In this document: positions 1 through 64,000 of the stretch, piece by piece
Layout: every line of letters begins with the position of its first letter
Numbering within the stretch: position 1 is the stretch's first letter
Assembly (NCBI GenBank): GCA_029834535.1
Contig: JAQMWT010000337.1
Coordinates: 1-64,000, forward strand
Origin: Chrysophaeum taylorii
Taxonomy: Eukaryota > Sar > Pelagophyceae > Pelagomonadales > Pelagomonadaceae
Length of the DNA stretch: 64,000 nucleotides
Direction of reading: 5' to 3'
Translations under genes and position numbers: made by a program
The notes under the pieces: generated by a model
Told to the model about the DNA's origin: nothing
Seen by the model: only the letters and a program-made list of their open reading frames with translations
Databases searched by the model: none

Positions 1-893
1 ATGTTCTTGAGGGCTTATGAACTGGCCACTTTGGTGGGTGTCTCAAAAACCCCAGGGCGGGATCGTGCCGCGGGGTTTCAATGCGGCTGTTTTTCGGGCT
101 ACTTCTTCGAGAGCTTCCTGGCCCGAAACAGAAAGGATGTCCGAACTCCCGAGCGCACTGATGCGCCTGCTTGGTCACGCTATCGATAACGACCGTTACG
201 CGTCAGTTCTCCCTACCGGGGAGTAGAACTCGAAGACCTACCCCAAAGCTGAATGCCTTCACCTCCACAAGCTTGGAGGGGCGCAGCACTTGGGGGCATA
301 GTCCGTTGCGTCGATTGTAGCACGACGTAGGACCACGAGCGTTCAGCGACACTCAACATTTACGACATCGGCATGAGCGTCTACTACCCGGAGGAGTTCC
401 CGACGAGCCAGCACCACGTTCGGCTTCGAAGCCCGTCGAGGAGAACACGTACCTCTATACCGATGTGGCTAAGACCAATGTCGACGTCGAGGTGACGTTG
501 TTTCTAAGTGGCGTAAGTTCCTCGAAAGCAACAAGAGGCGCCAGCTCCATCTCGTTAGCTGCGCCTCCTGATTTCTGCTGCTGCTGCTGCTGCTACGACG
601 ACCTTGGGGCGCGGCGCACGTGAGATCATGCTCCTTCGTCGTTTGTAGTGAAGCACGCGCGTCGTTGCAGGGGGTGTTGGCTACACCTGCTAGCGGCTAC
701 GCGACCTCGAGCCAGTTGACGATTCATGGGTCGGGCGATGGTGCTTGGATGCACCATGTGGTCTTTTTAGTTAGACTGCTGAAAGGGGTTGAGTGCGAAC
801 GTGAGCGCGCAGGGTGTTCAGTGGTTTGCACAATATGTCCTTTTCGCAGTTTTAACAAATGGTAGGTGCCTTGTGGTGATTTGTTGTCTCGAG
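1..893. other. Left flank of the retrotransposon, no gene recognised
   Basis: Only short open frames occur and none matches a family I know. A CTG-type triplet run lies near 575-600. The last bases before the LTR supply the left copy of the target-site duplication. This may be host intergenic DNA or an older repeat. Confidence 0.4.
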
Positions 894-898
894 TTAGT
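894..898. repeat. Left target-site duplication of the LTR element (TTAGT)
   Basis: The five bases TTAGT directly before the 5' LTR are repeated directly after the 3' LTR at 10964-10968. A 5-bp duplication is typical of Ty3/gypsy integration. Confidence 0.75.
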
Positions 899-1213
899 TG
901 TGGCGGCAACTCCTGACCGCTAAGGCTTTTCCGCCCTTTCTTGAGGCGTGATACCCGTTCAACGGGACGCTTTCCCCTACTTCCTACTGACATCATACCT
1001 CTCCTAGAAGCATTCTTGCAGTATTCTTGTAGCATTCTTGCTATCATATACCATCTCTCCATCTTGTTGAGAGGCTTGGTGAGCGTGAGCAAGGTGTGTG
1101 GCGAGCATATCCGACCCCGAGTCCGTGTTTTCCTCGTTCAGTGAGGTCTAGGACGAGTCGGTGAGTACCCTTTGTCACCCGGGGGTCGGGAGTGGTTTTT
1201 CTGTGCCGCCATA
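899..1213 (+). repeat. 5' LTR
   Basis: Starts TGTGGCGG and ends CCGCCATA, an imperfect 8-bp terminal inverted repeat. It aligns along its whole length with 10642-10963 apart from scattered substitutions and two small indels. Confidence 0.9.
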
Positions 1214-1638
1214 CGTGGTGGAGTACGAGATCGAGCGACTACATCGGTCGCCGACGAACGAGTGCCGCCGTACGTATTGTATTACGTGGTCCGGATTTGC
1301 ACGTGTGCCCTGATCAAGCACGCGGAGTTCCAGTGGACCGGTTTGCGTTGAGAATATACGCGGACTTTGTTTTGTTCGTGCGTTCCGAGAGACGACGAAC
1401 ACGCGTGCGAGTTGGAATCGCAGCGCATTCACCCGGGGAATTGATTTTGGTAGAGCTGAACGGCGGAAGCTGTTAGCGAGTGGGATCGCTACCCACGGGC
1501 ATTTTGGATTGCCAGCGGATTGGAATTCCGTGAGTGCTGTTTTTACAGCGACAGATAGCGTTGTTGGGATCAACGTGCATTACTTCGAGTGATCGGATCC
1601 GGACGTGTTTCGAGATTCTCATCGACATTTGATACAGT
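1214..1638 (+). other. Retrotransposon leader between 5' LTR and Gag
   Basis: An untranslated leader of about 425 bp. A primer-binding site should follow the LTR directly; the sequence there (TGGTGGAGTACGAG, from about 1216) begins with the TGG expected opposite a tRNA CCA end, but I cannot assign the tRNA. No other structure was seen. Confidence 0.45.
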
Positions 1639-2301
1639 ATGGATACAGACGCAGACGTGCGTGAGGAAGAATCTCCTCCAGTTCTTCCCGCCGCCCCTGA
1701 GATAGGCCGCGAGGAAGGTGAATTAAGAGAGGCCGAGGCAGTCGACGTTGCTGACTTGCCCCCTGACGTGCCTCCGGATACTGCAATTTTTTCGCCGTTG
1801 AGTCCAACGACCCCGGACCGTGGCGAGCGTGTTACGATTGAGCGCGGATCCGCAGCCCGAAGTCGACTTCGTGAAGACCTCGAGCGGAGACGTCGCGAAA
1901 ATGAACGATTAGCTGAGCGATTTGCCCGTGAAAGGGCTGAAGCGAAAGAAGAAGCGGCTCGACGAGAAGTGGACATGCTAAATGACGCATTGCAGCAAGA
2001 GATCGAGACAACGAAGACCCTACGTGAAGAGGTTGAACGATTTCGTCGTGAGCGAGATGAATTGTTAGCCGAACGTACGCGTCGTGAGAGTAGCCGCGAA
2101 CGACCCGTGAGTCGACCCGAACCGGAAACGCCCGTGAGGCGGCCTGAACCGGAAAGGAACACTGAAACGGGGGATGAACCTCCGCCCAGAGTCGATACGG
2201 AGACTGAGGGTAGGCTGAGGATGAAGGTACGAAATTTTTACGGGGATTATCACGGGGATTATCGCAGACGGTTGCGGACGCCTTCGAGAAGGCCAACTTG
2301 A
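1639..2301 (+). CDS. Gag-like N-terminal coiled-coil protein of the retrotransposon
   Basis: A 220-residue acidic/arginine-rich protein. Residues about 65-155 are a strongly charged helix (many E, R, A and L in heptad-like spacing) that should form a coiled coil, as in some Gag N-termini that drive particle assembly. The frame ends at 2301 and overlaps the next frame, which has no ATG at its left end and remains open upstream. The two are therefore probably one Gag protein joined by a frameshift, either programmed or a mutation. A 12-bp direct repeat near 2239-2262 lies just before the overlap. Start chosen as the only ATG after the leader. Confidence 0.6.
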   Translation: MDTDADVREEESPPVLPAAPEIGREEGELREAEAVDVADLPPDVPPDTAIFSPLSPTTPDRGERVTIERGSAARSRLREDLERRRRENERLAERFARERAEAKEEAARREVDMLNDALQQEIETTKTLREEVERFRRERDELLAERTRRESSRERPVSRPEPETPVRRPEPERNTETGDEPPPRVDTETEGRLRMKVRNFYGDYHGDYRRRLRTPSRRPT

Positions 2302-3356
2302 GCCGATCCCGTCGCCCCACTTCCAGTTTGAAGCCTGACAACTTCAAACTCGTCATCGACGGCCGAGATCAACGGCAATTCAATCTGGATTCGGCAGCGG
2401 TGATGCATACTTTAGCAGATGACCATTACTCGGTCGAGAAATTACGTTACCTATTACCGGTGCACTTACGGGATACCGTTGCACCAATTTTTGAGGAACA
2501 TTTGCGGAAATACGAGGAGCTCTGCGATGAGCTACCGCACGGTCCGTCGTTTTACTTGAAATTGGATGCTGACGACGAAGAGCATGGAGCCTCGGTTCGT
2601 CGCATCCGTCGTCTTAATAAGGCGTATTGCGATAAAATTCTGGATTATTTTAGATCGACTTGCCGACCTCCGAGCACGCAGCAGGAGCTGCTCGATAAGC
2701 TGCGGAAGGTCACTCAGTCTTCAGTTCCGAAGAAGTCTGGGGAGCGGCACGTACAAACGTATTGTACCAAATTTCAGAGTGAGGCTTTGGCCTTTTGTAC
2801 CGTGTCCAGCCGCACGATGGATGACGTTGATATCCTCGACCAGCTTATCAGTGGTTTGGCGTCCAAGGAGCTGCGGACCCGTGTGCGGACTATGAGGAGC
2901 GGACATCCGGATAGTTACTTGACTTTTAAGTCGATGGTGGCGCTTATTACGCGACTCGAGAACGACTTTCGAAAGTTGATGGAGGAGGAGAAGGACCAAG
3001 GGCCTCCCAATCCGAAATCAAATAAACCGCCGCGAGGGCGGGGAGGTCGAGCTATGACTTCCGATCAACAAGCTAAGCAAGATGCGGATAAACCGTCTGG
3101 GAATACGGATCCGCTGATCTTACGAGATCCTTCTTGGTGGTGCAAGAAGACGTGCAAGGACTGCGGATTCTTCTGGACCACCCATGATGAAGATGAACAC
3201 GGAAATCGCGTGGTTTGCAACCGCGATCCGGACCGTTATTACTGTGCGATGTGGAAGCGCATTCGCAAACAGAAGAAGCAACCCATATCGCGTTCCGATT
3301 GGGAGAAGCGCGATGATGCATCTCATGCGAACGCCACGCGGATCGGAGCCTACTAA
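2298..3356 (+). CDS. Gag-like capsid region of the retrotransposon
   Basis: About 350 residues in the frame shifted from the preceding coiled-coil segment. The middle (residues about 40-220) is helical and resembles the retrotransposon Gag capsid domain, including a conserved-looking YCTKFQSEA segment and an LISGL segment. A basic Gly/Arg stretch near residues 240-255 is followed by a Cys cluster (KKTCKDCGF and later C residues) that could bind zinc, though it is not the standard CCHC knuckle. It ends in TAA at 3354, and a second stop follows at once. As Gag it would package element RNA into cytoplasmic particles. Confidence 0.6.
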   Translation: MSRSRRPTSSLKPDNFKLVIDGRDQRQFNLDSAAVMHTLADDHYSVEKLRYLLPVHLRDTVAPIFEEHLRKYEELCDELPHGPSFYLKLDADDEEHGASVRRIRRLNKAYCDKILDYFRSTCRPPSTQQELLDKLRKVTQSSVPKKSGERHVQTYCTKFQSEALAFCTVSSRTMDDVDILDQLISGLASKELRTRVRTMRSGHPDSYLTFKSMVALITRLENDFRKLMEEEKDQGPPNPKSNKPPRGRGGRAMTSDQQAKQDADKPSGNTDPLILRDPSWWCKKTCKDCGFFWTTHDEDEHGNRVVCNRDPDRYYCAMWKRIRKQKKQPISRSDWEKRDDASHANATRIGAY

Positions 3357-3371
3357 TGAAATCCAAACTGA

Positions 3372-4028
3372 AATCCAAACGGCCCTCACCGAGCTTGGAA
3401 CCACAATGGCGACCGTGGTGAGCGAGGTAGAGGTATCAAGGATAGCAAGTCGTCTTCTACACGACAGCGAGACGGACGATCACCTTCTAGACGATCGTCG
3501 CGCCGACATCGAAGTAAGAGCCCTGATCGAAAGGCCAATACTCCTCAAACAAGCCCGAGCCCCCGCCGTCGCCGCCATAGCCGGAGCTCTAGTCGCAATT
3601 CGCGCCGGCGCAGACGTCATCGACAGCGCGATGACGAATATGACGGAGGCCGATATCAGGATAGTTCGGGACATTCGAGCGCAACTTTCGCGTTCCAATC
3701 TCTATGCGAAGCGCCGCCATCGTCGGGTGTTGTCTTTTACCCGACGGCGCGCCCCGCCCGAGTCTCCGATGATGTTGCCGATGCCGCTGTGACGAGCAGC
3801 CATCGCTTGCAACAGGAGCAAAATACCACCAACGCTCGGATCGTTCGGTGGCCTTCTACATCGTATGTGGAAGCAATATCAGATGCAACTTTGGATTCTC
3901 CGCGCTACTGGGAAGACTCAGACTCGGAGACCGACGAACCCATGCCGCAGGTTCCAGTGTCCCCCATTCTTCAGTGTGCATGTCTTGCAGGACAGTTCGC
4001 GATGATGACGTTAGACCTTTCGAGTTGA
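3372..4028 (+). pseudogene. Arg/Ser-rich segment between Gag and protease
   Basis: This frame is the same as the capsid frame, separated from it by three close stop codons (3354-3371), and stays open to 4028. Its first 110 residues are dense in RS, SR and RRR runs (SRRSSRRHRSKSP is one), like the RS domains of splicing factors. The later half is acidic (EDSDSETDEP) without a recognisable fold. Basic RS tails in Gag would bind nucleic acid; a nuclear or splicing-factor contact is also possible. Both roles are inference. The stops suggest an inactive copy, or an original junction suppressed during translation. Confidence 0.45.
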
Positions 4029-4106
4029 CGTCGGGGTGATGTCTTCAGTGCAGTTCCCGACGATGACGTTAGACCTTTCGAGTTAACGTCGGGGACGACG
4101 TCTTCT
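3993..4106 (+). repeat. 58-bp tandem duplication inside the element
   Basis: Two copies (about 3993-4050 and 4051-4106) share the core GATGACGTTAGACCTTTCG and differ at several positions. The unit is not a multiple of three, so it changes the reading frame and is likely part of the element's decay. Confidence 0.7.
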
Positions 4107-4162
4107 TTTCCTACGCCCCCCCCCCCGAGACCATTTTATCTGATGTTTTAGCCGATACAGTT

Positions 4163-5730
4163 TTGGTCGCAGCAGTGCAGGCCACAGCGGCGCCGATGGA
4201 GGGGTTGACGGGAATGTCCGATTTGATGGACGAGAAACGAAAATTATCCGAAGAGATAAAGGAGGAAGTATATGTGCCTCCGATTGAGAAGTGTCAAAAT
4301 TTGTTGTCAGCGAAACTGGGAATGAGGAAGCAGCCGAAGTGGCGAGTGCCAATATAGATTCAGAAGCGAGATGTGGGACGCCAGATGTGGCAGCGGTGAC
4401 GATGCAGATGCCGGGCGATGCGAAACCGGAGATACGATGTCATCACACTGCACTTTCGCCTAGCGATGGGGAAAGATCGAGCAAGACCTCATCACCATCG
4501 GTTGTTTGGACCCTGGTACACTTACATTCATAGTTGGTCATATCTACAGACGACGAGACGGGCCGAAGTTCGTAACGACTTTAGGCGTGGATGGAATGGC
4601 GGATGTCTCTATATTTGTCGTGGGATGGTCGAAAAACTGGCAAAGGATAATATCATCCTGGACCGAGGCGATCTTCCAGTCGAGCGCACCCTGTACGGGT
4701 CAGGATTGAATAAGACGACTATCCACAAATGGGTCGCATTGCGGATTGCGCTCGCGGACGACGTGGCCGTTCCAGTGGCTGCCATTGTGGCCGATACTAA
4801 TCACTTATTTCTGCTGGGAGCGCGCGATATTCGGGTGTTGGGAGCCATAGTGGACTACCCGCGAAATCGCATTGCGTTTCTCCGCACACAAGTCGCTTAT
4901 GGGCGCAAGAAGTTAAAGGTGCAGGATCGACGAGTCGATTCTCCGATTTTGACGTTCAGAACAACTTATGACGAGCGCAATCCCGTGGTAGTTCAGGTTT
5001 ATGGGCAACAGCACCATGCGATGCAAAAGAGCCTGAGCACAGTTGAGAACCGAGTCTACGCTCGCTTGTGCAAGATTGAAGACCTCCAGCGTCCACCGCC
5101 GAAACGAGCGGGAGCTTCGACGACTTGGGGAGTCCCTACAGTTACGCCTTCTCAAAGTTCGAACAGCGATGCCTATGAAGTGATAGCCTATGCTGCGCGC
5201 ACGATGAAGGTCGAGCCTGGGCGCACTTGCGTGCCAGTCGCTCTTTCAGAGCCCATGGAAACCGGGCAAGTTTTCGTTGCTACGTCTTCTGGATACGAGC
5301 AACTTGGGGTAGTCGATGGAATGTCTTCTCCTGTGGATCATGACAAGTTCGCAGCTCGAGTGGCGATCTCCTCTACCCAGGATGTGCCGACCGTGATTAC
5401 TCAAGGTGAAGTTCTTGCTTGGGGCGATATTGTTCGTTTTGATGACGAGCTGAATGCTGAGACGGTCGACGATTTAACGAAGGATGGTGAAGCCGAATCT
5501 GACAAGGCTAACCTATCATTCACTGTTTCGGTCGCAAGCCATCTGACTCAAGGCGATGCGGCTTCCGAACCGATGCTTTTAAGCTCGGTGAAGGCGTCTC
5601 CTTCTGCCGATAAGAATAAGAATTCTCGTCAAGAATCGCTCGGTAACGACGATTTCGACCGACGAACCGACGAGGAGGAAAAGAAATGCCGAGAAGTTAC
5701 AGAAGGCGAGATTCGCCGAAGGTTTGAAAA
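4163..5730 (+). pseudogene. Retropepsin-like protease and linker (broken)
   Basis: A retropepsin active-site-like motif (LDPGTLTFIVG, against the family's LDTG/LDSG pattern) lies at about 4503-4540 in one frame. The following body, with a typical flap/C-terminal segment FLLGARDIRVLGAIVDYP at about 4808-4862, lies in another frame, so at least one frameshift separates them. Asp followed by Pro instead of Thr or Ser would weaken or abolish activity. A linker of about 250 residues follows, rich in acidic residues near its end, and runs without interruption into methyltransferase motif I. The protease would mature the polyprotein. Frames before 4418 are short and shifted. Confidence 0.55.
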
Positions 5731-5734
5731 GGTC

Positions 5735-6640
5735 CACTGGGTGCCGATCACGTATCGCAAGGTTGTGATGCTCTTTAGCGGCGCCGGAGGAAGTACTTTA
5801 GGACTGCAACGAGCGAATGAGTTGTGCGGACGTTTCGAGTCGTCCTTGCTCTTGACTTTCAACAGCACCAACAAGATTCATCAGAAGAATTTTCCGAAGA
5901 TACCTGTGGTTCAGCACGCTCTGCGGACGATATGACTCGACCCTCCGATTGATCAAGGCTTATTTGCCTGAAGCGGAATGGTCATCGTCGATGTATAGCG
6001 TCTCCACCCTGCGTTCATTCAGCACTCTGCAACTTGACATCCAGAGATGTTGGCAGGGAAGTTACGGCCACTAATTGGACGATGAAGCTGTGCAAAATGG
6101 CTGGCTTCATGATGTGGCTCATCGAACAGGCGTCCATTATTTCTTATATAGCGCGCTTACACCCTTACGTGTACGTCGTCAATTTTCATGATATCACGCC
6201 CACTTTGATGAGCTCTCGCGTGCGATTGTTGGTTTCCAGTCACCCACTGCACTTGCAAGAGGCTCCGAAGACATGTGCGAATATGCAACAAAAATTTGCT
6301 GCAGCTTTAGGTTACGCGGATGAACGCCACCTGCTCCCGCTGAATAGTCTCGGCTCGTCCCGAGAAGCAACAGATACGGCTTACACCGTTACGCGAGTTC
6401 CTCTTCGTTTGGGACCGCATCGCTCGGACACTCAGCCTTTGACTCTCGAGATGACGGCCGAGTTGCTCACGATGCCGCTGGACCATGATTGGGCTAGCTT
6501 GTCTAAGACAGATTCGTTCAAACATTTAGCGTCTGTCGTCCCTCCAGACACTCTTGCGATTTTAGCAGTCGATCTGCACAACTCCGTGACCAGAGGTTTC
6601 CGCCAAAGTGGCGAAGTCCTGCCGACCGCGTTGAGCCCGA
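5735..6640 (+). pseudogene. Cytosine-C5 DNA methyltransferase domain of the retrotransposon (frameshifted)
   Basis: The domain would transfer methyl groups from AdoMet to cytosine C5. Motif I (LFSGAGGSTLGL) is at about 5770-5805 and a motif II-like segment ending in NFP at about 5893. The catalytic motif IV core SPPC, with its cysteine codon at 6010-6012, sits in a different frame. A possible motif VI (IEQ in place of ENV) is near 6121-6129, motif VIII (SSRVRLL, for QxRxR) near 6210-6230, motif IX (PLTLEMTAELL) near 6435-6470 and a motif X-like segment (SVVPP) near 6530-6545. Motifs I-III use one frame, the next 18 or so residues a second, and motif IV to X a third, so this copy cannot make the enzyme in one piece. 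Motif order is that of ordinary C5 methyltransferases, not a plant chromomethylase permutation. Position between protease and RT makes it part of Pol. Confidence 0.8.
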
Positions 6641-6767
6641 CAGATCGATCCTTTGAGCAGTATTTGCGAATTACCGACACCACCCTTCGTCACGTACAGA
6701 TTCCGCTGTTAAACGCGTACTCGTGTCGTTAAGTGGGTGTCAAAGATGATCTCCAGGATCCCACTAA

Positions 6768-7916
6768 ATGGGAACCGCCAGAAGTCCCTATGCTTCCGCT
6801 TCCAACAGATGCGCCGGGGACGGCTCATGCTTTTTCTGCTGCCCCCGACAATCAAAAGTGGACGTTCCGCCGGATCCTGAACCTGAACAGGAGCCGAAAG
6901 TAAGGAGCGAGCCGAATGTGCGCGTCAAAGGTGAAAAGATCAATAAGAGCCACCCTGAGGTGAGGTTCAAATACGAAGAAAAGTTCGATGTGCCATGGAA
7001 GGATGCGCCGCGCGACGCGGACGGTGTACCGTTACCGCAGACTCCGGAGCACGTCAAGGACAATGAGGCGATGAAAGTCGTAACTCCGACGAAGGAAGAA
7101 GTCGAAAAGGTTGTTCGAGAACTGGGAATTCCCGACAACCCGCATCTGGATGAGGATGCGAAGATGATGTTGAGCCACTGCGTGCAATACGCGTGGGCCT
7201 TTTTTGATCCGATTATGAGACCCGTGGACTCGCCACCGGTTTCTCTACGATTTAAAGACGCAAACCCACGACCGATCAAGATGACGCCTTATAGGTTGAC
7301 GCCAGCAAAGCTCGAGTGTCTCAGAAAGCAGATCACTGAGTGGTGTCGCGATGGAGTCATCCGACCGGCGAACTCTCCGTGGGGATTCCCTGTACTGATG
7401 CTGCCTAAGAAGGGAGCAGAGGCCGGGACGTCGAATGCTTTTCGTGCTGCAGTTGACTTGCGTCAGCTCAATGATCAGCTGGTCAATGACAGTTGGCCGA
7501 ATATTCGTCAAGATGATGCTTTGGCTTTTCTTGCCATGCGCCGTTGGCGGACGTGCATTGATATTCGATGGGGTTATCATAACCTACGTTTGGACGCCGC
7601 CGCTCAGGACGCCGTTACGATGGTTAGTCCACTTGGAGCCCATAGTTTCTTGCGCTTGCCTCTAGGAGTAAAAACAGCAGGAGCTCTCTTTTGTAAGCAG
7701 ATGGCTAGCGATTTGTCCACATGGATGTATAAGGACTTGGTCGCGTTTGTCGACGATATTATGATGGGATCGGATGAACTCCACCGACATTTACAAGTTT
7801 TGATTGAAGTGTTGTGCCATTTAGCGCAGCGAGGATATAGTGGACGAACTTCGAAGTTCCACCTCCTCAAGGATGAAATCGAGTTTTGGGACATATTTCG
7901 ACTCCGGAAGGCTTGA
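6768..7916 (+). pseudogene. Reverse transcriptase fingers/palm region
   Basis: The open frame encodes RT core motifs: an N-terminal MTPYRLTP segment, LPKKG, FRAAVDLRQLN, the first-Asp segment TCIDIRWGYHN, LPLGVKTAGALFCKQM, and the catalytic FVDD (variant of YxDD) at about 7747-7758. Both palm Asp residues are present. The first 70 or so residues before the core are charged and of no recognised fold. The frame is lost near 7888, where the reading continues in another frame through the WGHI box. The enzyme would copy element RNA into cDNA in cytoplasmic particles. Confidence 0.9.
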
Positions 7917-8640
7917 AGCCGAATCCCAAGACGTTAGAAGCGTTGCAGCAGATGCCGATTCCCGGTACGTTGCCCAATACGTCCCCGAAGACCCAGATTC
8001 GATCTTTCATCGGCATGAGCAACTATTGCCGCCGATATGTGAAGAATTATTCGAAGATTGTGGAGCCGCTGAGGCGATTGTGTCTTGAAGGCGTTAAGTT
8101 TGAGTGGACGCCGGAGTGCCAAAATGCATTGGACACGATCATCGAAGCTTTGGTGGACTCTCGCGGAGTTTATCATCCTGACTACGATGTTCCTTTTCAG
8201 ATCCGCTCGGATGCTTCCAAGGATGGTCTGGGCGCGTATCTTTTCAGCTCGTGGAAGTCAAGGACGAAACCGGCAAGGTGACACGAGAGGAACGAGTGAT
8301 TGAGTATTGGAGCCGAGCTGTGCCGAAAGAGATGCGGAACTATGAGCCCCGCCGGCTAGAGCTACTGGCAGTTATTCTTCTCTTAAGCATTTCCGCTCTT
8401 ATATCGAAGGTCACAAGACGATCCTTGAAACGGATCATCGCAACTTGACGTTTTTACGAAAGGCGAAGCACTCGTCTGGGCAGTTGGCTCGATGGGCGAT
8501 GCGGCTCGCCAATTTTGATCCTGAATTGGGTTACAAACCAGGGAAGTCGCCGGGAATGAGTATCCCTGACTGTCTCTCTCGCAATCCTATAGATCATGTC
8601 ATCGAGACGGATGAGTTTGGTGAACCCTTGAACCACGCGT
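7886..8640 (+). pseudogene. RT thumb/connection and RNase H region (frameshifted)
   Basis: Continues RT in three successive frames (changes near 7888, 8262 and 8395). It shows the GHISTPEGLKPNP box, the SFIGMSNYCRRY segment, the RNase H first-Asp motif (FQIRSDASKDGLGAYL), an RLELLAV glutamate segment and the ETDHRNLTFL motif typical of Ty3/gypsy RNase H, then a SGQLARWAMRL tail. RNase H would remove the RNA strand during cDNA synthesis. All catalytic carboxylates can be located, but not in one frame. Confidence 0.85.
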
Positions 8641-10125
8641 ACCTAGTGTGCCAAGAACTTCCTCGCCCTGTCGATGATGAAGGAGTACCTTTACCTGGGT
8701 GCCATGTCATTCTGTCGTTTGTTACGACTGAGTTGCCTGTGGAGGAAGAAGAAGATGGTCGCGACGATCCGATGCAATTGGTCACGTCTCACGCTACGAG
8801 ACAACGTCAGAAGCAACGTCTGCAGACCCAACCTAGTATTTTCCGTGATGCCGATGATTACCAAGAGTACATCGACAAGATTCCGGATAATTTGACTTTG
8901 GAAGAGATAGCCAAAGAGCAGATCACTGATGCTACTTGCGAGGACATTCGTTATCGCATGGCTCAGGGCCATTCTCTTCGTCGGTACGGAGCCAATTATC
9001 GCTATCAAGTGGTGAAAGGAGTTCTCTACCGTGCCGCACCTGACTTGCACCCGATGATAGTCGCACCCCGAACTTTACGGACGCGCATCATCCGATTGTA
9101 CCATGACACACCTCTCAATGGTGGTCACATGGGTCGTCAAAGTACAGTGCAGTCGATACTTGAACGTTTTTGGTGGCCCCACATGTCTAATGAGGTGGGT
9201 GCTTACATTGCTGGTTGCATAGTGTGCAAGAAAGCTCGTACGCCTGAACCAAAGAGAGCAGGTCTTCTTCAGCAACCGGTGTATGATGGTGATTGCGCCG
9301 TCCTTTGTATGGATTTGTTCGGACCTTTGCCCAGTGCTGGTCCCGAGACATATCTGATCATCTTTTGATCCATTTTCTCATTTCTTGATTCTTGACGTAC
9401 TACACCATAAGACTGCTGAGTCAATCCTCGAGTCTTTTGTCGCGAATATATTACTCAAAGGTTATCTACCTCAGAGGATTCGTACCGACAATGGGAAAGA
9501 GTTCGTCAACAAGTTGATGGAAGAGTTTTGTCATCTCTTCAATGTTCGGTATAGTACCACGATTCCGCATCATGCTCAGGCTAATCCTGCGGAAAGGGTC
9601 AACCGCTTTATCAAGGCTTTCCTCCGTGCGTGTCTTCAAAACCGCAAGATCACGGACTGGCCCGAATTCGCGGAGTACATTGCTTTTTGCTACAATCGTA
9701 AGTTTATTCCGGGAACTCAGATCTCACCTTTCATGCTTCGTCTCAACCGGCAGCCTCTATTGCCAACAGATTATACGATCATGGATCTTGATGTCCGCCG
9801 CCTGCCGAAAACTCGCTCCGATGTTGTGGCAGAGACTCGCGAGAGGCTGAAGTTCTATACCGCTACGGTGAACGAAGCTCGCGAGAAGGCTCTTCGTAAA
9901 CAACGTCTCGCTTACAATGCGGACCATGTCGATGTGGAGTATGAAGAAGGTTCACATGTTCTGCTCTACATCCTTTTTCTTCAGAACAAGCTTCGACCGG
10001 AATGGCGCGGTCCATTCGTTATTTTGGAACGCTTGTCCCCGGTCACCTACAGGATTGAGTCGCTTGATTCTCCTCCTGAACGCCGTTGTGTTCACGTTAG
10101 TCAGATCACCCCTGTGATGGTTTCT
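8640..10125 (+). pseudogene. Integrase with HHCC, DDE and GPY/F-type modules (one frameshift)
   Basis: The zinc-binding HHCC module is seen at about 9100-9235 (HDTPLNGGHMG, then GCIVCKKAR). The catalytic core has the first Asp in CMDLFGP (about 9310), the second in RTDNGKEFV (about 9481) and the Glu in NPAERVNRF (about 9592), giving D-x34-E spacing. The GPY/F-type module RPEWRGPFVILERLSPVTYRI lies at about 9996-10060; I list it only as a motif. The frame changes near 9368, where a stop interrupts the core between the first two catalytic residues. The enzyme would insert cDNA into host chromosomes and leave the 5-bp duplication seen here. Confidence 0.9.
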
Positions 10126-10611
10126 CCGGTGGTCCATCGAGCTTTGCCCAAACCCAAGGAGACCTTTCGGGATGATTACAAGCATGGTAAGTTCGTTGTC
10201 TTTCGGATTCCAGATAACAAACGGTCCGATTGGCGAAAGAAGATTTACGTCGCTGAAGTTTATGAACCCTATGATTTAGTGAATGATCGAGTCGCTCTGC
10301 ATTTTTATGCTGATCTTGGTCCCCATGACAAGGTTTCTTATTACAAGCCTACCTCACATCTCTCTACTCGCAAACTTAAGCCGGAATACAAGGACGTGGA
10401 CGGTCGCAGTTTCACCGACAAGACCAAGATCAACAACAGTACCACTCCTTGTGTCACCGACTTCGCCCCGCATGAGATCGATGTGTTAATTCCTAAGTTC
10501 ACTTTGCGTAGTGGACGCGTTACCGAACCTGTCGTTGAACGTGTCTACAAGAAGATTCGCCCTCGAGATGCTCATTCAGCCAAGGCTCGTGATTCTCGCC
10601 GGACTCGCTGA
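10126..10611 (+). CDS. C-terminal tail of Pol after integrase, possible chromatin-reader-like domain
   Basis: About 160 residues continue in frame from the integrase after the GPY/F-type module and end at 10611. A segment with alternating hydrophobic and aromatic residues (GKFVVFRI, KKIYVAEVYEP, VALHFYADL) resembles the beta strands of Tudor/Agenet-type or SH3-like barrels. The end is basic (KARDSRRTR). In chromoviruses this position carries a chromodomain that directs integration; this sequence is not an obvious chromodomain. A targeting role is inference. The unbroken frame contrasts with the rest of the element. Confidence 0.45.
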   Translation, partial: PVVHRALPKPKETFRDDYKHGKFVVFRIPDNKRSDWRKKIYVAEVYEPYDLVNDRVALHFYADLGPHDKVSYYKPTSHLSTRKLKPEYKDVDGRSFTDKTKINNSTTPCVTDFAPHEIDVLIPKFTLRSGRVTEPVVERVYKKIRPRDAHSAKARDSRRTR

Positions 10612-10641
10612 GGGCAGCTCGTATTCTCACCAGGGGAGCCC

Positions 10642-10963
10642 TGTGGCGGCAACTCCTGACCGCTAAGGCTTACCCTCCCTTTCTCGAGGCTTGATACCCG
10701 TTCAACGGGACGCCTTTCCCTACTTCCTAGTGACATCATACCTCACCCTTGTGAGAAGCATTCTCGCAGTATTCTTGTAGCATGCTTGCTATCATATACC
10801 ATCTCTCCATCTTGTTGAGAGGCTTGGTGAGCGTGAGCAAGGCGTGTGGCGAGCATATCCGGCCCCGAGTCCGTGTTTTCCTCGTTCAGTGAGGTCTAGG
10901 ACGAGTCGGTGAGTACCCCCTTTGTCACCCGGGGGTCGGGAGTGGTTTTTCTGTGCCGCCATA
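10642..10963 (+). repeat. 3' LTR
   Basis: Matches the 5' LTR with scattered changes. It is preceded by a purine-rich stretch (CCAGGGGAGCCC) that fits a polypurine tract, and followed by the TTAGT duplication. Confidence 0.9.
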
Positions 10964-10968
10964 TTAGT
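10964..10968. repeat. Right target-site duplication (TTAGT)
   Basis: Copy of 894-898, directly after the 3' LTR. Confidence 0.75.
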
Positions 10969-11079
10969 GGTTCCGCCACCCACATTGGGTGGTGACGTAA
11001 AAAAAATCCCCCCCAACCCACTTCTTGTTTAAAACGAGTAGATCGACGGAGCCTGACGGGTTGCTGACGTCACACAGCG

Positions 11080-12846
11080 ATGATGAGGCTCGGACGCAAC
11101 GGTGTCCGCCGGTGCAAGTTCATACAGGCTGCTCGACCTCCCCAACTCCTCCCTACGATCACCTCATCATCCTCTTCGTTATTGTCGCTGGGGATGGTGG
11201 TGCCCTACTACGCGGCAGCAGCAGCAAGGACAAAGTGCGAAGAAGCGGCCTCCGCCAGTAGCCAGACGATGAGAGCAAAAAAAAATGCAAGGACGCCTCC
11301 CGCGTTGGAAGTCGGCAAGTCGCTCGAGGAGGCCCAAAGAAAGGCTCTGAGGCGTGCGTGGCGGCGGGTATGCGTGATGGCGCGCGTATCCGAGCTCGCG
11401 GCGATGGTGGCGCCGTTGGCGGCGATGGCGTCGGTGTTGTACGCGCTGCGGATGGTGGGGCTGGCGTCGCCGTCGTTGGAGGAGTGGTGGTGGGCTCTCG
11501 CGTTGCGGATGGTCGAATCGGCCGGGCCCACCTTCATCAAGCTATGCCAGTGGGCGGCGACGAGGAACGACGTCTTTCCGGCGGCAATGACCCGGCGGTT
11601 CGCCAAGCTCCACGACAGCGTCGCGCCGCACGACCTCCGGCACACGTCGCAGGCACTCGATGTGGCGTTCGGGGAGGGTTGGCGCGAGCGGCTGGACCTT
11701 GGGGTGGAGGTGCTTGGGTCGGGGTGCATCGCCCAGGTGTACCGCGGTAAAGCGACGGACGCGAGCGGAGAAACGAGGGACGTCGCCGTCAAGGTCGTCC
11801 ACCCCAACGTCCGGAAAGTCGTGGAGATCGACATGTCGCTGCTGCGATGGGTCGGGGAAGCGATCGAGGCGCTGCTGCCGTCGCTCCGGTATCTCGGTGT
11901 CGTGGAAACGCTGTCGAACTTTGAGTTTTTGATGGAACGGCAGCTCGATCTCCGGATCGAGGCGTACAACCTCGAGAGGCTCGCGGCGCTGTTCAAGAAC
12001 GACGACACCGTGTGCATCCCGCAGCCCGTGTGGCTATGCGGCGCTGCGAATACCTCGCAGGAGGTGGGCGACGCGACGACCGACAAGGTGACGGTCGTGG
12101 CGGCCAAGCGCGAGACGAGGTGGTCGTCGCGCGACGTTCTGGTCGAGGAGTATGTCGAGGGCCGACCGATCACGTCATTCGTCGGCGCCGAGTCGGCGAG
12201 CCTCCTCGCCAAGCGCGGGGCGATGGCCCTGCTCCGGATGGTTCTCCAGCACAACTTTGTCCACGGCGACCTGCATCCGGGCAATTTGCTCGTCGACTCG
12301 TCTCACCGGATCGTCCTTCTCGACGCCGGCATTTGCATCGAACTCCCGCAGCGCGCTCACGACAACATGGTCGCCATGCTCCGCGCCATGCTCGAGGCCC
12401 GCGGTCACGACGCGGCGCGCCTCATGCTTGCGAGCGACGCGGCCGATCGCACGCGCCGCGAGCGCGACGCTCAAAACGAGACGAATTTCGTGCAGGGCAT
12501 CGCCGCGATGGTGGATCGCGCGCGGAACCAGGCCTTCTTCGAGAGCATCGCCGAGTACTACGGCGACATCTGCAACCTCGCCATCCAGAACCGCGTCGCC
12601 CTCGACGCTTCCTTCGTCTCCATCGCCTTGGCCGTCAAGATTGTCGAGGGCCTCGTCATGGACCTTCACCCCAACTTTCCTATTTTGGAGCTCGCCCTCC
12701 CCATGTTTCTCAAGGCCCAGTTCGAAAACGCCTCCAAGGACCGTCTCTCCCGCCTTTCCGAAAACTCCCTCCGAATTCTCAGCTGCTACGACGACGACGA
12801 CCTCTCCATGTCCCCCGACAGCGACGCCTTCGAGTTCGCCTTTTAA
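11080..12846 (+). CDS. ADCK2-like UbiB/ABC1 atypical protein kinase
   Basis: A 588-residue intron-free protein of the UbiB (ABC1/ADCK/COQ8) family, which has an atypical kinase/ATPase fold and acts in lipid and coenzyme Q metabolism in mitochondria or plastids. Visible features: the signature near residue 150 (KLCQWAATRND; the family's KxGQ has Cys for Gly here), a VAVKVVHP lysine segment near residue 240, LDLRIEAYNL near 290, the catalytic loop HGDLHPGN near 400 and LLDAGI in place of DFG. HGDLHPGNLL with LLDAGI and KLxQWAxTR is the ADCK2-type pattern. The N-terminus has hydrophobic and Ala-rich stretches that may include a targeting peptide and a membrane segment near residue 120. The stop is 48 bp before the next start, and the retroelement lies just upstream. 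Confidence 0.85.
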   Translation: MMRLGRNGVRRCKFIQAARPPQLLPTITSSSSSLLSLGMVVPYYAAAAARTKCEEAASASSQTMRAKKNARTPPALEVGKSLEEAQRKALRRAWRRVCVMARVSELAAMVAPLAAMASVLYALRMVGLASPSLEEWWWALALRMVESAGPTFIKLCQWAATRNDVFPAAMTRRFAKLHDSVAPHDLRHTSQALDVAFGEGWRERLDLGVEVLGSGCIAQVYRGKATDASGETRDVAVKVVHPNVRKVVEIDMSLLRWVGEAIEALLPSLRYLGVVETLSNFEFLMERQLDLRIEAYNLERLAALFKNDDTVCIPQPVWLCGAANTSQEVGDATTDKVTVVAAKRETRWSSRDVLVEEYVEGRPITSFVGAESASLLAKRGAMALLRMVLQHNFVHGDLHPGNLLVDSSHRIVLLDAGICIELPQRAHDNMVAMLRAMLEARGHDAARLMLASDAADRTRRERDAQNETNFVQGIAAMVDRARNQAFFESIAEYYGDICNLAIQNRVALDASFVSIALAVKIVEGLVMDLHPNFPILELALPMFLKAQFENASKDRLSRLSENSLRILSCYDDDDLSMSPDSDAFEFAF

Positions 12847-12894
12847 AAAAAAAGCCCCCGCCATCGTCGCCTTTCGTGCGAACGTATATAATAG

Positions 12895-14375
12895 ATGGCT
12901 GACCAGAAGGACGACGACAACGAATCCGCGTCGTCGTCGGAAGAGGATGAGGAGAAGAACGAGTTTTGGTGGCGGCGCGGGATCGTCCAGGCGCCGCGAC
13001 AGATCGTGCAGTGGGACCATGTCGACGAGAGCCGGCAGTCCAAGGGAATTGCTGAAAAGGGTCGGAAGGTGACATGGTCCGAACTGTTTTTGGATCTGGT
13101 GCTGGTAACCAACGTCGGCAAGCTCGGGGAAGCGTACCAATCCGGGAATCTCAGCCTCATCGAGGCGCTTGTGCTGTACCGACTCATCTACGAGTGCTGG
13201 TTGCGGACGACGGAATACGCCGGTCGCTTCTTCGTCGACGACGTTGTCGATAAGCTAGCCAACGGCGTGCTCATGTTTCTTCTGGTCGTGGCGGGCTTGA
13301 GGATCGGGGAGTTCGAGTTCGTCGAATCGGCGGGCCTCGTCGCTCGTGCCGGCGGCGTCTATCAGCTCGTCATGGGTCTCGTCTGGGCGAGGACGCTGTG
13401 GGCGCTCCCCGACGCGCGAACCCACATGGGGCGCCACGGTCTCGCGCCCTCGGTCGCCTTCGGCTTGGCCTACTTGCTCGTCGCGCACGTGGTGACCGCG
13501 CCCACCCCCTTGCTGGTCTGCCTCGTCGTCTTGAACTGGGCCGACCCCGTATGGCACGCCGTCGGATACGTCTACTTCACGCTCCCCAAGAAAGTCCGCG
13601 TCCCCGTCCACGTCGCCCACCTCGTCGAACGTCGCGGCTGTCTTCGGCTCATCCTGTTTGGGGAAGTCGTCACCGGTGTCACCGTGGGAACGAGCCGGTG
13701 TCTCGGCGTCGCGATCCCCGTCGTCGGCCTCGCGTTTTTGATCTTGTACGACTTCAAACTCCTCGCGTTTGACGTCGACGTCGTCCCGCTCAAGCGCCAT
13801 TGCTATCGAGCGATGAGCTTCTGGCGACCCGTCATCTACCTGGAAGCGGCCTGGTGGTTCGACGCGAGCATGGGCGTGTTGGGCTCTTGCGTCAAGATTG
13901 TTCTGACCTTGATGCTTTCCAGCGACAGCCCAACCAAATGGGTCCGCGCGGGGAAGCGCACATTCTTCTCTGCGCCTGTTTCTCCGTGGGCGTCGCCGCA
14001 TTGACGCTCGAACGACTCATGCACGACAACTCGCGCGTCCTCGGCGAACACCACTGGCTCAACGTCGTCTCGGGACCCACGCTCCAAGGATGCACCAATC
14101 AAAAAGCAAGGAAAAATAACGCGCCCGTCTCGTACGGCCTTATCGACGCGACCGACCGCGTCCACCTCGCCGAGAGGCGCGTCTTCCTCTTCCAAATCGC
14201 CTTCCACGTCTTTATCGTCCTTGCCGGGATCCTCCTTGCCGTATACTGCCACTCGGTACACAAAGATTACGAGGAGGACCTCGTTCTCACCTGTCTCGCG
14301 GCCCTCGCGACCGTCGCTGTCGCCGTCAACCTCCTCGACGAGATCCACGCCATCACCGGTCGCGCCGTCGTTTAG
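12895..14375 (+). CDS. LtrA-like multi-pass membrane protein (frame change near 13.9 kb)
   Basis: The family is the bacterial low-temperature-requirement A type, of unknown biochemical role. After an acidic N-terminus (residues 1-35), the hallmark WSELFLDLVLV is near residue 65 and HLVERRGCLRLILFGEVV near residue 240. About eight hydrophobic segments follow one another. The first frame runs to 14004 and the second, beginning before 13900, ends at 14375 with two more hydrophobic segments (one ILLCACFSVGVAALTL). They can be joined by a 32-nt GT-AG intron at about 13891-13922, but that would remove part of a hydrophobic helix. A simple one-base frameshift in the interval 13920-13980 is equally possible. 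Without the second part the protein would lack its C-terminal helices. Confidence 0.7.
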
Positions 14376-14529
14376 TACTACTAGTCTATTATAAAAACCA
14401 GCGCCAGGACGACGACTTGTGATTCTTATGATCCCGCCGCCGCGCGCCACGGCGATGAGATTTATTATGTACCTACGCTCCGTGCGTTGGGCTCGTCTCT
14501 CCTTCGTTCGTTAGTTAGCCTGGTATCAT
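14376..14529. other. Short gap after the LtrA-like gene
   Basis: AT-richer than its neighbours; no feature seen. Confidence 0.4.
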
Positions 14530-15408
14530 CGTATATATCCGCCTTCACATGGCTGGTCGTTCGTGTCTGTGACCGACCGCAATTTTTTTAATCGTTCTCT
14601 ACCAGATCCAAGTTGCACGACATTATGGTCCCCCCTGATTGATTGTACAACGCACCCGTTCTCAACACTGGTGTGAACAAGATACGCAACTGTCTCTTCT
14701 TCTCGGGAACTGGCGAGCGACGAAGAGGAAGCGGTGGTAGGGAGGGGTGCGCGACGAACGAAGAGAGGCCGGTTGTACGAACGAACAAATTGCTTCTCCA
14801 ACTTGATTCTATCCTGGAGTCCGTGGAGGGTAATAAGTTGGTATCCGTCCACGAGAAAGGGAGGGTCGGATCTTTGAGAGTTTTCCACAGCTTCCTGTAA
14901 ATATTGAACACGTGTCTGCATGGTTGGTCACCTCCTTTCGCTCGCGCTTGATGCGGTTGATGGTCCGTTCAATATCGTCGCTCTCCTTGACTTCGACGGG
15001 GCTGCATATGAGGAGGTCTGAGGTGTCAAGCCCAGACGTTGCGGTCCACGGGGTAGCTAATCGTCGACGTCGGCTCGCCGTCGCGCCGCGCCACTACGGG
15101 CATGTGGATAATGTGCTTGATCGTTGGACTCCACCCAGGCGAGATCGACCGCAGCGCCAACCGCTTTTGCATCTGCAACGGCTCTAGAGCCATCAACTCC
15201 TTAAGTCTAATAATTCGTATCTGCAGCGGATTATGATTGCGTACCGGCAGTAGCGGCCCGTCCGGCGACCGACGCCGGGTCGAGCCCAGCAGGCCGAGTA
15301 CCAACGCCGCCGGCGCCAGCGCGTCCGCGAGAAAGCTCGGACGAGGCAGACGAACTTCTTAAATGGCGACCGCATGGAGCTGCTCGACGACCCGAAGTCA
15401 TTTTTCAA
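14530..15408 (-). pseudogene. Possible decayed or multi-exon gene, unrecognised
   Basis: On the minus strand, protein-like segments follow each other in different frames. One (from about 15304 to 15026) carries NPLQIRIIRLKELMALEP and GWSPTIKHIIHMP; the next (about 15020-14930) carries DLLICSPVEVKESDDIER; a third (14921-14526) carries RVQYLQEAVENSQ and LVDGYQLITLHGL. Their residue composition looks like real protein rather than the Arg/Pro/Ala-rich shadows seen elsewhere. They could be exons with tiny introns or the remains of a dead gene. I do not recognise the family. Confidence 0.35.
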
Positions 15409-16240
15409 GCGTGGTAAGGATAAGAGATCCCTGACTGTGTTGTGATCCTTTTCCGATCTTTAGAAGATCTGATAGGGGCGGGCGCCCATAATTCCTGCGG
15501 ATAACGAGATGAACCCTCTCAGCGACTAAGAGTAAGTCGTCGCATTTCCTGCGACACCACCAGACCCAGCCGTGGTACCCGAGTGATGAATGAAGGAGAC
15601 TGCACATTTCTCGGCACGACCGCGAAAACATTTTGCTTGCACCTCCCCTCTCTGTCGCATTAGCACTCCTTCTCTGTCTTTCCATAGCGCTAAATTACGC
15701 TAAAAGACCTGTTATAGTCAGTCAGTCCTGTTTGCTATTCTATTCCATTCCCCCGCGATCATCCTTTCTGGCCATTTTGAAGATCCTGGCTACACGAATC
15801 GAACGGGTCATGAACGGGAGGAAGGAAACACGCTTGCACGCCCCTCTTTTCATCTCTGAATCTAGTGAGAACGCCTAGCCACAATAGATAAAAAAAATAA
15901 AAATATGAATGAAAAATGGAAATTCCACGAGGGAACTGTTGCTGTTGTCATTGATGTCGTTCGTTCACGAGGAGAAGGCGACGACTTGCACGCGCGCAAC
16001 GTTGTGAGTAGCTCATTATCCGGGGCTCCGCGCAAGTTGACGATGACGACGATGTGCGTCCAGTTTATTGAGGGAGGAGCTTGGGGGCCTCCCTTCCTCC
16101 CTCCTTCCCTCCATACCTCCCTCCCTCGGGCTTGTTTTTGTGATTTGAGGACGACAACAAGACCAAGAACACGTGACGAATCGAAGGAGGCCACAACTCA
16201 AAAGAAAAAGAAGAAGAAGAAGAAGAAGCAAATGATGTTC
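15409..16240. other. Intergenic region
   Basis: No convincing gene. A GAA/AAG-rich run at about 16200-16230 precedes the PFKFB stop on the opposite strand. Confidence 0.4.
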
Positions 16241-17926
16241 TTATCTGACGAAGCCGTCTGCGGATGGTGGAACTTCTGCGAACTTGTGGACGAGGTCGCC
16301 GACGCTGGAGACGCAGTGCTGCATCGAACGCGCGTGGCGAGGTTTGTCGACGAGCAGGTGCGTGGCCGCAATCGCGCCGTGAGGGGCCGGGTTGATCTCG
16401 ACGACGGCGCCGTGGGGGAGTTTGATGTAGGGTATTTCGGCGGCGGGCGTGCCGACAAAATAAGCGTAGAGGCAGCGCTGGACGGCGAGGTGCGAGACGA
16501 GAAGGACGTTCCGGCGTTGGCGCTCGAGCTCGATGAGAATGGGTCGGAGCCTGGTGATGAGGTCGACGTACGATTCGCCGCCGGCGCCGGGGTAGCGGAA
16601 GCGAAGCTTGTCGGCGTTGCGCGCCTTCCAGACCCCCGGGTATCTCGCCTCGAGTTCCTCCACGGAGATGCCGTCGAAATCACCGCCGCAGAGCTCGTTG
16701 AGAAGCGAAGTCGCGAGGACGTCGACGTCGTCTGATACGAGGGGAGCGATCGTCTCGCGATGGGACTGGGCGTTTCCCGTCAATACCAAAAGGCCTCCTC
16801 CTCCCTGATGATCCAAGGCCTGTTGTTGCTGGAAGGCCGCGTGTTCCGCGCGCACGAAGCGCGCGAGTTCGACGGCAAAGCGAGAACCGTATTCGGTCAG
16901 GCCGCCGCCGGCGGTGATGCCGCGAACGCCGCATCGCGTTTCCTCGAGGGTCTCGGCGTGCAGGGCGAGCCATATTTTTCGCGGGGTGATGTGGATGTTG
17001 CCCAAAAAAAAGGAAATTTGCGAGGTGAGGTAGCCGGAGCACTTGCGGGCGACCATCTTTTCGCCGACGTCGATTATTTTTATATACGAGACGGAGCCGT
17101 CGCCCTCGTCGTCCTCGATCGTCTCGTATCGCTTCTCGTACTCGGAAACGCGCTCCAAAAAGTCCCGCAACGCCTCCTCGGGATCCCGGCCGCGGTAGTC
17201 GGCGTTCTGCAACTTCATCCGGTAGTTTCTCTCGAGAATCTCTCGGTCGTTGCAGATCGATTCCACGAAGATGAGCGTCGCCGTCCGACACCGTTGCATC
17301 AAAATTTCTCGTCGCGCGCGCGTCGTGTTTGTGGCATCAAAGATCGCCACGCACGACGAGGGCTGCGCGTCCAACCACCGGTACATCTCCTCCTGGCACG
17401 CCATCGCCAACTCCTCGCGCTGGCGACGCGCCGACTCGTCGCCCGTCCGGAAAAAGGCCGCCGACGCCCCCGCGAGACCGCACTTCCGCCGCATGTCCCC
17501 CACGTTGAATATTTTCGTCGGAATACCGATCCACTCCAGGTACCGGACCATCATCTTCACGATGTACGACTTGCCCCGAGCCGGAAGCCCGACCATCGCG
17601 ACCACGATCTTGTTCTGCGCCCCAAAGATCACCCCCTGGTCCACCGTGCTCAGAAACGACGACCGGGACACGCCCTTCTCCGCCGCCGACGACGATCCCA
17701 GAAGCTTCGACAACGCGTCGTTCGACGCACTCATCGATTTTTGCCGCGCGATCAGCCGCCGTTGCCGGGGTGAAAACTCGTCCGACGAACTCCATCGCTG
17801 CCGCGTCTCAACATCAGACCGGTACAAATCCAGAGCACCGCTCCACGCGGCGTACGCCAACGCACCGCCAAACGCGCACACGGCGCCGAACAAAGCCATC
17901 GTCGCATCGTACGACGTGCCCACCAT
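16241..17926 (-). CDS. PFKFB-like: 6-phosphofructo-2-kinase/fructose-2,6-bisphosphatase with membrane anchor
   Basis: A bifunctional enzyme family that makes and breaks fructose-2,6-bisphosphate, the main allosteric signal of glycolysis. About 561 residues. An N-terminal hydrophobic segment (residues about 10-28) would anchor it in a membrane, which is unusual. The kinase domain has Walker A GLPARGKS near residue 105 and an FDATNT segment near 190. The bisphosphatase half follows: LRFRYPGAGGESY, LNEL (catalytic Glu), LVSHLAVQRC (catalytic His) and SHRET (Arg) are present. At the RHGE phosphohistidine site the sequence is LALHAETLEE, so His is kept but the preceding Arg is replaced by Leu. Phosphatase activity may be reduced. 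Start chosen at the first ATG. No starch-binding domain is seen. Confidence 0.9.
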   Translation of the reverse strand: MVGTSYDATMALFGAVCAFGGALAYAAWSGALDLYRSDVETRQRWSSSDEFSPRQRRLIARQKSMSASNDALSKLLGSSSAAEKGVSRSSFLSTVDQGVIFGAQNKIVVAMVGLPARGKSYIVKMMVRYLEWIGIPTKIFNVGDMRRKCGLAGASAAFFRTGDESARRQREELAMACQEEMYRWLDAQPSSCVAIFDATNTTRARREILMQRCRTATLIFVESICNDREILERNYRMKLQNADYRGRDPEEALRDFLERVSEYEKRYETIEDDEGDGSVSYIKIIDVGEKMVARKCSGYLTSQISFFLGNIHITPRKIWLALHAETLEETRCGVRGITAGGGLTEYGSRFAVELARFVRAEHAAFQQQQALDHQGGGGLLVLTGNAQSHRETIAPLVSDDVDVLATSLLNELCGGDFDGISVEELEARYPGVWKARNADKLRFRYPGAGGESYVDLITRLRPILIELERQRRNVLLVSHLAVQRCLYAYFVGTPAAEIPYIKLPHGAVVEINPAPHGAIAATHLLVDKPRHARSMQHCVSSVGDLVHKFAEVPPSADGFVR

Positions 17927-18537
17927 CCGACTAATAGTAAAGCCGACAGACACTTTATTTTTCTGTACGAAGTCTCGAGCCTTTTTTCTTACTCTTTCTT
18001 ACCCTCTTGTCGGCTCATCAACCTCAACTTGCCACAACAACAAGCACGACGTCTCGTATTCTCCTCTTATTCCGCATCGTCGATCCCACGCACCCCCCTC
18101 ACCTACCGAAATGAAAAAATGTCATAGACAGACACCGCGAGGTGCGGTGTGACGACGACGCTCGCGGCGTTGTTGTTCTTTGTCTCCTATGGGCGGAGAA
18201 GACTTCTTTTTTGCCGTATCCTACTGCTGCCGTGCTGCGTCGAACGCGCCCGCCGACATATCGGCAGCCGTCAAAAACCCCGGTGTCCACAACAACAATA
18301 TCCGGTTCACGCGATCGTCCGCATCGTCGCGAATCAATCAGGTCGCGCAACAATAATCCGACGACGAACCCTGGCTGCTGGCCCTTTTAAAATCGCATCG
18401 TTAGGTCCAACGGAACGTTTCTCTTTTTGTTGCGTCTCGTGGACGAACGAGAGGGTTTCTTTCAGTCTCAGGGTACACAAAGGATAGATAGGGAGTAGTA
18501 GGTAGGGGGTACAAGTCGGGGTATCTACCAGACAGAT
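17927..18537. other. Divergent intergenic region between PFKFB-like and LAP1-like genes
   Basis: Holds the promoters of both genes. A TCTTACCCTCTTG stretch near 17996 on the PFKFB side resembles the CTTACCC words seen upstream of other genes here. No small gene recognised. Confidence 0.4.
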
Positions 18538-19599
18538 ATGCGGCGAAGTGCGTCCTTCTTTCACCAGCGAGACGCCAAGAAGCCCAGGCTCGACGCCGAC
18601 GGCGACGTGACCATGGCCGATGTCGACGACGACGACGACGAGCTCATGACAGACGTTCCGCCGCGCAATCCAGAGTACCTCGACGCAGAAGAAGAAGAAA
18701 ACCCCGCAACGGGTCGATTCGTATTGGAGACCACAGGGCTCGTCGAGCCAACCAGATCGCGGCCGAACGGCCCATTCGTGGTGGAGACCACAGGGCTCGT
18801 CGAGCCAACCGTATCGCAGGCACACGAGCCCTTTGTGGAGGAGATCCGCGCCGAGCCGACGACGCTGCTCTTGGAGGCGGCCGAGCCAGCGACGGTCGAT
18901 CCAGAAGAGCCAACGACGCCCGCGGATGCACCAAAACAGAAAACATCGTTGAAATTGGTGGTCTGCTTGTTCGTAGCCCTCGCGACGGCCGCGTTCGCGC
19001 CGGAAACCCGACCGGTTTGGGCTGATTCCGAAGGAATCCGGCGAGCCTTTGAGGGCACCGCGTCGCATCCTGCGGAGCACGTCGACGCCTTCCTCGCGCA
19101 TTGGGTAGGTCGCAAGCCGTACGCCGCGCTTCTCGTACTCGCGGGCGACGACGAGCCGCGCTTGCGGCGCGCCGTCGACGCGTTTTCCAACACGACGGCC
19201 CGCGTTTTGCGGTTCGAAATGGGTCGCGATGTGGACGTGGCGCACCTCGAGCGCCACGTCACTGATGCTTCCCGCTTACTCGTGGCCGTTGAGGGCCTCG
19301 AACACCGTTCTCCCGACGAATTCGTTCTCCCGCTCGCGCGCTTCATCAATCCGCGCGTAATATCGGGAGTCTCGCTGCTCGACCGAAGGCTGCGAGTCGG
19401 ACACGTCGCCTTCGTTTGGACTTTCAAGGTCGAGGATGACTGCATCGACCTCCTCCGCACGCATTCGGGCGACGCCGCGTTGGCCGCGAGAAAAGTCCTC
19501 CGGCGCCACTTTCCGTACGCCCCCTCCTCCTTCACCAGACTCCTCCAACACGCCGTCCTCATCTGCGAGGAGCGACCTTTGTCGTCCTCGTCGTCGTAG
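18538..19599 (+). CDS. Single-pass membrane protein resembling LAP1/torsin-activator architecture
   Basis: 353 residues. The N-terminal 135 residues are acidic and soluble, with a basic KKPR patch near residue 16 that could be a nuclear localisation signal. One hydrophobic segment (KLVVCLFVALATAAFA, about residues 142-157) follows, then about 190 residues of mixed alpha/beta character with VGRKPYAALLVLAGDDE, SRLLVAVEGLEH and VGHVAFVWTFKV strands. This layout, a degenerate AAA-like domain without Walker A beyond one membrane segment, recalls LAP1/LULL1 (TOR1AIP), which activate torsins from the nuclear membrane. The match is architectural and by eye only. The acidic part contains a 63-nt imperfect repeat (ETTGLVEPT twice, near 18725-18810). 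The stop is 38 bp from the convergent UPF0598 gene. Confidence 0.4.
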   Translation: MRRSASFFHQRDAKKPRLDADGDVTMADVDDDDDELMTDVPPRNPEYLDAEEEENPATGRFVLETTGLVEPTRSRPNGPFVVETTGLVEPTVSQAHEPFVEEIRAEPTTLLLEAAEPATVDPEEPTTPADAPKQKTSLKLVVCLFVALATAAFAPETRPVWADSEGIRRAFEGTASHPAEHVDAFLAHWVGRKPYAALLVLAGDDEPRLRRAVDAFSNTTARVLRFEMGRDVDVAHLERHVTDASRLLVAVEGLEHRSPDEFVLPLARFINPRVISGVSLLDRRLRVGHVAFVWTFKVEDDCIDLLRTHSGDAALAARKVLRRHFPYAPSSFTRLLQHAVLICEERPLSSSSS

Positions 19600-19637
19600 T
19601 TGGATTGATGCCCATCCTGTAGTCAACAACAACAATA

Positions 19638-19641
19638 CTAC

Positions 19642-19681
<40 letters not shown>

Positions 19682-20234
19682 GGGTTTTGAGGCGATACTG
19701 GCGTCCTTTCCAAGCCAAGTCGACGGCACCCGACTCCGAAAGAGCAAACTTCCCCGAAAGCTCGTGAGCGATGTGAGCCCCCACGAGGCCGAGGTCGCCG
19801 TAACGTCTCGACCGCGGTGCGCCGAGCGGGTGATACAGCAACCCAGTTTCCTGGGAAACGCGTAGCGACGACGGATCGAACGGCTCGGTCATCGTACCCG
19901 CAAAAAGGAGGGATTCGCCCTCGACGAGGCGCCGAAAAACGACGACGCCATCGAAGGCGTCTCGAGCGAGGGGGCCGTCGAGCGACAGCAAGTTGACTTC
20001 GCCGGCGCACCGCATGATCCATTCGTCGCCGCGTCGCCGCAGGCCGCGGTAGAGGTCGTCCAGAAATTTAGGATCGCGCTGCGCCGTCGCCAACGTTCGA
20101 GCTCGGGACGGATCGTCGTTGTGATGCACATGACCCAGGTGATCGATCACGTATCGATACGTTCGAACGCTCTCGGTGCTCAAAACTCTGCGTCGCGGCA
20201 ACCGACGCACAACGGCATTGTGGCCGCCCGGCAT
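19638..20234 (-). CDS. UPF0598 (DUF4505) family protein
   Basis: About 198 residues matching the conserved eukaryotic UPF0598 family (human C8orf82), of unknown function and probably mitochondrial. Recognised segments: RTYRYVIDHLGHV near residue 25, KFLDDLYRGLRRR near 55, a central LSLDGPLARDAFDGVVVF, and GLLYHPLGAPRS before GLVGAHIAHELSGKFAL. The Arg-rich N-terminus (RRLPRRRVLS) fits a mitochondrial presequence. The C-terminus runs into an ATT/AAT microsatellite (about 19645-19680) that adds a run of 12 Asn before the stop, so tail length probably varies between strains. The first ATG is used as start; an in-frame TTG codon lies upstream. Confidence 0.8.
19643..19681. repeat. ATT trinucleotide microsatellite
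   Basis: About twelve ATT units on the plus strand between two convergent genes. On the minus strand it is read as poly-Asn at the end of the UPF0598 protein. Confidence 0.9.
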
Positions 20235-20617
20235 CTCTAGACGGATCAACGCGCTCCAGCCTCGGGGTCACGACCCCCTCTTAGCGTGGGAGGCCTTCGG
20301 CGCATTCACAGCCGCGTAGTGTTGTATGGGCGCTAACGGATCTCGCCCCTGGCAGAATCAGGGAGAGATCCAGGTCGAAGCATCTCGCCGGGAGATCGGG
20401 GGTCTCGGTAGGGATATTATTCCGCGGGAACACTGGAGTGGGTTACACATCCTTCATGCACCGCACCGCACCCCCCCCCTCTTAGCAGTCGACGTTTAAA
20501 CACGGGAGTGCGTGGGGCTCCTCGGTATCGACGACCTCCCGCACTTCTTCTTCGAGTCGAGCGAAGAGTGCCCAACGACGTGGCCTCGCGGCTGCGGTGA
20601 TAATACAAAACATGGAG
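20235..20617. other. Intergenic region
   Basis: Upstream of UPF0598 and downstream of the RCC1 gene. A C-run lies near 20469. No gene seen. Confidence 0.4.
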
Positions 20618-22372
20618 TCAGGCGACTAACTTTGACTTGGCGGAGCGCATGCCTTTGTCGAGGATTTTGGAGACGGCATCGCCCGGCGCATTTTGGGGGT
20701 CGGCGTCGATAAGCGCAGTGGAAGAGGGCAGCGCGGGCGCGGCGGAGTTGGGGTTGGGGGCTTCCTCCTGCGAAGTTCGTCTCTCGAGCTGGTGTTCTTG
20801 CTCCTCCTCGAGTTTCTCGAGGTCGGATCTCAGTCGTTCTTCGTCCATGAGCCTGGTCGCCACTTCTTCGGAGGGTCCTTCATAGGGAGAGGTGGCGACA
20901 ACGGTGAACTCCCTACCCAACGCGTAGGCGCGGACCATCCCGCGTCCGACGCGCTCGACGATCGCGCCAAAACCGCTCACGTGGCCCGGTTCGGGCGTAT
21001 ACTGGACGAAATGCTCGCGGATGCGGTGCCCCAAGCAGCCGTTGGCGTTGCTGCCCCACGTGTAGAGCTCGCCGTCGACGGCGATGATCGCGCAGTGGTG
21101 CGAGCCGAGCTCGATGCTTCTCGCCGAGAGCTGGCGCCTCATGAGGGATTTGACTGCCGAAGGTTTGAGCAGGACCTGGGTGGTGCCATGGGCGAGCTGG
21201 CCGTGGTAGCCCGAGCCCCACGTGTAGACCCAGCCGGTGTTCTTCAACGGCGGGTACGACACGATCGCGGCCGAGTTCCACGTTCCCGCGGCGATCTGGC
21301 GCACGCACTTGTTGTCGAGATCCAAGATGGGCGCGGGCTCTATGCGGTCGTTGCAGTCGCCAAGTCCCAGCCTCCCACCCGCGCCATGACCCCAAGCGAA
21401 GACTCGGCCGCTCGAAGTCCGCGCCAGAGTATGGGCGGCCCCGCACGCGACCTCGCGAACGCGGTACTGCGCGAGCTTGCTGACGAGCGTGGGCGCGGGG
21501 AAGAAGAAACGCTCCTCCTCCCTCGCCCCGTAGCGTTCGTCGACCCCAATCCCGAGCTTTCCTGCGTCGACGTGCCCCCAGCAGTACACACGCCCCTCGG
21601 CCGTGAGCGCGGCCGTGTGGTTCTCGCCGGCGGCGGCCACGTGCACGCTCAGGCTCGGGTCCTGCTCGAAAAAGCTCAACAATTCGGGCGTCGGCCGCTT
21701 CCTAAAGTCGGCCACCCCGAGTTGCCCGCACTGGTTGTGGCCCCACGCGAACACGTCGCCGCCGCTCGTCGCGGCCGCCGCGTGACTTGCCCCGATGCAG
21801 ATCGTCCTGATCTCCTCTCCGTTCAGGTCGTGCACGAACTGGGGTTCCGTGTGGTCGGCGTCCTCGTCGGTTTGCGGCATTCCCGTCGCGCCCGCGCCGT
21901 ACCCGCCCCATACCAGCACCTCGTGGTCGGCCGTGATCGCGAAACACGTGTCGTTGTTCGCGCTCACGGTGACAACACCCAAACCTCGCGTCTTGGGAAT
22001 CACCGTAAACACGTCCCTAGGTTCGGTGTCGCCGACTCCGAGCTGCCCAGCATGGTTTGAGCCCACCCCGTACGCGCTCCCGCGTTCCTCCATGTCTCGA
22101 TTGATTTCAAACTCGGCTTCGAGTTGCTCGGCGTACGCGACGCTCCGCAACCGCTCCGCCTCCAAGTCCCCCTGCAGCCGTTTGATCATTGCTTTTTTTG
22201 TGCCCGTGATATCGAGGTCCCGCGCGTCTAGGTGATTCCGCAGCGCGACGCGCGTCAAACTCTCCAGATTCAAGTCCTGCAGCACTTTCGTTGACCCCCA
22301 CTCGTATTCGAGCGTCTCCCCTCCCTTCTTTTCCTTGAGTTTGGCCAGCACCTTGATCCCAATTCCCGCCAT
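20618..22372 (-). CDS. SAP-domain plus RCC1-repeat protein
   Basis: About 584 residues. Residues about 25-65 (LTRVALRNHLDARDLDITG, then KKAMIKRL) match a SAP motif, a DNA/RNA-binding helix pair found in chromatin and RNA-processing proteins. From residue 95 on there are about seven RCC1 repeats with the typical GxNxxGQLGxGD pattern (GSNHAGQLGVGD, WGHNQCGQLGV, WGHVDAGKLGIG, WGHGAGGRLGLGD, WGSGYHGQLAHG, WGSNANGCLG), which fold into a beta propeller. A C-terminal coiled coil (RLRSDLEKLEEEQEHQLE) and a basic end follow. It could be a Ran exchange factor relative or another propeller scaffold; the SAP fusion argues for a nucleic-acid-associated role. Start set at the first ATG. The gene has no intron. 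Confidence 0.85.
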   Translation of the reverse strand: MAGIGIKVLAKLKEKKGGETLEYEWGSTKVLQDLNLESLTRVALRNHLDARDLDITGTKKAMIKRLQGDLEAERLRSVAYAEQLEAEFEINRDMEERGSAYGVGSNHAGQLGVGDTEPRDVFTVIPKTRGLGVVTVSANNDTCFAITADHEVLVWGGYGAGATGMPQTDEDADHTEPQFVHDLNGEEIRTICIGASHAAAATSGGDVFAWGHNQCGQLGVADFRKRPTPELLSFFEQDPSLSVHVAAAGENHTAALTAEGRVYCWGHVDAGKLGIGVDERYGAREEERFFFPAPTLVSKLAQYRVREVACGAAHTLARTSSGRVFAWGHGAGGRLGLGDCNDRIEPAPILDLDNKCVRQIAAGTWNSAAIVSYPPLKNTGWVYTWGSGYHGQLAHGTTQVLLKPSAVKSLMRRQLSARSIELGSHHCAIIAVDGELYTWGSNANGCLGHRIREHFVQYTPEPGHVSGFGAIVERVGRGMVRAYALGREFTVVATSPYEGPSEEVATRLMDEERLRSDLEKLEEEQEHQLERRTSQEEAPNPNSAAPALPSSTALIDADPQNAPGDAVSKILDKGMRSAKSKLVA

Positions 22373-22909
22373 CTCCAACCTCCTTTGACACCGCACCCGA
22401 CGACGACGACGACGACGACGACGACCTTAATAATAATAATAAGACTTGTGATAATAAGTCTGTTTATTTTCGGCGTTGCTGCCACGAAGAAATTCTAACC
22501 CTACTATACGACTTTGAGTTTACTCCTAAACCCTTTGTTAGCTAAATCCCTTACCCTGAATCTGATTTCTCGAGACCGTGGTGAATGTCGAAGCCAAACG
22601 GAAAATGGAGAGCGAACGCAAGGGAGAACACAAGAACGGGCCGCCAGCAGCGTCCCTCGCCACAATAAGCCAACGCCCCCCGCGCGTGCTCATAAAATTT
22701 AAGTGCAAGGGGAGTAAGTAATTACTACGGCGATGATGGATTTTAGAGCGGCGATAATGCACATCGGGCGGTGGACGCCCAAAACGATGATGCGGCTCGG
22801 ACGGGCGTCTATGAAAAACGCGGCGCCGAAAACAAACGACGAGCTCGAATGGGCGGCGTTGACCAGCAGGTCGTCATCATCATCTAGGATTCGAGACGAA
22901 AAATTCAAA
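22373..22909. other. Intergenic region between RCC1 and WW genes
   Basis: A GAC-type triplet run and TAA/AAT run (22394-22442) flank the RCC1 start. A promoter-like motif lies at 22511-22533. Open frames near 22733-22900 look like shadows and lack a recognised domain. Confidence 0.4.
22511..22533 (-). promoter_or_regulatory. Shared motif (CTTTGAGTTTACTCCTAAACCC) upstream of the RCC1 gene
   Basis: The same motif or close variants appear at 49051-49071, 49120-49137 and 61537-61563, near gene starts, and in the large repeats (38898-38922, 62492-62516). Here it is about 140 bp before the RCC1 start. A promoter element is inferred. Confidence 0.4.
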
Positions 22910-23726
22910 CTAGTCTTTCAACAAGGCTTGTACCTGCGGTCGGTCGGGGATTCAATAAAAGATTGGGAAGAAGGAGACGCACTCTTCGCTTGGTGCGCTC
23001 TTTTTTCTTGATTTCCTTGTACTTGCGCCAGTCGTACTTCTTGAGCTGCGGGCGAGTTATTAACAGAAAAAAAAAAAAAAAAAAGCAGACCTTCTTTTTC
23101 TTTTCTTCGGCCTCTTTTCGGTTTTGCTCGAGGGTCGAGAGGTCGAAGTAGTGGGACATCATACGGCCTTCGCGGTCGTTGGGTCTGCCGACGGTGTCCC
23201 AGTAGGTGGCGCCTTCGCCGGAGGTAAATTGCCCAGTCCTGACGCCAAAGGAGGCGGTCGAGGCGTATGGGTCCTCAACGTTCTGGGTGGAGGCCGTCGT
23301 GCCAAAGACCGTGGCGTCGATGAAGCCCTCCGCCGGCACGTCCCACTGCGTCTCGTTGGTGTCGCTGTTGAAGAAGTACGGAACGCCCGAGTCGGGGTCG
23401 CTATGCTTGACCCACTTAGTCTGCTGGGAGGCCGATGGACCGAGCAACTTGGCGTACTCGGCCGTCGAATCCTTGGTGCCTTGGGCCAAAAAGGCGGCGT
23501 GCGAGGGGTTGGTCGCCTCTTCTTCAGAGGGGGTAGGGCGCTCCCAGGATGTCGCGCCAAGGGCCGCGTTCCAGTAGTAGGTCGTGCCGGAGGCGGGGTC
23601 CTCGTGGGCCGTCCATCCAGCGGGCAGCGCGGCCTGCTTCTGGACCTTGGCTGGCCTCGTCGTCGTCGGATCGGGGGCTTCCGATGCCGACGCGGATGAT
23701 GCCTCTTCCTCCTCTGGCAGCGCCAT
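22910..23726 (-). CDS. Tandem WW-domain protein, three exons
   Basis: Two WW domains, which bind proline-rich partners: residues about 33-62 (LPAGWTAHEDPASG, then WERP) and about 95-125 (WVKHSDPDSGVPYFFN, then QWDVP). Downstream, a conserved-looking MSHYFDLSTLEQNRKEAEEK segment and a lysine-rich coil occur, as in some splicing-associated WW proteins. Two tiny introns are supported: 23046-23090 (45 nt, in frame, read through as a run of Phe) and 22934-22982 (49 nt). After the second, the protein ends VQALLKD and stops at 22910. Reading through both would instead give a hydrophobic tail unlike the rest. The start is the first ATG; a copy of a dispersed repeat fragment lies directly upstream (23741-23797). 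Confidence 0.75.
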
Positions 23727-23740
23727 TCTGAAACGTACGC

Positions 23741-23797
23741 TAACCCCCGCCAATCTAAGCTGTGCTTTGATCAGCCCTCTATAAACTTTGAGTATAC
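23741..23797. repeat. Fragment shared with the 1-kb inverted repeats
   Basis: CCGCCAATCTAAGC, a CTTTGATC word and CTTTGAGTATAC occur in the same order and similar spacing as in 62452-62507, where the last word is CTTTGAGTTTAC. It lies just upstream of the WW gene start, so it may be promoter DNA shared with the repeats rather than a random relic. Confidence 0.5.
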
Positions 23798-23966
23798 GAT
23801 TTTGTCGCCGGCGGCCCCCGTTCGGCGCCGACGCCCATGCGCCCGCGAGCGCCGATGAGCTCCTGTGTTGAAGGAAGTCCGCTGCTTCGCAATAATGCCG
23901 AGACTCTTCTCGTCCGCATCCCTCGCCCCGCTCTTCAGTCTCGCCTCCCTAAACGTGCCTCTCTGA

Positions 23967-24016
23967 GCTCCCCTCCCCTCCCCTCCCCTCCCCTCCCCTC
24001 CCCTCCCCTCCCCTCC
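23967..24016. repeat. CCCCT pentanucleotide array upstream of the importin gene
   Basis: About ten CTCCC/CCCCT units end about 40 bp before the importin start. The G-rich complement could form quadruplexes. A regulatory effect is only a possibility. Confidence 0.85.
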
Positions 24017-24054
24017 ACTCCCATCGACCTTGTCCTTAACCCCTTTCGGCGGCG

Positions 24055-27000
24055 ATGCTCATGCTCGCCTCGGCGCAGAGCCTCGCTCCGACGCTCGGCG
24101 CCCTCCTGAGCCCCGACAACGGCGCGCGGGGCCAGGCCGAGGCGTCTTTCCAGGCGAGCGTGGCCTCGGCGCCCGAGCGCGTGATCGAGGCGTTGCTGTG
24201 CATCAGCGCCGACTGGTGCATCGATGGCCTCGCGCGGCAGGACGGCGCGTCGTGCTGCGGCGCGCCCGCGGCTGTGCGGTCGCTGTGCGCGGTTTTGTTG
24301 CGGCGGCATCTCGTGAAAAAGTGGGGCATGCTGAGCACGTCGTGCCAGGCGACCGTCAAGGGGGCCCTCGTGGCGTCGTTCGGCCGGCTACCGCCCGAGA
24401 GCGACCTCGGGGCGAGGGTCGGCGACTGCGCGGCCGAGCTCGCGACCGAGATCGCGGCCCGGACCGACGAGGAGGGCGGGTTGCTGGCGGCGTGGCCCGA
24501 GCTCGTGCCGGCGCTATTGGCGGCGCTGGGGGGTGCCGCGCCGACGGCGAAACGCGCGGCGTGCGACGCGGCGTTCGAGCTCGCGAACGAGATGGACGAG
24601 CCCTCGGGCATGATGCGCCGCGCCTTCGCCGAGGCACTGCGCGAGGTGGTGGTGATGAGCGCCGACGACTGGACCCTCCGTCGACGCGCCACGCGCGCCC
24701 TGGGGGGCGTCCTGTGCTTCGCTTCGGTGAGCGCGTTCGACGACGGCGACGCGGCGGAGGTCGGCGGTTGGAAAAGCGTCGAGGCCTTCGCGTACGGCGC
24801 TGTCGAGGCGCCGCTCGGGGGCGCGGGCCCGCACGCCGAGCGCGCGCTGCGCGAGGGCCTCGAGGCCTGCGTTGACCTCGCCGAGGCGCGCCCCCGGGCA
24901 CTGCGGGCGGCCGCGCCCGCGCTCTGCCGCGCGTGCCTCGACCTCGCTCTCGGCGACGCGACGACCCCGAGCGCGCGCGCGCTCGCCGTCGAGCTCGTCG
25001 TCACGCTCAGCGAGGCCGCGCCCGCGATGATGCGCAAGTGCCGCCTCGAAGGTCGCGCCTTTGGGGCCGTGGCCGTCGACGCCTGCATCGAGCTTTTGCG
25101 GCGGCGTTCTCTACGCGGCGGCGGCGAGGCGGTCGATTTCTCGGAGGACGACGTCGACGCGTACGGCGCTGCCACGACCGAGGAGCCACCCCGGGACGAG
25201 CGCGCGGCCGCCGAGGTCGGGGCCGACGCGCTCGATCGCATCGCGCGCGCGCTCCGGCCCCGGGCGGTCCTGCCGCGCGCGGCCGAGCGCCTGCGCGGCC
25301 TCCTCGCGGCGGGCACCGCCGACCCGGCCAACCGTTGGCCGGACGCTCGCGCCGCCTTTACCGCGCTCACCCAGCTCGCCGAGGCCTACCGCGATCTCGA
25401 CGACGACGGCGCCGTCCCGTACCTCGTCGTCGTCGTCCAGCCCGAGAAGAAAAAAAAGAAGGGCCGGAGCCGCCCCGCGTCGCGGCGGCGCGACCTCGTC
25501 GAGACGATGCTGCCCTTCGCGACGCGCTACCCGGTCCCGCAGGTCCGGAAGGAAGCGCTCGACGCCCTCGCGCAAACGGCCGCCGACCACGCGCCCGACC
25601 TTGAGCTCGAGGCGAGCGACGTCCTCATCCCCGCGCTCTGCGGGGCCGCCGCCGACGCGGCGCACCGGTGCCGCGCGGCCGCGTGCCGCGCTCTCGTCGT
25701 CGTCCTCGACTCTACGCCCGCGCGGACCGTCGCTCGGCACCTCGACGCGCTCTCGCGGAGCCTCTGGGGGGCGCTCACCGAGGCGCCCCTCTTCGTGCGC
25801 GAGCTCGCTGTTTCGGCCCTCGCCGCGCTCGCCTCGGCCCTCGCCGACGACGACGACGACGAGGGCCGCGCCCGCCGCGCGACGCTCTACGGCCTCTTCG
25901 CGGCGACCCTCAAGCCTCTGGCCGCCTCGCGCGACGCGCCCGCGGCCCTGCGCGCGCGTTCTCTCGAGTGCCTCGCGCTTCTCGGCACGGCCGCCGGCCG
26001 CGAAGTTTTCGGCGACGACGCCATCGACCTCGTGCGCGTCGTCGTGACCGACTACTTCGACGACGACCGCCGAAGGCCCGAGGACGACGCCGAGCGATCC
26101 ACCGCCCTCAAGTCGGTCGTCATGGTCGCCAACTGCCTCGAGCCCCACTTCTTCGAGCCCTACCTCGCCAAGATCGTCCCGCCGATCCTCGAGGCGGCCG
26201 CCAGGGCCGACGTCTTCGTCTCGCGACGCCGCTCGAGGGAAGACGACGACTTGGACTTGGACTTGGACGACGACGACGAGGACCTCGTCGTGCGGACCGA
26301 GGCGCTCGAGGAGCAATCGTCGGCCGTCCAGCTGATAGCGCGGCTCGCCGAGGCACTCGGAAGCCAGTTTGCCGACCACGTCCAGGGATGCCTCGTCGCG
26401 CTCGCGCCCCTCACAACGAGCTCGCTCGCCGACGACGTCCGCCAGTACGCCTCTATAGCGATGCCGGGCCTCGTCGCGTGCATCGCGATGCGCGAGCGCG
26501 ACGCGGCTGGCGACGCCGACGCCGACGACCCGTGGTGGTGCTACGAGCCGGCGGCGACGCGCGCGGCCGCCGTGTTCGCCGTCGGCGCGCTCCTCGAGGC
26601 CGTCGGAACCGAGGACGAGCGCGACCCGCGCCTCGCGGCCCTCCAGGCCCTGCGCGCGACCATCGAGGACGCCTGCCGGGTCGTCGGCGTATACGAGGAC
26701 GCCGCCATTGCCTCGAGCGGGATGAATCGGCGGCGCAAAAACACGACGCGCGTCGAGACGCCGCGCGAGTGCGTGCCGCTTCTGTACGGGACGCCCGTCT
26801 TCGCGGCGGCGTTCCGGAAACTCCTCGAGACGCTCCAGGCGTCCATCCAGCGCCGCGCCGTGCGACTCGCCTCGGCAAAGGTCGACGTCGACTACGACGA
26901 CGAGCAGGCCGACGAGGATGCGGCCGAGCGCGCGCACGACGAAGAACTCCTGTACAATCTCGCCGAGGTCGTCGGGTCGCTCCTGCGAACGCACGGCGTG

Positions 27001-27969
27001 GCCGCCCTCGACGCGTTCTTCGCGACCGGCTGGTCCGACCGCGTGCGCGACATGGCTCACGTCAACTGCGTCGAGGCAGACCGCCAGTTCGCGGCTTACG
27101 TCATTGCCGACCTCTTCGAGTTCGGCACCGCCTCGCCCCGCGGCGACTTCTTCCAGCAGGACGGTATTTCCCTCGAGGCCAAGCGCGCCCTCGTCGTTTC
27201 GGAAGCGAGAAAGCGCTGCGTCGCCGCCTTCCTCGATCCTCTCGTCTCTCTGGCGAGGGACGGCGCTTTGTTGAACCTCCGCGCCTCGGCCCCCCGCCGC
27301 CAGGCGGCCGTCTACGGCCTCGGCGTCGCCGCCGAAAAGTGCGCCCGCGACGTCGCGCCCTACGCCCCAAACCTCGCCGACGTCCTCTCTGCTGTCATGA
27401 GCCAGCGCGCCCGCGATAACGAGCCGCGACGCCAAGACTTTGACGACGACGAACATTTCTTCGAGGACGACGACGACGACGACGACGACGTTCTTGAGGA
27501 CGACGTCCTGGTGAGCGACAACGCCGCCGCCTCCCTCGAGAAGCTCGCGCGGACCCACTCCGCGACCCTCGGCGCGGCAACGGCCGACCTCTGGCGGCGC
27601 TGGCTCGACTACCTTCCGATGCTCGGCGATGCCGACGAAGCCGACAAGAGCGTGCGGTCCCTCTGCGACTACCTCGTCTCTGGCTCGACGCTCCCCGCGT
27701 TAGGCCCCGCGTCCTTCCTCGGGGTCCTATCGCGGATCGCCGACGCCATCCTCGACGGCGGCTACGCGGGAACCACCTCCAAGCGCGAGCCCACCTCGCG
27801 CTCCGTTCGGGATCAGCTTTCGAAACGGAGACGCACCAACGAGCCCGCGAGTACCCTCCTCGCCGCCGCGCTCGCGGCGCTCCAGGATCGCGACGCCCCC
27901 GACTTCCAGGCGGCCTGGGCCGCGCTCCCGCCCCGAGCGCAACAGGCTCTTCTGGCCGCGTCTCGGTGA
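24055..27969 (+). CDS. IPO5-like: Importin-5-like karyopherin beta (HEAT-repeat nuclear import receptor)
   Basis: 1,304 residues without introns, somewhat longer than the roughly 1,100 of IPO5/Kap121. These receptors carry ribosomal proteins and histones into the nucleus with Ran. The sequence is HEAT-repeat-like throughout. The middle part matches the IPO5 order: an ETMLPFATRYPVPQVRKEAL repeat, then LRARSLECLALLGTAAGREVF, SVVMVANCLEPHFFEPYL, and a long acidic loop followed by EALEEQSSAVQLIARLAEAL. Acidic insertions (DDDDDED near residues 740 and 1140) explain the extra length. The N-terminal 60 residues (an EASFQASVASAPE segment) fit the first HEAT repeat that binds Ran. The very GC-rich codon use makes long antisense open frames, which are not genes. 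Confidence 0.85.
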   Translation: MLMLASAQSLAPTLGALLSPDNGARGQAEASFQASVASAPERVIEALLCISADWCIDGLARQDGASCCGAPAAVRSLCAVLLRRHLVKKWGMLSTSCQATVKGALVASFGRLPPESDLGARVGDCAAELATEIAARTDEEGGLLAAWPELVPALLAALGGAAPTAKRAACDAAFELANEMDEPSGMMRRAFAEALREVVVMSADDWTLRRRATRALGGVLCFASVSAFDDGDAAEVGGWKSVEAFAYGAVEAPLGGAGPHAERALREGLEACVDLAEARPRALRAAAPALCRACLDLALGDATTPSARALAVELVVTLSEAAPAMMRKCRLEGRAFGAVAVDACIELLRRRSLRGGGEAVDFSEDDVDAYGAATTEEPPRDERAAAEVGADALDRIARALRPRAVLPRAAERLRGLLAAGTADPANRWPDARAAFTALTQLAEAYRDLDDDGAVPYLVVVVQPEKKKKKGRSRPASRRRDLVETMLPFATRYPVPQVRKEALDALAQTAADHAPDLELEASDVLIPALCGAAADAAHRCRAAACRALVVVLDSTPARTVARHLDALSRSLWGALTEAPLFVRELAVSALAALASALADDDDDEGRARRATLYGLFAATLKPLAASRDAPAALRARSLECLALLGTAAGREVFGDDAIDLVRVVVTDYFDDDRRRPEDDAERSTALKSVVMVANCLEPHFFEPYLAKIVPPILEAAARADVFVSRRRSREDDDLDLDLDDDDEDLVVRTEALEEQSSAVQLIARLAEALGSQFADHVQGCLVALAPLTTSSLADDVRQYASIAMPGLVACIAMRERDAAGDADADDPWWCYEPAATRAAAVFAVGALLEAVGTEDERDPRLAALQALRATIEDACRVVGVYEDAAIASSGMNRRRKNTTRVETPRECVPLLYGTPVFAAAFRKLLETLQASIQRRAVRLASAKVDVDYDDEQADEDAAERAHDEELLYNLAEVVGSLLRTHGVAALDAFFATGWSDRVRDMAHVNCVEADRQFAAYVIADLFEFGTASPRGDFFQQDGISLEAKRALVVSEARKRCVAAFLDPLVSLARDGALLNLRASAPRRQAAVYGLGVAAEKCARDVAPYAPNLADVLSAVMSQRARDNEPRRQDFDDDEHFFEDDDDDDDDVLEDDVLVSDNAAASLEKLARTHSATLGAATADLWRRWLDYLPMLGDADEADKSVRSLCDYLVSGSTLPALGPASFLGVLSRIADAILDGGYAGTTSKREPTSRSVRDQLSKRRRTNEPASTLLAAALAALQDRDAPDFQAAWAALPPRAQQALLAASR

Positions 27970-28259
27970 TAACAGCAAGCGAGCAAGCTCCGATGGAGAG
28001 GAGGTGGGGGCACCGCCCTCTTGCGAGCGGATGCTGGCGAACTAGTAGAGTCCAGCGCGGGAACACCTGGACGGAACGCCCGAGCGCGAGCGCCGCACTC
28101 CCGTCCTGCGCCACCCAACAGCCTCGAGGAAACAAACAAACAAACAAACAAACAAGAAAGAAACAGACGCGGCAGAACTAAGTCTTATTATAATTTCATG
28201 TTCAGCATTACCACGACACACTTTTCACCACGAGGCAGAAAGAAAGAAACGAGGGTGTT
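27970..28259. other. Short convergent intergenic region
   Basis: Contains an AAAC tetranucleotide run (about 28129-28158). No gene. Confidence 0.5.
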
Positions 28260-28739
28260 CTAGCTTTTTTCGTCCGACTTTTTCTTGGGTTGCTTTGGGG
28301 GTCGAGGCAGCTTTGCGCCGAGCGCTCGCTCCAACTTGGAAATAACTTGGGGGTTGGGGACGGCCTTGCCGGTCTCGTACTCCTGCACAACGCTCGGCTT
28401 CTCGTTGACTTTGGTCGCGAGGTCCTTCTGCGTCATCTTCTTGGCCGTGCGTGCCTGCATGAGCGCCTTGCCGAACTCGAGGCCCGTCCGCTGGGGCTTG
28501 AAAGTTTCGGTCTCCTCATCGATCTTCCGCGCTGCGGCGCCGGCCGTCGTGCCCATCGGGCCGTGGCCGCCAGTGCTCTTGTTGGTCGTCGCGCCCATCT
28601 TCGCCTCCGTCGACACCAACCCCTGCTTCTTGAGCTTCTGGATCTCGGCCTTCTTCTCACCCTCGGTCTGCGGCTTGCTGTAGGGCTTGGCGCTCTTTCC
28701 GACGTTCACCGACGTCCAGTCCTGGTGAGAGAACGACAT
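28260..28739 (-). CDS. MBF1: Multiprotein bridging factor 1 (MBF1/EDF1)
   Basis: 159 residues, the usual length. MBF1 bridges transcription activators and TBP and also acts on collided ribosomes. The N-terminal MBF1 domain includes WTSVNVGKS at the start. The C-terminal helix-turn-helix (Cro/C1 type) includes GKALMQARTAKKMTQKDLA, NEKPSVVQEYETGKAVP and ISKLERALGAKL. A basic Lys-rich tail follows. No intron is needed. It shares a 78-bp divergent gap with the TraB gene, so one short region must drive both. Confidence 0.95.
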   Translation of the reverse strand: MSFSHQDWTSVNVGKSAKPYSKPQTEGEKKAEIQKLKKQGLVSTEAKMGATTNKSTGGHGPMGTTAGAAARKIDEETETFKPQRTGLEFGKALMQARTAKKMTQKDLATKVNEKPSVVQEYETGKAVPNPQVISKLERALGAKLPRPPKQPKKKSDEKS

Positions 28740-28817
28740 CGCTCAGGACGTGGCTTTTTGTTGTTGGGAAGAAGGAAGTTAGTTTGCCACCCAAACGTAA
28801 CGGACCTCTCGAGGTGG
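28740..28817. promoter_or_regulatory. Bidirectional promoter gap, MBF1 / TraB
   Basis: Only 78 bp lie between divergent start codons; both promoters and 5' UTRs must fit here or overlap coding DNA. Confidence 0.5.
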
Positions 28818-29915
28818 ATGGGCTTGGGCTCGAGCAAGGTCCCCGCGTGGGCCCCGCCGTCCCTCCGGAAGAAGGATATTCCTGCGCAGTACCTCGAGCT
28901 GCGGCACCCGAACGGCTCGGTCGCGCACGTTCTCGGGGTCGCGCCGTTCTCTTTGTCGAGCGTCACGGAGGCGCGGGCCCTCGTGCGCGTCGCCAAGCCC
29001 GACTCGGTACTTTTAGAGCTGTGCGACGAGCGCGTCGTACCGGTGTGGGAGCTCCTCGAGCAGGGTCGCGCGAGGCCCGACGGAACAATCTCGCGGCCGC
29101 TGCCGCCGCTCTCGGTGCGCGCGGCGCGCGAGGACGCCCGGCTCCGTCGACCGAGGTGGTGGCTCGTAGACCTCCCGCTCGAGGGGTCCGCGGCGCTGGT
29201 GGGCACGACCCTCGGCGCGGAGCAGGCCGCGGCGGCGGCCGAGGCGGCGAGACTTCGCGCGCAGACCCACCTTATCGACCGGCGCCAGTCGGTCACGACG
29301 CAACGATCGGTCGTAGCTGCGCTCCAAGCCTTGCCTCGGCTCGCGGCTCGCCCCCAACTCGACGAAGCAAAGGGACAGAAGACCCTCGCGCAGCAAGGTG
29401 CGGCTGCGGTCGCCAAGGTCGACGCGCTCAGCGATTCTGAGTTGCGGCGTCTGCGCGATCGAGCTCGCGACGCGGCTTCCGTCGACGATCCCGCGATCTG
29501 GGCCCGCTGGCGCGCCGCCGTCGAGCCCGTCGTCCAGGCCGAGCGCGACGAGATCCTCGCGCACCGCTGCTGGGAGTGCCTCGCGAACCTCGGCCCGGGC
29601 GGCGTCGCCGTCGCCGTCGTCGGGGCCTCGCACCTTGCTGGCATCGAACGCCGCTGGGCCAACACCGAGCCCGACCGCGTCAAGGCCCTCCTCGAGCCGC
29701 GCGACGCCCCCGCAGTGTTGGGGGCCGTGGGTCCCCCGCTCCTCGTGGCTGCGGCCGCGACTACCGCCGCTTCGTACCTTCCGACACTCCCGCGCAGACT
29801 CTCCTTTGGTGCTCTCGGCCTCGCGCCAATCCTCGCCTCGGCCTACGTCGCCGCCGACGCCCTCTCCCGCTACGAAAAGACGCGCCAACTCCAGCGCCGC
29901 GTCGACCATCTTTGA
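28818..29915 (+). CDS. TraB-domain protein (TRABD-like)
   Basis: About 365 residues. TraB/PrgY family proteins resemble the Tiki/EreA hydrolase fold; eukaryotic TRABD acts at mitochondrial membranes. Visible: an N-terminal LRHPNGSVAHVLGVAPFS strand-turn (the family GTaHvS motif has GVAP here), then VLLELCDERVV (conserved Glu and Arg), and in the C-terminal part VAVAVVGASHLAGIERRW (GxxH). The last 80 residues hold one or two hydrophobic segments (LLVAAAATTAASYL and the following LAPILASAYVAADAL), consistent with a membrane tail anchor. Start chosen at the ATG giving MGLGSS, with a possible N-myristoylation site (Gly2). Confidence 0.7.
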   Translation: MGLGSSKVPAWAPPSLRKKDIPAQYLELRHPNGSVAHVLGVAPFSLSSVTEARALVRVAKPDSVLLELCDERVVPVWELLEQGRARPDGTISRPLPPLSVRAAREDARLRRPRWWLVDLPLEGSAALVGTTLGAEQAAAAAEAARLRAQTHLIDRRQSVTTQRSVVAALQALPRLAARPQLDEAKGQKTLAQQGAAAVAKVDALSDSELRRLRDRARDAASVDDPAIWARWRAAVEPVVQAERDEILAHRCWECLANLGPGGVAVAVVGASHLAGIERRWANTEPDRVKALLEPRDAPAVLGAVGPPLLVAAAATTAASYLPTLPRRLSFGALGLAPILASAYVAADALSRYEKTRQLQRRVDHL

Positions 29916-30540
29916 TTTCCGAGTTCTGAGAATTCTTCCCCCTGCCATCTATCTGCCTCGACCATCTTTCTTTTCCACCCACCACCAGATGTCTGCGTCG
30001 AGTCGCCCCGTCCTCTCGCGGAGCGAGTCGAGTCGAATTTTCAGGTTGAAGTCGAGTCTCGAGTCTCGGTTGAAGTCGAGTCTCGAGTCTCAACCCCCCA
30101 TTTGACTTTTGACTGACTCACTCGAGGGCCGCATAAATAAATAAATAAACAAATAAATAAATAAATGCCATCACCACCCGACGATCGAGACCCGCCCCGC
30201 CTCGCCCCGCCCCTCCTCGAGGAGCGGTCGCTTGTTCACTATAGTTGCAACGTGGATAATACTATGATCGGAGCCGAGCTGGAATAGACGACGACGAGGG
30301 ACCTCGTCATGATATTACATAGTGCGCGCAGCGTACGCGCAGCAGCCCGACCGCGGAAGCACCAGCAGCATCACCACGGCACGATCGATACACGCAGAGA
30401 GAGACTCATTTCAAAGTTGCCACCGCCGAGGAAAAGAAACACACACGAGTCCTTTTTGAGCAAGCGAGCGAGCGAGGGAGCGAACCAAGGAGAGCGCAAA
30501 AGAAGAAGACGAAGAAGAGGAGCAGCACTCGCTGGCATCA
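29916..30540. other. Intergenic region
   Basis: Contains a tandem pair GGTTGAAGTCGAGTCTCGAG (about 30042-30090), an AAAT run (30132-30165) and purine-rich DNA before the JmjC stop. No gene recognised. Confidence 0.45.
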
Positions 30541-32352
30541 TCAAGAATGGTGATTGTTGTCCTTGAGGACGCGGAGAATCTTTTTCGGGCTGACCCACTG
30601 GTCCCAGTCGGTGCTGATGGAGATGTAGTGAACCTTGAAGGCGGGTCCGGTGTAGATGTCGGTGATTTTCGCGTTGTAGAGCTGGTTGTTGGCGCCCCAG
30701 GGGACACGGCAGCGGGCGCCGGGCTCCTGGGTAAAGGCGGTCGGGTCGCGGGCGTTCTTCGGCGCGATGCAGCGATCGAGCGGCACGAGCTCGTCGTACT
30801 TGTCGCCGTAGGTCGCGTAGTGGACTCGGGCCATGCGGGCGTCGGGGTCGACGCTCAGGACGCGGGCGCGGAGGCGCTTACGATGGAACTTGACGCAGAC
30901 GAGATCCCCTCGGCTTACTCGCAACGGCGGCGGCGGCGGCGATTTTTGCGGGGGCTGTTGGTCGTGGTTCTCGTCGAAAATCGTCGGGTCTCGGGTGGCG
31001 GCGGGGGCGGTCTTGTTTGTCGCGCGATCGACCCCCGAGGTCCAGTGGTCGATCGAGTTGTTGATGTCGAATAGCAGGCCGTTCCAGTCGAAATCGGCGC
31101 CGCGTTGGCGGTCGTCCTCGACGAGCGCGCCCTCGGCGGGCTCAAACTCGCGGTTAACGGCGGCGACGAGGTTGGAGATAGCCTTGAGGGTGGTCGCGGC
31201 CTTGGTTTCGTCGTCGGCGGGGGTTTTCGTCTTGGAGGTTTTGTAGTACTTTGCGTCGGCGATGTGGTCGAGGCGCTTCATGGCGCCGTGGGCTGCGTTC
31301 CACAAAATTTCGGCGGGACGAATACCGTGGCCGTCGCCGTCGATCAAGGCGCGCCAAAATCCGAGAAAGTTGACCCGGTCGAGGTGGAAGCGGTGGTACG
31401 AAAGGCAGGGCTCGAGGTTGCGGACGGCGTGGGGGGTGCTTTCGGGGACGACGAGGACCTGGTCGCGGCGGATCGCGTGGCGCCAGCAGCGCAGCAAGGC
31501 GAGCAACGGCGCGTCCCGGCGTCGCGGCGGCCACGGCTGCGCGGGATCAACGAACTCAGCGTCGTCGCGGTGCACCATCGTGACTTCCTTGACGCCCACG
31601 AGGGGCGCGATCAGGAGATCGAGGCCGCCCGAGTCCACGTGCAACCTCGACGCCGTTCCGGCGCCGCCCATGAACAAGTACTGGAGGACGCTCGACGAGC
31701 GTCGCGTCCAGTGGCAGAGCAAATCGTCGTCCAGGCCCGGGAGATCGCCGAGGGGGCGCCGGTCGCAGAGTTTTGCGGCGACCGTCTCGTCCAACGGAAA
31801 CTGCCACTGGTGCAAATAGGCCGAGGTGTCGCCCGGCCACGCCTCGAGGAACGCGGAAACGGTCATCGACTCCTTGATGGGTCGCGCGGCGCTATAGGCG
31901 CGCCGGAGGATCGGCGCGCGCGCGTCCCCAATCTCTTCGACGATGCGGTCGGTCTCGACGGCACCGTCCCGCACCCATCGGCGCGCGAATCCGAGGTTGA
32001 CGTCAACGTTTTCGAACACGAACGGAATGCCCGAACGCCGGAGCTCCTCGGCGCGCGCCGCACTCGAGCCGCACCGCGCGTCGAGCACAGGCACGGCCGC
32101 AAACTCGACCATCTCCTCGTCTTCGACTTTCCGCCGCCGCTTCGACGGCTCCTCCTCCCCGGCGGCCACCTTCTCGTCGGCAGTGACGCCTTCGTTGAAG
32201 AAGTTCGAGGCGCCGGGGACGTCGTAGTTTGGGGCGATGTGCCCCAGCACCTCGCGGCACCGCCATACGTTCGACCTGGACCGCTTGCACGACACGCACA
32301 CCTTGGCCTCCAACGACGCCCGCGTTGCCCTCCGAGACGACCTCCGAGACAT
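30541..32352 (-). CDS. JmjC/cupin oxygenase with two C-terminal Tudor-like domains
   Basis: About 603 residues. The JmjC-type 2-oxoglutarate/Fe(II) dioxygenase domain spans roughly residues 110-330. Its iron-binding HxD is LHVDSGG near residue 240 and the distal His is in VPESTPHAVRN near 300; a FLMGGAG-like strand precedes the first. Such enzymes hydroxylate or demethylate proteins, often histones. Two Tudor-knot-like barrels follow near residues 485-535 (GDLVCVKFHRKRLRARVL, then YDELVP) and 550-600 (DWDQWVSPKKI). A basic Ser/Arg N-terminus and a KRRRK patch fit a nuclear protein. The combination suggests a chromatin or RNA-associated oxygenase. The first ATG after the neighbour's promoter gives MSRRSS. 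The divergent SOUL start is only 32 bp away. Confidence 0.75.
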   Translation of the reverse strand: MSRRSSRRATRASLEAKVCVSCKRSRSNVWRCREVLGHIAPNYDVPGASNFFNEGVTADEKVAAGEEEPSKRRRKVEDEEMVEFAAVPVLDARCGSSAARAEELRRSGIPFVFENVDVNLGFARRWVRDGAVETDRIVEEIGDARAPILRRAYSAARPIKESMTVSAFLEAWPGDTSAYLHQWQFPLDETVAAKLCDRRPLGDLPGLDDDLLCHWTRRSSSVLQYLFMGGAGTASRLHVDSGGLDLLIAPLVGVKEVTMVHRDDAEFVDPAQPWPPRRRDAPLLALLRCWRHAIRRDQVLVVPESTPHAVRNLEPCLSYHRFHLDRVNFLGFWRALIDGDGHGIRPAEILWNAAHGAMKRLDHIADAKYYKTSKTKTPADDETKAATTLKAISNLVAAVNREFEPAEGALVEDDRQRGADFDWNGLLFDINNSIDHWTSGVDRATNKTAPAATRDPTIFDENHDQQPPQKSPPPPPLRVSRGDLVCVKFHRKRLRARVLSVDPDARMARVHYATYGDKYDELVPLDRCIAPKNARDPTAFTQEPGARCRVPWGANNQLYNAKITDIYTGPAFKVHYISISTDWDQWVSPKKILRVLKDNNHHS

Positions 32353-32384
32353 TACTGGACCTTGAATCCTGTGTGTGGGAAAAA
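32353..32384. promoter_or_regulatory. 32-bp divergent gap, JmjC / SOUL
   Basis: Start codons of opposite-strand genes are 32 bp apart, too short for two separate promoters, so transcription probably begins inside the partner gene or the chosen starts are slightly off. Confidence 0.45.
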
Positions 32385-33491
32385 ATGCTATTATTATTGC
32401 TGTGCGGCGTCGTGCGCGGATTCGTGGTCGTCCCGCAGCGCGCGCCGCGACCAAGTAGTAGTCCCGCGGCCACCGTGTCGGCCGAAGAGGTGATGCAGTG
32501 CCTCAGGCGCGAGTACCGGAGCTTCTTCGACCCCCTCGAGCCGTCGTTCTACCTCGACTCGGTCACCTTCGAGGATCCTCTCAATTCTCTGTCGGGCCTC
32601 GACGCCTACCGCGGAAACGTCGACATGCTCGCCGGCCGGACGCCTCTCGGTAATCTGCTCTTCCAGGACGCTGCGATCGCGCTTCACTCGGTCGCCCCGA
32701 CGGGAGAGTACTCGCTGCGCACGCGATGGACCCTTCGCGTGACGTTTCGAGCGCTTCCGTGGCAGCCCGTCGCGCGCTTCACGGGCATCTCCGACTACGA
32801 TCTCGACAAAGCCACCGGCAAGATCGCGGCGCAAAGAGACTACTGGGATTCGATCGACCTCCGCGGCGACGACGCCTATTCGCGATCCTCCAGGGTAGAC
32901 GCTATCAAAGACTTTTCCAATCAGCTGTTCGGAGGCGGCGGCGGCGGCGGTACCCTCGACACCGAACTTCCCTTCGAACTCCTGAGACGCGCTAAGGGGT
33001 ATTCGGTCCGCCGCTACCCGCCCTGCGTCTACGCGTGCGTCGATTACGATTCTAGACCCGAAGGCTACGACGTCCTCGGATCCTACGCGGGCGGCTCCAA
33101 CGTCGCCGACGAGCGCCTCTCGCCCTTCGTCCCCTCTATCATCCGAGTCCCCCGACGGGCGCGGGGCCCAAAGACGATGCGATGGCCCATGGATATCGCC
33201 GACCGCGCGACCCTCCCCGAACCCTCCGCGACGGCCGTCTCGCTCCGAACAGAGACCAAGCCCCTCGTCGTTGCCGTCCTCGCCTTCAAGGAGGCGGCCA
33301 CTCAAGGGGCGGCCGACTACTACACGCGCGCCCTCGAAAAATTCCTCGACGACGACAACCTAACGCGCGAACAAGGTGCCGACGACGTCTACCAGATCGC
33401 GCAGTTTGACGCTATTTTTTCCGTCGGCGACCGCCGCAACGAGGTCTGGATCCCCATCCTCGAACCCGACTACTGGCGCACGCCACCCTGA
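32385..33491 (+). CDS. SOUL-family heme-binding-like protein with DUF2358-like N-terminal region
   Basis: About 368 residues. A short hydrophobic leader (LLLLLCGVVRGFVVVP) with following Arg/Ser-rich residues could be a signal or plastid/mitochondrial targeting sequence. Residues about 35-180 (QCLRREYRSFFDPLEPSFYL, FEDPLNSLSGL, then GISDYDLDKATGKI) look like the nuclear-transport-factor-like DUF2358 domain found in plastid SOUL proteins. From about residue 200, a SOUL/HBP domain follows (YSVRRYPPCVYACVDYDSR, EGYDVLGSYAGG) and ends with WIPILEPDYWR. SOUL proteins bind heme or tetrapyrroles. A DUF2358-SOUL fusion is typical of photosynthetic eukaryotes, which hints that this organism has a plastid. 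Confidence 0.75.
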   Translation: MLLLLLCGVVRGFVVVPQRAPRPSSSPAATVSAEEVMQCLRREYRSFFDPLEPSFYLDSVTFEDPLNSLSGLDAYRGNVDMLAGRTPLGNLLFQDAAIALHSVAPTGEYSLRTRWTLRVTFRALPWQPVARFTGISDYDLDKATGKIAAQRDYWDSIDLRGDDAYSRSSRVDAIKDFSNQLFGGGGGGGTLDTELPFELLRRAKGYSVRRYPPCVYACVDYDSRPEGYDVLGSYAGGSNVADERLSPFVPSIIRVPRRARGPKTMRWPMDIADRATLPEPSATAVSLRTETKPLVVAVLAFKEAATQGAADYYTRALEKFLDDDNLTREQGADDVYQIAQFDAIFSVGDRRNEVWIPILEPDYWRTPP

Positions 33492-33962
33492 TGATGATGG
33501 CATCTTCTTCGACCTAACTTCCTTCTTCTAACGCAGAGGTGGCTTTTTGAGGCGAGGCGAGGCGATAGTGGTAGTCTCCATGCCCGCGTGACGGCCAGCC
33601 ACATCTAATAACAACAAGCGTGCGAAGGACCCGCATATAATAAGCGAGCCCTGCCACCATAATCCTTACCCTTTCGACGTGGGGCCGAAGTGCAATTGTA
33701 ATAATGTGGCACAAAGATTTGTTTCCGGCAGAATTTCCCGTGGCACAAGAGTTTGCACATTGTGTGCCTCGAATGTCGACAAGTGACTGGAAATAATTCG
33801 ATGTTAACAGACAAGTCTGTTAGAATCGCCAATTTAGACGAAAGAACGACATCTTCTTGATTAAGGATGTAGGATAAAGGAGCGTTTACTACTCTTGAAG
33901 GAGCTCGGCTTTTGTTGAGGCGGTGAGTGGCTGTCGTGCCGACCTCTTGAAAGCAAGTAGTC
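33492..33962. other. Intergenic region
   Basis: Promoter side of the ankyrin gene. An ATAATCCTTACCC word at about 33659 resembles others upstream of genes here. No gene seen. Confidence 0.4.
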
Positions 33963-35192
33963 ATGGCGATGGACCTCGCATGCCGTCGCGGAATCGTGGC
34001 CGATGTCCGACGGGCGCTCGCGCGGGGAGAAGACGTCAACCAAAGAGACGACTACGGGTGTTCGGCCCTTTTCATTGCCTGCCTCCAAGGCCACGCACCT
34101 GTGGCCCGTCTACTCCTGGAGCACGGCGCGAACGTGCATCAGACCGAGAACAACGGCTGGTCCCCGCTCTCCATCGCGAGCCACCAAGGCCGAGTCCAAG
34201 TCGCTCGGCTCTTGCTCCACTACGGCGCCGACGTCGACGAGACGATGTGCGACGGCGCGTCTCCAATCTATATTGTCAGCCAGCAAGGTCACGCCGAAAT
34301 CGCGCGCCTGTTGCTCGATCACGGCGCCGATCTCCACCAAGCCAGAAACGGCGCGGTGTCGCCACTCCATGCCTCGTGTCAAAAAGGTCATCTCGCCGTC
34401 GCGCGCCTTCTCCTCGAGCGCGGCGCCGACGTCCATCAGACGGCGATCGACGGCGCCTCGCCGCTCTTTATCGCGAGCCAGCAGGGCCACACCGAAATCG
34501 TTCGCTTGTTGCTCGAGCACGGCTCGGACGTCCATTTGGCCAGAAACGACGGCATTTCCGCGCTATTTATCGCGAGTCAAAACGGACGCGTCGACGTCGT
34601 CAGGCAGTTGCTCGACCAAGGCGCTAATGTCCACCAGTCCATCATCTGCGGCGCTACTCCACTCTACATCGCCAGCCAGAACGGCCACGCCGAGGTCGCG
34701 CGCGTGCTGCTCGATCACGACGCCGATATCCATCTCGCGCGGAACGACGGCGCGTCCCCTCTCTTCGCGGCAAGCAAAAGCGGTCACGCCGAGGTCGCGC
34801 ACTTGCTGTTCAACCACGGCGCCAATCTCCACCAAAGCGGTCACGACGGCGCATCGCCCCTTGTTATCGCGACCTACTGCAACCACGCCGAAATCGTTCA
34901 CCTCTTGCTCGCGCGCGGCGCCGACGCCTGCCAGACCACAAATAAAGGAGCCTCTCCGCTTTTTATAGCGTGCGCAAGAGGCTACGACGACGTCGCACGG
35001 GTGCTCCTCGACCACGGCGCCGACCTTCACCAGGCCAATAACTGCGGCATCACACCGCTCGACGCGGCCCGCAGATACGGCCGTGCTTCCATCGTGCAGC
35101 TCCTGCTCAGCCATTGCCCCAAACATGATGTTATGTGCCTCCTAATTGGAGACGAGACCGATAACATCATCCCGCACAAAATTCTGTCTTGA
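33963..35192 (+). CDS. Ankyrin-repeat protein
   Basis: 409 residues made almost wholly of about twelve 33-residue ankyrin repeats with the usual pattern (GASPLFIASQQGH, then VARLLLEHGADV). Ankyrin solenoids bind other proteins; no enzymatic or membrane domain is attached, so the partner is unknown. Repeats are unusually alike (the phrases SPLFIAS and LLLDHGADLH recur), which suggests recent internal duplication. A related, broken copy lies at 44.2-44.9 kb. The C-terminal 25 residues (HDVMCLLIGDETDNI) lie outside the repeats. Confidence 0.9.
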   Translation: MAMDLACRRGIVADVRRALARGEDVNQRDDYGCSALFIACLQGHAPVARLLLEHGANVHQTENNGWSPLSIASHQGRVQVARLLLHYGADVDETMCDGASPIYIVSQQGHAEIARLLLDHGADLHQARNGAVSPLHASCQKGHLAVARLLLERGADVHQTAIDGASPLFIASQQGHTEIVRLLLEHGSDVHLARNDGISALFIASQNGRVDVVRQLLDQGANVHQSIICGATPLYIASQNGHAEVARVLLDHDADIHLARNDGASPLFAASKSGHAEVAHLLFNHGANLHQSGHDGASPLVIATYCNHAEIVHLLLARGADACQTTNKGASPLFIACARGYDDVARVLLDHGADLHQANNCGITPLDAARRYGRASIVQLLLSHCPKHDVMCLLIGDETDNIIPHKILS

Positions 35193-36632
35193 CAAAATAT
35201 GTATCGAAACGAAACAGCCATCCATCCATCAAGACATCTCTCGAAAACAACAATGCGCATAAAACCAGACTGTGCATCTAGTTCCACACGCACACTAACA
35301 CCCACCACAACCCTTTTTTTACCGTGAGTGCTCCCAAGCGACCACTTGGGCCCACCCACCAGTGAACGAACGAACGAACGCACGAACGAACGAACGAACG
35401 AACGAACGCGCGCAGTGTCCCCTCCTCTAAGTGTATAATGCGAGGATTCGAATTGCCCCCCCGGATTGCTTCGCCCTTCCGCACGACGTCCTCCCCTTAT
35501 TCATTTCGGGTGCCGACTTTTAGTTCACGCAACAGCCCCATTGCCCAAGACAACCCCGACACCCCCCTCCGCCCTCGAAAGTTTGTTTTATTTTTTTTGA
35601 AAGATTTTTTTTCTGACGGAGCTTGGTCTGCTTTAGAAAGAGCCTCGTGTTCGTTCGTTCGTTCTCGGGTTAATATTCATAGTTTGGTCAGGTTAGTTTG
35701 GTCACTAGTTGACTATTGCCGTCATCCGTAATCGCGGCTGCGATCAATCGATCCATACAAGACGAAGTTTTGTCAAAGTTCGTGGAAGTCCTCCAGGGAC
35801 ACGCCCTTGAAAAGAAGCTTCTCGGCAACGATGAAAGTCAAGCGGTGAGTGCCGTCGTCGAGGTTGCTTGTTAGACCAAGCTCGGATTGTCCAAACTCTG
35901 CAACCAAAGACGGCTGTTTTTGCGGCTGAACCAGGTTTCTCGCGACCAAACTCCACTTTATTGTAACCAAACTCCGCTTTTTCTGTGTAAAAGATCCGCT
36001 TTATTGGTGACCAAACTCCACGTTTTTGTGAGCAAAAAGACTACGATTTTTTTTTGTGACCGTTTCTTGAGACAAATTTCCGCTTCTTTGTGACCAAAAA
36101 GACTCCGTTTACTTTTTAGGGTAACCAAACTCTGTTGTTCTGTGACCAAACTCAGTTTTTTTTTTACCAAACGCGGCTTCGTGAATAATAAAACTCCAAT
36201 TATTATTATCTGTGACCAAACTCCGCCGCCTTTTTTAGAGAAAACAAACTTGACTTTTTTGTGTGACCAAGCTCCCCCTTTTGTTTGCATAGAGAGCTAT
36301 GTCATGCGCGGCTTCTTCGGCACTGCTCATGCCGCCCATGATAAAAATACCCTATCGAGCTCGGCGCGACCACGCAGAAGCCGCATTATCAATATTCAGG
36401 CAACATTGTTTGCCGAGATCGAATGTACGTGCGAGCAGAAATCGATGTATCCTCTCGGGAAACACGCGCCTTTCAAACTTGAGGGGGAACAGATGCCACC
36501 ACGCTTGCTGGGGCTCTAACTCTGGAAGGTGCCCCTGTCCTGTTGGTAAATCCGTGGTAAGGGTGAAAGAATCGCGCCACCATCAAAGTCCTCGTCGATC
36601 TCCGTCATCAGGGTCGTTTGAAAGGCCGATCG
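35193..36632. other. Intergenic region with short repeats
   Basis: A GAAC/CGAA tetranucleotide run lies at about 35366-35408. From about 35888 to 36285 there is a degenerate repeat array described separately. No convincing gene. Confidence 0.5.
35888..36285. repeat. Degenerate minisatellite (TGTGACCAAACTCCGCTTTTT-like units)
   Basis: About a dozen imperfect units containing GACCAAACTC or GACCAAAAAGACTC followed by a T-run, spaced 20-40 bp. Units differ in length, so it is an old, drifting array. AT-rich relative to surrounding genes. Confidence 0.65.
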
Positions 36633-37754
36633 ATGTTCAAGCAGGCGAACAAGGCGCCGCCGCGGTTCCGAAAGCGCGGCGAGGTGGGGTCGGAGTTGCC
36701 GCAGGGCGTCGGGGCGAAGAAGGCGCTGCTGTCGTTCGAGAGCGAGGAGCTAGGGAGTCCGAGGAAGAAGCATAAGAAGAAGCTGCGGCGGCCGACGAGC
36801 GATCTACCGGTGGCTGAGGTCGAGGCTGTGGGACGGAGCTACGACGCCGCGAGTCTGGCGGAGCTGAGGGCATCTCAGGTCGCGTTGCCTGCCGAGGTTG
36901 CCGCGCAGTCGGCGGCAGAGGCGGCTATGGAAGAGGATGACGACGAGGGCGTAGTCGCGTCGCTCGAGGCGCGAGTTGCGTCGGCGCGGCGCGAGCGCGC
37001 GGCGCAGCGCGATGAGGGGGAGCCAGCGGCCGTCGAATCCGACCGGGTTCTCTCCGAGGACGACGGAAGCGAGGACGGCGTCGTGCCGTTGGGGAGCGCC
37101 GTGATGGAGGCGGCGGAATTCATTCCGATCGGCGCGAGCAAGCTGTCGGCCATCGAGGAGGCGCACCGCGAGCGGTGGCTCCGTGGCGGCGCCGACGCGG
37201 GCGACGTCGACGCGCCCGTAGCGGGGGGGTCGTTGGCGCGAGGAGCAGCGCGCGTCGGCGACGTGGCCGACGACGACGACGACGAGCTCGCCGCGTGGGA
37301 GCACATGCTCATGGCACGCGGCTCGGTCAATACGCCTTTCGCGGTGCCGCAGTCCACGGGGAGCCTCCGGCGGCGGCGTCCGCCGGAGAGCCTGGAAGAG
37401 TTGGTCGAGCGCGCTGCCGAAGAGGAGAAATCCGCCCAGCGCGAGGTCGAGGCGCGCAGGGTGCAACTTGCCGAGCACGAGGGCTTACTTGCGAGCGCCG
37501 TCGCGGACGCCGCCAAGGCCGACGCCAACCTCCGACTTTTCCAGGCTGCCCACCACCGTCTTCTCCAGGCCATTGAGGCGTACCAAAGATCCCAAAAGGC
37601 TGAGGATGCGTACGACGTGTTCCGGCGCGCTATGGCGGAGGCGGTTGCGATGGTGGAGCCGGTGGACGAAACCGGCACGTTGCGCCGCGTCTACTCCACC
37701 GCCATCGAGGAGGAGGACGCCATTCGAGCAAAGGGTCACGAGGACGCAATATGA
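36633..37754 (+). CDS. PAXBP1/GCFC2 family N-terminal part (possibly truncated)
   Basis: About 373 residues. The order APPRFRKRGEV, ALLSFESEE, then KKHKKKLRR with an YDAASLAELRASQ segment and an EFIPIGASKLSAIEEAHR segment resembles the N-terminal half of PAXBP1/GCFC proteins, which act in spliceosome (intron lariat) turnover. A helical region (LEELVERAAEEEKSAQREVEARR) follows. The family's large C-terminal GCFC domain is absent: the frame stops at 37754, some 300 bp before the inverted-repeat arm. The gene may be truncated by the rearrangement that placed the repeat, or the remainder may lie beyond unrecognised introns. Assignment rests on motif order only. Confidence 0.5.
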   Translation: MFKQANKAPPRFRKRGEVGSELPQGVGAKKALLSFESEELGSPRKKHKKKLRRPTSDLPVAEVEAVGRSYDAASLAELRASQVALPAEVAAQSAAEAAMEEDDDEGVVASLEARVASARRERAAQRDEGEPAAVESDRVLSEDDGSEDGVVPLGSAVMEAAEFIPIGASKLSAIEEAHRERWLRGGADAGDVDAPVAGGSLARGAARVGDVADDDDDELAAWEHMLMARGSVNTPFAVPQSTGSLRRRRPPESLEELVERAAEEEKSAQREVEARRVQLAEHEGLLASAVADAAKADANLRLFQAAHHRLLQAIEAYQRSQKAEDAYDVFRRAMAEAVAMVEPVDETGTLRRVYSTAIEEEDAIRAKGHEDAI

Positions 37755-38066
37755 CAATAATGTAGGTGGTAGAGGTAGCCTCCTCGACATCTAGAGGTAG
37801 GAGATGACGGGACTGCCGGCCGGCAGGAGAGCCCGGAGGGCATCTTGGGCACGGGCAGGCTACAGCGGGCCCGCCGCCGAGCCGGGGGGCAGGCGATGAG
37901 AGGAGAGGGCCTGCGACGTTCGCGTGCGGACTGTCGCTGGACGTAGGAGTGACAGTGGACAGCGTCCTTTTGAGCGGCGCGCACCTCGCTCGGCCCGGGA
38001 TTGGGCTGGGACGCGGTGATTGGGCTGGGACGCGCTGTGAGGTAGGGGGTACTTTCATATACATCT
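37755..38066. other. Spacer before the left inverted-repeat arm
   Basis: GC-rich, with a GGGATTGGGCTGGGACGCG duplication near 37998-38036. No gene. Confidence 0.45.
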
Positions 38067-39084
38067 TAACTACTAATCGACAGATGTTTGTCTGTCTGTC
38101 TGTCTGTCTGTTTGTTTGTTTGTCCCTCGATTTAGGGTAAGGATCAGGTAGGCGTGAGAGTAAGGATCAGGTAGGCGCGAGAGCCAGACAGTGATCCTCC
38201 AAGCCGTCTACGGCGACCTCGCAGACTGTTTCCACGACCCGCGGCGGCTCTTTCAGCGCGCCATTCTCACGCCCCGTCGAAACGATGTTGTCGATGCTGA
38301 CAACGCGCGCATGACCGCGGCCTTTTTTTCCCGAAGACGAGGCGTCGGAGTTCTTTTAGGCAGACTAGGTTGGGTCGGAAGACGACGCCTCGCTCTTTAC
38401 AGTCGAGTTTTCGACTCCCTGACAACCAACGGCATGCTGGCTTTGAGCGCGAGCTTAAGGTCTTCGCAATCTCGACCCGTCGCACGGCCACTGCAACGGT
38501 ACTAGATACATGATCGATCGTGTCGTGTCACCGAGGCTCCTCCAACCTGTATCCCTTAAGGCCCGCCGACGCCAAACGATCACCAAGAGCCAGGGCCAGA
38601 CGCCCCGCGAGGTCGGCGTCCTCTCGCCCAAGCCCGTCTTCTGTCACGTCCAGCTCTACGTGGCTCTCTGTCGATCGGCAACCCCGGGGATATGCTCTTC
38701 TGAGTCGACGACTCCACCCTACCCCGCACGTGCTACGCAATACCTATGAGCCCCCTCCCGGCGTCTACACGCGCACTGTAAGTGAACTTACTGGGACCAG
38801 GTGAACTTACTGGAACCAGGTGAACTTGCGGAGGTTAGAGATTGGGACTAGGTGAAATTAGTGACCAGGCGAACTTACTGAGACCAAGTGAACTTACTGG
38901 GGTTTTTAGAGTAAACTCAAAGGTTAGCGGCGTGTGCGGATCAAAGCAGCTTAGATTGGCGGGGGTGACGGCGACGAGTTCAAAGGAAAGTGGATGTGAG
39001 CACGAGTGGGTTTACGCCGAATTTACTGGGGTTAGAGATTGGGACTAGGTGAACTTACTGGCGAACTTACTGGCCTGCACTTGT
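38067..39084. repeat. Left arm of a large inverted repeat (about 1 kb)
   Basis: Starts TAACTACTAATCGAC and ends GGCCTGCACTTGT. The same unit occurs in inverse orientation at 62314-63302 and, shortened, at 63305-63994. It holds a CTGT/TTGT run (38086-38122), a TAAGGATCAGGTAGG duplication, a unique middle part and, at its right end, several AGTAAGTTCACCT-like words (here as AGGTGAACTTACT) plus the GAGTAAACTCAAAG motif. Open frames inside are not convincing as genes. Confidence 0.9.
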
Positions 39085-39257
39085 TTACTGTTACTACGAA
39101 GTTATGTAACATTCCGGTCGCCCCGGACGAGGTGACGTCGGAGGTGACGTCGACCGAAGGGTAAGAGTTCTAAATCTTCGGAAAGTGCCCGGTGAATACC
39201 AAAAATCGGAAACTCTTCGCCCGCAGTCGACGTCGTCAGTCGCAGGGCCTGAAAGAA

Positions 39258-42200
39258 ATGTCGGCCAAGCCCGTGCGCGAGTATTACGGCAAGCAGCTGC
39301 TTGCGAAGTACATCAAGGAGTACAGCGGGGGCGAGCACGACTTTGAGGGTCGTGGGATTCTCGTCAAGCCGGGAGTTACCGACCCCACGTCTCCCGTAAC
39401 CTGGGACACGCTCCTTCAGGAGAACGAGTGGGCAAAGGATGCGAAACTCGTCGCCAAGCCCGACCAGCTCATCAAGCGGCGCGGCAAGGCGGGTTTGCTG
39501 GCGATCAACAAGTCGTTTGAGGAGTGCAAGGCGTGGGTCGACGAGCGAATGAACAAGCCGTGGAAGGTGGAGGCGGTCGAGGGGGTGTTGAACACGTTTC
39601 TGATCGAGCCGTTCGTGCCCCACGCGCAGGAGGACGAGTACTACATTTGCATCGTCTCGAACCGCACGGGGGAGCAGATGCTCTTTTGGCACGAGGGCGG
39701 CGTCGATATCGGGGACGTCGACAGCAAGGCCCTGCGTCTCGACGTGCCGTTGGAGAAAGAGGTGACGGCGGAAGACATGACCGAGCTGCTCAAGTTCGTG
39801 CCTCCGGAGCGCCAGCCGAAGTTGGCGTCGTTCTTCGTGACGCTGATGAAAGTGTACCGCGAGCTTCACTTTGTGTACATGGAGATCAACCCGATCGTCG
39901 TCGAACCGAGCGGCAAGATCACGCCTCTCGACCTCGCCGCCAAGATCGACGAAACGGCTGCGTTTCTGGTGCAACAAAAGTGGGGGCCCAACATCGACTT
40001 CCCGGCACCCTTTGGCCGCGCCGAGTTTCCGGAGGAGGCGTACATCAAGGCGATGGATGCGAAGACGGGCGCGTCGCTCAAGCTGACTATCCTGAACGTG
40101 ACGGGGCGCGTGTGGACGATGGTCGCCGGGGGCGGGGCGTCGGTCGTGTATGCGGACACGATCTGTGATCTAGGGTTCTCGCACGAACTGGCTAATTATG
40201 GGGAGTACTCGGGCGCCCCCAACGACGAGCAGACCTACAACTACGCGCGCACGATTCTCGGGTTGATGCTGCGCACGAAACGCGACGAGGGCAAGGTGCT
40301 CATCATCGGGGGCGGCATCGCCAACTTCACCGACGTCGCTGCGACCTTTAAGGGGTTGATCAAGGCGATCAAGGAGAAGCGGGAAGAGTTGATCGCGGGA
40401 AACATCTCGATCTTCGTGCGCCGTGCCGGCCCCAACTACCAGGAGGGTCTGAAAATGATGCTGACGCTCCGCGACGAGACGGGGATCAAGATGAAGATCT
40501 TCGGACCTGAACAAGACGCGGTCGCGGTGTGCCCTCTCGCGCTGGGGCTCGCGCCGTTAGACTCGATTCCCGACTTTGATCCGGACGCGAAAGTTATTCA
40601 CACGGTGTCGAAGGCCGTGGAGCCCGAGGCTCGACTCATCGAGCCGCGCAAGTTCGAGGGCACGCCGGCCGACTTCAAGGCTGAGGTTTCGATGATGTCG
40701 ACGCAACAGTTTTCCAAGGAAACCCGGTGCATCGTGTACGGGCTTCAGCAGCGCGCCGTTCAAGGCATGCTCGACTTTGACTTCATGTGCAAGCGGTCGC
40801 GTCCGTCGGTCGCGTGCATGGTTTATCCTTTCCAGGGAAACCATTACATCAAGTTCTACTGGGGCACGGAAGAGACTTTAATCCCCGTCTACACCAAAAT
40901 CTCCACCGCCGTCGAAAAGCACCCCGACACGACCGTCATGGTCAACTTCGCCTCGTTCCGGTCGGTGTATGACACGTGCGTGGAGACCTTCGACAACCAT
41001 TCGGACCAAATCAAGACGATGGCTATCATCGCCGAGGGCGTGCCCGAGGCTCAAACACGCGCGCTCGTCGCGAAAGCGGAAACCAAGGGAGTTGGGATTA
41101 TCGGTCCCGCGACCGTCGGTGGGATAAAACCCGGCTGCTTCCGCATCGGCAACACGGGCGGCATGCTCGACAACATCGTCATGTCGAAGCTGTACCGGCC
41201 CGGGTCCGTGTGCTACGTCTCCAAGTCTGGTGGCATGTCCAACGAGCTTAACAACATCATTTCGCGCAACTCGAACGGCGTGTGCGAGGGCGTCGCGATC
41301 GGCGGGGACCGGTACCCCGGCTCGCGTTTTATTGACCACCTCCTGCGCTACAACGACAATCCCGACTGCAAGATTCTCGTACTCCTCGGCGAGGTAGGCG
41401 GCACCGACGAGTACGCCGTGTGCGACGCGCTCAAGACGGGGCGCATCTCAAAACCCGTCATCGCCTGGTGCATCGGCACCTGCGCCTCGGCCTTCTCGTT
41501 TGAGGTGCAGTTCGGCCACGCGGGCGCGTGCGCGCGCGGCATGGGTGAGACAGCCCGCGACAAGAACGCGGCGCTCGCAGCGGCCGGCGCGATCGTTCCC
41601 AAGTCGTTCGCCGAGTTCGGCAAGAAGATCAACGAGGTCTACACCCTCCTCAAACAAAAGGGCGAGATCCCGGAAATCCCGGAACCCGAAATACCCAAGG
41701 TCCCGATGGACTACACGTGGGCCAAGCGCCTCGGCATGGTCCGCAAACCGGCCAACTTCATCTCCACCATCTCTGACGACCGCGGCGAGGAGCTCAAGTA
41801 CTCTGGCATGCCCATCTCCGAGGTGTTTTCCGAGGACCTCGGAGTCGGCGGCGTCTTGTCGCTTCTATGGTTCCGGAAGAGGCTTCCGCCTTACGCGACC
41901 AAGTTCATCGAGATGATCCTCATGGTCACTGCGGACCACGGCCCCGCCGTGAGCGGCGCGCACAACACGATTGTCTCCACGCGCGCAGGCAAGGACCTCG
42001 TTTCCTCGCTCGTCTCGGGCCTCCTCACCATCGGACCCCGCTTTGGCGGTGCTCTCGACGGCGCGGCCTCGATGATGACGGCCGCGTGCGACAAGGGCAT
42101 GTCTGCGCGCGAGTTCGTCAACGATTGCAAAAAGAATAATGTCCTCATCATGGGCATCGGCCACCGCATCAAGTCGCTCGAAAACCCCGACATGCGAGTT

Positions 42201-42590
42201 GTCATTATCAAGGAGTATGTCCAGAAACATTTCCCCAAGACTCCGACGCTGGACTTCGCGCTCGCCGTCGAGCAGGTCACCACCTCCAAGCGCTCAAACC
42301 TTATCCTCAACGTTGATGGCTGTATCGCCGTCTCTTTCGTCGACTTGCTCCGACACTGCGGCGCCTTCACCATCGAAGAAGCCGATGAGCTCATTGCGAA
42401 CGGCTGCCTCAACGGCCTCTTTGTCCTCGGCCGATCGATTGGCTTCATCGGTAAGGAACTTTCTTGGAGGTTTCATGAACTTGCTGATTGTCTACTCTCT
42501 TCCGCAGGTCACGTCCTCGACCAGAAGCGCCTGAAGCAGCCCCTCTACCGTCACCCGTGGGACGACATCTCCTACATCAACGACCTTTAA
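39258..42590 (+). CDS. ACLY: ATP-citrate lyase, single-chain form, one 57-nt intron
   Basis: Makes cytosolic acetyl-CoA and oxaloacetate from citrate, CoA and ATP, for lipid synthesis. About 1,091 residues after splicing, the fused form found in animals and several protist lineages. The ATP-grasp part ([28 protein letters not shown]) is followed by the CoA-binding/ligase part with the phospho-His segment ([12 protein letters not shown] region; catalytic GHAGACARG near residue 755) and the citrate-synthase-like part ([28 protein letters not shown]). The conserved end [20 protein letters not shown] forms only if 42451-42507 is removed as a GT-AG intron; its length is a multiple of three, so unspliced RNA would still be open and add 19 codons. 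The first ATG giving MSAK is taken as the start. Confidence 0.95.
42451..42507 (+). other. 57-nt in-frame intron of ATP-citrate lyase
   Basis: Donor GTAAGG, acceptor TTCCGCAG. Removal restores the family's [14 protein letters not shown] sequence. Confidence 0.85.
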
Positions 42591-44214
42591 GCGTCGTCGC
42601 GACACCAATCCTAATGGCGGTGGTGGTGGTGGTGGTGGTGTCGAGGGCACCCGTCACCCCCGCAACCTGCACTTCTTCGTATCTTCGTGCTACCACCAGT
42701 GGCATGATGTGGACCGGTGTTTTTCTCGCCATGGCGCCGCCGCCGCCGCCGCCGTCACCATAGCTACGCGATCCTCGCGCTGATTCTTACACAACATTCA
42801 TCACTATTTATTTTCCTAGTCCGGTTGACTTGCGTCTGTAGCTGCTAGCCTGGCAAGGTGCGAAAAAAATGTCGGCTGGTTGCACTGCGCGGGAGTTCGT
42901 CCGGTCTCGTGCTCGTACTCATAAAGAAGCTCCCGTGTGCTAGTTCTCGCGTGCCCCTCTCGAGCGTTTGAATTTTTTTGAGCAACTATTTGCTTCGAGT
43001 GCTCGGTGATGAGGGGGAAGCGCCAGATTTTCTTTTTTAGCTGAATAGGCTAGTCTAAAATCTTGGGCAGAACATGTATGTGTGGCAGCACGGCGAATCG
43101 CACGAAGGTCGTCCGAAGATCGATCTAAAACCGAGCAGTCCTCCATGCGAGCGCGTGGTCATCGCTGCGAACGCAGCGTGTGGACGCCCTGAGTTGCCTC
43201 GAGCGTCGCGCATCCGAAGTATTACGTTCCTTTTAGCAGGCTGGGACGAACATCACGCGAAGTAAGGTTGAGAATAGTTTCGAGGATAGAGTTCGCAAAA
43301 TTGAGAAACACACGAAACGGTAACAAATAGCGCCCGCTCGCGCTACCTCGTAGCGCTCGAGGTGCGATGTTTGGGAATAGTCTCGGTGGACCGCATAAAG
43401 TCCTGCGTTCACTCGGAAGCGTCGATTGCTCGATCAAATTTACATTCTAAGAAGCACTTTCCGTTGCTCCCCACTGCCGTAACATTTACGCATTATTACA
43501 GTACACATGTGGCGTCGCTCCGGCAAAAGCAGCGCGCACATCTTCGTGACCGCCATCATCAAATGTCGGAAGTACAACCCTGGACGGCTTCAATACGCGC
43601 GTGTCGCATTTAACATGGGCATTGTGGTCTGTCATTGCAGTGAACCCGACCGCTCTTCGATGCGCTCCTTTACCATATTGAGCTGCCGTCAGTGATTTGA
43701 GTGACATCGAAGAAACGGCTTCACTACTTCCTATAGCGCTGTTATTTAACGAGATGTAGCAAGTGTTGCGCAGTGCTGAGCCGAATGTCTCGCATGCGAA
43801 CCAGATAATTTATTATGGGTCTTCGATGTGGTTGGTATTCTCAGTTATAGTCTATGGCCAAACGGATGCTATGTAATCGGCATACTTTAATTCATGAAAG
43901 GATACCTTCGCATATTTTCTAATGAAGGGCCACGCTTTCGATCACGATGTTTGTCTAGTTGGTTGGGTGTCTCGAGTTGCTGCACGCTACTATTCGAAGA
44001 AGCGCTGACGCCCAAGACCGCGGTCGCAAATTATGCCGATGGAGCTATAAAATTGGCGACTGAGGTCCCGTGAGGGGTCGTCACCATCCATCAACAGTCG
44101 CTCGCTCGCCTGAGATCATCATTTTTTATCACAGCCAGAGTTAGGTGAACTTTTACGGCCACGTCAGCCACAGGATACGACTACGTCAGCCGTCTAAGTC
44201 GGTTGAAGAATCTT
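42591..44214. other. Gene-poor region
   Basis: A GGT run (about 42614-42638) and a GCC run lie just after the lyase. Short open frames beyond 43000 have no recognisable domain and AT-richer composition. I see no gene, RNA or complete mobile element. Confidence 0.45.
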
Positions 44215-44850
44215 CGTGGATGGTTATTTGAGATGCCAAGCCGTAGATTTTATGCGAGCCAGAGCGTCGGTACAATGCGTCATCTGCTCGAGCGTGGTGC
44301 AGGTGTCAACGAACCCAGCAACGACGTTTTGCATCACCACTTTGCATCGTGAGCCAGAATTTCTATCTCGATGTCGTTGCATTGCCCGTTGTCTCACTGC
44401 ACCATATCGCAAGCCAAAATGGTCACAGTGATATCGTAAGATTGATCGTGGCGCAGAAGTCAACCGACTACGGCGGCCTCGCACAACTTCTATGTCGCGG
44501 GCAAGAAATCTCTGCCACCGCACGCGCATCCAAGGTGGCGCGAACACGAACCCAAGTAATTAATAACAACGGCGCTCAGCGATACATCGCAAGCTGAAAA
44601 AGACACGAAGACATCGTACGCTTGCTGGTCGACCATGCTTTGGACGCGAATCGGGCCAGAAAAGGCGGCTTCGCATCGCGTTATGTGGCGAGCGTGAAAG
44701 CCACATGCACTTCTCCGGACGTCTATTCGAGGTCGACGCAAACGTCAACAAAGAGCGAGGAGTTTGCGTCTGTATGAGTTGCAAGCCATAACAACGACGC
44801 TGAAGTCCGGCGTTTGCTGCTCGAGCGTGGTGCACTTTTACACATGGTGT
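44215..44850 (+). pseudogene. Decayed ankyrin-repeat gene
   Basis: Ankyrin fragments appear in changing frames with stops: MRHLLERGAGVNEPSNDV near 44275, HHIASQNGHSDIVRLIV near 44405, EDIVRLLVDHALDANRAR near 44604 and VASHNNDAEVRRLLLERGA near 44780. The repeats match the style of the intact ankyrin gene at 33.96 kb, so this is a dead paralogue. A perfect 21-bp hairpin follows directly. Confidence 0.8.
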
Positions 44851-44858
44851 TGCAGGGT

Positions 44859-44913
44859 AGGCACCGTCCTCCATCGCAACCGCAGTCGGCGATTGCGATG
44901 GAGGACGGTGCCT
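44859..44913. repeat. Perfect 21-bp inverted repeat (hairpin)
   Basis: Arms 44859-44879 and 44893-44913 are exact reverse complements with a 13-nt loop. The first arm begins AGGCACCGTCC. It lies at the 3' end of the ankyrin pseudogene. Confidence 0.9.
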
Positions 44914-46606
44914 CATGAATCCTGAGCCTTGCGAGGGCATCCGCCCTCCCGGCGTAGGTTGGCACCTATTCGCCTCCCGGGCGGGCCGGTTGGCAGCCGG
45001 AACGTTCGCAGTGGGACGGGGTATGGCCGGGGGGCGAAGACGGAAGGTTATCGGCGAGTTGGTTGTCAGTCACATCGCGGTCTCCTCGTCGCATTGCGAC
45101 AAGCTTGATGGTCACTCTCCGCCGACCGACCTTTCGGCGCTCCTCGTCTACAGGCCCGTGATTCCGGACTGGCTCCTGTCGGTCCGGCCTGGCTCCCGTG
45201 CTCGGGAGAGGTCTGAAGTTAGATAGTTAGTTAGTTAGTTGCAGGGTAGTACTCCGCCGCGAGCCCAGCGCGGCGGTAAATCACTCAGATCGCAAGGGAA
45301 GAACGCCAATTGCTTATTGAGCTACGAGGTGACGCGAAGAAAAAAAAATTACTGGTTCATACGCGACTGGGTAACTTCTCGCGTGGGTCCCGAGTTGCCG
45401 TAGTAGCTGACAAGGTTGGCGTATGTACGAGTCTTCGAGGCATCAAGAGTTCGCATCATGACATCTACCCTTTGCGGTTTCTGGAGGGCCACGTGAGTGT
45501 CAATCCCCCCGCTCTGCTCGTGGCTTGCGCGACCTGTGGCGGTTACTATTTTGTGTAGCGAAAAGTGTATGGGCAAGAAGGCCAATCCGGAGAAGCCGCC
45601 CATCCTTTTATTCCGCTATACGACCTTCGCGCTGGCGCCGCCAATCTACCTAATCGCAAAGTCCCTCGCACCAATAGGCCAGACCGTCTCGAAATTTTGG
45701 GTACCCAATTTCCCCCCTAGCTGCTCGGGAGAGACATCACCGGGCAGAGGATAGGCCCGGAACCAACAACCGACCGGTTCGTTGCGACCAGGACCGGACG
45801 ATTCCTGGGAAAGCTTTGGCGATGCGCGCCGACCGGCCGTTCTGCGGGCTGCAAGGGTTTGGAACCTCGTTTTTGGAGAAGCTTCAAGGCTCGGAGCTGG
45901 ACGCGCCCATTCTTCTTCGGAATACAACGCTCGCATAATGTTGAGCCTCTTGGCCCAGGCTTGGGCGTACTTCTTATTATTCCGTTAAATATACGATGCG
46001 ACGAAATACATACCACCTTGTACTATTTTTATTATTCTGGTTAGGCAACTCCAATTGGTGGTCTAGGAGAGAGAGAGAGAGAGAGGTGGTTGAGACGCAG
46101 CAGGGCTGGACGACCGCTGTCGTCGCCGGTTACCACCCGGAGAGACGGGGCAATCCAAGGCCCCCGCATGTTCGGAAGTGGGAGAGCGATCCCGCTCAGC
46201 GCGTGTTGGGTGTGTTAAGAAGGGGGGAAGGCGCACCAAGACAAGGCTTTAACGATTGTTCGGGGAGCAGGAGGATGGGATTTGGTTCGGAGGCATGGCC
46301 GCCTGTGAGCCTTGGAAGCAGTCCTGTTGGCCAAGCCAGGACGACTTCCGACCGGAGGCCGGATCTGAAATCGTGGCGACAACCTAGGACGATATGATGG
46401 ACTCGCAGTAAGGTGATGCGCACTGTCTTTTTATCTGCGTTGGCCCAGCACGAGTGACTCGACGGGATGGACGTTGCTACCTCTAGCTGTGTCACTCCCT
46501 CACAGTGGTTCAAAAAAGTCTAGCGAGGGTTTAAAAAGCTGAACATCCGTGGTGCTGACGACGGCGTGATCATATTATCGGATTCGTCGCAAGCGTTCGG
46601 TGGGGG
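44914..46606. other. Gene-poor region
   Basis: Contains a TTAG run (45221-45239) and a GA run (46068-46086). Several short frames exist without family features. No gene recognised. Confidence 0.4.
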
Positions 46607-47962
46607 ATGGGCGACGCCCGGCCCGTGGTGTTGGCGTCGTGCATTGACGAGAGCATGGTGCCGCGGGTGCTCGCCGAGGAGGGTCGGCGGCTCGAGGCGA
46701 AACTCGTGACGCGCGCGCAAGAAGAGCAAGAGCTTCTGCAACAGCTTCAGGCCGTGTGCGACGAGCTCATAGCGGTGGAGGTGGAGTTGGACGAGGTGCG
46801 GTCGGCCAACAAGGCGGCCCAGCCGGCAGCGAAGGTGAAGGAGGCCGAGCCGGAAAAAATGAACGGCGAGGAGGCGAGACTGCGGTCGCTGCTAAACGAG
46901 GACGAGGAGGAGGTGGAGGCCGACAAGGCAAGATTGTGCCGTCTGCTCGCAGGCTCGGAGGAAGAGGGAGCGCCGCGCGAGGACGACGTCGCGGCGCTTG
47001 CGGGTCAGCTGCGGGATTTGAAGGGTAAGTTATCGTCGGCGAATCGCGACGAGGCGAGCGAGGAGGAGAGCCGCGTCGCCGAGGCGGCGGACGCGGTGCC
47101 GTGGCGACGGTCGGTGTGCGAGGCGTGTCGGCAGCGCGATGTCGCGTACGAGTGGGGGACCTGGACGGTCTGGAGCCGGTGGGAGTCCCCCGCCGAGGCG
47201 TTGCCGCCCGGGCTCAAGGCGCTCGCGGGCGACGCGCAGACTTTGTTCACGGATCAAGCGGCGCGCGTCGGGGTGGACGTCGCGCCGAGTCGCGTCGACG
47301 AGGACTGGATCGTCACGGAGCCATGGCACCCCGTGGCCGAGTGGGACTACGGGGACTCGGTCGAGGATTTCGTGTCGCCGTCGGTCGAGCCCAAGCAGCA
47401 GAGCGCGGCGGCTCGCGCGTTAGGGTGGCCGCCGCGCACTTTGCGGCGGCGACGGTGGGAGCGCGAGCTCGCGCGCCGCCGGCTCCCGCTTGCCGGGGAT
47501 TTTGCGAATGCCGTCCTCGACCTCAAAGCCTCGGCCGCGGTCTCCCAGGCGCTCTGCGCGAAGCTCGTTTCTCAGTTGGACGACCTCCAGCTCGCGCTCG
47601 CCGACTCGGACGAGCGCGCGGCGCGGGCGTCCGAGCTCGAGGCGCAGGTGGCGACGGCCGAGGCCGACGTCCGCAAGAGCCGCGACGGCCTCAAGCGTGC
47701 CCAGCTCCTTTTCGCGGCGTCGCGGCGCACGCCTGTTACCATGCGCCGCCGTCGATCGCAGCGCGTCCTCCGCCGCAAGCATTCTTCGCCTTCTTCTTCT
47801 CCCAAAACGGCGCCCGAAACGCCGCCGCCGCCGCAGGACGTGTGCATCGCCCCGGCCCCCGGTCCGGCCACCAACATCCTTGGCTCCATCGGTGGCCTCC
47901 TCGCGGCGACATCCGTGCCGCGAACTGCCAACGCGCCCGAGTCGCGGTCCGTCGAGTTCTGA
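46607..47962 (+). CDS. Coiled-coil protein of unknown function
   Basis: 451 residues. Residues about 20-150 are strongly coiled-coil (EGRRLEAKLVTRAQEEQELL and similar), with acidic loops. A middle part rich in Trp and Pro (RDVAYEWGTWTVWSRWESP, then WHPVAEWDYGDS) looks folded and may be the conserved core. A second helical part (LVSQLDDLQLALADSDERAARASELE) is followed by an Arg-rich stretch and a Pro/Ala tail. I do not recognise the family. Its stop is 27 bp from the stop of the convergent AsmA-like gene. The single long frame and low stop density over 1.35 kb support a real gene. Confidence 0.6.
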   Translation: MGDARPVVLASCIDESMVPRVLAEEGRRLEAKLVTRAQEEQELLQQLQAVCDELIAVEVELDEVRSANKAAQPAAKVKEAEPEKMNGEEARLRSLLNEDEEEVEADKARLCRLLAGSEEEGAPREDDVAALAGQLRDLKGKLSSANRDEASEEESRVAEAADAVPWRRSVCEACRQRDVAYEWGTWTVWSRWESPAEALPPGLKALAGDAQTLFTDQAARVGVDVAPSRVDEDWIVTEPWHPVAEWDYGDSVEDFVSPSVEPKQQSAAARALGWPPRTLRRRRWERELARRRLPLAGDFANAVLDLKASAAVSQALCAKLVSQLDDLQLALADSDERAARASELEAQVATAEADVRKSRDGLKRAQLLFAASRRTPVTMRRRRSQRVLRRKHSSPSSSPKTAPETPPPPQDVCIAPAPGPATNILGSIGGLLAATSVPRTANAPESRSVEF

Positions 47963-47989
47963 CGAAGCAGAAGAAGAGACGTATAACAG

Positions 47990-49024
47990 TTACTCGTCGT
48001 GTCTCTCCTCCTCCGCCTCCTCCGCCTCCTCCTCGAGAGACTGGGGAGGGATCTCCTCCGGTGGCGATTCTCGCCGAAGTGCCGCGAGGAGCTCGGCAAT
48101 CGCGTCGTCCGTTACCGGGATTTCAGGGGCGATACCGAAGCGCAGCTGCGCTTTCCTGAGGACGCTGCCGAAGCGGCGGGTAAGGGCCACCTGGAGGGCC
48201 TTGCGATAGTCGGCGGCCTCGGTGAGGGCGGTGTCGCCGAGGTGCGCCGTCTGGACCGTCGGACCGAGCGCCCTCGCGAGGTCCGAGAAGGGCGCTCGTT
48301 CCGAGAAGGGCGCTCGGTCCGAGAAGGGCGCTCGGTCCGAAAGAATCTCGTTCTCGCGACCTCTGGCGCGGAGGAGCGAGGCCCGAAAGGCGTCGCGGAG
48401 CTTGGAGGCGAACTGCGCCCGGACGAGCGCGTAGAGCTCGGAGAAGGTGATGTAGTCGTCTCCGGCGGTTTCGGCGACGAGTTTGGAGAAGGGCTCGAGG
48501 TCGTGCTGCCAGTCGAGAACGAACGTCGCCTTCAAGTCGTCGCCGCCGAGACGCTCGCACGGCGCAATCGAAACGACCGCGCTTCCTTTAAACTCGCAGT
48601 TCGCGACCCCCAGGACCCCCCTCGAGTTGGACGAAGGCGACAGGGCCGACAAATACGTCGCGAGGCGACCGACGTTCGTATCTTTGAGCCGCGCGTCGTA
48701 TGCCTTTATTGCCACCGTCGGGTCGCGCACCACAAGGCTCAACACGAGCCGCGCCTCGCGCCACAAAACGCGCACCGCACAGTCGATGCGCTCCACGGCG
48801 ACGATGGGATCGCCGTCGGGTTCGCAGACACGGAGCCCGCTCACCACAAACTCACCAAAACGCGTCAACGCGACAGAGTCCCACGACACAACAGATCCAA
48901 GGAGCCGCGCGTCCTTCGCGTACGACCCAGGGGCGTTCCGCGCGAGCCACCTTAGGAGCCCCCCCCCCGTCGTCGAAGAAGAACAGACGACCACAATGCA
49001 CGCTACGCAGACGATCCATTTCAT
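47990..49024 (-). CDS. Secreted or anchored protein with AsmA-like N-terminal region
   Basis: 344 residues. A signal-type hydrophobic start (MKWIVCVACIVVVCSSS) leads into VVSWDSVALTRFGEFVVSGL, VERIDCAVRVLWREARLVLSL and VRDPTVAIKAYD. That layered beta pattern is seen at the N-terminus of AsmA/TamB-type lipid-transfer proteins and related eukaryotic repeat-beta-groove proteins. The rest is helical with a hexapeptide repeat (SDRAPFSDRAPFSERAPFSD) encoded by 18-bp tandem units at about 48284-48337, and a Glu-rich tail. Function is not known. Two copies of a promoter-like motif lie just upstream (49051-49137), shared with the divergent elongin-B-like gene. Confidence 0.5.
   Translation of the reverse strand: MKWIVCVACIVVVCSSSTTGGGLLRWLARNAPGSYAKDARLLGSVVSWDSVALTRFGEFVVSGLRVCEPDGDPIVAVERIDCAVRVLWREARLVLSLVVRDPTVAIKAYDARLKDTNVGRLATYLSALSPSSNSRGVLGVANCEFKGSAVVSIAPCERLGGDDLKATFVLDWQHDLEPFSKLVAETAGDDYITFSELYALVRAQFASKLRDAFRASLLRARGRENEILSDRAPFSDRAPFSERAPFSDLARALGPTVQTAHLGDTALTEAADYRKALQVALTRRFGSVLRKAQLRFGIAPEIPVTDDAIAELLAALRRESPPEEIPPQSLEEEAEEAEEERHDE
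48280..48345. repeat. 18-bp tandem repeats in the AsmA-like gene
   Basis: About three and a half copies of a GTCCGAGAAGGGCGCTCG unit, coding for a six-residue repeat. Slippage here keeps the frame. Confidence 0.85.
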
Positions 49025-49050
49025 TTCGAAACAACGGTTCGTTTTTACAA

Positions 49051-49137
49051 GGGTTTAGGAGTAAACTCAAAGGAAAGCCGAGCGTGCTTAAGTGTAAGCG
49101 TCGTGCTCAAAAGCTGAGCGGGTTTAGGAGTAAACTG
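49051..49137. promoter_or_regulatory. Two copies of the GGGTTTAGGAGTAAACT motif
   Basis: Copies at 49051-49071 and 49120-49137 lie between two divergent genes, the first 27 bp from the AsmA-like start. Probable promoter element by recurrence. Confidence 0.45.
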
Positions 49138-49252
49138 ACATTCGGGTTAGGGTTCGGCGAAGAAGGGCGTTGGTCGTCGTCTGCTGCGAAGCCCCAGCAT
49201 GGCAACACTAACGATGCCGATGTGCGTACCGGACTGACGGACGGACGGACGG

Positions 49253-49669
49253 ATGGAGTTCGCGCAGGTGCGTGCGCGTAAAACGAAAAAACCAGGTGAG
49301 CGAGCGAACGAACGACCAGACCACCAGCGGCGGCGGTGAGAATCGAATTAATTGCGCAGACAATTTTTCTCAACGTCGAGAAGTCCGACAGCTTTGGGGG
49401 GGTCAAGCAGAAAATCGCCGACATCATCAAGATCCCCGCGACATCGATCAAGCTCTTCACCTCGATGGACGTCAGCGCAGGCGACCTCCAAGACGCGGCC
49501 TCGGTAGACACCTTCGTCGAAAACGACGCCATCCTGTACATGATCCTCAAAAAGGAGGGCTCCGAGGCCTGGGAGGTTCGTTCGTGTCCCTGTCTTGCTC
49601 ACCCTGCTCACCCCGTCTCCCCAGGACATCGACATCATGGAGGCCGCCCCACAATCAAAGGATGCCTAG
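49253..49669 (+). CDS. Elongin-B-like ubiquitin-fold protein (exon 1 uncertain)
   Basis: The body (RIELIAQTIFLNVEKSDS, VKQKIADIIKIPATSIKLF, VENDAILYMIL) is a ubiquitin fold, and the arrangement with an end of EAWEDIDIMEA resembles elongin B, a subunit of Cullin-RING ligases and of the elongin complex. A 49-nt intron at 49576-49624 is well supported: without it the frame runs into a Cys/His/Pro-rich tail. No ATG opens the body frame. One solution uses the ATG at 49253 with a 32-nt GT-AG intron at 49296-49327, giving MEFAQVRARKTKKP before the fold. That is tentative. About 112 residues. Confidence 0.6.
49576..49624 (+). other. 49-nt intron of the elongin-B-like gene
   Basis: Donor GTTCGT, acceptor CTCCCCAG; splicing gives a conserved-looking acidic C-terminus ending QSKDA. 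Confidence 0.7.
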
Positions 49670-50041
49670 GCGCGCCGGACCCGCCGCACCTAGATAGGGT
49701 CGGATAAGAAAACGAGACTAGCCCGCGCCGCAACGACGGGTCCTACAACGCGTGGGCTTTTTCCTTTTTTTGCGTGAGGGGGCGAAAGGATGCCGACTTC
49801 ACTATGGGGACTAGTTCCATCGCGACGATCTCGCGGCGTGGCGGCACATACTGCTTGAGTACAAATGAACATAGCTCAGCGATCCGTTGAGTATGTCTTA
49901 GTACAAACTGAAACATAGTTAACGGCTCGTACGAACTTTCTTATCCGACCCTGACCTAGAGGCTAGATAGATAGATAGACTAAGGGATGGATTCCGTCCG
50001 TTGGGGTACAGCAGAAGACGTAAGACGAGCGAGGGCTCTCC
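49670..50041. other. Intergenic region
   Basis: A CTAGATAGATAG run lies near 49962-49979. No gene seen. Confidence 0.45.
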
Positions 50042-51112
50042 ATGCTTATGTCGACGTCGTCGCCGTCGTCGTCGACAAAATACGCCCAAGTGGAAGATGA
50101 GGAGGGGCTCGACGTCAAAGAGAAGAACAACATCGCATGGGTGCTGTTCTGCTTCGTGTGCTATTGCGTCTCTGGACCGGCAACTATCTTCCTGAACCAA
50201 CACGTGCTCATGGGTATCAATTTTCCCTTCCCCGCGGCGCTCTCGCTGCTCGGCGTGACCACGTCGACGGTCGTATCGTCGGCATTGTTGGCTGCGGGCG
50301 TCGCACCGGCCTCGCACCTCGCTGACGTGACGCCACGGTTCTACCTGGTACGAGTCGCGCCGATCGGTTTCGCGCTCGCCGGTACGCTCGCGACGGGCAA
50401 CAGCGCCTACCTCCACCTCTCGATCGCCTACGTCCAGATCCTCAAGGCTCTGAGTCCCGTCATATTGTTGTCGTTGTTGTGGGCGACGCGGATCGAGAAA
50501 CCGCGCGGACTGCTGGCTATCGCGGTCGCCATCATCGTCTCGGGGATGATCGCCGCCGCCAAGGGAGAGCTGCGGGTGACGTGGCTCGGTCTCGGACTCA
50601 TGTTTGCATCCGAGTTTTGCGATTCGGTCAAAGCGATCAACATGCAGATTCTGCTGAGCGACCACAAGTTTGACAGTATGGAAAGTCTCGCCGTCTTTGG
50701 CCCGGCGGCCGTCTTTGGCCTCGCGCTCGTCTCGCTCCTGACCGAGGACTACCACCGCGCGGCGACTGTTGTGGCCCAACAACCTCTTTTATTTATTCTC
50801 GCCTCGGTGAGCGGCCTCGGCGTCAACCTCGCCACCAACATGTTCATCAAAGCGACCTCGGCCCTCACGCTCCGCGTGACCTCGCTCGCCCGTAACGTCG
50901 TCATCGTCCTGCTGGCGGCGACCTTCCGCCGCGACTCGCGTGTTACCACCCTGGAGTTCGCTGGTTACCTCTTCTCGCTCGGCGGCGTTGCATTGTATAA
51001 CTATGCCCGGATGCATCCGGAGGACTCAGTTGCCCACCTCGCCGACACCCTCGCCCGTCAACTCCAACTCCAGCTCCAGCGCACCAAACAGCGCTGCGGC
51101 CTCCGGCGATGA
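50042..51112 (+). CDS. Triose-/sugar-phosphate translocator family transporter
   Basis: 356 residues of the drug/metabolite transporter superfamily, TPT subgroup, with about ten hydrophobic helices. Characteristic segments are FLNQHVLMGINFPFPAALSL near residue 55, LHLSIAYVQILKALSPVI near 125, a GELRVTWLGLGLMFASEF strand and the C-terminal TSLARNVVIVLLAATFRRD. These carriers exchange phosphorylated C3, C5 or C6 compounds or nucleotide sugars across plastid, Golgi or ER membranes; the substrate is not clear here. The N-terminus is short and acidic rather than plastid-type. One uninterrupted exon; upstream is the elongin-B-like gene in the same direction. Confidence 0.85.
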   Translation: MLMSTSSPSSSTKYAQVEDEEGLDVKEKNNIAWVLFCFVCYCVSGPATIFLNQHVLMGINFPFPAALSLLGVTTSTVVSSALLAAGVAPASHLADVTPRFYLVRVAPIGFALAGTLATGNSAYLHLSIAYVQILKALSPVILLSLLWATRIEKPRGLLAIAVAIIVSGMIAAAKGELRVTWLGLGLMFASEFCDSVKAINMQILLSDHKFDSMESLAVFGPAAVFGLALVSLLTEDYHRAATVVAQQPLLFILASVSGLGVNLATNMFIKATSALTLRVTSLARNVVIVLLAATFRRDSRVTTLEFAGYLFSLGGVALYNYARMHPEDSVAHLADTLARQLQLQLQRTKQRCGLRR

Positions 51113-51983
51113 TGTTCTTGTGGTAGCTTCTCCTTGCATTTGCTCTTCGTGTTTTTGGTTGGTGCGTTCTATTATTATAGCTCCGCGAGCGCTCCGGCAA
51201 AAAACACGCCATGATGGTTTATCATACAATATTATACGTCGCTTATATCCATATAGCTCCCGCCATGACGTCGAAGAACAATCCGACCGTGCGCCGGATT
51301 CTCCATCGATCCACCGAGGCTCCTCCCCACGTGATGATAAGAAGAAGAAGAAGAAGAAGAAGAAGAGGTGGTGATAATACGGCGGGCATCGGTGCCGTAG
51401 AGCACCATGCCTTCTTCGGGTATAACGACGACGACGACGACGACGACCGCGATGGTTACGCTTGGCGTAACGATCGCTCTCCGTCTCGACGAGTTTCACC
51501 CCCTGCGTTCCGACAAGGCCTTTCTTTAACCGCCCCGTGGTCTCGTCTTTCTTTAACCGCCCCGTGGTCTCGACGTGGCCCTCACTTACTTATGTATAGA
51601 GCCACGCGATTTATGCGACAAGACTAAGTTGTCCCCCACAAACGCACAATTAGCAGAGTGTGCTCCGTACGCGGGGTATGGGCACACCCCCCCCCCCAAT
51701 GACACGAGCCCATCCGATGGGGATATTGTGGGGGCGGACGAGGCGCAATGCAATGAATGACACCTCCCTAAATCACGCCTCTCTTTGTGCGAACGCCAAA
51801 GCCGTCGCTGTCGCCAACCGACGTATCGGACCCCGATCTCCCACACAATCCGCCGAAGACTCGCGCGAATATGCTATAGTCACGTACGGAGGCGACGACA
51901 ACGCAGACGAGGACGGAGCCAGCTGCAGGCGGCGGCTGCGTCTTTGGCGGCGGTGCATTAGATGGGGCGGGGATGGGAGGGAC
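51113..51983. other. Intergenic region
   Basis: Contains AGA runs (51340-51366), a GAC run (51427-51446), a duplicated CTTTCTTTAACCGCCCCGTG unit (about 51522-51568) and a C-run near 51688. No recognised gene. Confidence 0.45.
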
Positions 51984-52920
51984 CTAGCGCCTCGTGGCGG
52001 ATTCGCTAGCCTTGACCGCGGCGATCTTGGCCTGGAAGACGGGGTGCTCGTTGAATTTTTCAATCGCAGCTTGAAATAAGAGCGAGTTGAGGCCGTGGCG
52101 CTTTAGGACCACGGAAATTTTTTCCTGCATCATCTGCTGGCGCGCTTCGGTGAGTTCAGCAGCCGTGACTTGAGTTCCCTTCGCCTTCTTATTCTGGATA
52201 TGCTGTTGAAAGGCGGTTTGCGCGTCCATGACCGCACTCATATATTCTTCGAACACCTGGCACATCTTTTCCACCGTCAAATTGTTCGGGAGCTCGAGGT
52301 CGAGCGAACCCCCGACGTTGACGTACAACTGCCGGAGCTGATTGATGGCGTCGACGACGCTCTGCGAGGAAGATGTTTTTGGAATCTGAGACGCTCACAA
52401 GACGCACCGCGTCGCGCACCGGGCCTCCTTGGCCTTCGTAATAGTCCACCGCTTCCTCGAGTTCCTCTTCGCTCACGTCAAACTCCTTGAACACGATGGC
52501 CTGCAGTAGCAGCAGCAGCCGCAGCAGCATCTAGGTTCCTCTCGAAGAATTTAAATCGACGCACCTGAATTTCGCGCAGATTTGTCTCGAAGTGGGTTAC
52601 CAAAAATTCTTGCAACATGGCCTGGGGCACTTGGCCGCCCGACGCGTTGACCTGGGAGAAGATCAGTCAGCACACGACCAGCTAGCTCGGAGGGGCCGCG
52701 CCTTGCGCATCACAGAGGTGATATTCGCGTTCATGAGCGCGCAGAGTTTGTTGAAGATTGACACGATCTTCGACGGCGGAATCTCTGGTATAAACTCGAC
52801 CTCTTCGACCGCTTCGGCGCCGGGGGCCGCCTCGCCGGGCCCCTTGCCTCGCCGGGCGATCGAGTACGCAATAGCGGCGGCCACCGTCACACCACCCAAA
52901 ACCAAGGCCCGGCTCGTCAT
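51984..52920 (-). CDS. Membrane-anchored protein, four exons, unrecognised
   Basis: About 240 residues after splicing. The N-terminus (ALVLGGVTVAAAIAYSIA) is a single membrane anchor, followed by an acidic linker and an alpha-helical region that runs on to the end. Introns: 52652-52713 (62 nt, GT-AG; a 50-nt GC-AG alternative is possible), 52501-52564 (64 nt) and 52362-52398 (37 nt). Splicing each of these joins protein-like segments exactly in frame (KEFDVSEEELEEAVDYYEG, then LSVVDAINQLRQLYVNVGG, TVEKMCQVFEEYMSAVMDAQ). I do not recognise the family. Peroxisomal or mitochondrial outer-membrane location fits an N-terminal anchor but is unproven. Confidence 0.65.
52362..52398 (-). other. 37-nt intron in the membrane-protein gene
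   Basis: Donor GTGAGC, acceptor CTCGCAG. Among the shortest spliceosomal introns supported in this window. Confidence 0.7.
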
Positions 52921-53285
52921 CGTAGCGTAGCAACTCGTGTGTGCTGCACAGTCACCCAAGCCGAGAGAGCAATCGCTCTCCTCGTGTTCCGGTCCCGGTT
53001 GCCACGTCAGAGACAGTTTCCGGGAAATGTGTGACGACACACTTATCTCTCAAAAGGGGTGGGTATTTTCGATAGATCTGATCATCAGGGCCTCCTCGGA
53101 CGACGGACGGACGGACGGACCGCCGGCAGGTACACTGGACACGAAAGAGGAGGTCGGTCTTCCCTACGCGGACGACACGTCCTGCGATGCTCCAAACATC
53201 AAGAGGGTTATTTATTTATTTATTTATTGGTACTTTTTTTTTTTATCCGCCGCCGCCGCCGCCGCCGCCGTCTCAAACACAGCAG
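52921..53285. other. Intergenic region
   Basis: GGAC run (53099-53120), TTTA run (53209-53229), and GCC run (53250-53272) just outside the DHHC stop. No gene. Confidence 0.5.
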
Positions 53286-54207
53286 TCAGATCATCTCGAT
53301 GCCCTCGTCGGTGGTCGGGACTCGCGTGACGGCGTCGCCAGACCCCCCGATAAACGAAATGACGCGAGAGCGAGGCACGGGTCGCAGGGCGAAGTTGATG
53401 CAATTTCTGCAGGCGCCAAGATCGTGGGGGTTTTTGTGGCTGAAGTAGATGCCCCGGATATTTTCGTTGGTCGTCTGGTTGATGGCGATGAGGCGGAGGT
53501 GGAAGCACACGAGGCCACAGACCGAGCAGAGGACGATGATCGTGTAGGCCACGAGGACCATGAGGATGACCTCGCCCCACGAGGACCCGAGGACCTGCGA
53601 CGGAAGTGCGCCACGGGCGACGTATTCGTTCGCTCACCGGCTCGCGCTCGTCCGCCTCGCTCTGCCCGCTGCCAAACTTGACGGCCGAGAGATGGATGCA
53701 CGAGCTCGCGCCGACGACGAGCGCCAGAAACGAGACGGTGGTCACAAAAGCAATAAAGTAGCGGTAGTTGCGGCGTCCGACCGCGTTGCCGACCCAGGGG
53801 CAATAGTGATCGAACTCCTCCACGCAGTTCTCGGTCTGGCGGCACATTTTTGCTCGAAACGCGCCGAGCTCGTGGCGCTTACCCTCGACGACGACGTGCG
53901 TCACGCGCGGTCGCCTCGCGTCCTCGGGTCTGCGTTCGGAAATCGCTTCGGTGGGGAGGATGCCGGGCTCCGTGTACATCGCGAGAATTAAATAGACGAG
54001 GCTCAGTACGAGAAGCGCGATCGCGATAGACTCGAGAATCCAGTAGGTCGGAAACGGCACCAACAACACGAAGAGTCCCGTCGGTATGACGATGAGGAGC
54101 ACGGAAGCAGGGACGGCATTGTGCTCCGAATCGACTTCTGGCGCAAGACACCACCCCTTGCACCGCGGCCTATGTCGCCCGTACGTATTTAAAAATCGTG
54201 CCCGCAT
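53286..54207 (-). CDS. DHHC-type protein S-acyltransferase, one 43-nt intron
   Basis: About 292 residues with four predicted membrane helices, the usual layout (two before and two after the Cys-rich domain). The Cys-rich core is short: KMCRQTENCVEEFDHYCPWVG; only DHYC, not the consensus DHHC, is seen at the active centre, as in several active yeast enzymes, and Cys remains. The protein transfers palmitate to cytosolic Cys residues of membrane-associated proteins. An intron at 53595-53637 (GTGAGC to GTCGCAG) joins EREP to VLGSSWGEVILMVL. Without it, the last 80 residues would be Arg/Pro/His shadow sequence. The C-terminal part has the conserved NQTTNENIRG (TTxE motif). Confidence 0.9.
53595..53637 (-). 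other. 43-nt intron of the DHHC gene
   Basis: Splicing restores a membrane helix and the TTxE motif in frame. Confidence 0.8.
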
Positions 54208-54815
54208 TCTCGTGCGGGGGAGCCTCGACCAGAGAATGGAACGTCGACTACCTTGCAGTCAGTCCTCTCGAGCGCGTCGTCGTCGAGACGCCGCGCGCGG
54301 CCGCAACGTGTCGACTGGTGATTGTTCACGAAAAGACGCCTCCAGGACACTTCGGAGGCCGTTGGACGCCACTGGCATCAACACAAACTGCAATCAGAGA
54401 GAGAGAGTGTGTGTCTTTAAATGTCGACTGGTAAGAGGGGGGTGTGTGTGGGGAGCATGAAGGATGTGGGTGGGTGCGTGTGTGTGAGCCTGGGGTGTGT
54501 CCACTGTACGCCGCGACCGTGACACTATTGCGAAACCGAAACGCAGGACTGCCGACTGGAAGAAAAGCCGAGCTTGTTTGGTATTTGAGCGGCGTAAGGA
54601 AGGGAAGGACCCCGCAATACCATTTCTTCGCGAGCCCAAGCGTTCTCGTTAGGTAGGCCGGCGTGACCCACCACAAAGCAGCTTAGCTTTAATTCCTAGT
54701 GGCCGGCGCGGCAGGGCCTTTGGCTGGTTGTAACTATATTTGTATAACAAAAAGAAACTAGTGTTTTATACTAGTTTCTTATTTTCCAGCCGAGTCCAAT
54801 CTCATCTTAGCTACT
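54208..54815. other. Intergenic region
   Basis: Contains the 11-bp hairpin at 54752-54780 and GA/GT-rich tracts (about 54394-54420). A CAAAGCAGCTTAG word at about 54675 resembles part of the large repeats. No gene seen. Confidence 0.4.
54752..54780. terminator. 11-bp perfect hairpin in the 3' region of the Cys-rich gene
   Basis: AAGAAACTAGT and its complement frame a 7-nt loop about 36 bp beyond the stop at 54816 (minus strand). A 3'-end signal is possible; it is not a standard eukaryotic terminator. Confidence 0.4.
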
Positions 54816-55656
54816 CTAAGCGACGTTGTCCAGGGGTAGGTCGTACGTCGACTCGAAGGTGATCGGGCTGGTGCCCTGTGGTATATCGGACTCGCCATCC
54901 GTGTCTCCGATGTACGCGTGCGCTTCCTCGTTGATCGCCCCCGACGTGCTATCGAAGAAGCCCTTCCGGGGCACGGCGTCCTCGTCGCACTGCCAGCCGC
55001 GGTACGCCGCCGGGCACGCGACGCAGAGCAGGTCGGTCGTCAGCCCAAAGACCGACGAGTACTTGCCGCTCGGACCTGCACATTGGCAGCCTTAGTGAGA
55101 CATAAAAATCGGAATGCGATCAACGGACACGCTCCGCTGCAGGCTTTGGACTCGAGCCCGGTCGTCGAACCGTATCGCCTGAGGCGTTGGTTTTCGTGAT
55201 CGAAGAATCGCGCGCACCCTGGCGGACAGAGTCGGCAGTCATCTTCTGTCCGCGCCCCGAGCTTGTCGTTATATTTTCCAGTCGGACATTCGGCCGTGCA
55301 TTCGTCCGACGTCAAACCCTCGGCGTCGCCGTAGCGGCCGCGAGGACCTGAGAAAACCGGCATCTTCGGCCCGCAATCAACGACACCTCGCGGGCGCACA
55401 CACATTTTATGCCTATCCATTGGTCGGTCGGAGAGTCGTCGCACAGGGGAGGCTCACATTCTCTTCGTCTCACTCCAGAGGTGCGGAATCTGCCGCGCGG
55501 GCCTGCGCAAGACGCGCAGAGTGGAAGACAACAACGCATTTTGTCGGTCCGGTCCGCACAGGTCTCGCAAAGGAGTGAGCCGTCGGAGGTCGAGTCGCAT
55601 TTGCTTCCGTAATACTGCGCGCCGGTGGTTGCGAGCACGAGGAGGAGGAGGATCAT
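54816..55656 (-). CDS. Secreted Cys-rich (ephrin/TNFR-like GCC2_GCC3-type) protein, three exons
   Basis: About 243 residues after removal of introns 55348-55403 (56 nt) and 55076-55128 (53 nt); the three exon lengths sum to an exact multiple of three. A signal peptide (ILLLLVLATTGAQ) precedes four or five Cys-rich units with the pattern CPxGxYxxxxGxxxxxxC (PRGRYGDAEGLTSDEC, then TGKYNDKLGARTEDDC, PSGKYSSVFGLTTDLLC). Such units occur in extracellular proteins and polymer-like cell-surface proteins of protists. The last 60 residues are acidic and lack Cys. No membrane segment is seen after the signal, so it is probably secreted. The first ATG is 66 bp from the divergent Dus1 start. Confidence 0.75.
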
Positions 55657-55722
55657 CGTTCTCGTTCGTTACATTGATGACGCGATGTTAGTTGTTGTAC
55701 CGCGTCGAGGGTTAGGATAAAG
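55657..55722. promoter_or_regulatory. 66-bp divergent gap, Cys-rich / Dus1
   Basis: Contains GAGGGTTAGGATAAAG at about 55708, close to the GGGTAAGGAT word seen upstream of other starts. Confidence 0.4.
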
Positions 55723-56892
55723 ATGAGTGGCGACGAGGCGTGGAGGTGGTTCAGGTCGATTGGGTCGCCGCAGCGCGTGCTCGCGCCGATGGTGGGCCAG
55801 TCCGAGCTCGCATTCCGGCTGTTGTGTCGGCGGTACGGCGCCGAGCTGTGCGTGACGCCGATGATCAACGCCAAGTCGTTTCTGGGGTGCGCGCGGCACC
55901 GGCGAGAGGTCTTTCTCGACCTCGAAGAAGCGCGGCGGTCGCCGTCGCTCGACCGGCCGCTTTTAGTGCAGTTGTGCGGCGACGACCCCGATGTGTTGCT
56001 CCGCGCGGGCGAGGTCGTGCAGGACGGATGCGACGGCGTCGACGTCAACTTGGGTTGTCCGCAGGGCATAGCGAAGCGCGGTCACTACGGCGCTTTTTTG
56101 CTCCACGAGCCCGAGCGGGTCGTGCGCATCGTGCGACGCTTGGCTACGGGGTTGCGCGTTCCCGTGACCTGCAAGATACGGCTCGTCGACGCCGCCGACG
56201 TCGCGCCGACGCTAGACCTCTGTCGGCGCGTCGTCGACGCCGGCGCGTCGATGCTGACTGTCCACGGCCGCACGCGCGAGATGAAGGGGCACTTCGTGGG
56301 TGCCGCGAACTGGGACTTCATCGGCGCGGTCGCTGCGGCCGTTGGCCATCGAGTGCCCGTTCTGGCCAACGGCGGCGTCGAGCGCTCGCCCGACGTAGAC
56401 CGGTGCCTCGCCGCGACGCGAGCCAACGGCGTCATGGTCTCCGAGGCCTCGCTTTCCGACCCTACGGTCTTCGGCAACAAGACTAGGACGAAGATCGACC
56501 TCGCGCTCGAGTACCTCGATATCGTGCGCAAGAACGCGAGCGCGGCCACTCACCTCTCGGACGTCCGTTCCCACCTAATGAAGCTCCTCTTCGAGCTACT
56601 TCAGCACCCGGGGAACGAGGGATTTCGCGACGCCGTCGTCGCCGCCTCCACCTTGGGCGAGGTCGAAGACGTGATTCGCCGCATCGCGGTCGCCAATCGA
56701 CGACGACCGATCAGGCCGCCGGCCGCCGCTTCCTGGTACCGGCGCCATCGTGCCCACCGTCATCCCGACGTGGGAAACCATCATCCTTTTGGCGGCGGCG
56801 AGACGACCGTCAACCGGTTCGACTTCCTCGACGACGACGACGACGACGACGAGGCTCCCCCCCTCGGAGCTCTCTTCGACGACGCCGAGTGA
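55723..56892 (+). CDS. DUS1-like: tRNA-dihydrouridine synthase, Dus1 type
   Basis: 389 residues. FMN enzyme that reduces uridines in the tRNA D-loop (positions 16/17 for Dus1). Conserved motifs: RVLAPMVGQSELAFR near residue 18, a VQLCGDDPD segment, NLGCPQGIAKRGHYGAFL near residue 110 with the catalytic Cys, VTCKIRL near 150, LTVHGRTREMKGHF near 180 and VLANGGVE near 210. GCPQGIAKRGHYGAF is diagnostic of Dus1. The last 60 residues (RRPIRPPAAAS, then an acidic DDDDDDDE tract) are an unusual low-complexity tail. No intron needed; the acidic run lies just before the stop. Confidence 0.93.
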   Translation: MSGDEAWRWFRSIGSPQRVLAPMVGQSELAFRLLCRRYGAELCVTPMINAKSFLGCARHRREVFLDLEEARRSPSLDRPLLVQLCGDDPDVLLRAGEVVQDGCDGVDVNLGCPQGIAKRGHYGAFLLHEPERVVRIVRRLATGLRVPVTCKIRLVDAADVAPTLDLCRRVVDAGASMLTVHGRTREMKGHFVGAANWDFIGAVAAAVGHRVPVLANGGVERSPDVDRCLAATRANGVMVSEASLSDPTVFGNKTRTKIDLALEYLDIVRKNASAATHLSDVRSHLMKLLFELLQHPGNEGFRDAVVAASTLGEVEDVIRRIAVANRRRPIRPPAAASWYRRHRAHRHPDVGNHHPFGGGETTVNRFDFLDDDDDDDEAPPLGALFDDAE

Positions 56893-56989
56893 TAATAAAT
56901 AATTACTTACTTACCCTTGCTTTTTTTTCCTTTCTCGGCGAGAAATTCGAAAGAAAAAAGAAGCACTTTATTTTAACAAGAAATCTAAA

Positions 56990-58882
56990 ATGTATCCTGA
57001 GCCCGCGGTTTCCTGGATTTTTCCGGTTCTGGCGGTTACGATGATGGTGATGATGCGGAGGAGTGTGGTCGTGGTCTGTCTCGGGTGGCGGGCCACGGCC
57101 GTCCTCGTGCGGTGCCCCGATCGGCCCTGGGCCCTCTGCCCGGGGGAGCCTCAAGTCGAAGAAGAGACGGTTGTGCCCCCCGATATCGCCGCACAGGCTG
57201 CTTCTTCTTCTTCTTCTTCTTCCAAGCAGCTGCAGCAACGGCAGCAGCAGCAGCAGCTGCTGCTGCGGAGGGGTCGTCGGCGCGTGCCCCCTCCGCGGCC
57301 ACCCGCCGTGAATCTGCGGCGACACCGACGACCTCTTCCCCAGAGTCGTCGCGATCGGAAGCGCTCGAACCGGACGTTCGTCGCGATCCGGTGCCCGAAT
57401 AGCGGGTTGATGCAGCTCAAGCGGCATCCCGTCCACTCGACGGTCGCTCACGCCGACGGCACGGCCGTGAGCGTCGAGAGCGCGTTCGAGATGCTGGGCG
57501 ACGGCCAGGTGGTGCGGTTCCGGTCGGCCAAGACGGGGGGATTCCTGACGATGACTCCGACGTCCGGACTCCTAAGCACGGACCTAAACACGTCGCTCGC
57601 TTCGTTCCGGATCGAGCGCGACAACGCGACGCTCCGGCTGTACAGCGAGCGCGCCCGCGCGTACGTGAGATGCCTCCCGGCGGGCGCGCTCCGGGCCGCC
57701 CCCCCGAGCGGCCGCGACGAGCCCGGCACGGCCCTCGAGCTCGAGGTGATCGAGGACTGGAAGCGCGACGATGACTACGAGGTGACGGTGGACTGCGCGC
57801 GCGCGTGTCGCGGGGATCCGGCGACCGAGACAGGGTTCCCCGCGGTCGCGCACCCGGATTTTTCGTCGTCGTTCGTATGCCCGTCGTCGTTCCGCGACTT
57901 TGCCGACTGGGTGTTCGCGTGGCCCTTCGACCACTTCAAGGAGCGCGTCTGGGTCGCCCCGGCGGGGAGCGCCGCGCGCTGCGCCGCGGCCGTCCCGGTG
58001 GTCTACGCGCACGCGAACGCCCTCGCTAAGGTGGGGACTTGGGCGCGAAAGACGCTCGAGCGCGACTTCGTTCTCGTCTCGGGCCAGTCGGACTTTCCCG
58101 CGTCGAAATTCAGGAGTCTGCTAACCGAACGGAATCTCGTCGTGTGGTTCGCGCAAAACGCCGACCTCAGGCACCCCAAGCTCCGCGCGATCCCGATCGG
58201 ACTCAACTGCTGGGAGCACGGGTCCGCGATGCGACTCTCGCTCGCCTCGCCCCCTTCTTCTTCTTCTTCTTCTTCTTCTTCTTCTTCTTCGAGCGAAAAA
58301 CGCCGGACGCGCGGGCGACGCCACGAGCTGTTGCTGTGGGTCAACTTCGGGTCCACCCACCCCCGCCGCAAGGTCGCGTGGACCCATTTTTGCGAGTCCA
58401 AGGTCTGGAAGGACAGGGCGACGTGCCTCGAGAAGAAGCAGAAGAACTCGATCTTAGGCGAGAACGCGTTCCTCGTCGACTACTACCACAAGGTCGCGCG
58501 CCACAAATTTGTCGCTGCCCCGAGGGGGAACGGCCTCGACACGCACCGCTTCTGGGAGGCCCTCTACTTGGGGTGCGTCCCGGTGGTCGAGCGGTCGCCG
58601 CTCGACGGTCTCTACAGAGACGCGGGCGCTCTCGTCGTCGGCTCCTTCACCGACCTGACCCCCGACCTCCTCGATCGCAACTACGCGAGCCACGCGACAA
58701 AAATCGCCAACGCCTCCCACCTCCTCACTCCATCTTACTGGCAGCGCGAGGTCGAGAGGGCACGCCGGCGCAAGGGAGGTGGGGGTCGCCTCGACCTCCT
58801 CGGCGACAACATCACAGCCCGCCACCGCTGCTGGGGCGCTCGAGTTGAGGGGGGCGGTGACGTAGTAGAAAATAAACGATGA
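56990..58882 (+). CDS. Type II membrane glycosyltransferase-like: beta-trefoil fused to exostosin-type domain
   Basis: 630 residues. An N-terminal hydrophobic stretch (IFPVLAVTMMVMMRRSVVVVC) anchors it in the Golgi. A Ser/Gln-rich stem follows. Residues about 155-245 (GDGQVVRFRSAKTGGFLTM, SFRIERDNATLRLYSERARA) look like one beta-trefoil of fascin/ricin type, which could bind sugar. From about residue 290, an exostosin-like domain (GT47) is seen: DFVLVSGQSDFPA, FAQNADLRHPKLRAIPIGL and, near the end, HRFWEALYLGCVPVVE (the family's sugar-nucleotide site). A Ser-run of about 13 (near 58257-58292) splits the domain. The likely job is building surface polysaccharide. The stop lies 32 bp before the CutC start. 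Confidence 0.65.
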   Translation: MYPEPAVSWIFPVLAVTMMVMMRRSVVVVCLGWRATAVLVRCPDRPWALCPGEPQVEEETVVPPDIAAQAASSSSSSSKQLQQRQQQQQLLLRRGRRRVPPPRPPAVNLRRHRRPLPQSRRDRKRSNRTFVAIRCPNSGLMQLKRHPVHSTVAHADGTAVSVESAFEMLGDGQVVRFRSAKTGGFLTMTPTSGLLSTDLNTSLASFRIERDNATLRLYSERARAYVRCLPAGALRAAPPSGRDEPGTALELEVIEDWKRDDDYEVTVDCARACRGDPATETGFPAVAHPDFSSSFVCPSSFRDFADWVFAWPFDHFKERVWVAPAGSAARCAAAVPVVYAHANALAKVGTWARKTLERDFVLVSGQSDFPASKFRSLLTERNLVVWFAQNADLRHPKLRAIPIGLNCWEHGSAMRLSLASPPSSSSSSSSSSSSSEKRRTRGRRHELLLWVNFGSTHPRRKVAWTHFCESKVWKDRATCLEKKQKNSILGENAFLVDYYHKVARHKFVAAPRGNGLDTHRFWEALYLGCVPVVERSPLDGLYRDAGALVVGSFTDLTPDLLDRNYASHATKIANASHLLTPSYWQREVERARRRKGGGGRLDLLGDNITARHRCWGARVEGGGDVVENKR

Positions 58883-58914
58883 TGTCGTCTCTCCTATACT
58901 ACTCCTAGTTGTTG

Positions 58915-59958
58915 ATGGCCGTCTCTCCTTCGGAAGAAGAGAAGGAGGCGTGCTGGAAGCGGATGGACCGCGAGCGCGTCGAAGAGCGCGCCGTCACGTT
59001 CGCGAACACCGTCGCCGGGCTTCCGCCGCCGACGAGCTCGATTTTCTTGCGACCGCGAAAGCGGGTGCGGCTGCGGCGCACGTCTCAGGGGTTCGCGCCC
59101 CTGTACCGGCTCCGCGGTGGCGACGCCAAGGTCGAGGTGTGCGTCGCCGTCGCCACCGCCGAGGCCGCTCTCGCGGCAGCCGAGGGCGGCGCGGGCCGCG
59201 TCGACTTGCTCCCTACGACGGGCGGCGAGCTTAAGGCGGCGTTGACGGCGCTCTCTCGGTGCTCGACGACGACATCGCTCTACGCACACCTCGCGAGCCC
59301 CAACCCCGACGCCCGCGACTGGCGCCTCGGGGAATGGGCCAAGGTGGCACTCCGCGTCGAAGTCCAGTTTGCTAAGGCTTCGGGGGCGGCCGGCGTCGTC
59401 CTCGGCGCGCTCCTGCCCGACGGCTCGCTCGACGCCGATTTCATGGAGAAGATCGTGCGACACGCTCGGCCGAAGGAGGTTTATTTTTCCGACGACGCTT
59501 TCCGAGCCGCGACTCCCGACCCCGACGCCTGTCACGCGGTCGTCAACCTTCTTTGCACCGTCGGAGTCCACGGCCTCTACGTCTCGGGGGGCCGAAACGC
59601 CGACCCCTCCTCTGCTCGCGACGCGATAGCCCACGTGGCGCGCGTCGTGCGCGGCCGCCTCGTCGTCGTCGCGGCCCCGTCGGGGGCCACCGTCAAGAAC
59701 GCCCTCAAACTCGCGCTCGCGACCCACGTCTCCCGCGTCCAAGTACGCGCCGACGACGACGGCGAGGCCTCGAGTCCCCGAGTCGGGGGGGGGGGTAACA
59801 ACAACAGTCATTCCCCTTCTCGGGGGACAAGCCCCCTGAAGACGCCCTCCCGCCGCCAGCGGCCCTCCTCGGCCGGCGACGCGCGCCCGAACGCGTACAG
59901 CAAGCCCCGGCCCAGCTCCTTTGTCGGCATGTCCAATTCCCGGAGCCACCGCCGATAG
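58915..59958 (+). CDS. CUTC-like: CutC-like TIM-barrel protein
   Basis: 347 residues. CutC proteins are TIM barrels linked to copper handling, with a copper-binding site of Cys and His residues; their true reaction is unclear. The core (residues about 70-280) has KVEVCVAVATAEAALAAAEG, GRVDLLPTTGGELKAALTAL, a GAAGVVLGALLPDGSLDADF segment, an FMEKIVRHARPKEVYFS segment and GVHGLYVSGG in CutC order. The typical HxxxRPR copper loop near the second strand appears as YAHLASPNPD, so Arg-Pro-Arg is missing. That may change or lose copper binding. The C-terminal 60 residues (a Pro/Ser-rich tail) and the basic N-terminal 60 residues are extensions. Gly-run near 59790. Confidence 0.7.
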   Translation: MAVSPSEEEKEACWKRMDRERVEERAVTFANTVAGLPPPTSSIFLRPRKRVRLRRTSQGFAPLYRLRGGDAKVEVCVAVATAEAALAAAEGGAGRVDLLPTTGGELKAALTALSRCSTTTSLYAHLASPNPDARDWRLGEWAKVALRVEVQFAKASGAAGVVLGALLPDGSLDADFMEKIVRHARPKEVYFSDDAFRAATPDPDACHAVVNLLCTVGVHGLYVSGGRNADPSSARDAIAHVARVVRGRLVVVAAPSGATVKNALKLALATHVSRVQVRADDDGEASSPRVGGGGNNNSHSPSRGTSPLKTPSRRQRPSSAGDARPNAYSKPRPSSFVGMSNSRSHRR

Positions 59959-60345
59959 AAAGAAAGAGACAAAGATCAAATAAATAAATAAATAAATATC
60001 CCACGAACCCAGCTAGCCCGGGGATATATAGATGGTTTTTTTTGCTTCCCAGCAGCCAGCCGCCCTGCGGGACGACGACATGGGGGGGGGGGGGTTGGGA
60101 GTTTTAAACTCGTTGGGTCAGGACAGGGAGGGTGCGGAAGAGGAGCTGATCAGAGCGGCAGATTATAGCGTCGAGCGACAATGAGACGAAGATGCGGGCC
60201 GCTTGTTTTTTGTGACGGCCGAGCGTGAGCCGTCAGAAGGCCGAGCCTTGGCCGGACGTTCGTTCGTGTTCGTTTGAGGGGCACGAAGATAAGGTGAAGA
60301 AGCAGATAGGGTAAGGATACGTGTGCGTTTAAGTTCAAAGTGGCG
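59959..60345. other. Intergenic region
   Basis: AAAT run (59976-59998) and a G-run (60080-60092). A GGGTAAGGAT word at 60309-60318 lies 28 bp before the next start. Confidence 0.5.
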
Positions 60346-61239
60346 ATGTCGGTTCGATGGATGGTGTTCCTCACGGCCGCTCAGCCCGCTGGCGCGGCGC
60401 TCTCGCAGACCGCGGCACCCGCGAGCACGCGCGACAAGCTATCGCTGTTCAGCGAGCGGCCCGAGGACGCCCTGTACGACAGATACGCTCTAGCGCTCGC
60501 CGCGACTGAGAGATCTCGAGAACTGCGGGACGAGGCGCTGCGGGAGGCTGTGGGGCAGTGGCGATGGGCGTGGACGCGGCGGTTTCGGCGGTCGAACGTG
60601 TGTGATCCGCGGTGCCGCGAGATCGCGAACAACCCGCGATGGCGTTCGGCGTGCGCGCGACACGCCGTCGTCTCGGCGAGGGTAATCGATGCCGTCGCGG
60701 GGCTATCTGTGGCCGAGTTCAACCAGCTCTCGCGGGTCGTCGCGGCCTCGCCCACCCTCAAAAAGAAGGTCCTCCACCAGGCCTACTTGTACCGGATCGC
60801 GAGCAGGATCGAGGACCGGCGCGACGGCCCCGAGATCCACCCCCCGCTCGAGGAAATCGAACCCCCCCGACAACCCCGCGCCCCCGATAGCATGCGCGCC
60901 TTCGCGAGTCTCGCGCAAAAGGTCGAAAAGCTCAGGCAGCAGCAGCGCGCCGAGCTCATCGCGGCCCTTGGCATCGACGAGTTCCCGGATTATCCCGTAT
61001 GCGACGATCGCGTCTTGCCCTTCATGGCTCCCGAGGTTCGCGAGATGTGCCGTTCCTTTCCCACGCAGGCGGCGGACCTCGTCCGAAGTCACGGCGTCGA
61101 CTTCGACACCTTCGAGCGCCTTCTCTCGAAAGCCGACAAGGACCCGTTCTTCCGATGGCGCCTCGCCCGCGCTATGCGCCAGCTCGAGGCCCAGAGGCAG
61201 CGCTACCACAAACAACAACCACCACCTCTCTATTCCTAG
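60346..61239 (+). CDS. Signal-peptide protein with DUF4168-like segment
   Basis: 297 residues. A short hydrophobic start (MSVRWMVFLTAAQPAGAALS) may be a signal or plastid-type leader. The middle part (LSVAEFNQLSRVVAASPTLKKKVLHQAYLYRIA) looks like the DUF4168 fold (three short helices, typically periplasmic or thylakoid luminal in cyanobacteria and plastids); I quote only its hallmark EFNQLSRVVAASPTL. A second such stretch (DFDTFERLLSKADKDPFFRW) is near residue 260, so two copies occur. Two Cys-containing segments, CDPRCREI and PVCDDRVLP, lie between. Function unknown. Upstream spacing and a GGGTAAGGAT word support this start. Confidence 0.55.
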   Translation: MSVRWMVFLTAAQPAGAALSQTAAPASTRDKLSLFSERPEDALYDRYALALAATERSRELRDEALREAVGQWRWAWTRRFRRSNVCDPRCREIANNPRWRSACARHAVVSARVIDAVAGLSVAEFNQLSRVVAASPTLKKKVLHQAYLYRIASRIEDRRDGPEIHPPLEEIEPPRQPRAPDSMRAFASLAQKVEKLRQQQRAELIAALGIDEFPDYPVCDDRVLPFMAPEVREMCRSFPTQAADLVRSHGVDFDTFERLLSKADKDPFFRWRLARAMRQLEAQRQRYHKQQPPPLYS

Positions 61240-61565
61240 GTGGTGTGCTTAAACTATCGCCGCCGGAGGCTGCACGGGTTTTTTTCGGCCTCGTCCTATG
61301 AGGTTTGATTGAAGACGGTCGGTCGGTGCACATCCTCCGATAAATATCCCTCTAATATTATTCGCATAGGCTTGTTATTGGAATATTATGTACTTGCGGC
61401 GCTTGATGATGATGATGTCCTTCCGCGCACCACGCGCGTGGGCTGCGCTGCCCCGGAAGTTGCGAGGCATGATGTTTTTGTTTGAATTGTACAGTGTGTG
61501 GAAGGATTGTTTGTTCCTGTGGCTAGCTAACCCCAGTTGAGTTTACTCCTCCTAATAAACCCCAG
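61240..61565. other. Intergenic region with shared promoter-like motif
   Basis: TTGAGTTTACTCCTCCTAAT followed by AAACCCC at 61537-61563 ends two bases before the RRM gene start. Otherwise no gene. Confidence 0.45.
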
Positions 61566-62060
61566 ATGGAAGGTTCGAACAAGCGAATTCTTTACGTCGG
61601 CGGTCTCGCCGACGAAGTCGTGGAGGAGACGGTCCACGCAGCGTGCGTCCCTTTCCTCCCTTTCCCAGTCGAATGTTAAACGAACGAGTCGTCGAACGCA
61701 GCTTCATTCCGTTTGGCGACATTGTCGAGGTGAACATTCCGCGCGACGGAACGAAGGAAAAGGGAAACAACCGAGGATTCGGCTTTGTGGAATTCGAGAG
61801 TGAAGCTGACGCCGACGAAGCGCGATTTAACATGAACGGCTCCGAGCTCTTCGGTACGTCCGCGCGCTCGACAGGACCCGAACCTCTCCACTCTAGGGCG
61901 GGTATTGCGCGTGAACGTGGCCAAGCCCTCGGAGCACCGGCTCGGGTCGTCCAAGCCCGTGTGGTCGGCGGACGAGTGGTTCCGCAGGTTACAACCCGGA
62001 GAGGACGACAGCCCCCCAGCCGATGCTGCTGCTGCTACAAAGGAGGGACCCAGTCGGTGA
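61566..62060 (+). CDS. RRM protein of cyclophilin-E type without PPIase domain, three exons
   Basis: 130 residues after splicing introns 61643-61701 (59 nt) and 61854-61896 (43 nt). The RRM matches the N-terminal domain of PPIE/cyclophilin 33: RNP2 segment KRILYVGGLADEVVEETVHA near residue 7, FIPFGDIVEVNIPRDG, RNP1 RGFGFVEFES and the end SGSSKPVWSADEW-like segment (as GSSKPVWSADEWF), the same as PPIE's following conserved helix. PPIE normally carries a prolyl isomerase domain of about 165 residues; here a stop falls after an acidic tail (PGEDDSPPADAAAATKEGPSR ends at 62060), so RNA binding is kept and isomerase activity is lost or encoded elsewhere. This protein is linked to splicing in other organisms. 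Confidence 0.85.
61643..61701 (+). other. 59-nt intron of the RRM gene
   Basis: Donor GTGCGT, acceptor ACGCAG. Joins HAA to FIPFGD, the RRM's own sequence. Confidence 0.85.
61854..61896 (+). other. 43-nt intron of the RRM gene
   Basis: Donor GTACGT, acceptor CTCTAG. Joins ELFG to RVLRVNVAKP. Confidence 0.85.
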
Positions 62061-62124
62061 TAAAAAAAAAAAAAAACTTACCCTCGTTCTTCTCTATACG
62101 CTTATTACTTGACTGAGATAAAAA

Positions 62125-62302
62125 ATTGTCCGAGAAGGTTGGTTTCTACATTTGGGATTTTACAGCATTGTAGAGGCTGAAGGTCAATTAGGCAAACGCG
62201 GCAGGCATATTTTGTTAGAGATTTAGGCGGAGGTTTGGGGGGAATGCTACGTTCAGCAGCCTACAACGCTGTAAAATCCCAAATGTAGGTTTCTCGGACA
62301 AT
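62125..62302. repeat. 178-bp element with long terminal inverted repeats (MITE-like or RNA hairpin)
   Basis: Ends ATTGTCCGAGAA and TTCTCGGACAAT. The arms of about 57 nt (62125-62182 and 62246-62302) are imperfect complements, sharing CTACATTTGGGATTTTACAG. The centre of about 63 nt is unrelated. There is no clear target duplication and no coding. Confidence 0.7.
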
Positions 62303-62313
62303 CATTAGGGGAT

Positions 62314-63302
62314 ACAAGTGCAGGCCAGTAAGTTCACCTAGTCCCAATCTCTAACCCCAGTAAGTTCACCTGGTCCCAGTTTCGTATAAGTTCACCTGGT
62401 CAGTAAGTTCACCTAGCTCACAGCAACTCCTTTGAGCTCGTCGCTCTCGCCTCCGCCAATCTAAGCTGCTTTGATCCGCACGCGCCGCCAACCTTTGAGT
62501 TTACTCTAAAAACCCCAGTAAGTTCACTTGGTCCCAGTAAGTTCGCCTGGTCACTAATTTCACCTAGTCCCAATCTCCAACCCCAGTAAGCTCACCTGGT
62601 TCCAGTAAGTTCACCTACAGTGCGCGCGTAGACGCCGTGAGGGGCTTATCGGTATTGCGCAGCACGTGTGGGGTAGGGTGGAGTCGTCGACCAGAAGAGT
62701 ATATCCTCGGGGTTGCCGATCGACAGAGAGCCACGTAGAGCTGGACGTGGCAGAAGACGGGCTTGGGAAGAGGACGCCGACCTCGCGGGGCGTCTGGCCC
62801 TGGCTCTTGTTGATCGTTTGGCGTCGGCGGGCCTTAAGCGATACAGGTTGGAGGAGCCTCGGTGACAACGACACGATCGATCATGTATCTGGTACCGTTG
62901 CAGTGGCCGTGCGACGGGTCGAGGTTGCGAAGACTTTAAGCTCGCGATCAAAGTCAGCATGCCGTTGGTTGTCAGGAGTTCAAAACTCGACTGTAAAGAG
63001 CGAGGCGTCGTCTTCCGACCCAACCTAGTCGGTCGAAAAGAACTCCGACGCCTCGTCTCCGGGAAAAAAAAGGCCGCGGTCATGCGCGCGTTGTCAGCAT
63101 CGACAACATCGTTTCGACGGGGCGTGAGAATGGCGCGCTGAAAGAGCCGCCGCGGGTCGTGGAAATAGTCTGCGAGGTCGCCGTATAGACGGCTTGGAGG
63201 ATCAATGTGTGGCTCGCGGGCCTACCTGATCCTTACCCTAAATCGAGGGACAAACAAACAGACAGACAGACAGACAGACAAACATCTGTCGATTAGTAGT
63301 TA
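62314..63302. repeat. Right arm, first copy, of the large inverted repeat
   Basis: Inverse of 38067-39084, from ACAAGTGCAGGCC to GATTAGTAGTTA. It carries about a dozen AGTAAGTTCACCT words (62337-62620), the promoter-like motif at 62492-62516, a unique middle part and GACA/AAAC runs. Confidence 0.9.
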
Positions 63303-63304
63303 GG

Positions 63305-63994
63305 ACAAGTGCAGGCCAGTAAGTTCGCCAGTAAGTTCACCTGGTTCCAATCTCTAACCCCAGTAAGTTCACCTGGCCCCAGTAAGTTCACCTAGTCCCA
63401 ATCTCTAACCCCAGTAAGTTGTACCCCAGTATGTTCACTTGGTCTCAGTAAGTTCCACCTGGTCACTCAGTTCACCTAGTCCCAATCGTTTGGCGTCGGT
63501 GGGGCTTGAGGGATACAGGTTGGAGGAGCCTCGGTGACACGACACTATCGATGATGTATCTGGTACCGTTGCAGTCGCCGTGCGACGGGTCGAGGTTGCG
63601 AAGACTTTAAGCTCGCGATCAAAGTCAGCATGCCGTTGTCAGGGAGTTGAAAACTCGACTGTAAAGAGCGAGGCGTCGGCTTCCGACCCAACCTAGTCGG
63701 CCGAAAAGAACTCCGACGCCTCGTCTTCGGGAAAAAAAGGCCGCGGTCATGCGCGCGTTGTCAGCATCGACAACATCGTTTCGACGGGGCGTGAGAATGG
63801 CGCGCTGAAAGAGCCGCCGCGGGTCGTGGAAACAGTCTGCGAGGTCGCCGTAGACGGCTTGGAGGATCCATGTCTGGCTCGCGGGCCTACCTGATCCTTA
63901 CTCTCGCGCCTACCTGATCCTTACCCTAAATCGAGGGACAAACAGACAAACAAACAGACAGACAGACAGACAAACATCTGTCGATTAGTAGTTA
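63305..63994. repeat. Right arm, second copy (shorter), same orientation as the first
   Basis: Begins ACAAGTGCAGGCC and ends GATTAGTAGTTA. It lacks part of the AGTAAGTTCACCT array and the promoter-like motif, but keeps the duplicated CCTACCTGATCCTTAC words seen in the left arm and absent from the first right copy. It runs to the window edge. Confidence 0.9.
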
Positions 63995-64000
63995 GGACTG

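Follow-up and report, generated by a model that had tools for sequence, protein, structure and literature searches.

A Ty3/gypsy LTR retrotransposon family of the pelagophyte Chrysophaeum taylorii encodes, upstream of its reverse transcriptase (RT), a domain that is almost certainly a cytosine-C5 methyltransferase (MT) and the element's own. The family is represented by a decayed copy of about 10 kb at 899-10963 of the window, the 64,000-nucleotide stretch of C. taylorii DNA analysed here. The features of this copy are as follows.

894..898, no strand: target-site duplication TTAGT, 5' copy (identical word at 10964-10968)
899..1213, + strand: 5' LTR, 315 bp (window repeat comparison)
2214..3356, + strand: gag-like ORF, 380 aa (label by position only; no Pfam match over the cut-off)
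4578..4843, + strand: protease-like region, in two frames in the window copy (VDGMADVS at 4587-4610; LLGARDIRVLG at 4811-4843)
5756..5932, + strand: N-terminal piece of the C5-MTase, motif I to the motif II/III region (intact siblings match PF00145)
5953..6585 (end approximate), + strand: C-terminal piece of the C5-MTase, in the other frame, motifs IV-X (translation and sibling search)
7404..7886, + strand: reverse transcriptase (PF00078, E 1.8e-11)
8105..8516, + strand: RNase H in two frames (PF17919 at 8105-8257; PF17917 at 8379-8516)
9066..9242, + strand: integrase zinc-binding domain (PF17921, E 1.1e-17)
9367..10104, + strand: integrase core and C-terminal domain (PF00665 at 32.4 bits, just under the cut-off of 32.6; PF22938 at 36 bits)
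10642..10963, + strand: 3' LTR, 322 bp (window repeat comparison)
10964..10968, no strand: target-site duplication TTAGT, 3' copy (identical word at 894-898)

The LTRs and the target duplication reported in the initial annotation are in place, with TTAGT on either side of the element. Besides these, the element has the order RT, RNase H and integrase, on which the Ty3/gypsy assignment rests, the protease-like region having no Pfam match. This region is one that we take to resemble a retropepsin. Its putative active site, picked by eye, is D-G-M-A in both of the Ty3 families described below (4578-4843 in the window; L093); the retropepsin active site is D-S/T-G(-A). The MT had been placed between protease and RT: its position upstream of RT stands, but since the protease part lacks a Pfam match, the position is safe only as between the gag/protease-like region and RT. 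The LTR pair differs by 14 substitutions over 315 aligned sites (K2P 0.046) and the reading frame is interrupted at several points, so that the window copy is not a fresh insertion.

The MT motifs named in the initial annotation are found in the canonical order in the window translation, distributed over two frames instead of the three that had been given. LFSGAGG (motif I) at 5771-5791 is alone in its frame, and the second frame contains SPPC (IV) at 6001-6012, SSRVR (VIII) at 6211-6225, PLTLEMTAELL (IX) at 6436-6468 and SVVPP (X) at 6532-6546; WLIEQ at 6115-6129 is a motif VI that had been overlooked. The motif names are those that we take to apply to this domain. At E<=1, neither Pfam nor NCBIfam gives a C5-MTase match to either MT piece of the window. 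When the bases of the window were shuffled 30 times, motif I alone turned up in 2 of the shuffles, and motifs alone would therefore not suffice; the window copy is weak on its own, and the identification rests on sibling copies.

Sibling copies, related families and relatives

In the genome searched (70.8 Mb, 697 contigs), the N-terminal and C-terminal MT pieces of the window family (F1) gave at least 150 and at least 147 rows, scored from 598 and 991 candidates, respectively; by manual count, 22 of the 147 C-terminal rows listed have an internal stop. With the other F1 subfamily as query, at least 130 rows were obtained, 23 of them with stops (manual count). Adjacent N-half and C-half pairs are in frame by their spacing in 81 of 85 cases, and 19 linked MT and RT rows sit in ORFs of equal reported length, up to 3067 aa. 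The LTR search (40 rows scored, 420 candidates) gave 23 LTR-MT pairings with the expected distance and orientation, and three MT loci, the window locus included, have both LTRs among the matches listed.

Fifty loci were inspected, namely the 30 best of the C-terminal piece search (including the window) and 20 chosen by hand, in most cases because of a long ORF; L058 and L088 denote one place. Motif I is present in 46 of the 50, and the domain is unbroken to motif X in 41. Alignment A1 comprises 33 of these 41 intact domains (32 distinct copies), a selection that favours intact copies. FSGAGG is invariant across the 33 rows; the exceptions elsewhere are L086 without the motif IV Cys, L065 without one motif IV Pro, and EQG in two rows. 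Thus, the intact in-frame copies sought after the initial annotation exist as an uninterrupted MT of about 300 aa, and since it is in frame at a matching place in the siblings, the MT is not a nested insertion. Together with the profile matches of the siblings, this placement bears out the proposed ownership of a C5-MTase by the Ty3/gypsy element. The results named beforehand as contrary to it, intact siblings without the domain together with lack of a profile match, or a nested separate element, were not encountered; among the matches listed, 86 of 127 RT rows have an MT within 2.6 kb upstream, and the other 41 are without one.

An RT relative on contig C225 defines a second Ty3 family (F2), with an MT at the corresponding position upstream of RT. 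This copy has one stop-free frame of 1066 codons, which contains the protease-like part, the MT and the start of RT. Its MT is up to 42% identical to that of the window family over 300 aa, and the two families are about 41% identical. At least 140 rows came from a search with the F2 MT, including one F1 copy. The merged lists hold at least 240 + at least 124, that is at least 364, distinct MT loci (139 of the 140 F2-search rows used), a count inflated somewhat by haplotype-like contig pairs (C10/C297 and C25/C521). These pairs bear matching insertions at nearly equal offsets, by which the assembly seems to hold uncollapsed haplotypes. The F2 MT appears as two overlapping rows at C311:111641-112539 and C299:11997-12895, which may reflect a partial duplication or frameshift shared by several copies. 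In a second RT search, 50 of 69 Ty3-type rows have an MT within 2.6 kb upstream among the matches listed and the other 19 do not; the 69 were picked by span and score, the rest, including a few short partial rows at similar score, being left out. Contig C696 carries a cluster of other-type RVT_1 matches, including the strongest of this search, possibly organellar intron maturases.

Outside the genome, a metagenomic protein of 982 aa (P0121; ENA, from a 10.2-kb contig) has the order MT, RT and RNase H as in the C. taylorii element, with 34% identity. It was the sole match, obtained with a longer F2 query, among 2950 candidates of about 586-1865 aa; the 303-aa domain as a query gave no match among candidates of about 167-530 aa. 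P0121 has no PF00145 match at E<=1, although on its own it reaches a probability of 92.3 in hhalign against bacterial DNA cytosine methyltransferases (DCMs). No relatives were found in the viral contigs, GTDB genomes or phages searched.

The profile search proposed for the domain gave a positive answer in the siblings. All 33 rows of the alignment, from 32 distinct copies, match PF00145 at E<=0.1, with a best E of 4.7e-7; in single scans, four siblings reach 26.3-28.5 bits (cut-off 22), with the match at motifs I-III in those shown. The F2 domain matches PF00145 at E 1.2e-9 (38.5 bits), most strongly at motifs IX-X, and two PHROG DNA-MTase families match five of five domains tried (1.5e-7 to 3.3e-6). 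The NCBIfam model TIGR00675 (dcm), with a cut-off of 100.65, scores no more than 18-19 bits. A genome-wide PF00145 search (57 rows; 123 of 474 candidates scored) listed host genes and the family B described below but not the window family, probably because of the candidate filter.

The middle of the domain is recognised by profile-profile comparison only. In hhalign, the family profile matches a profile of eight bacterial DCMs with a probability of 97.6 (E 4.8e-12; 245 columns, span 12-287 of 303), which rises to 98.2 on addition of P0121; five unrelated single proteins gave at most 1.1 and 20 column shuffles at most 0.4. In this alignment, the bacterial PC, ENV and RxR residues are matched by the SPPC Cys, the leading Glu of EQE and the two RVR arginines, respectively. 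A set of six rows shows no variation in PPC, EQE, R-x-R or VPP. In a tree, F1 and F2 group firmly, and so does family B, both groups lying on long branches among DCMs (10 of 25 inner branches open). An AlphaFold model of P0121 with the window pieces (5 rows) had a mean pLDDT of 37, and the known RT part was poorly modelled too.

Family B (L089-L092; contigs C582, C314, C96 and C564) is a Ty1/copia-type repeat with a DCM-like domain (LPCQHLS, VENVPPN). The ORF of one copy (L090) contains RVT_2, the Ty1/copia-type RT (E 1.2e-13), on account of which a reading as a LINE or a DNA transposon was dropped, and that of another copy (L091) has a weak integrase match under the cut-off (E 0.0014). A genome search gave at least 136 rows (643 candidates, of which 127 were scored), and 53 of the 57 PF00145 rows listed genome-wide lie at family B places, two being host genes and two unmatched (by eye). 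The family B profile matches bacterial DCMs at 95.9 over 137 columns, but it has no detectable similarity to the Ty3 MT domain (0.3-0.4), and in the tree the two stand apart on long branches; two separate captures are the simpler reading of these sequences. Upstream of the copia-type ORF, L091:957-1391 is a 218-bp tandem direct repeat with 99.5% identity. On C564, a copy of the window element's LTR (L092:3151-3472) lies less than 100 bases from the copia-type MT domain and is perhaps a solo LTR or a nested insertion. Beside the repeats, the PF00145 matches listed include two host C5-MTase genes, Dnmt2 (L001), whose protein is identical to CTAYLR_008533 of C. taylorii, and L002, which from its motif IV we take to be Dnmt5-like; intron-split genes may escape such a search. 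It is tentatively proposed that the Ty3/gypsy and Ty1/copia elements of this one alga independently took up bacterial-type C5-MTases that spread to hundreds of loci, so that retroelements would encode nearly all of its cytosine methyltransferase genes and might set a large part of its methylation; the Ty3 capture would be old enough to be present in a second organism.

In a set of 8 + 8 copies chosen by hand, the median dN/dS of the MT is 0.203 and 0.251 within the F1 subfamilies, and 0.064 between them (63 of 64 pairs usable) at a near-saturated dS of about 1.85; dS against F2 is saturated. The domain thus looks to be under purifying selection.

Possible target and role of the domain

On balance, the explanation favoured as a whole is that a bacterial-type C5-MTase within the Ty3/gypsy polyprotein would methylate the element's own cDNA; the self-methylation of cDNA, taken as a step of its own, is evenly poised. 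The MT would be made within one polyprotein with RT and, lying just before it, would be packed with RT, meet the cDNA first and stay with the particle or the integration complex. It would then methylate cytosines of the double-stranded cDNA before or at integration, and new copies would reach the nucleus already bearing 5mC, which might mimic host DNA or guard against nucleases or deamination. CpG observed/expected is 1.24 for the window element, 1.16 and 1.26 for F1 loci, 1.02 for L093 and 0.99 for copia-type loci, and it is 1.29-1.41 for host DNA (ten windows, with base composition and coding content uncontrolled). The CpG level of the element is at most mildly below that of the host, so that there is no strong deamination footprint, and CpG depletion does not serve as proof of self-methylation.

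The target of the enzyme is probably DNA rather than RNA. LTR elements use a tRNA as a primer, and a C5-MTase acting like Dnmt2 on this primer or on the element RNA could aid priming, stability or packaging. In keeping with such an activity, the best PDB profile hits of the window family (5 at E<=10) are Dnmt2 chains, at E values of 0.089 and 0.097 that are above the usual threshold; hhalign to Dnmt2 reaches 96.7, and F1 domains taken one by one have a small score advantage with a Dnmt2 model over a bacterial one. However, the Dnmt2 match is confined to about the first 100 columns (11-100, or 12-174 with 143 columns when P0121 is added), in contrast to the nearly full-length match to bacterial DNA-MTases, the best PDB hits of the wider profile (4 at E<=10) are chains named 'Cytosine-specific methyltransferase', which are also weak (E 0.041 and 0.36), and the tree puts the Ty3 domain outside the Dnmt2 clade, on long branches. 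An RNA target is therefore rather improbable. A further reading, in which the domain no longer catalyses methyl transfer and persists as a structural component of Gag-Pol that binds nucleic acid or SAM, draws on the degenerate motifs VI (EQE instead of ENV) and VIII (the usual Gln absent) and on the altered motif I of P0121 (FCGGLDG). It is unlikely, given that sequences with 34-42% identity all keep the catalytic Cys, the Glu and both Arg, and that FSGAGG is constant in the 33 window-family rows.

The MT might also serve counter-defence or regulation by methylating host DNA or LTRs, thereby quieting competitors or steering silencing. Such domains do occur in two LTR superfamilies of one host, which also has the DNMT gene L002, Dnmt5-like in look; the location within the polyprotein nevertheless favours the particle or the cDNA, leaving this role a small probability. 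As to a chance resemblance or a nested unrelated insertion, the window copy alone, without a Pfam MTase match, would admit it, but the in-frame, matching placement in the siblings and their profile support contradict it so strongly that its probability is negligible. The alga has been grown in the laboratory and its genome is small, so that the presence of 5mC on young copies, and its context, could be read directly by long-read methylation calling.

Comparison with known systems

Retrotransposon-borne DNMTs are already known; within the literature searched, the pelagophyte elements, the bacterial-type enzyme and its double occurrence are new. Elements with an MT from C. taylorii were not found described in the open-licence literature on retrotransposon-borne DNMTs, pelagophytes and C. 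taylorii. The genome paper gives an assembly of 71 Mbp and 702 contigs, and 'transpos' does not occur in its main text (PMC10366177). A 2025 paper, with reference to the 2018 work, mentions DNMT3 members within LTR Copia as well as DIRS elements, and its main text makes no mention of pelagophytes or Chrysophaeum (PMC12344493). DNMT5a and DNMT6 have been reported from pelagophytes (PMC9998398). An opinion article puts DCM in Ty3/gypsy and DIRS clades and DAM-/DCM-encoding elements in stramenopiles among others (Morozov et al., 2019; PMC6338049), which lowers the novelty of the host group; the passage concerned leaves the stramenopile species and the enzyme class unstated and describes no pelagophyte element.

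Since the 2018 report, the reason for a retroelement to bear the very activity by which hosts silence it has been an open question. In the compact 71-Mb genome of C. taylorii, the MT is present at hundreds of loci, in two families about 41% identical that have a metagenomic relative, and a second domain, with no detectable similarity to the first, occurs in another LTR superfamily. If both the Ty3 and the copia-type domains are active, convergence of such extent would say that the activity pays.

Bacterial C5 DNA MTases (PF00145; TIGR00675 dcm) share with the C. taylorii domain the order of motifs I, IV, VI (Glu), VIII, IX and X; the latter is unlike them in having EQE for ENV, in the loss of the motif VIII Gln and in its location inside a retroelement polyprotein. 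Dnmt2 (L001) belongs to the same C5-MTase superfamily and shares motifs I-IV by profile, and the Dnmt5-like L002 is also a member, but neither gives a full-length match; the hhalign probability with the Dnmt5-like sequence is 0.1, a weak test with a single-sequence target. Other elements have their own DNA methylase of another enzyme class, as in the Ectocarpus Sola1 transposon with an N4C/N6A methylase (PMC12477816) and DIRS elements with an adenine methylase (PMC5890265).

The closest precedents are those of de Mendoza et al. (2018; PMC5890265). SymbioDIRS-Dnmt3 and SymbioLINE-Dnmt of Symbiodinium likewise carry a C5-MTase in hundreds of copies in an algal genome. A mechanistic argument similar to the one given above was made for SymbioDIRS, and its domains gave CG methylation in yeast; the KnitGypsy domain gave no methylation in yeast under the authors' conditions, a result that they called inconclusive (PMC5890265). 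The capture in C. taylorii is likely to be separate from the dinoflagellate and charophyte cases, as had been suggested initially, in view of the host group and the bacterial-type match; DNMT3 enters this comparison only through the PDB profile hits, 5 and 4 weak ones at E<=10, with no DNMT3 chain among them. The Symbiodinium elements are a DIRS (tyrosine recombinase) element and a LINE, whereas the C. taylorii element has LTRs and a retroviral-type integrase. KnitGypsy-Dnmt3 of Klebsormidium nitens (PMC5890265) is nearer to it: an LTR element of the Gypsy type, present in many copies and under purifying selection, whose Pol includes a C5-MTase. That domain is assigned to Dnmt3, and the repeats of the element, according to the figure legend, are DIRS-like, in contrast to the plain LTRs, the nearly full-length bacterial match and the stramenopile host of the C. 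taylorii element.
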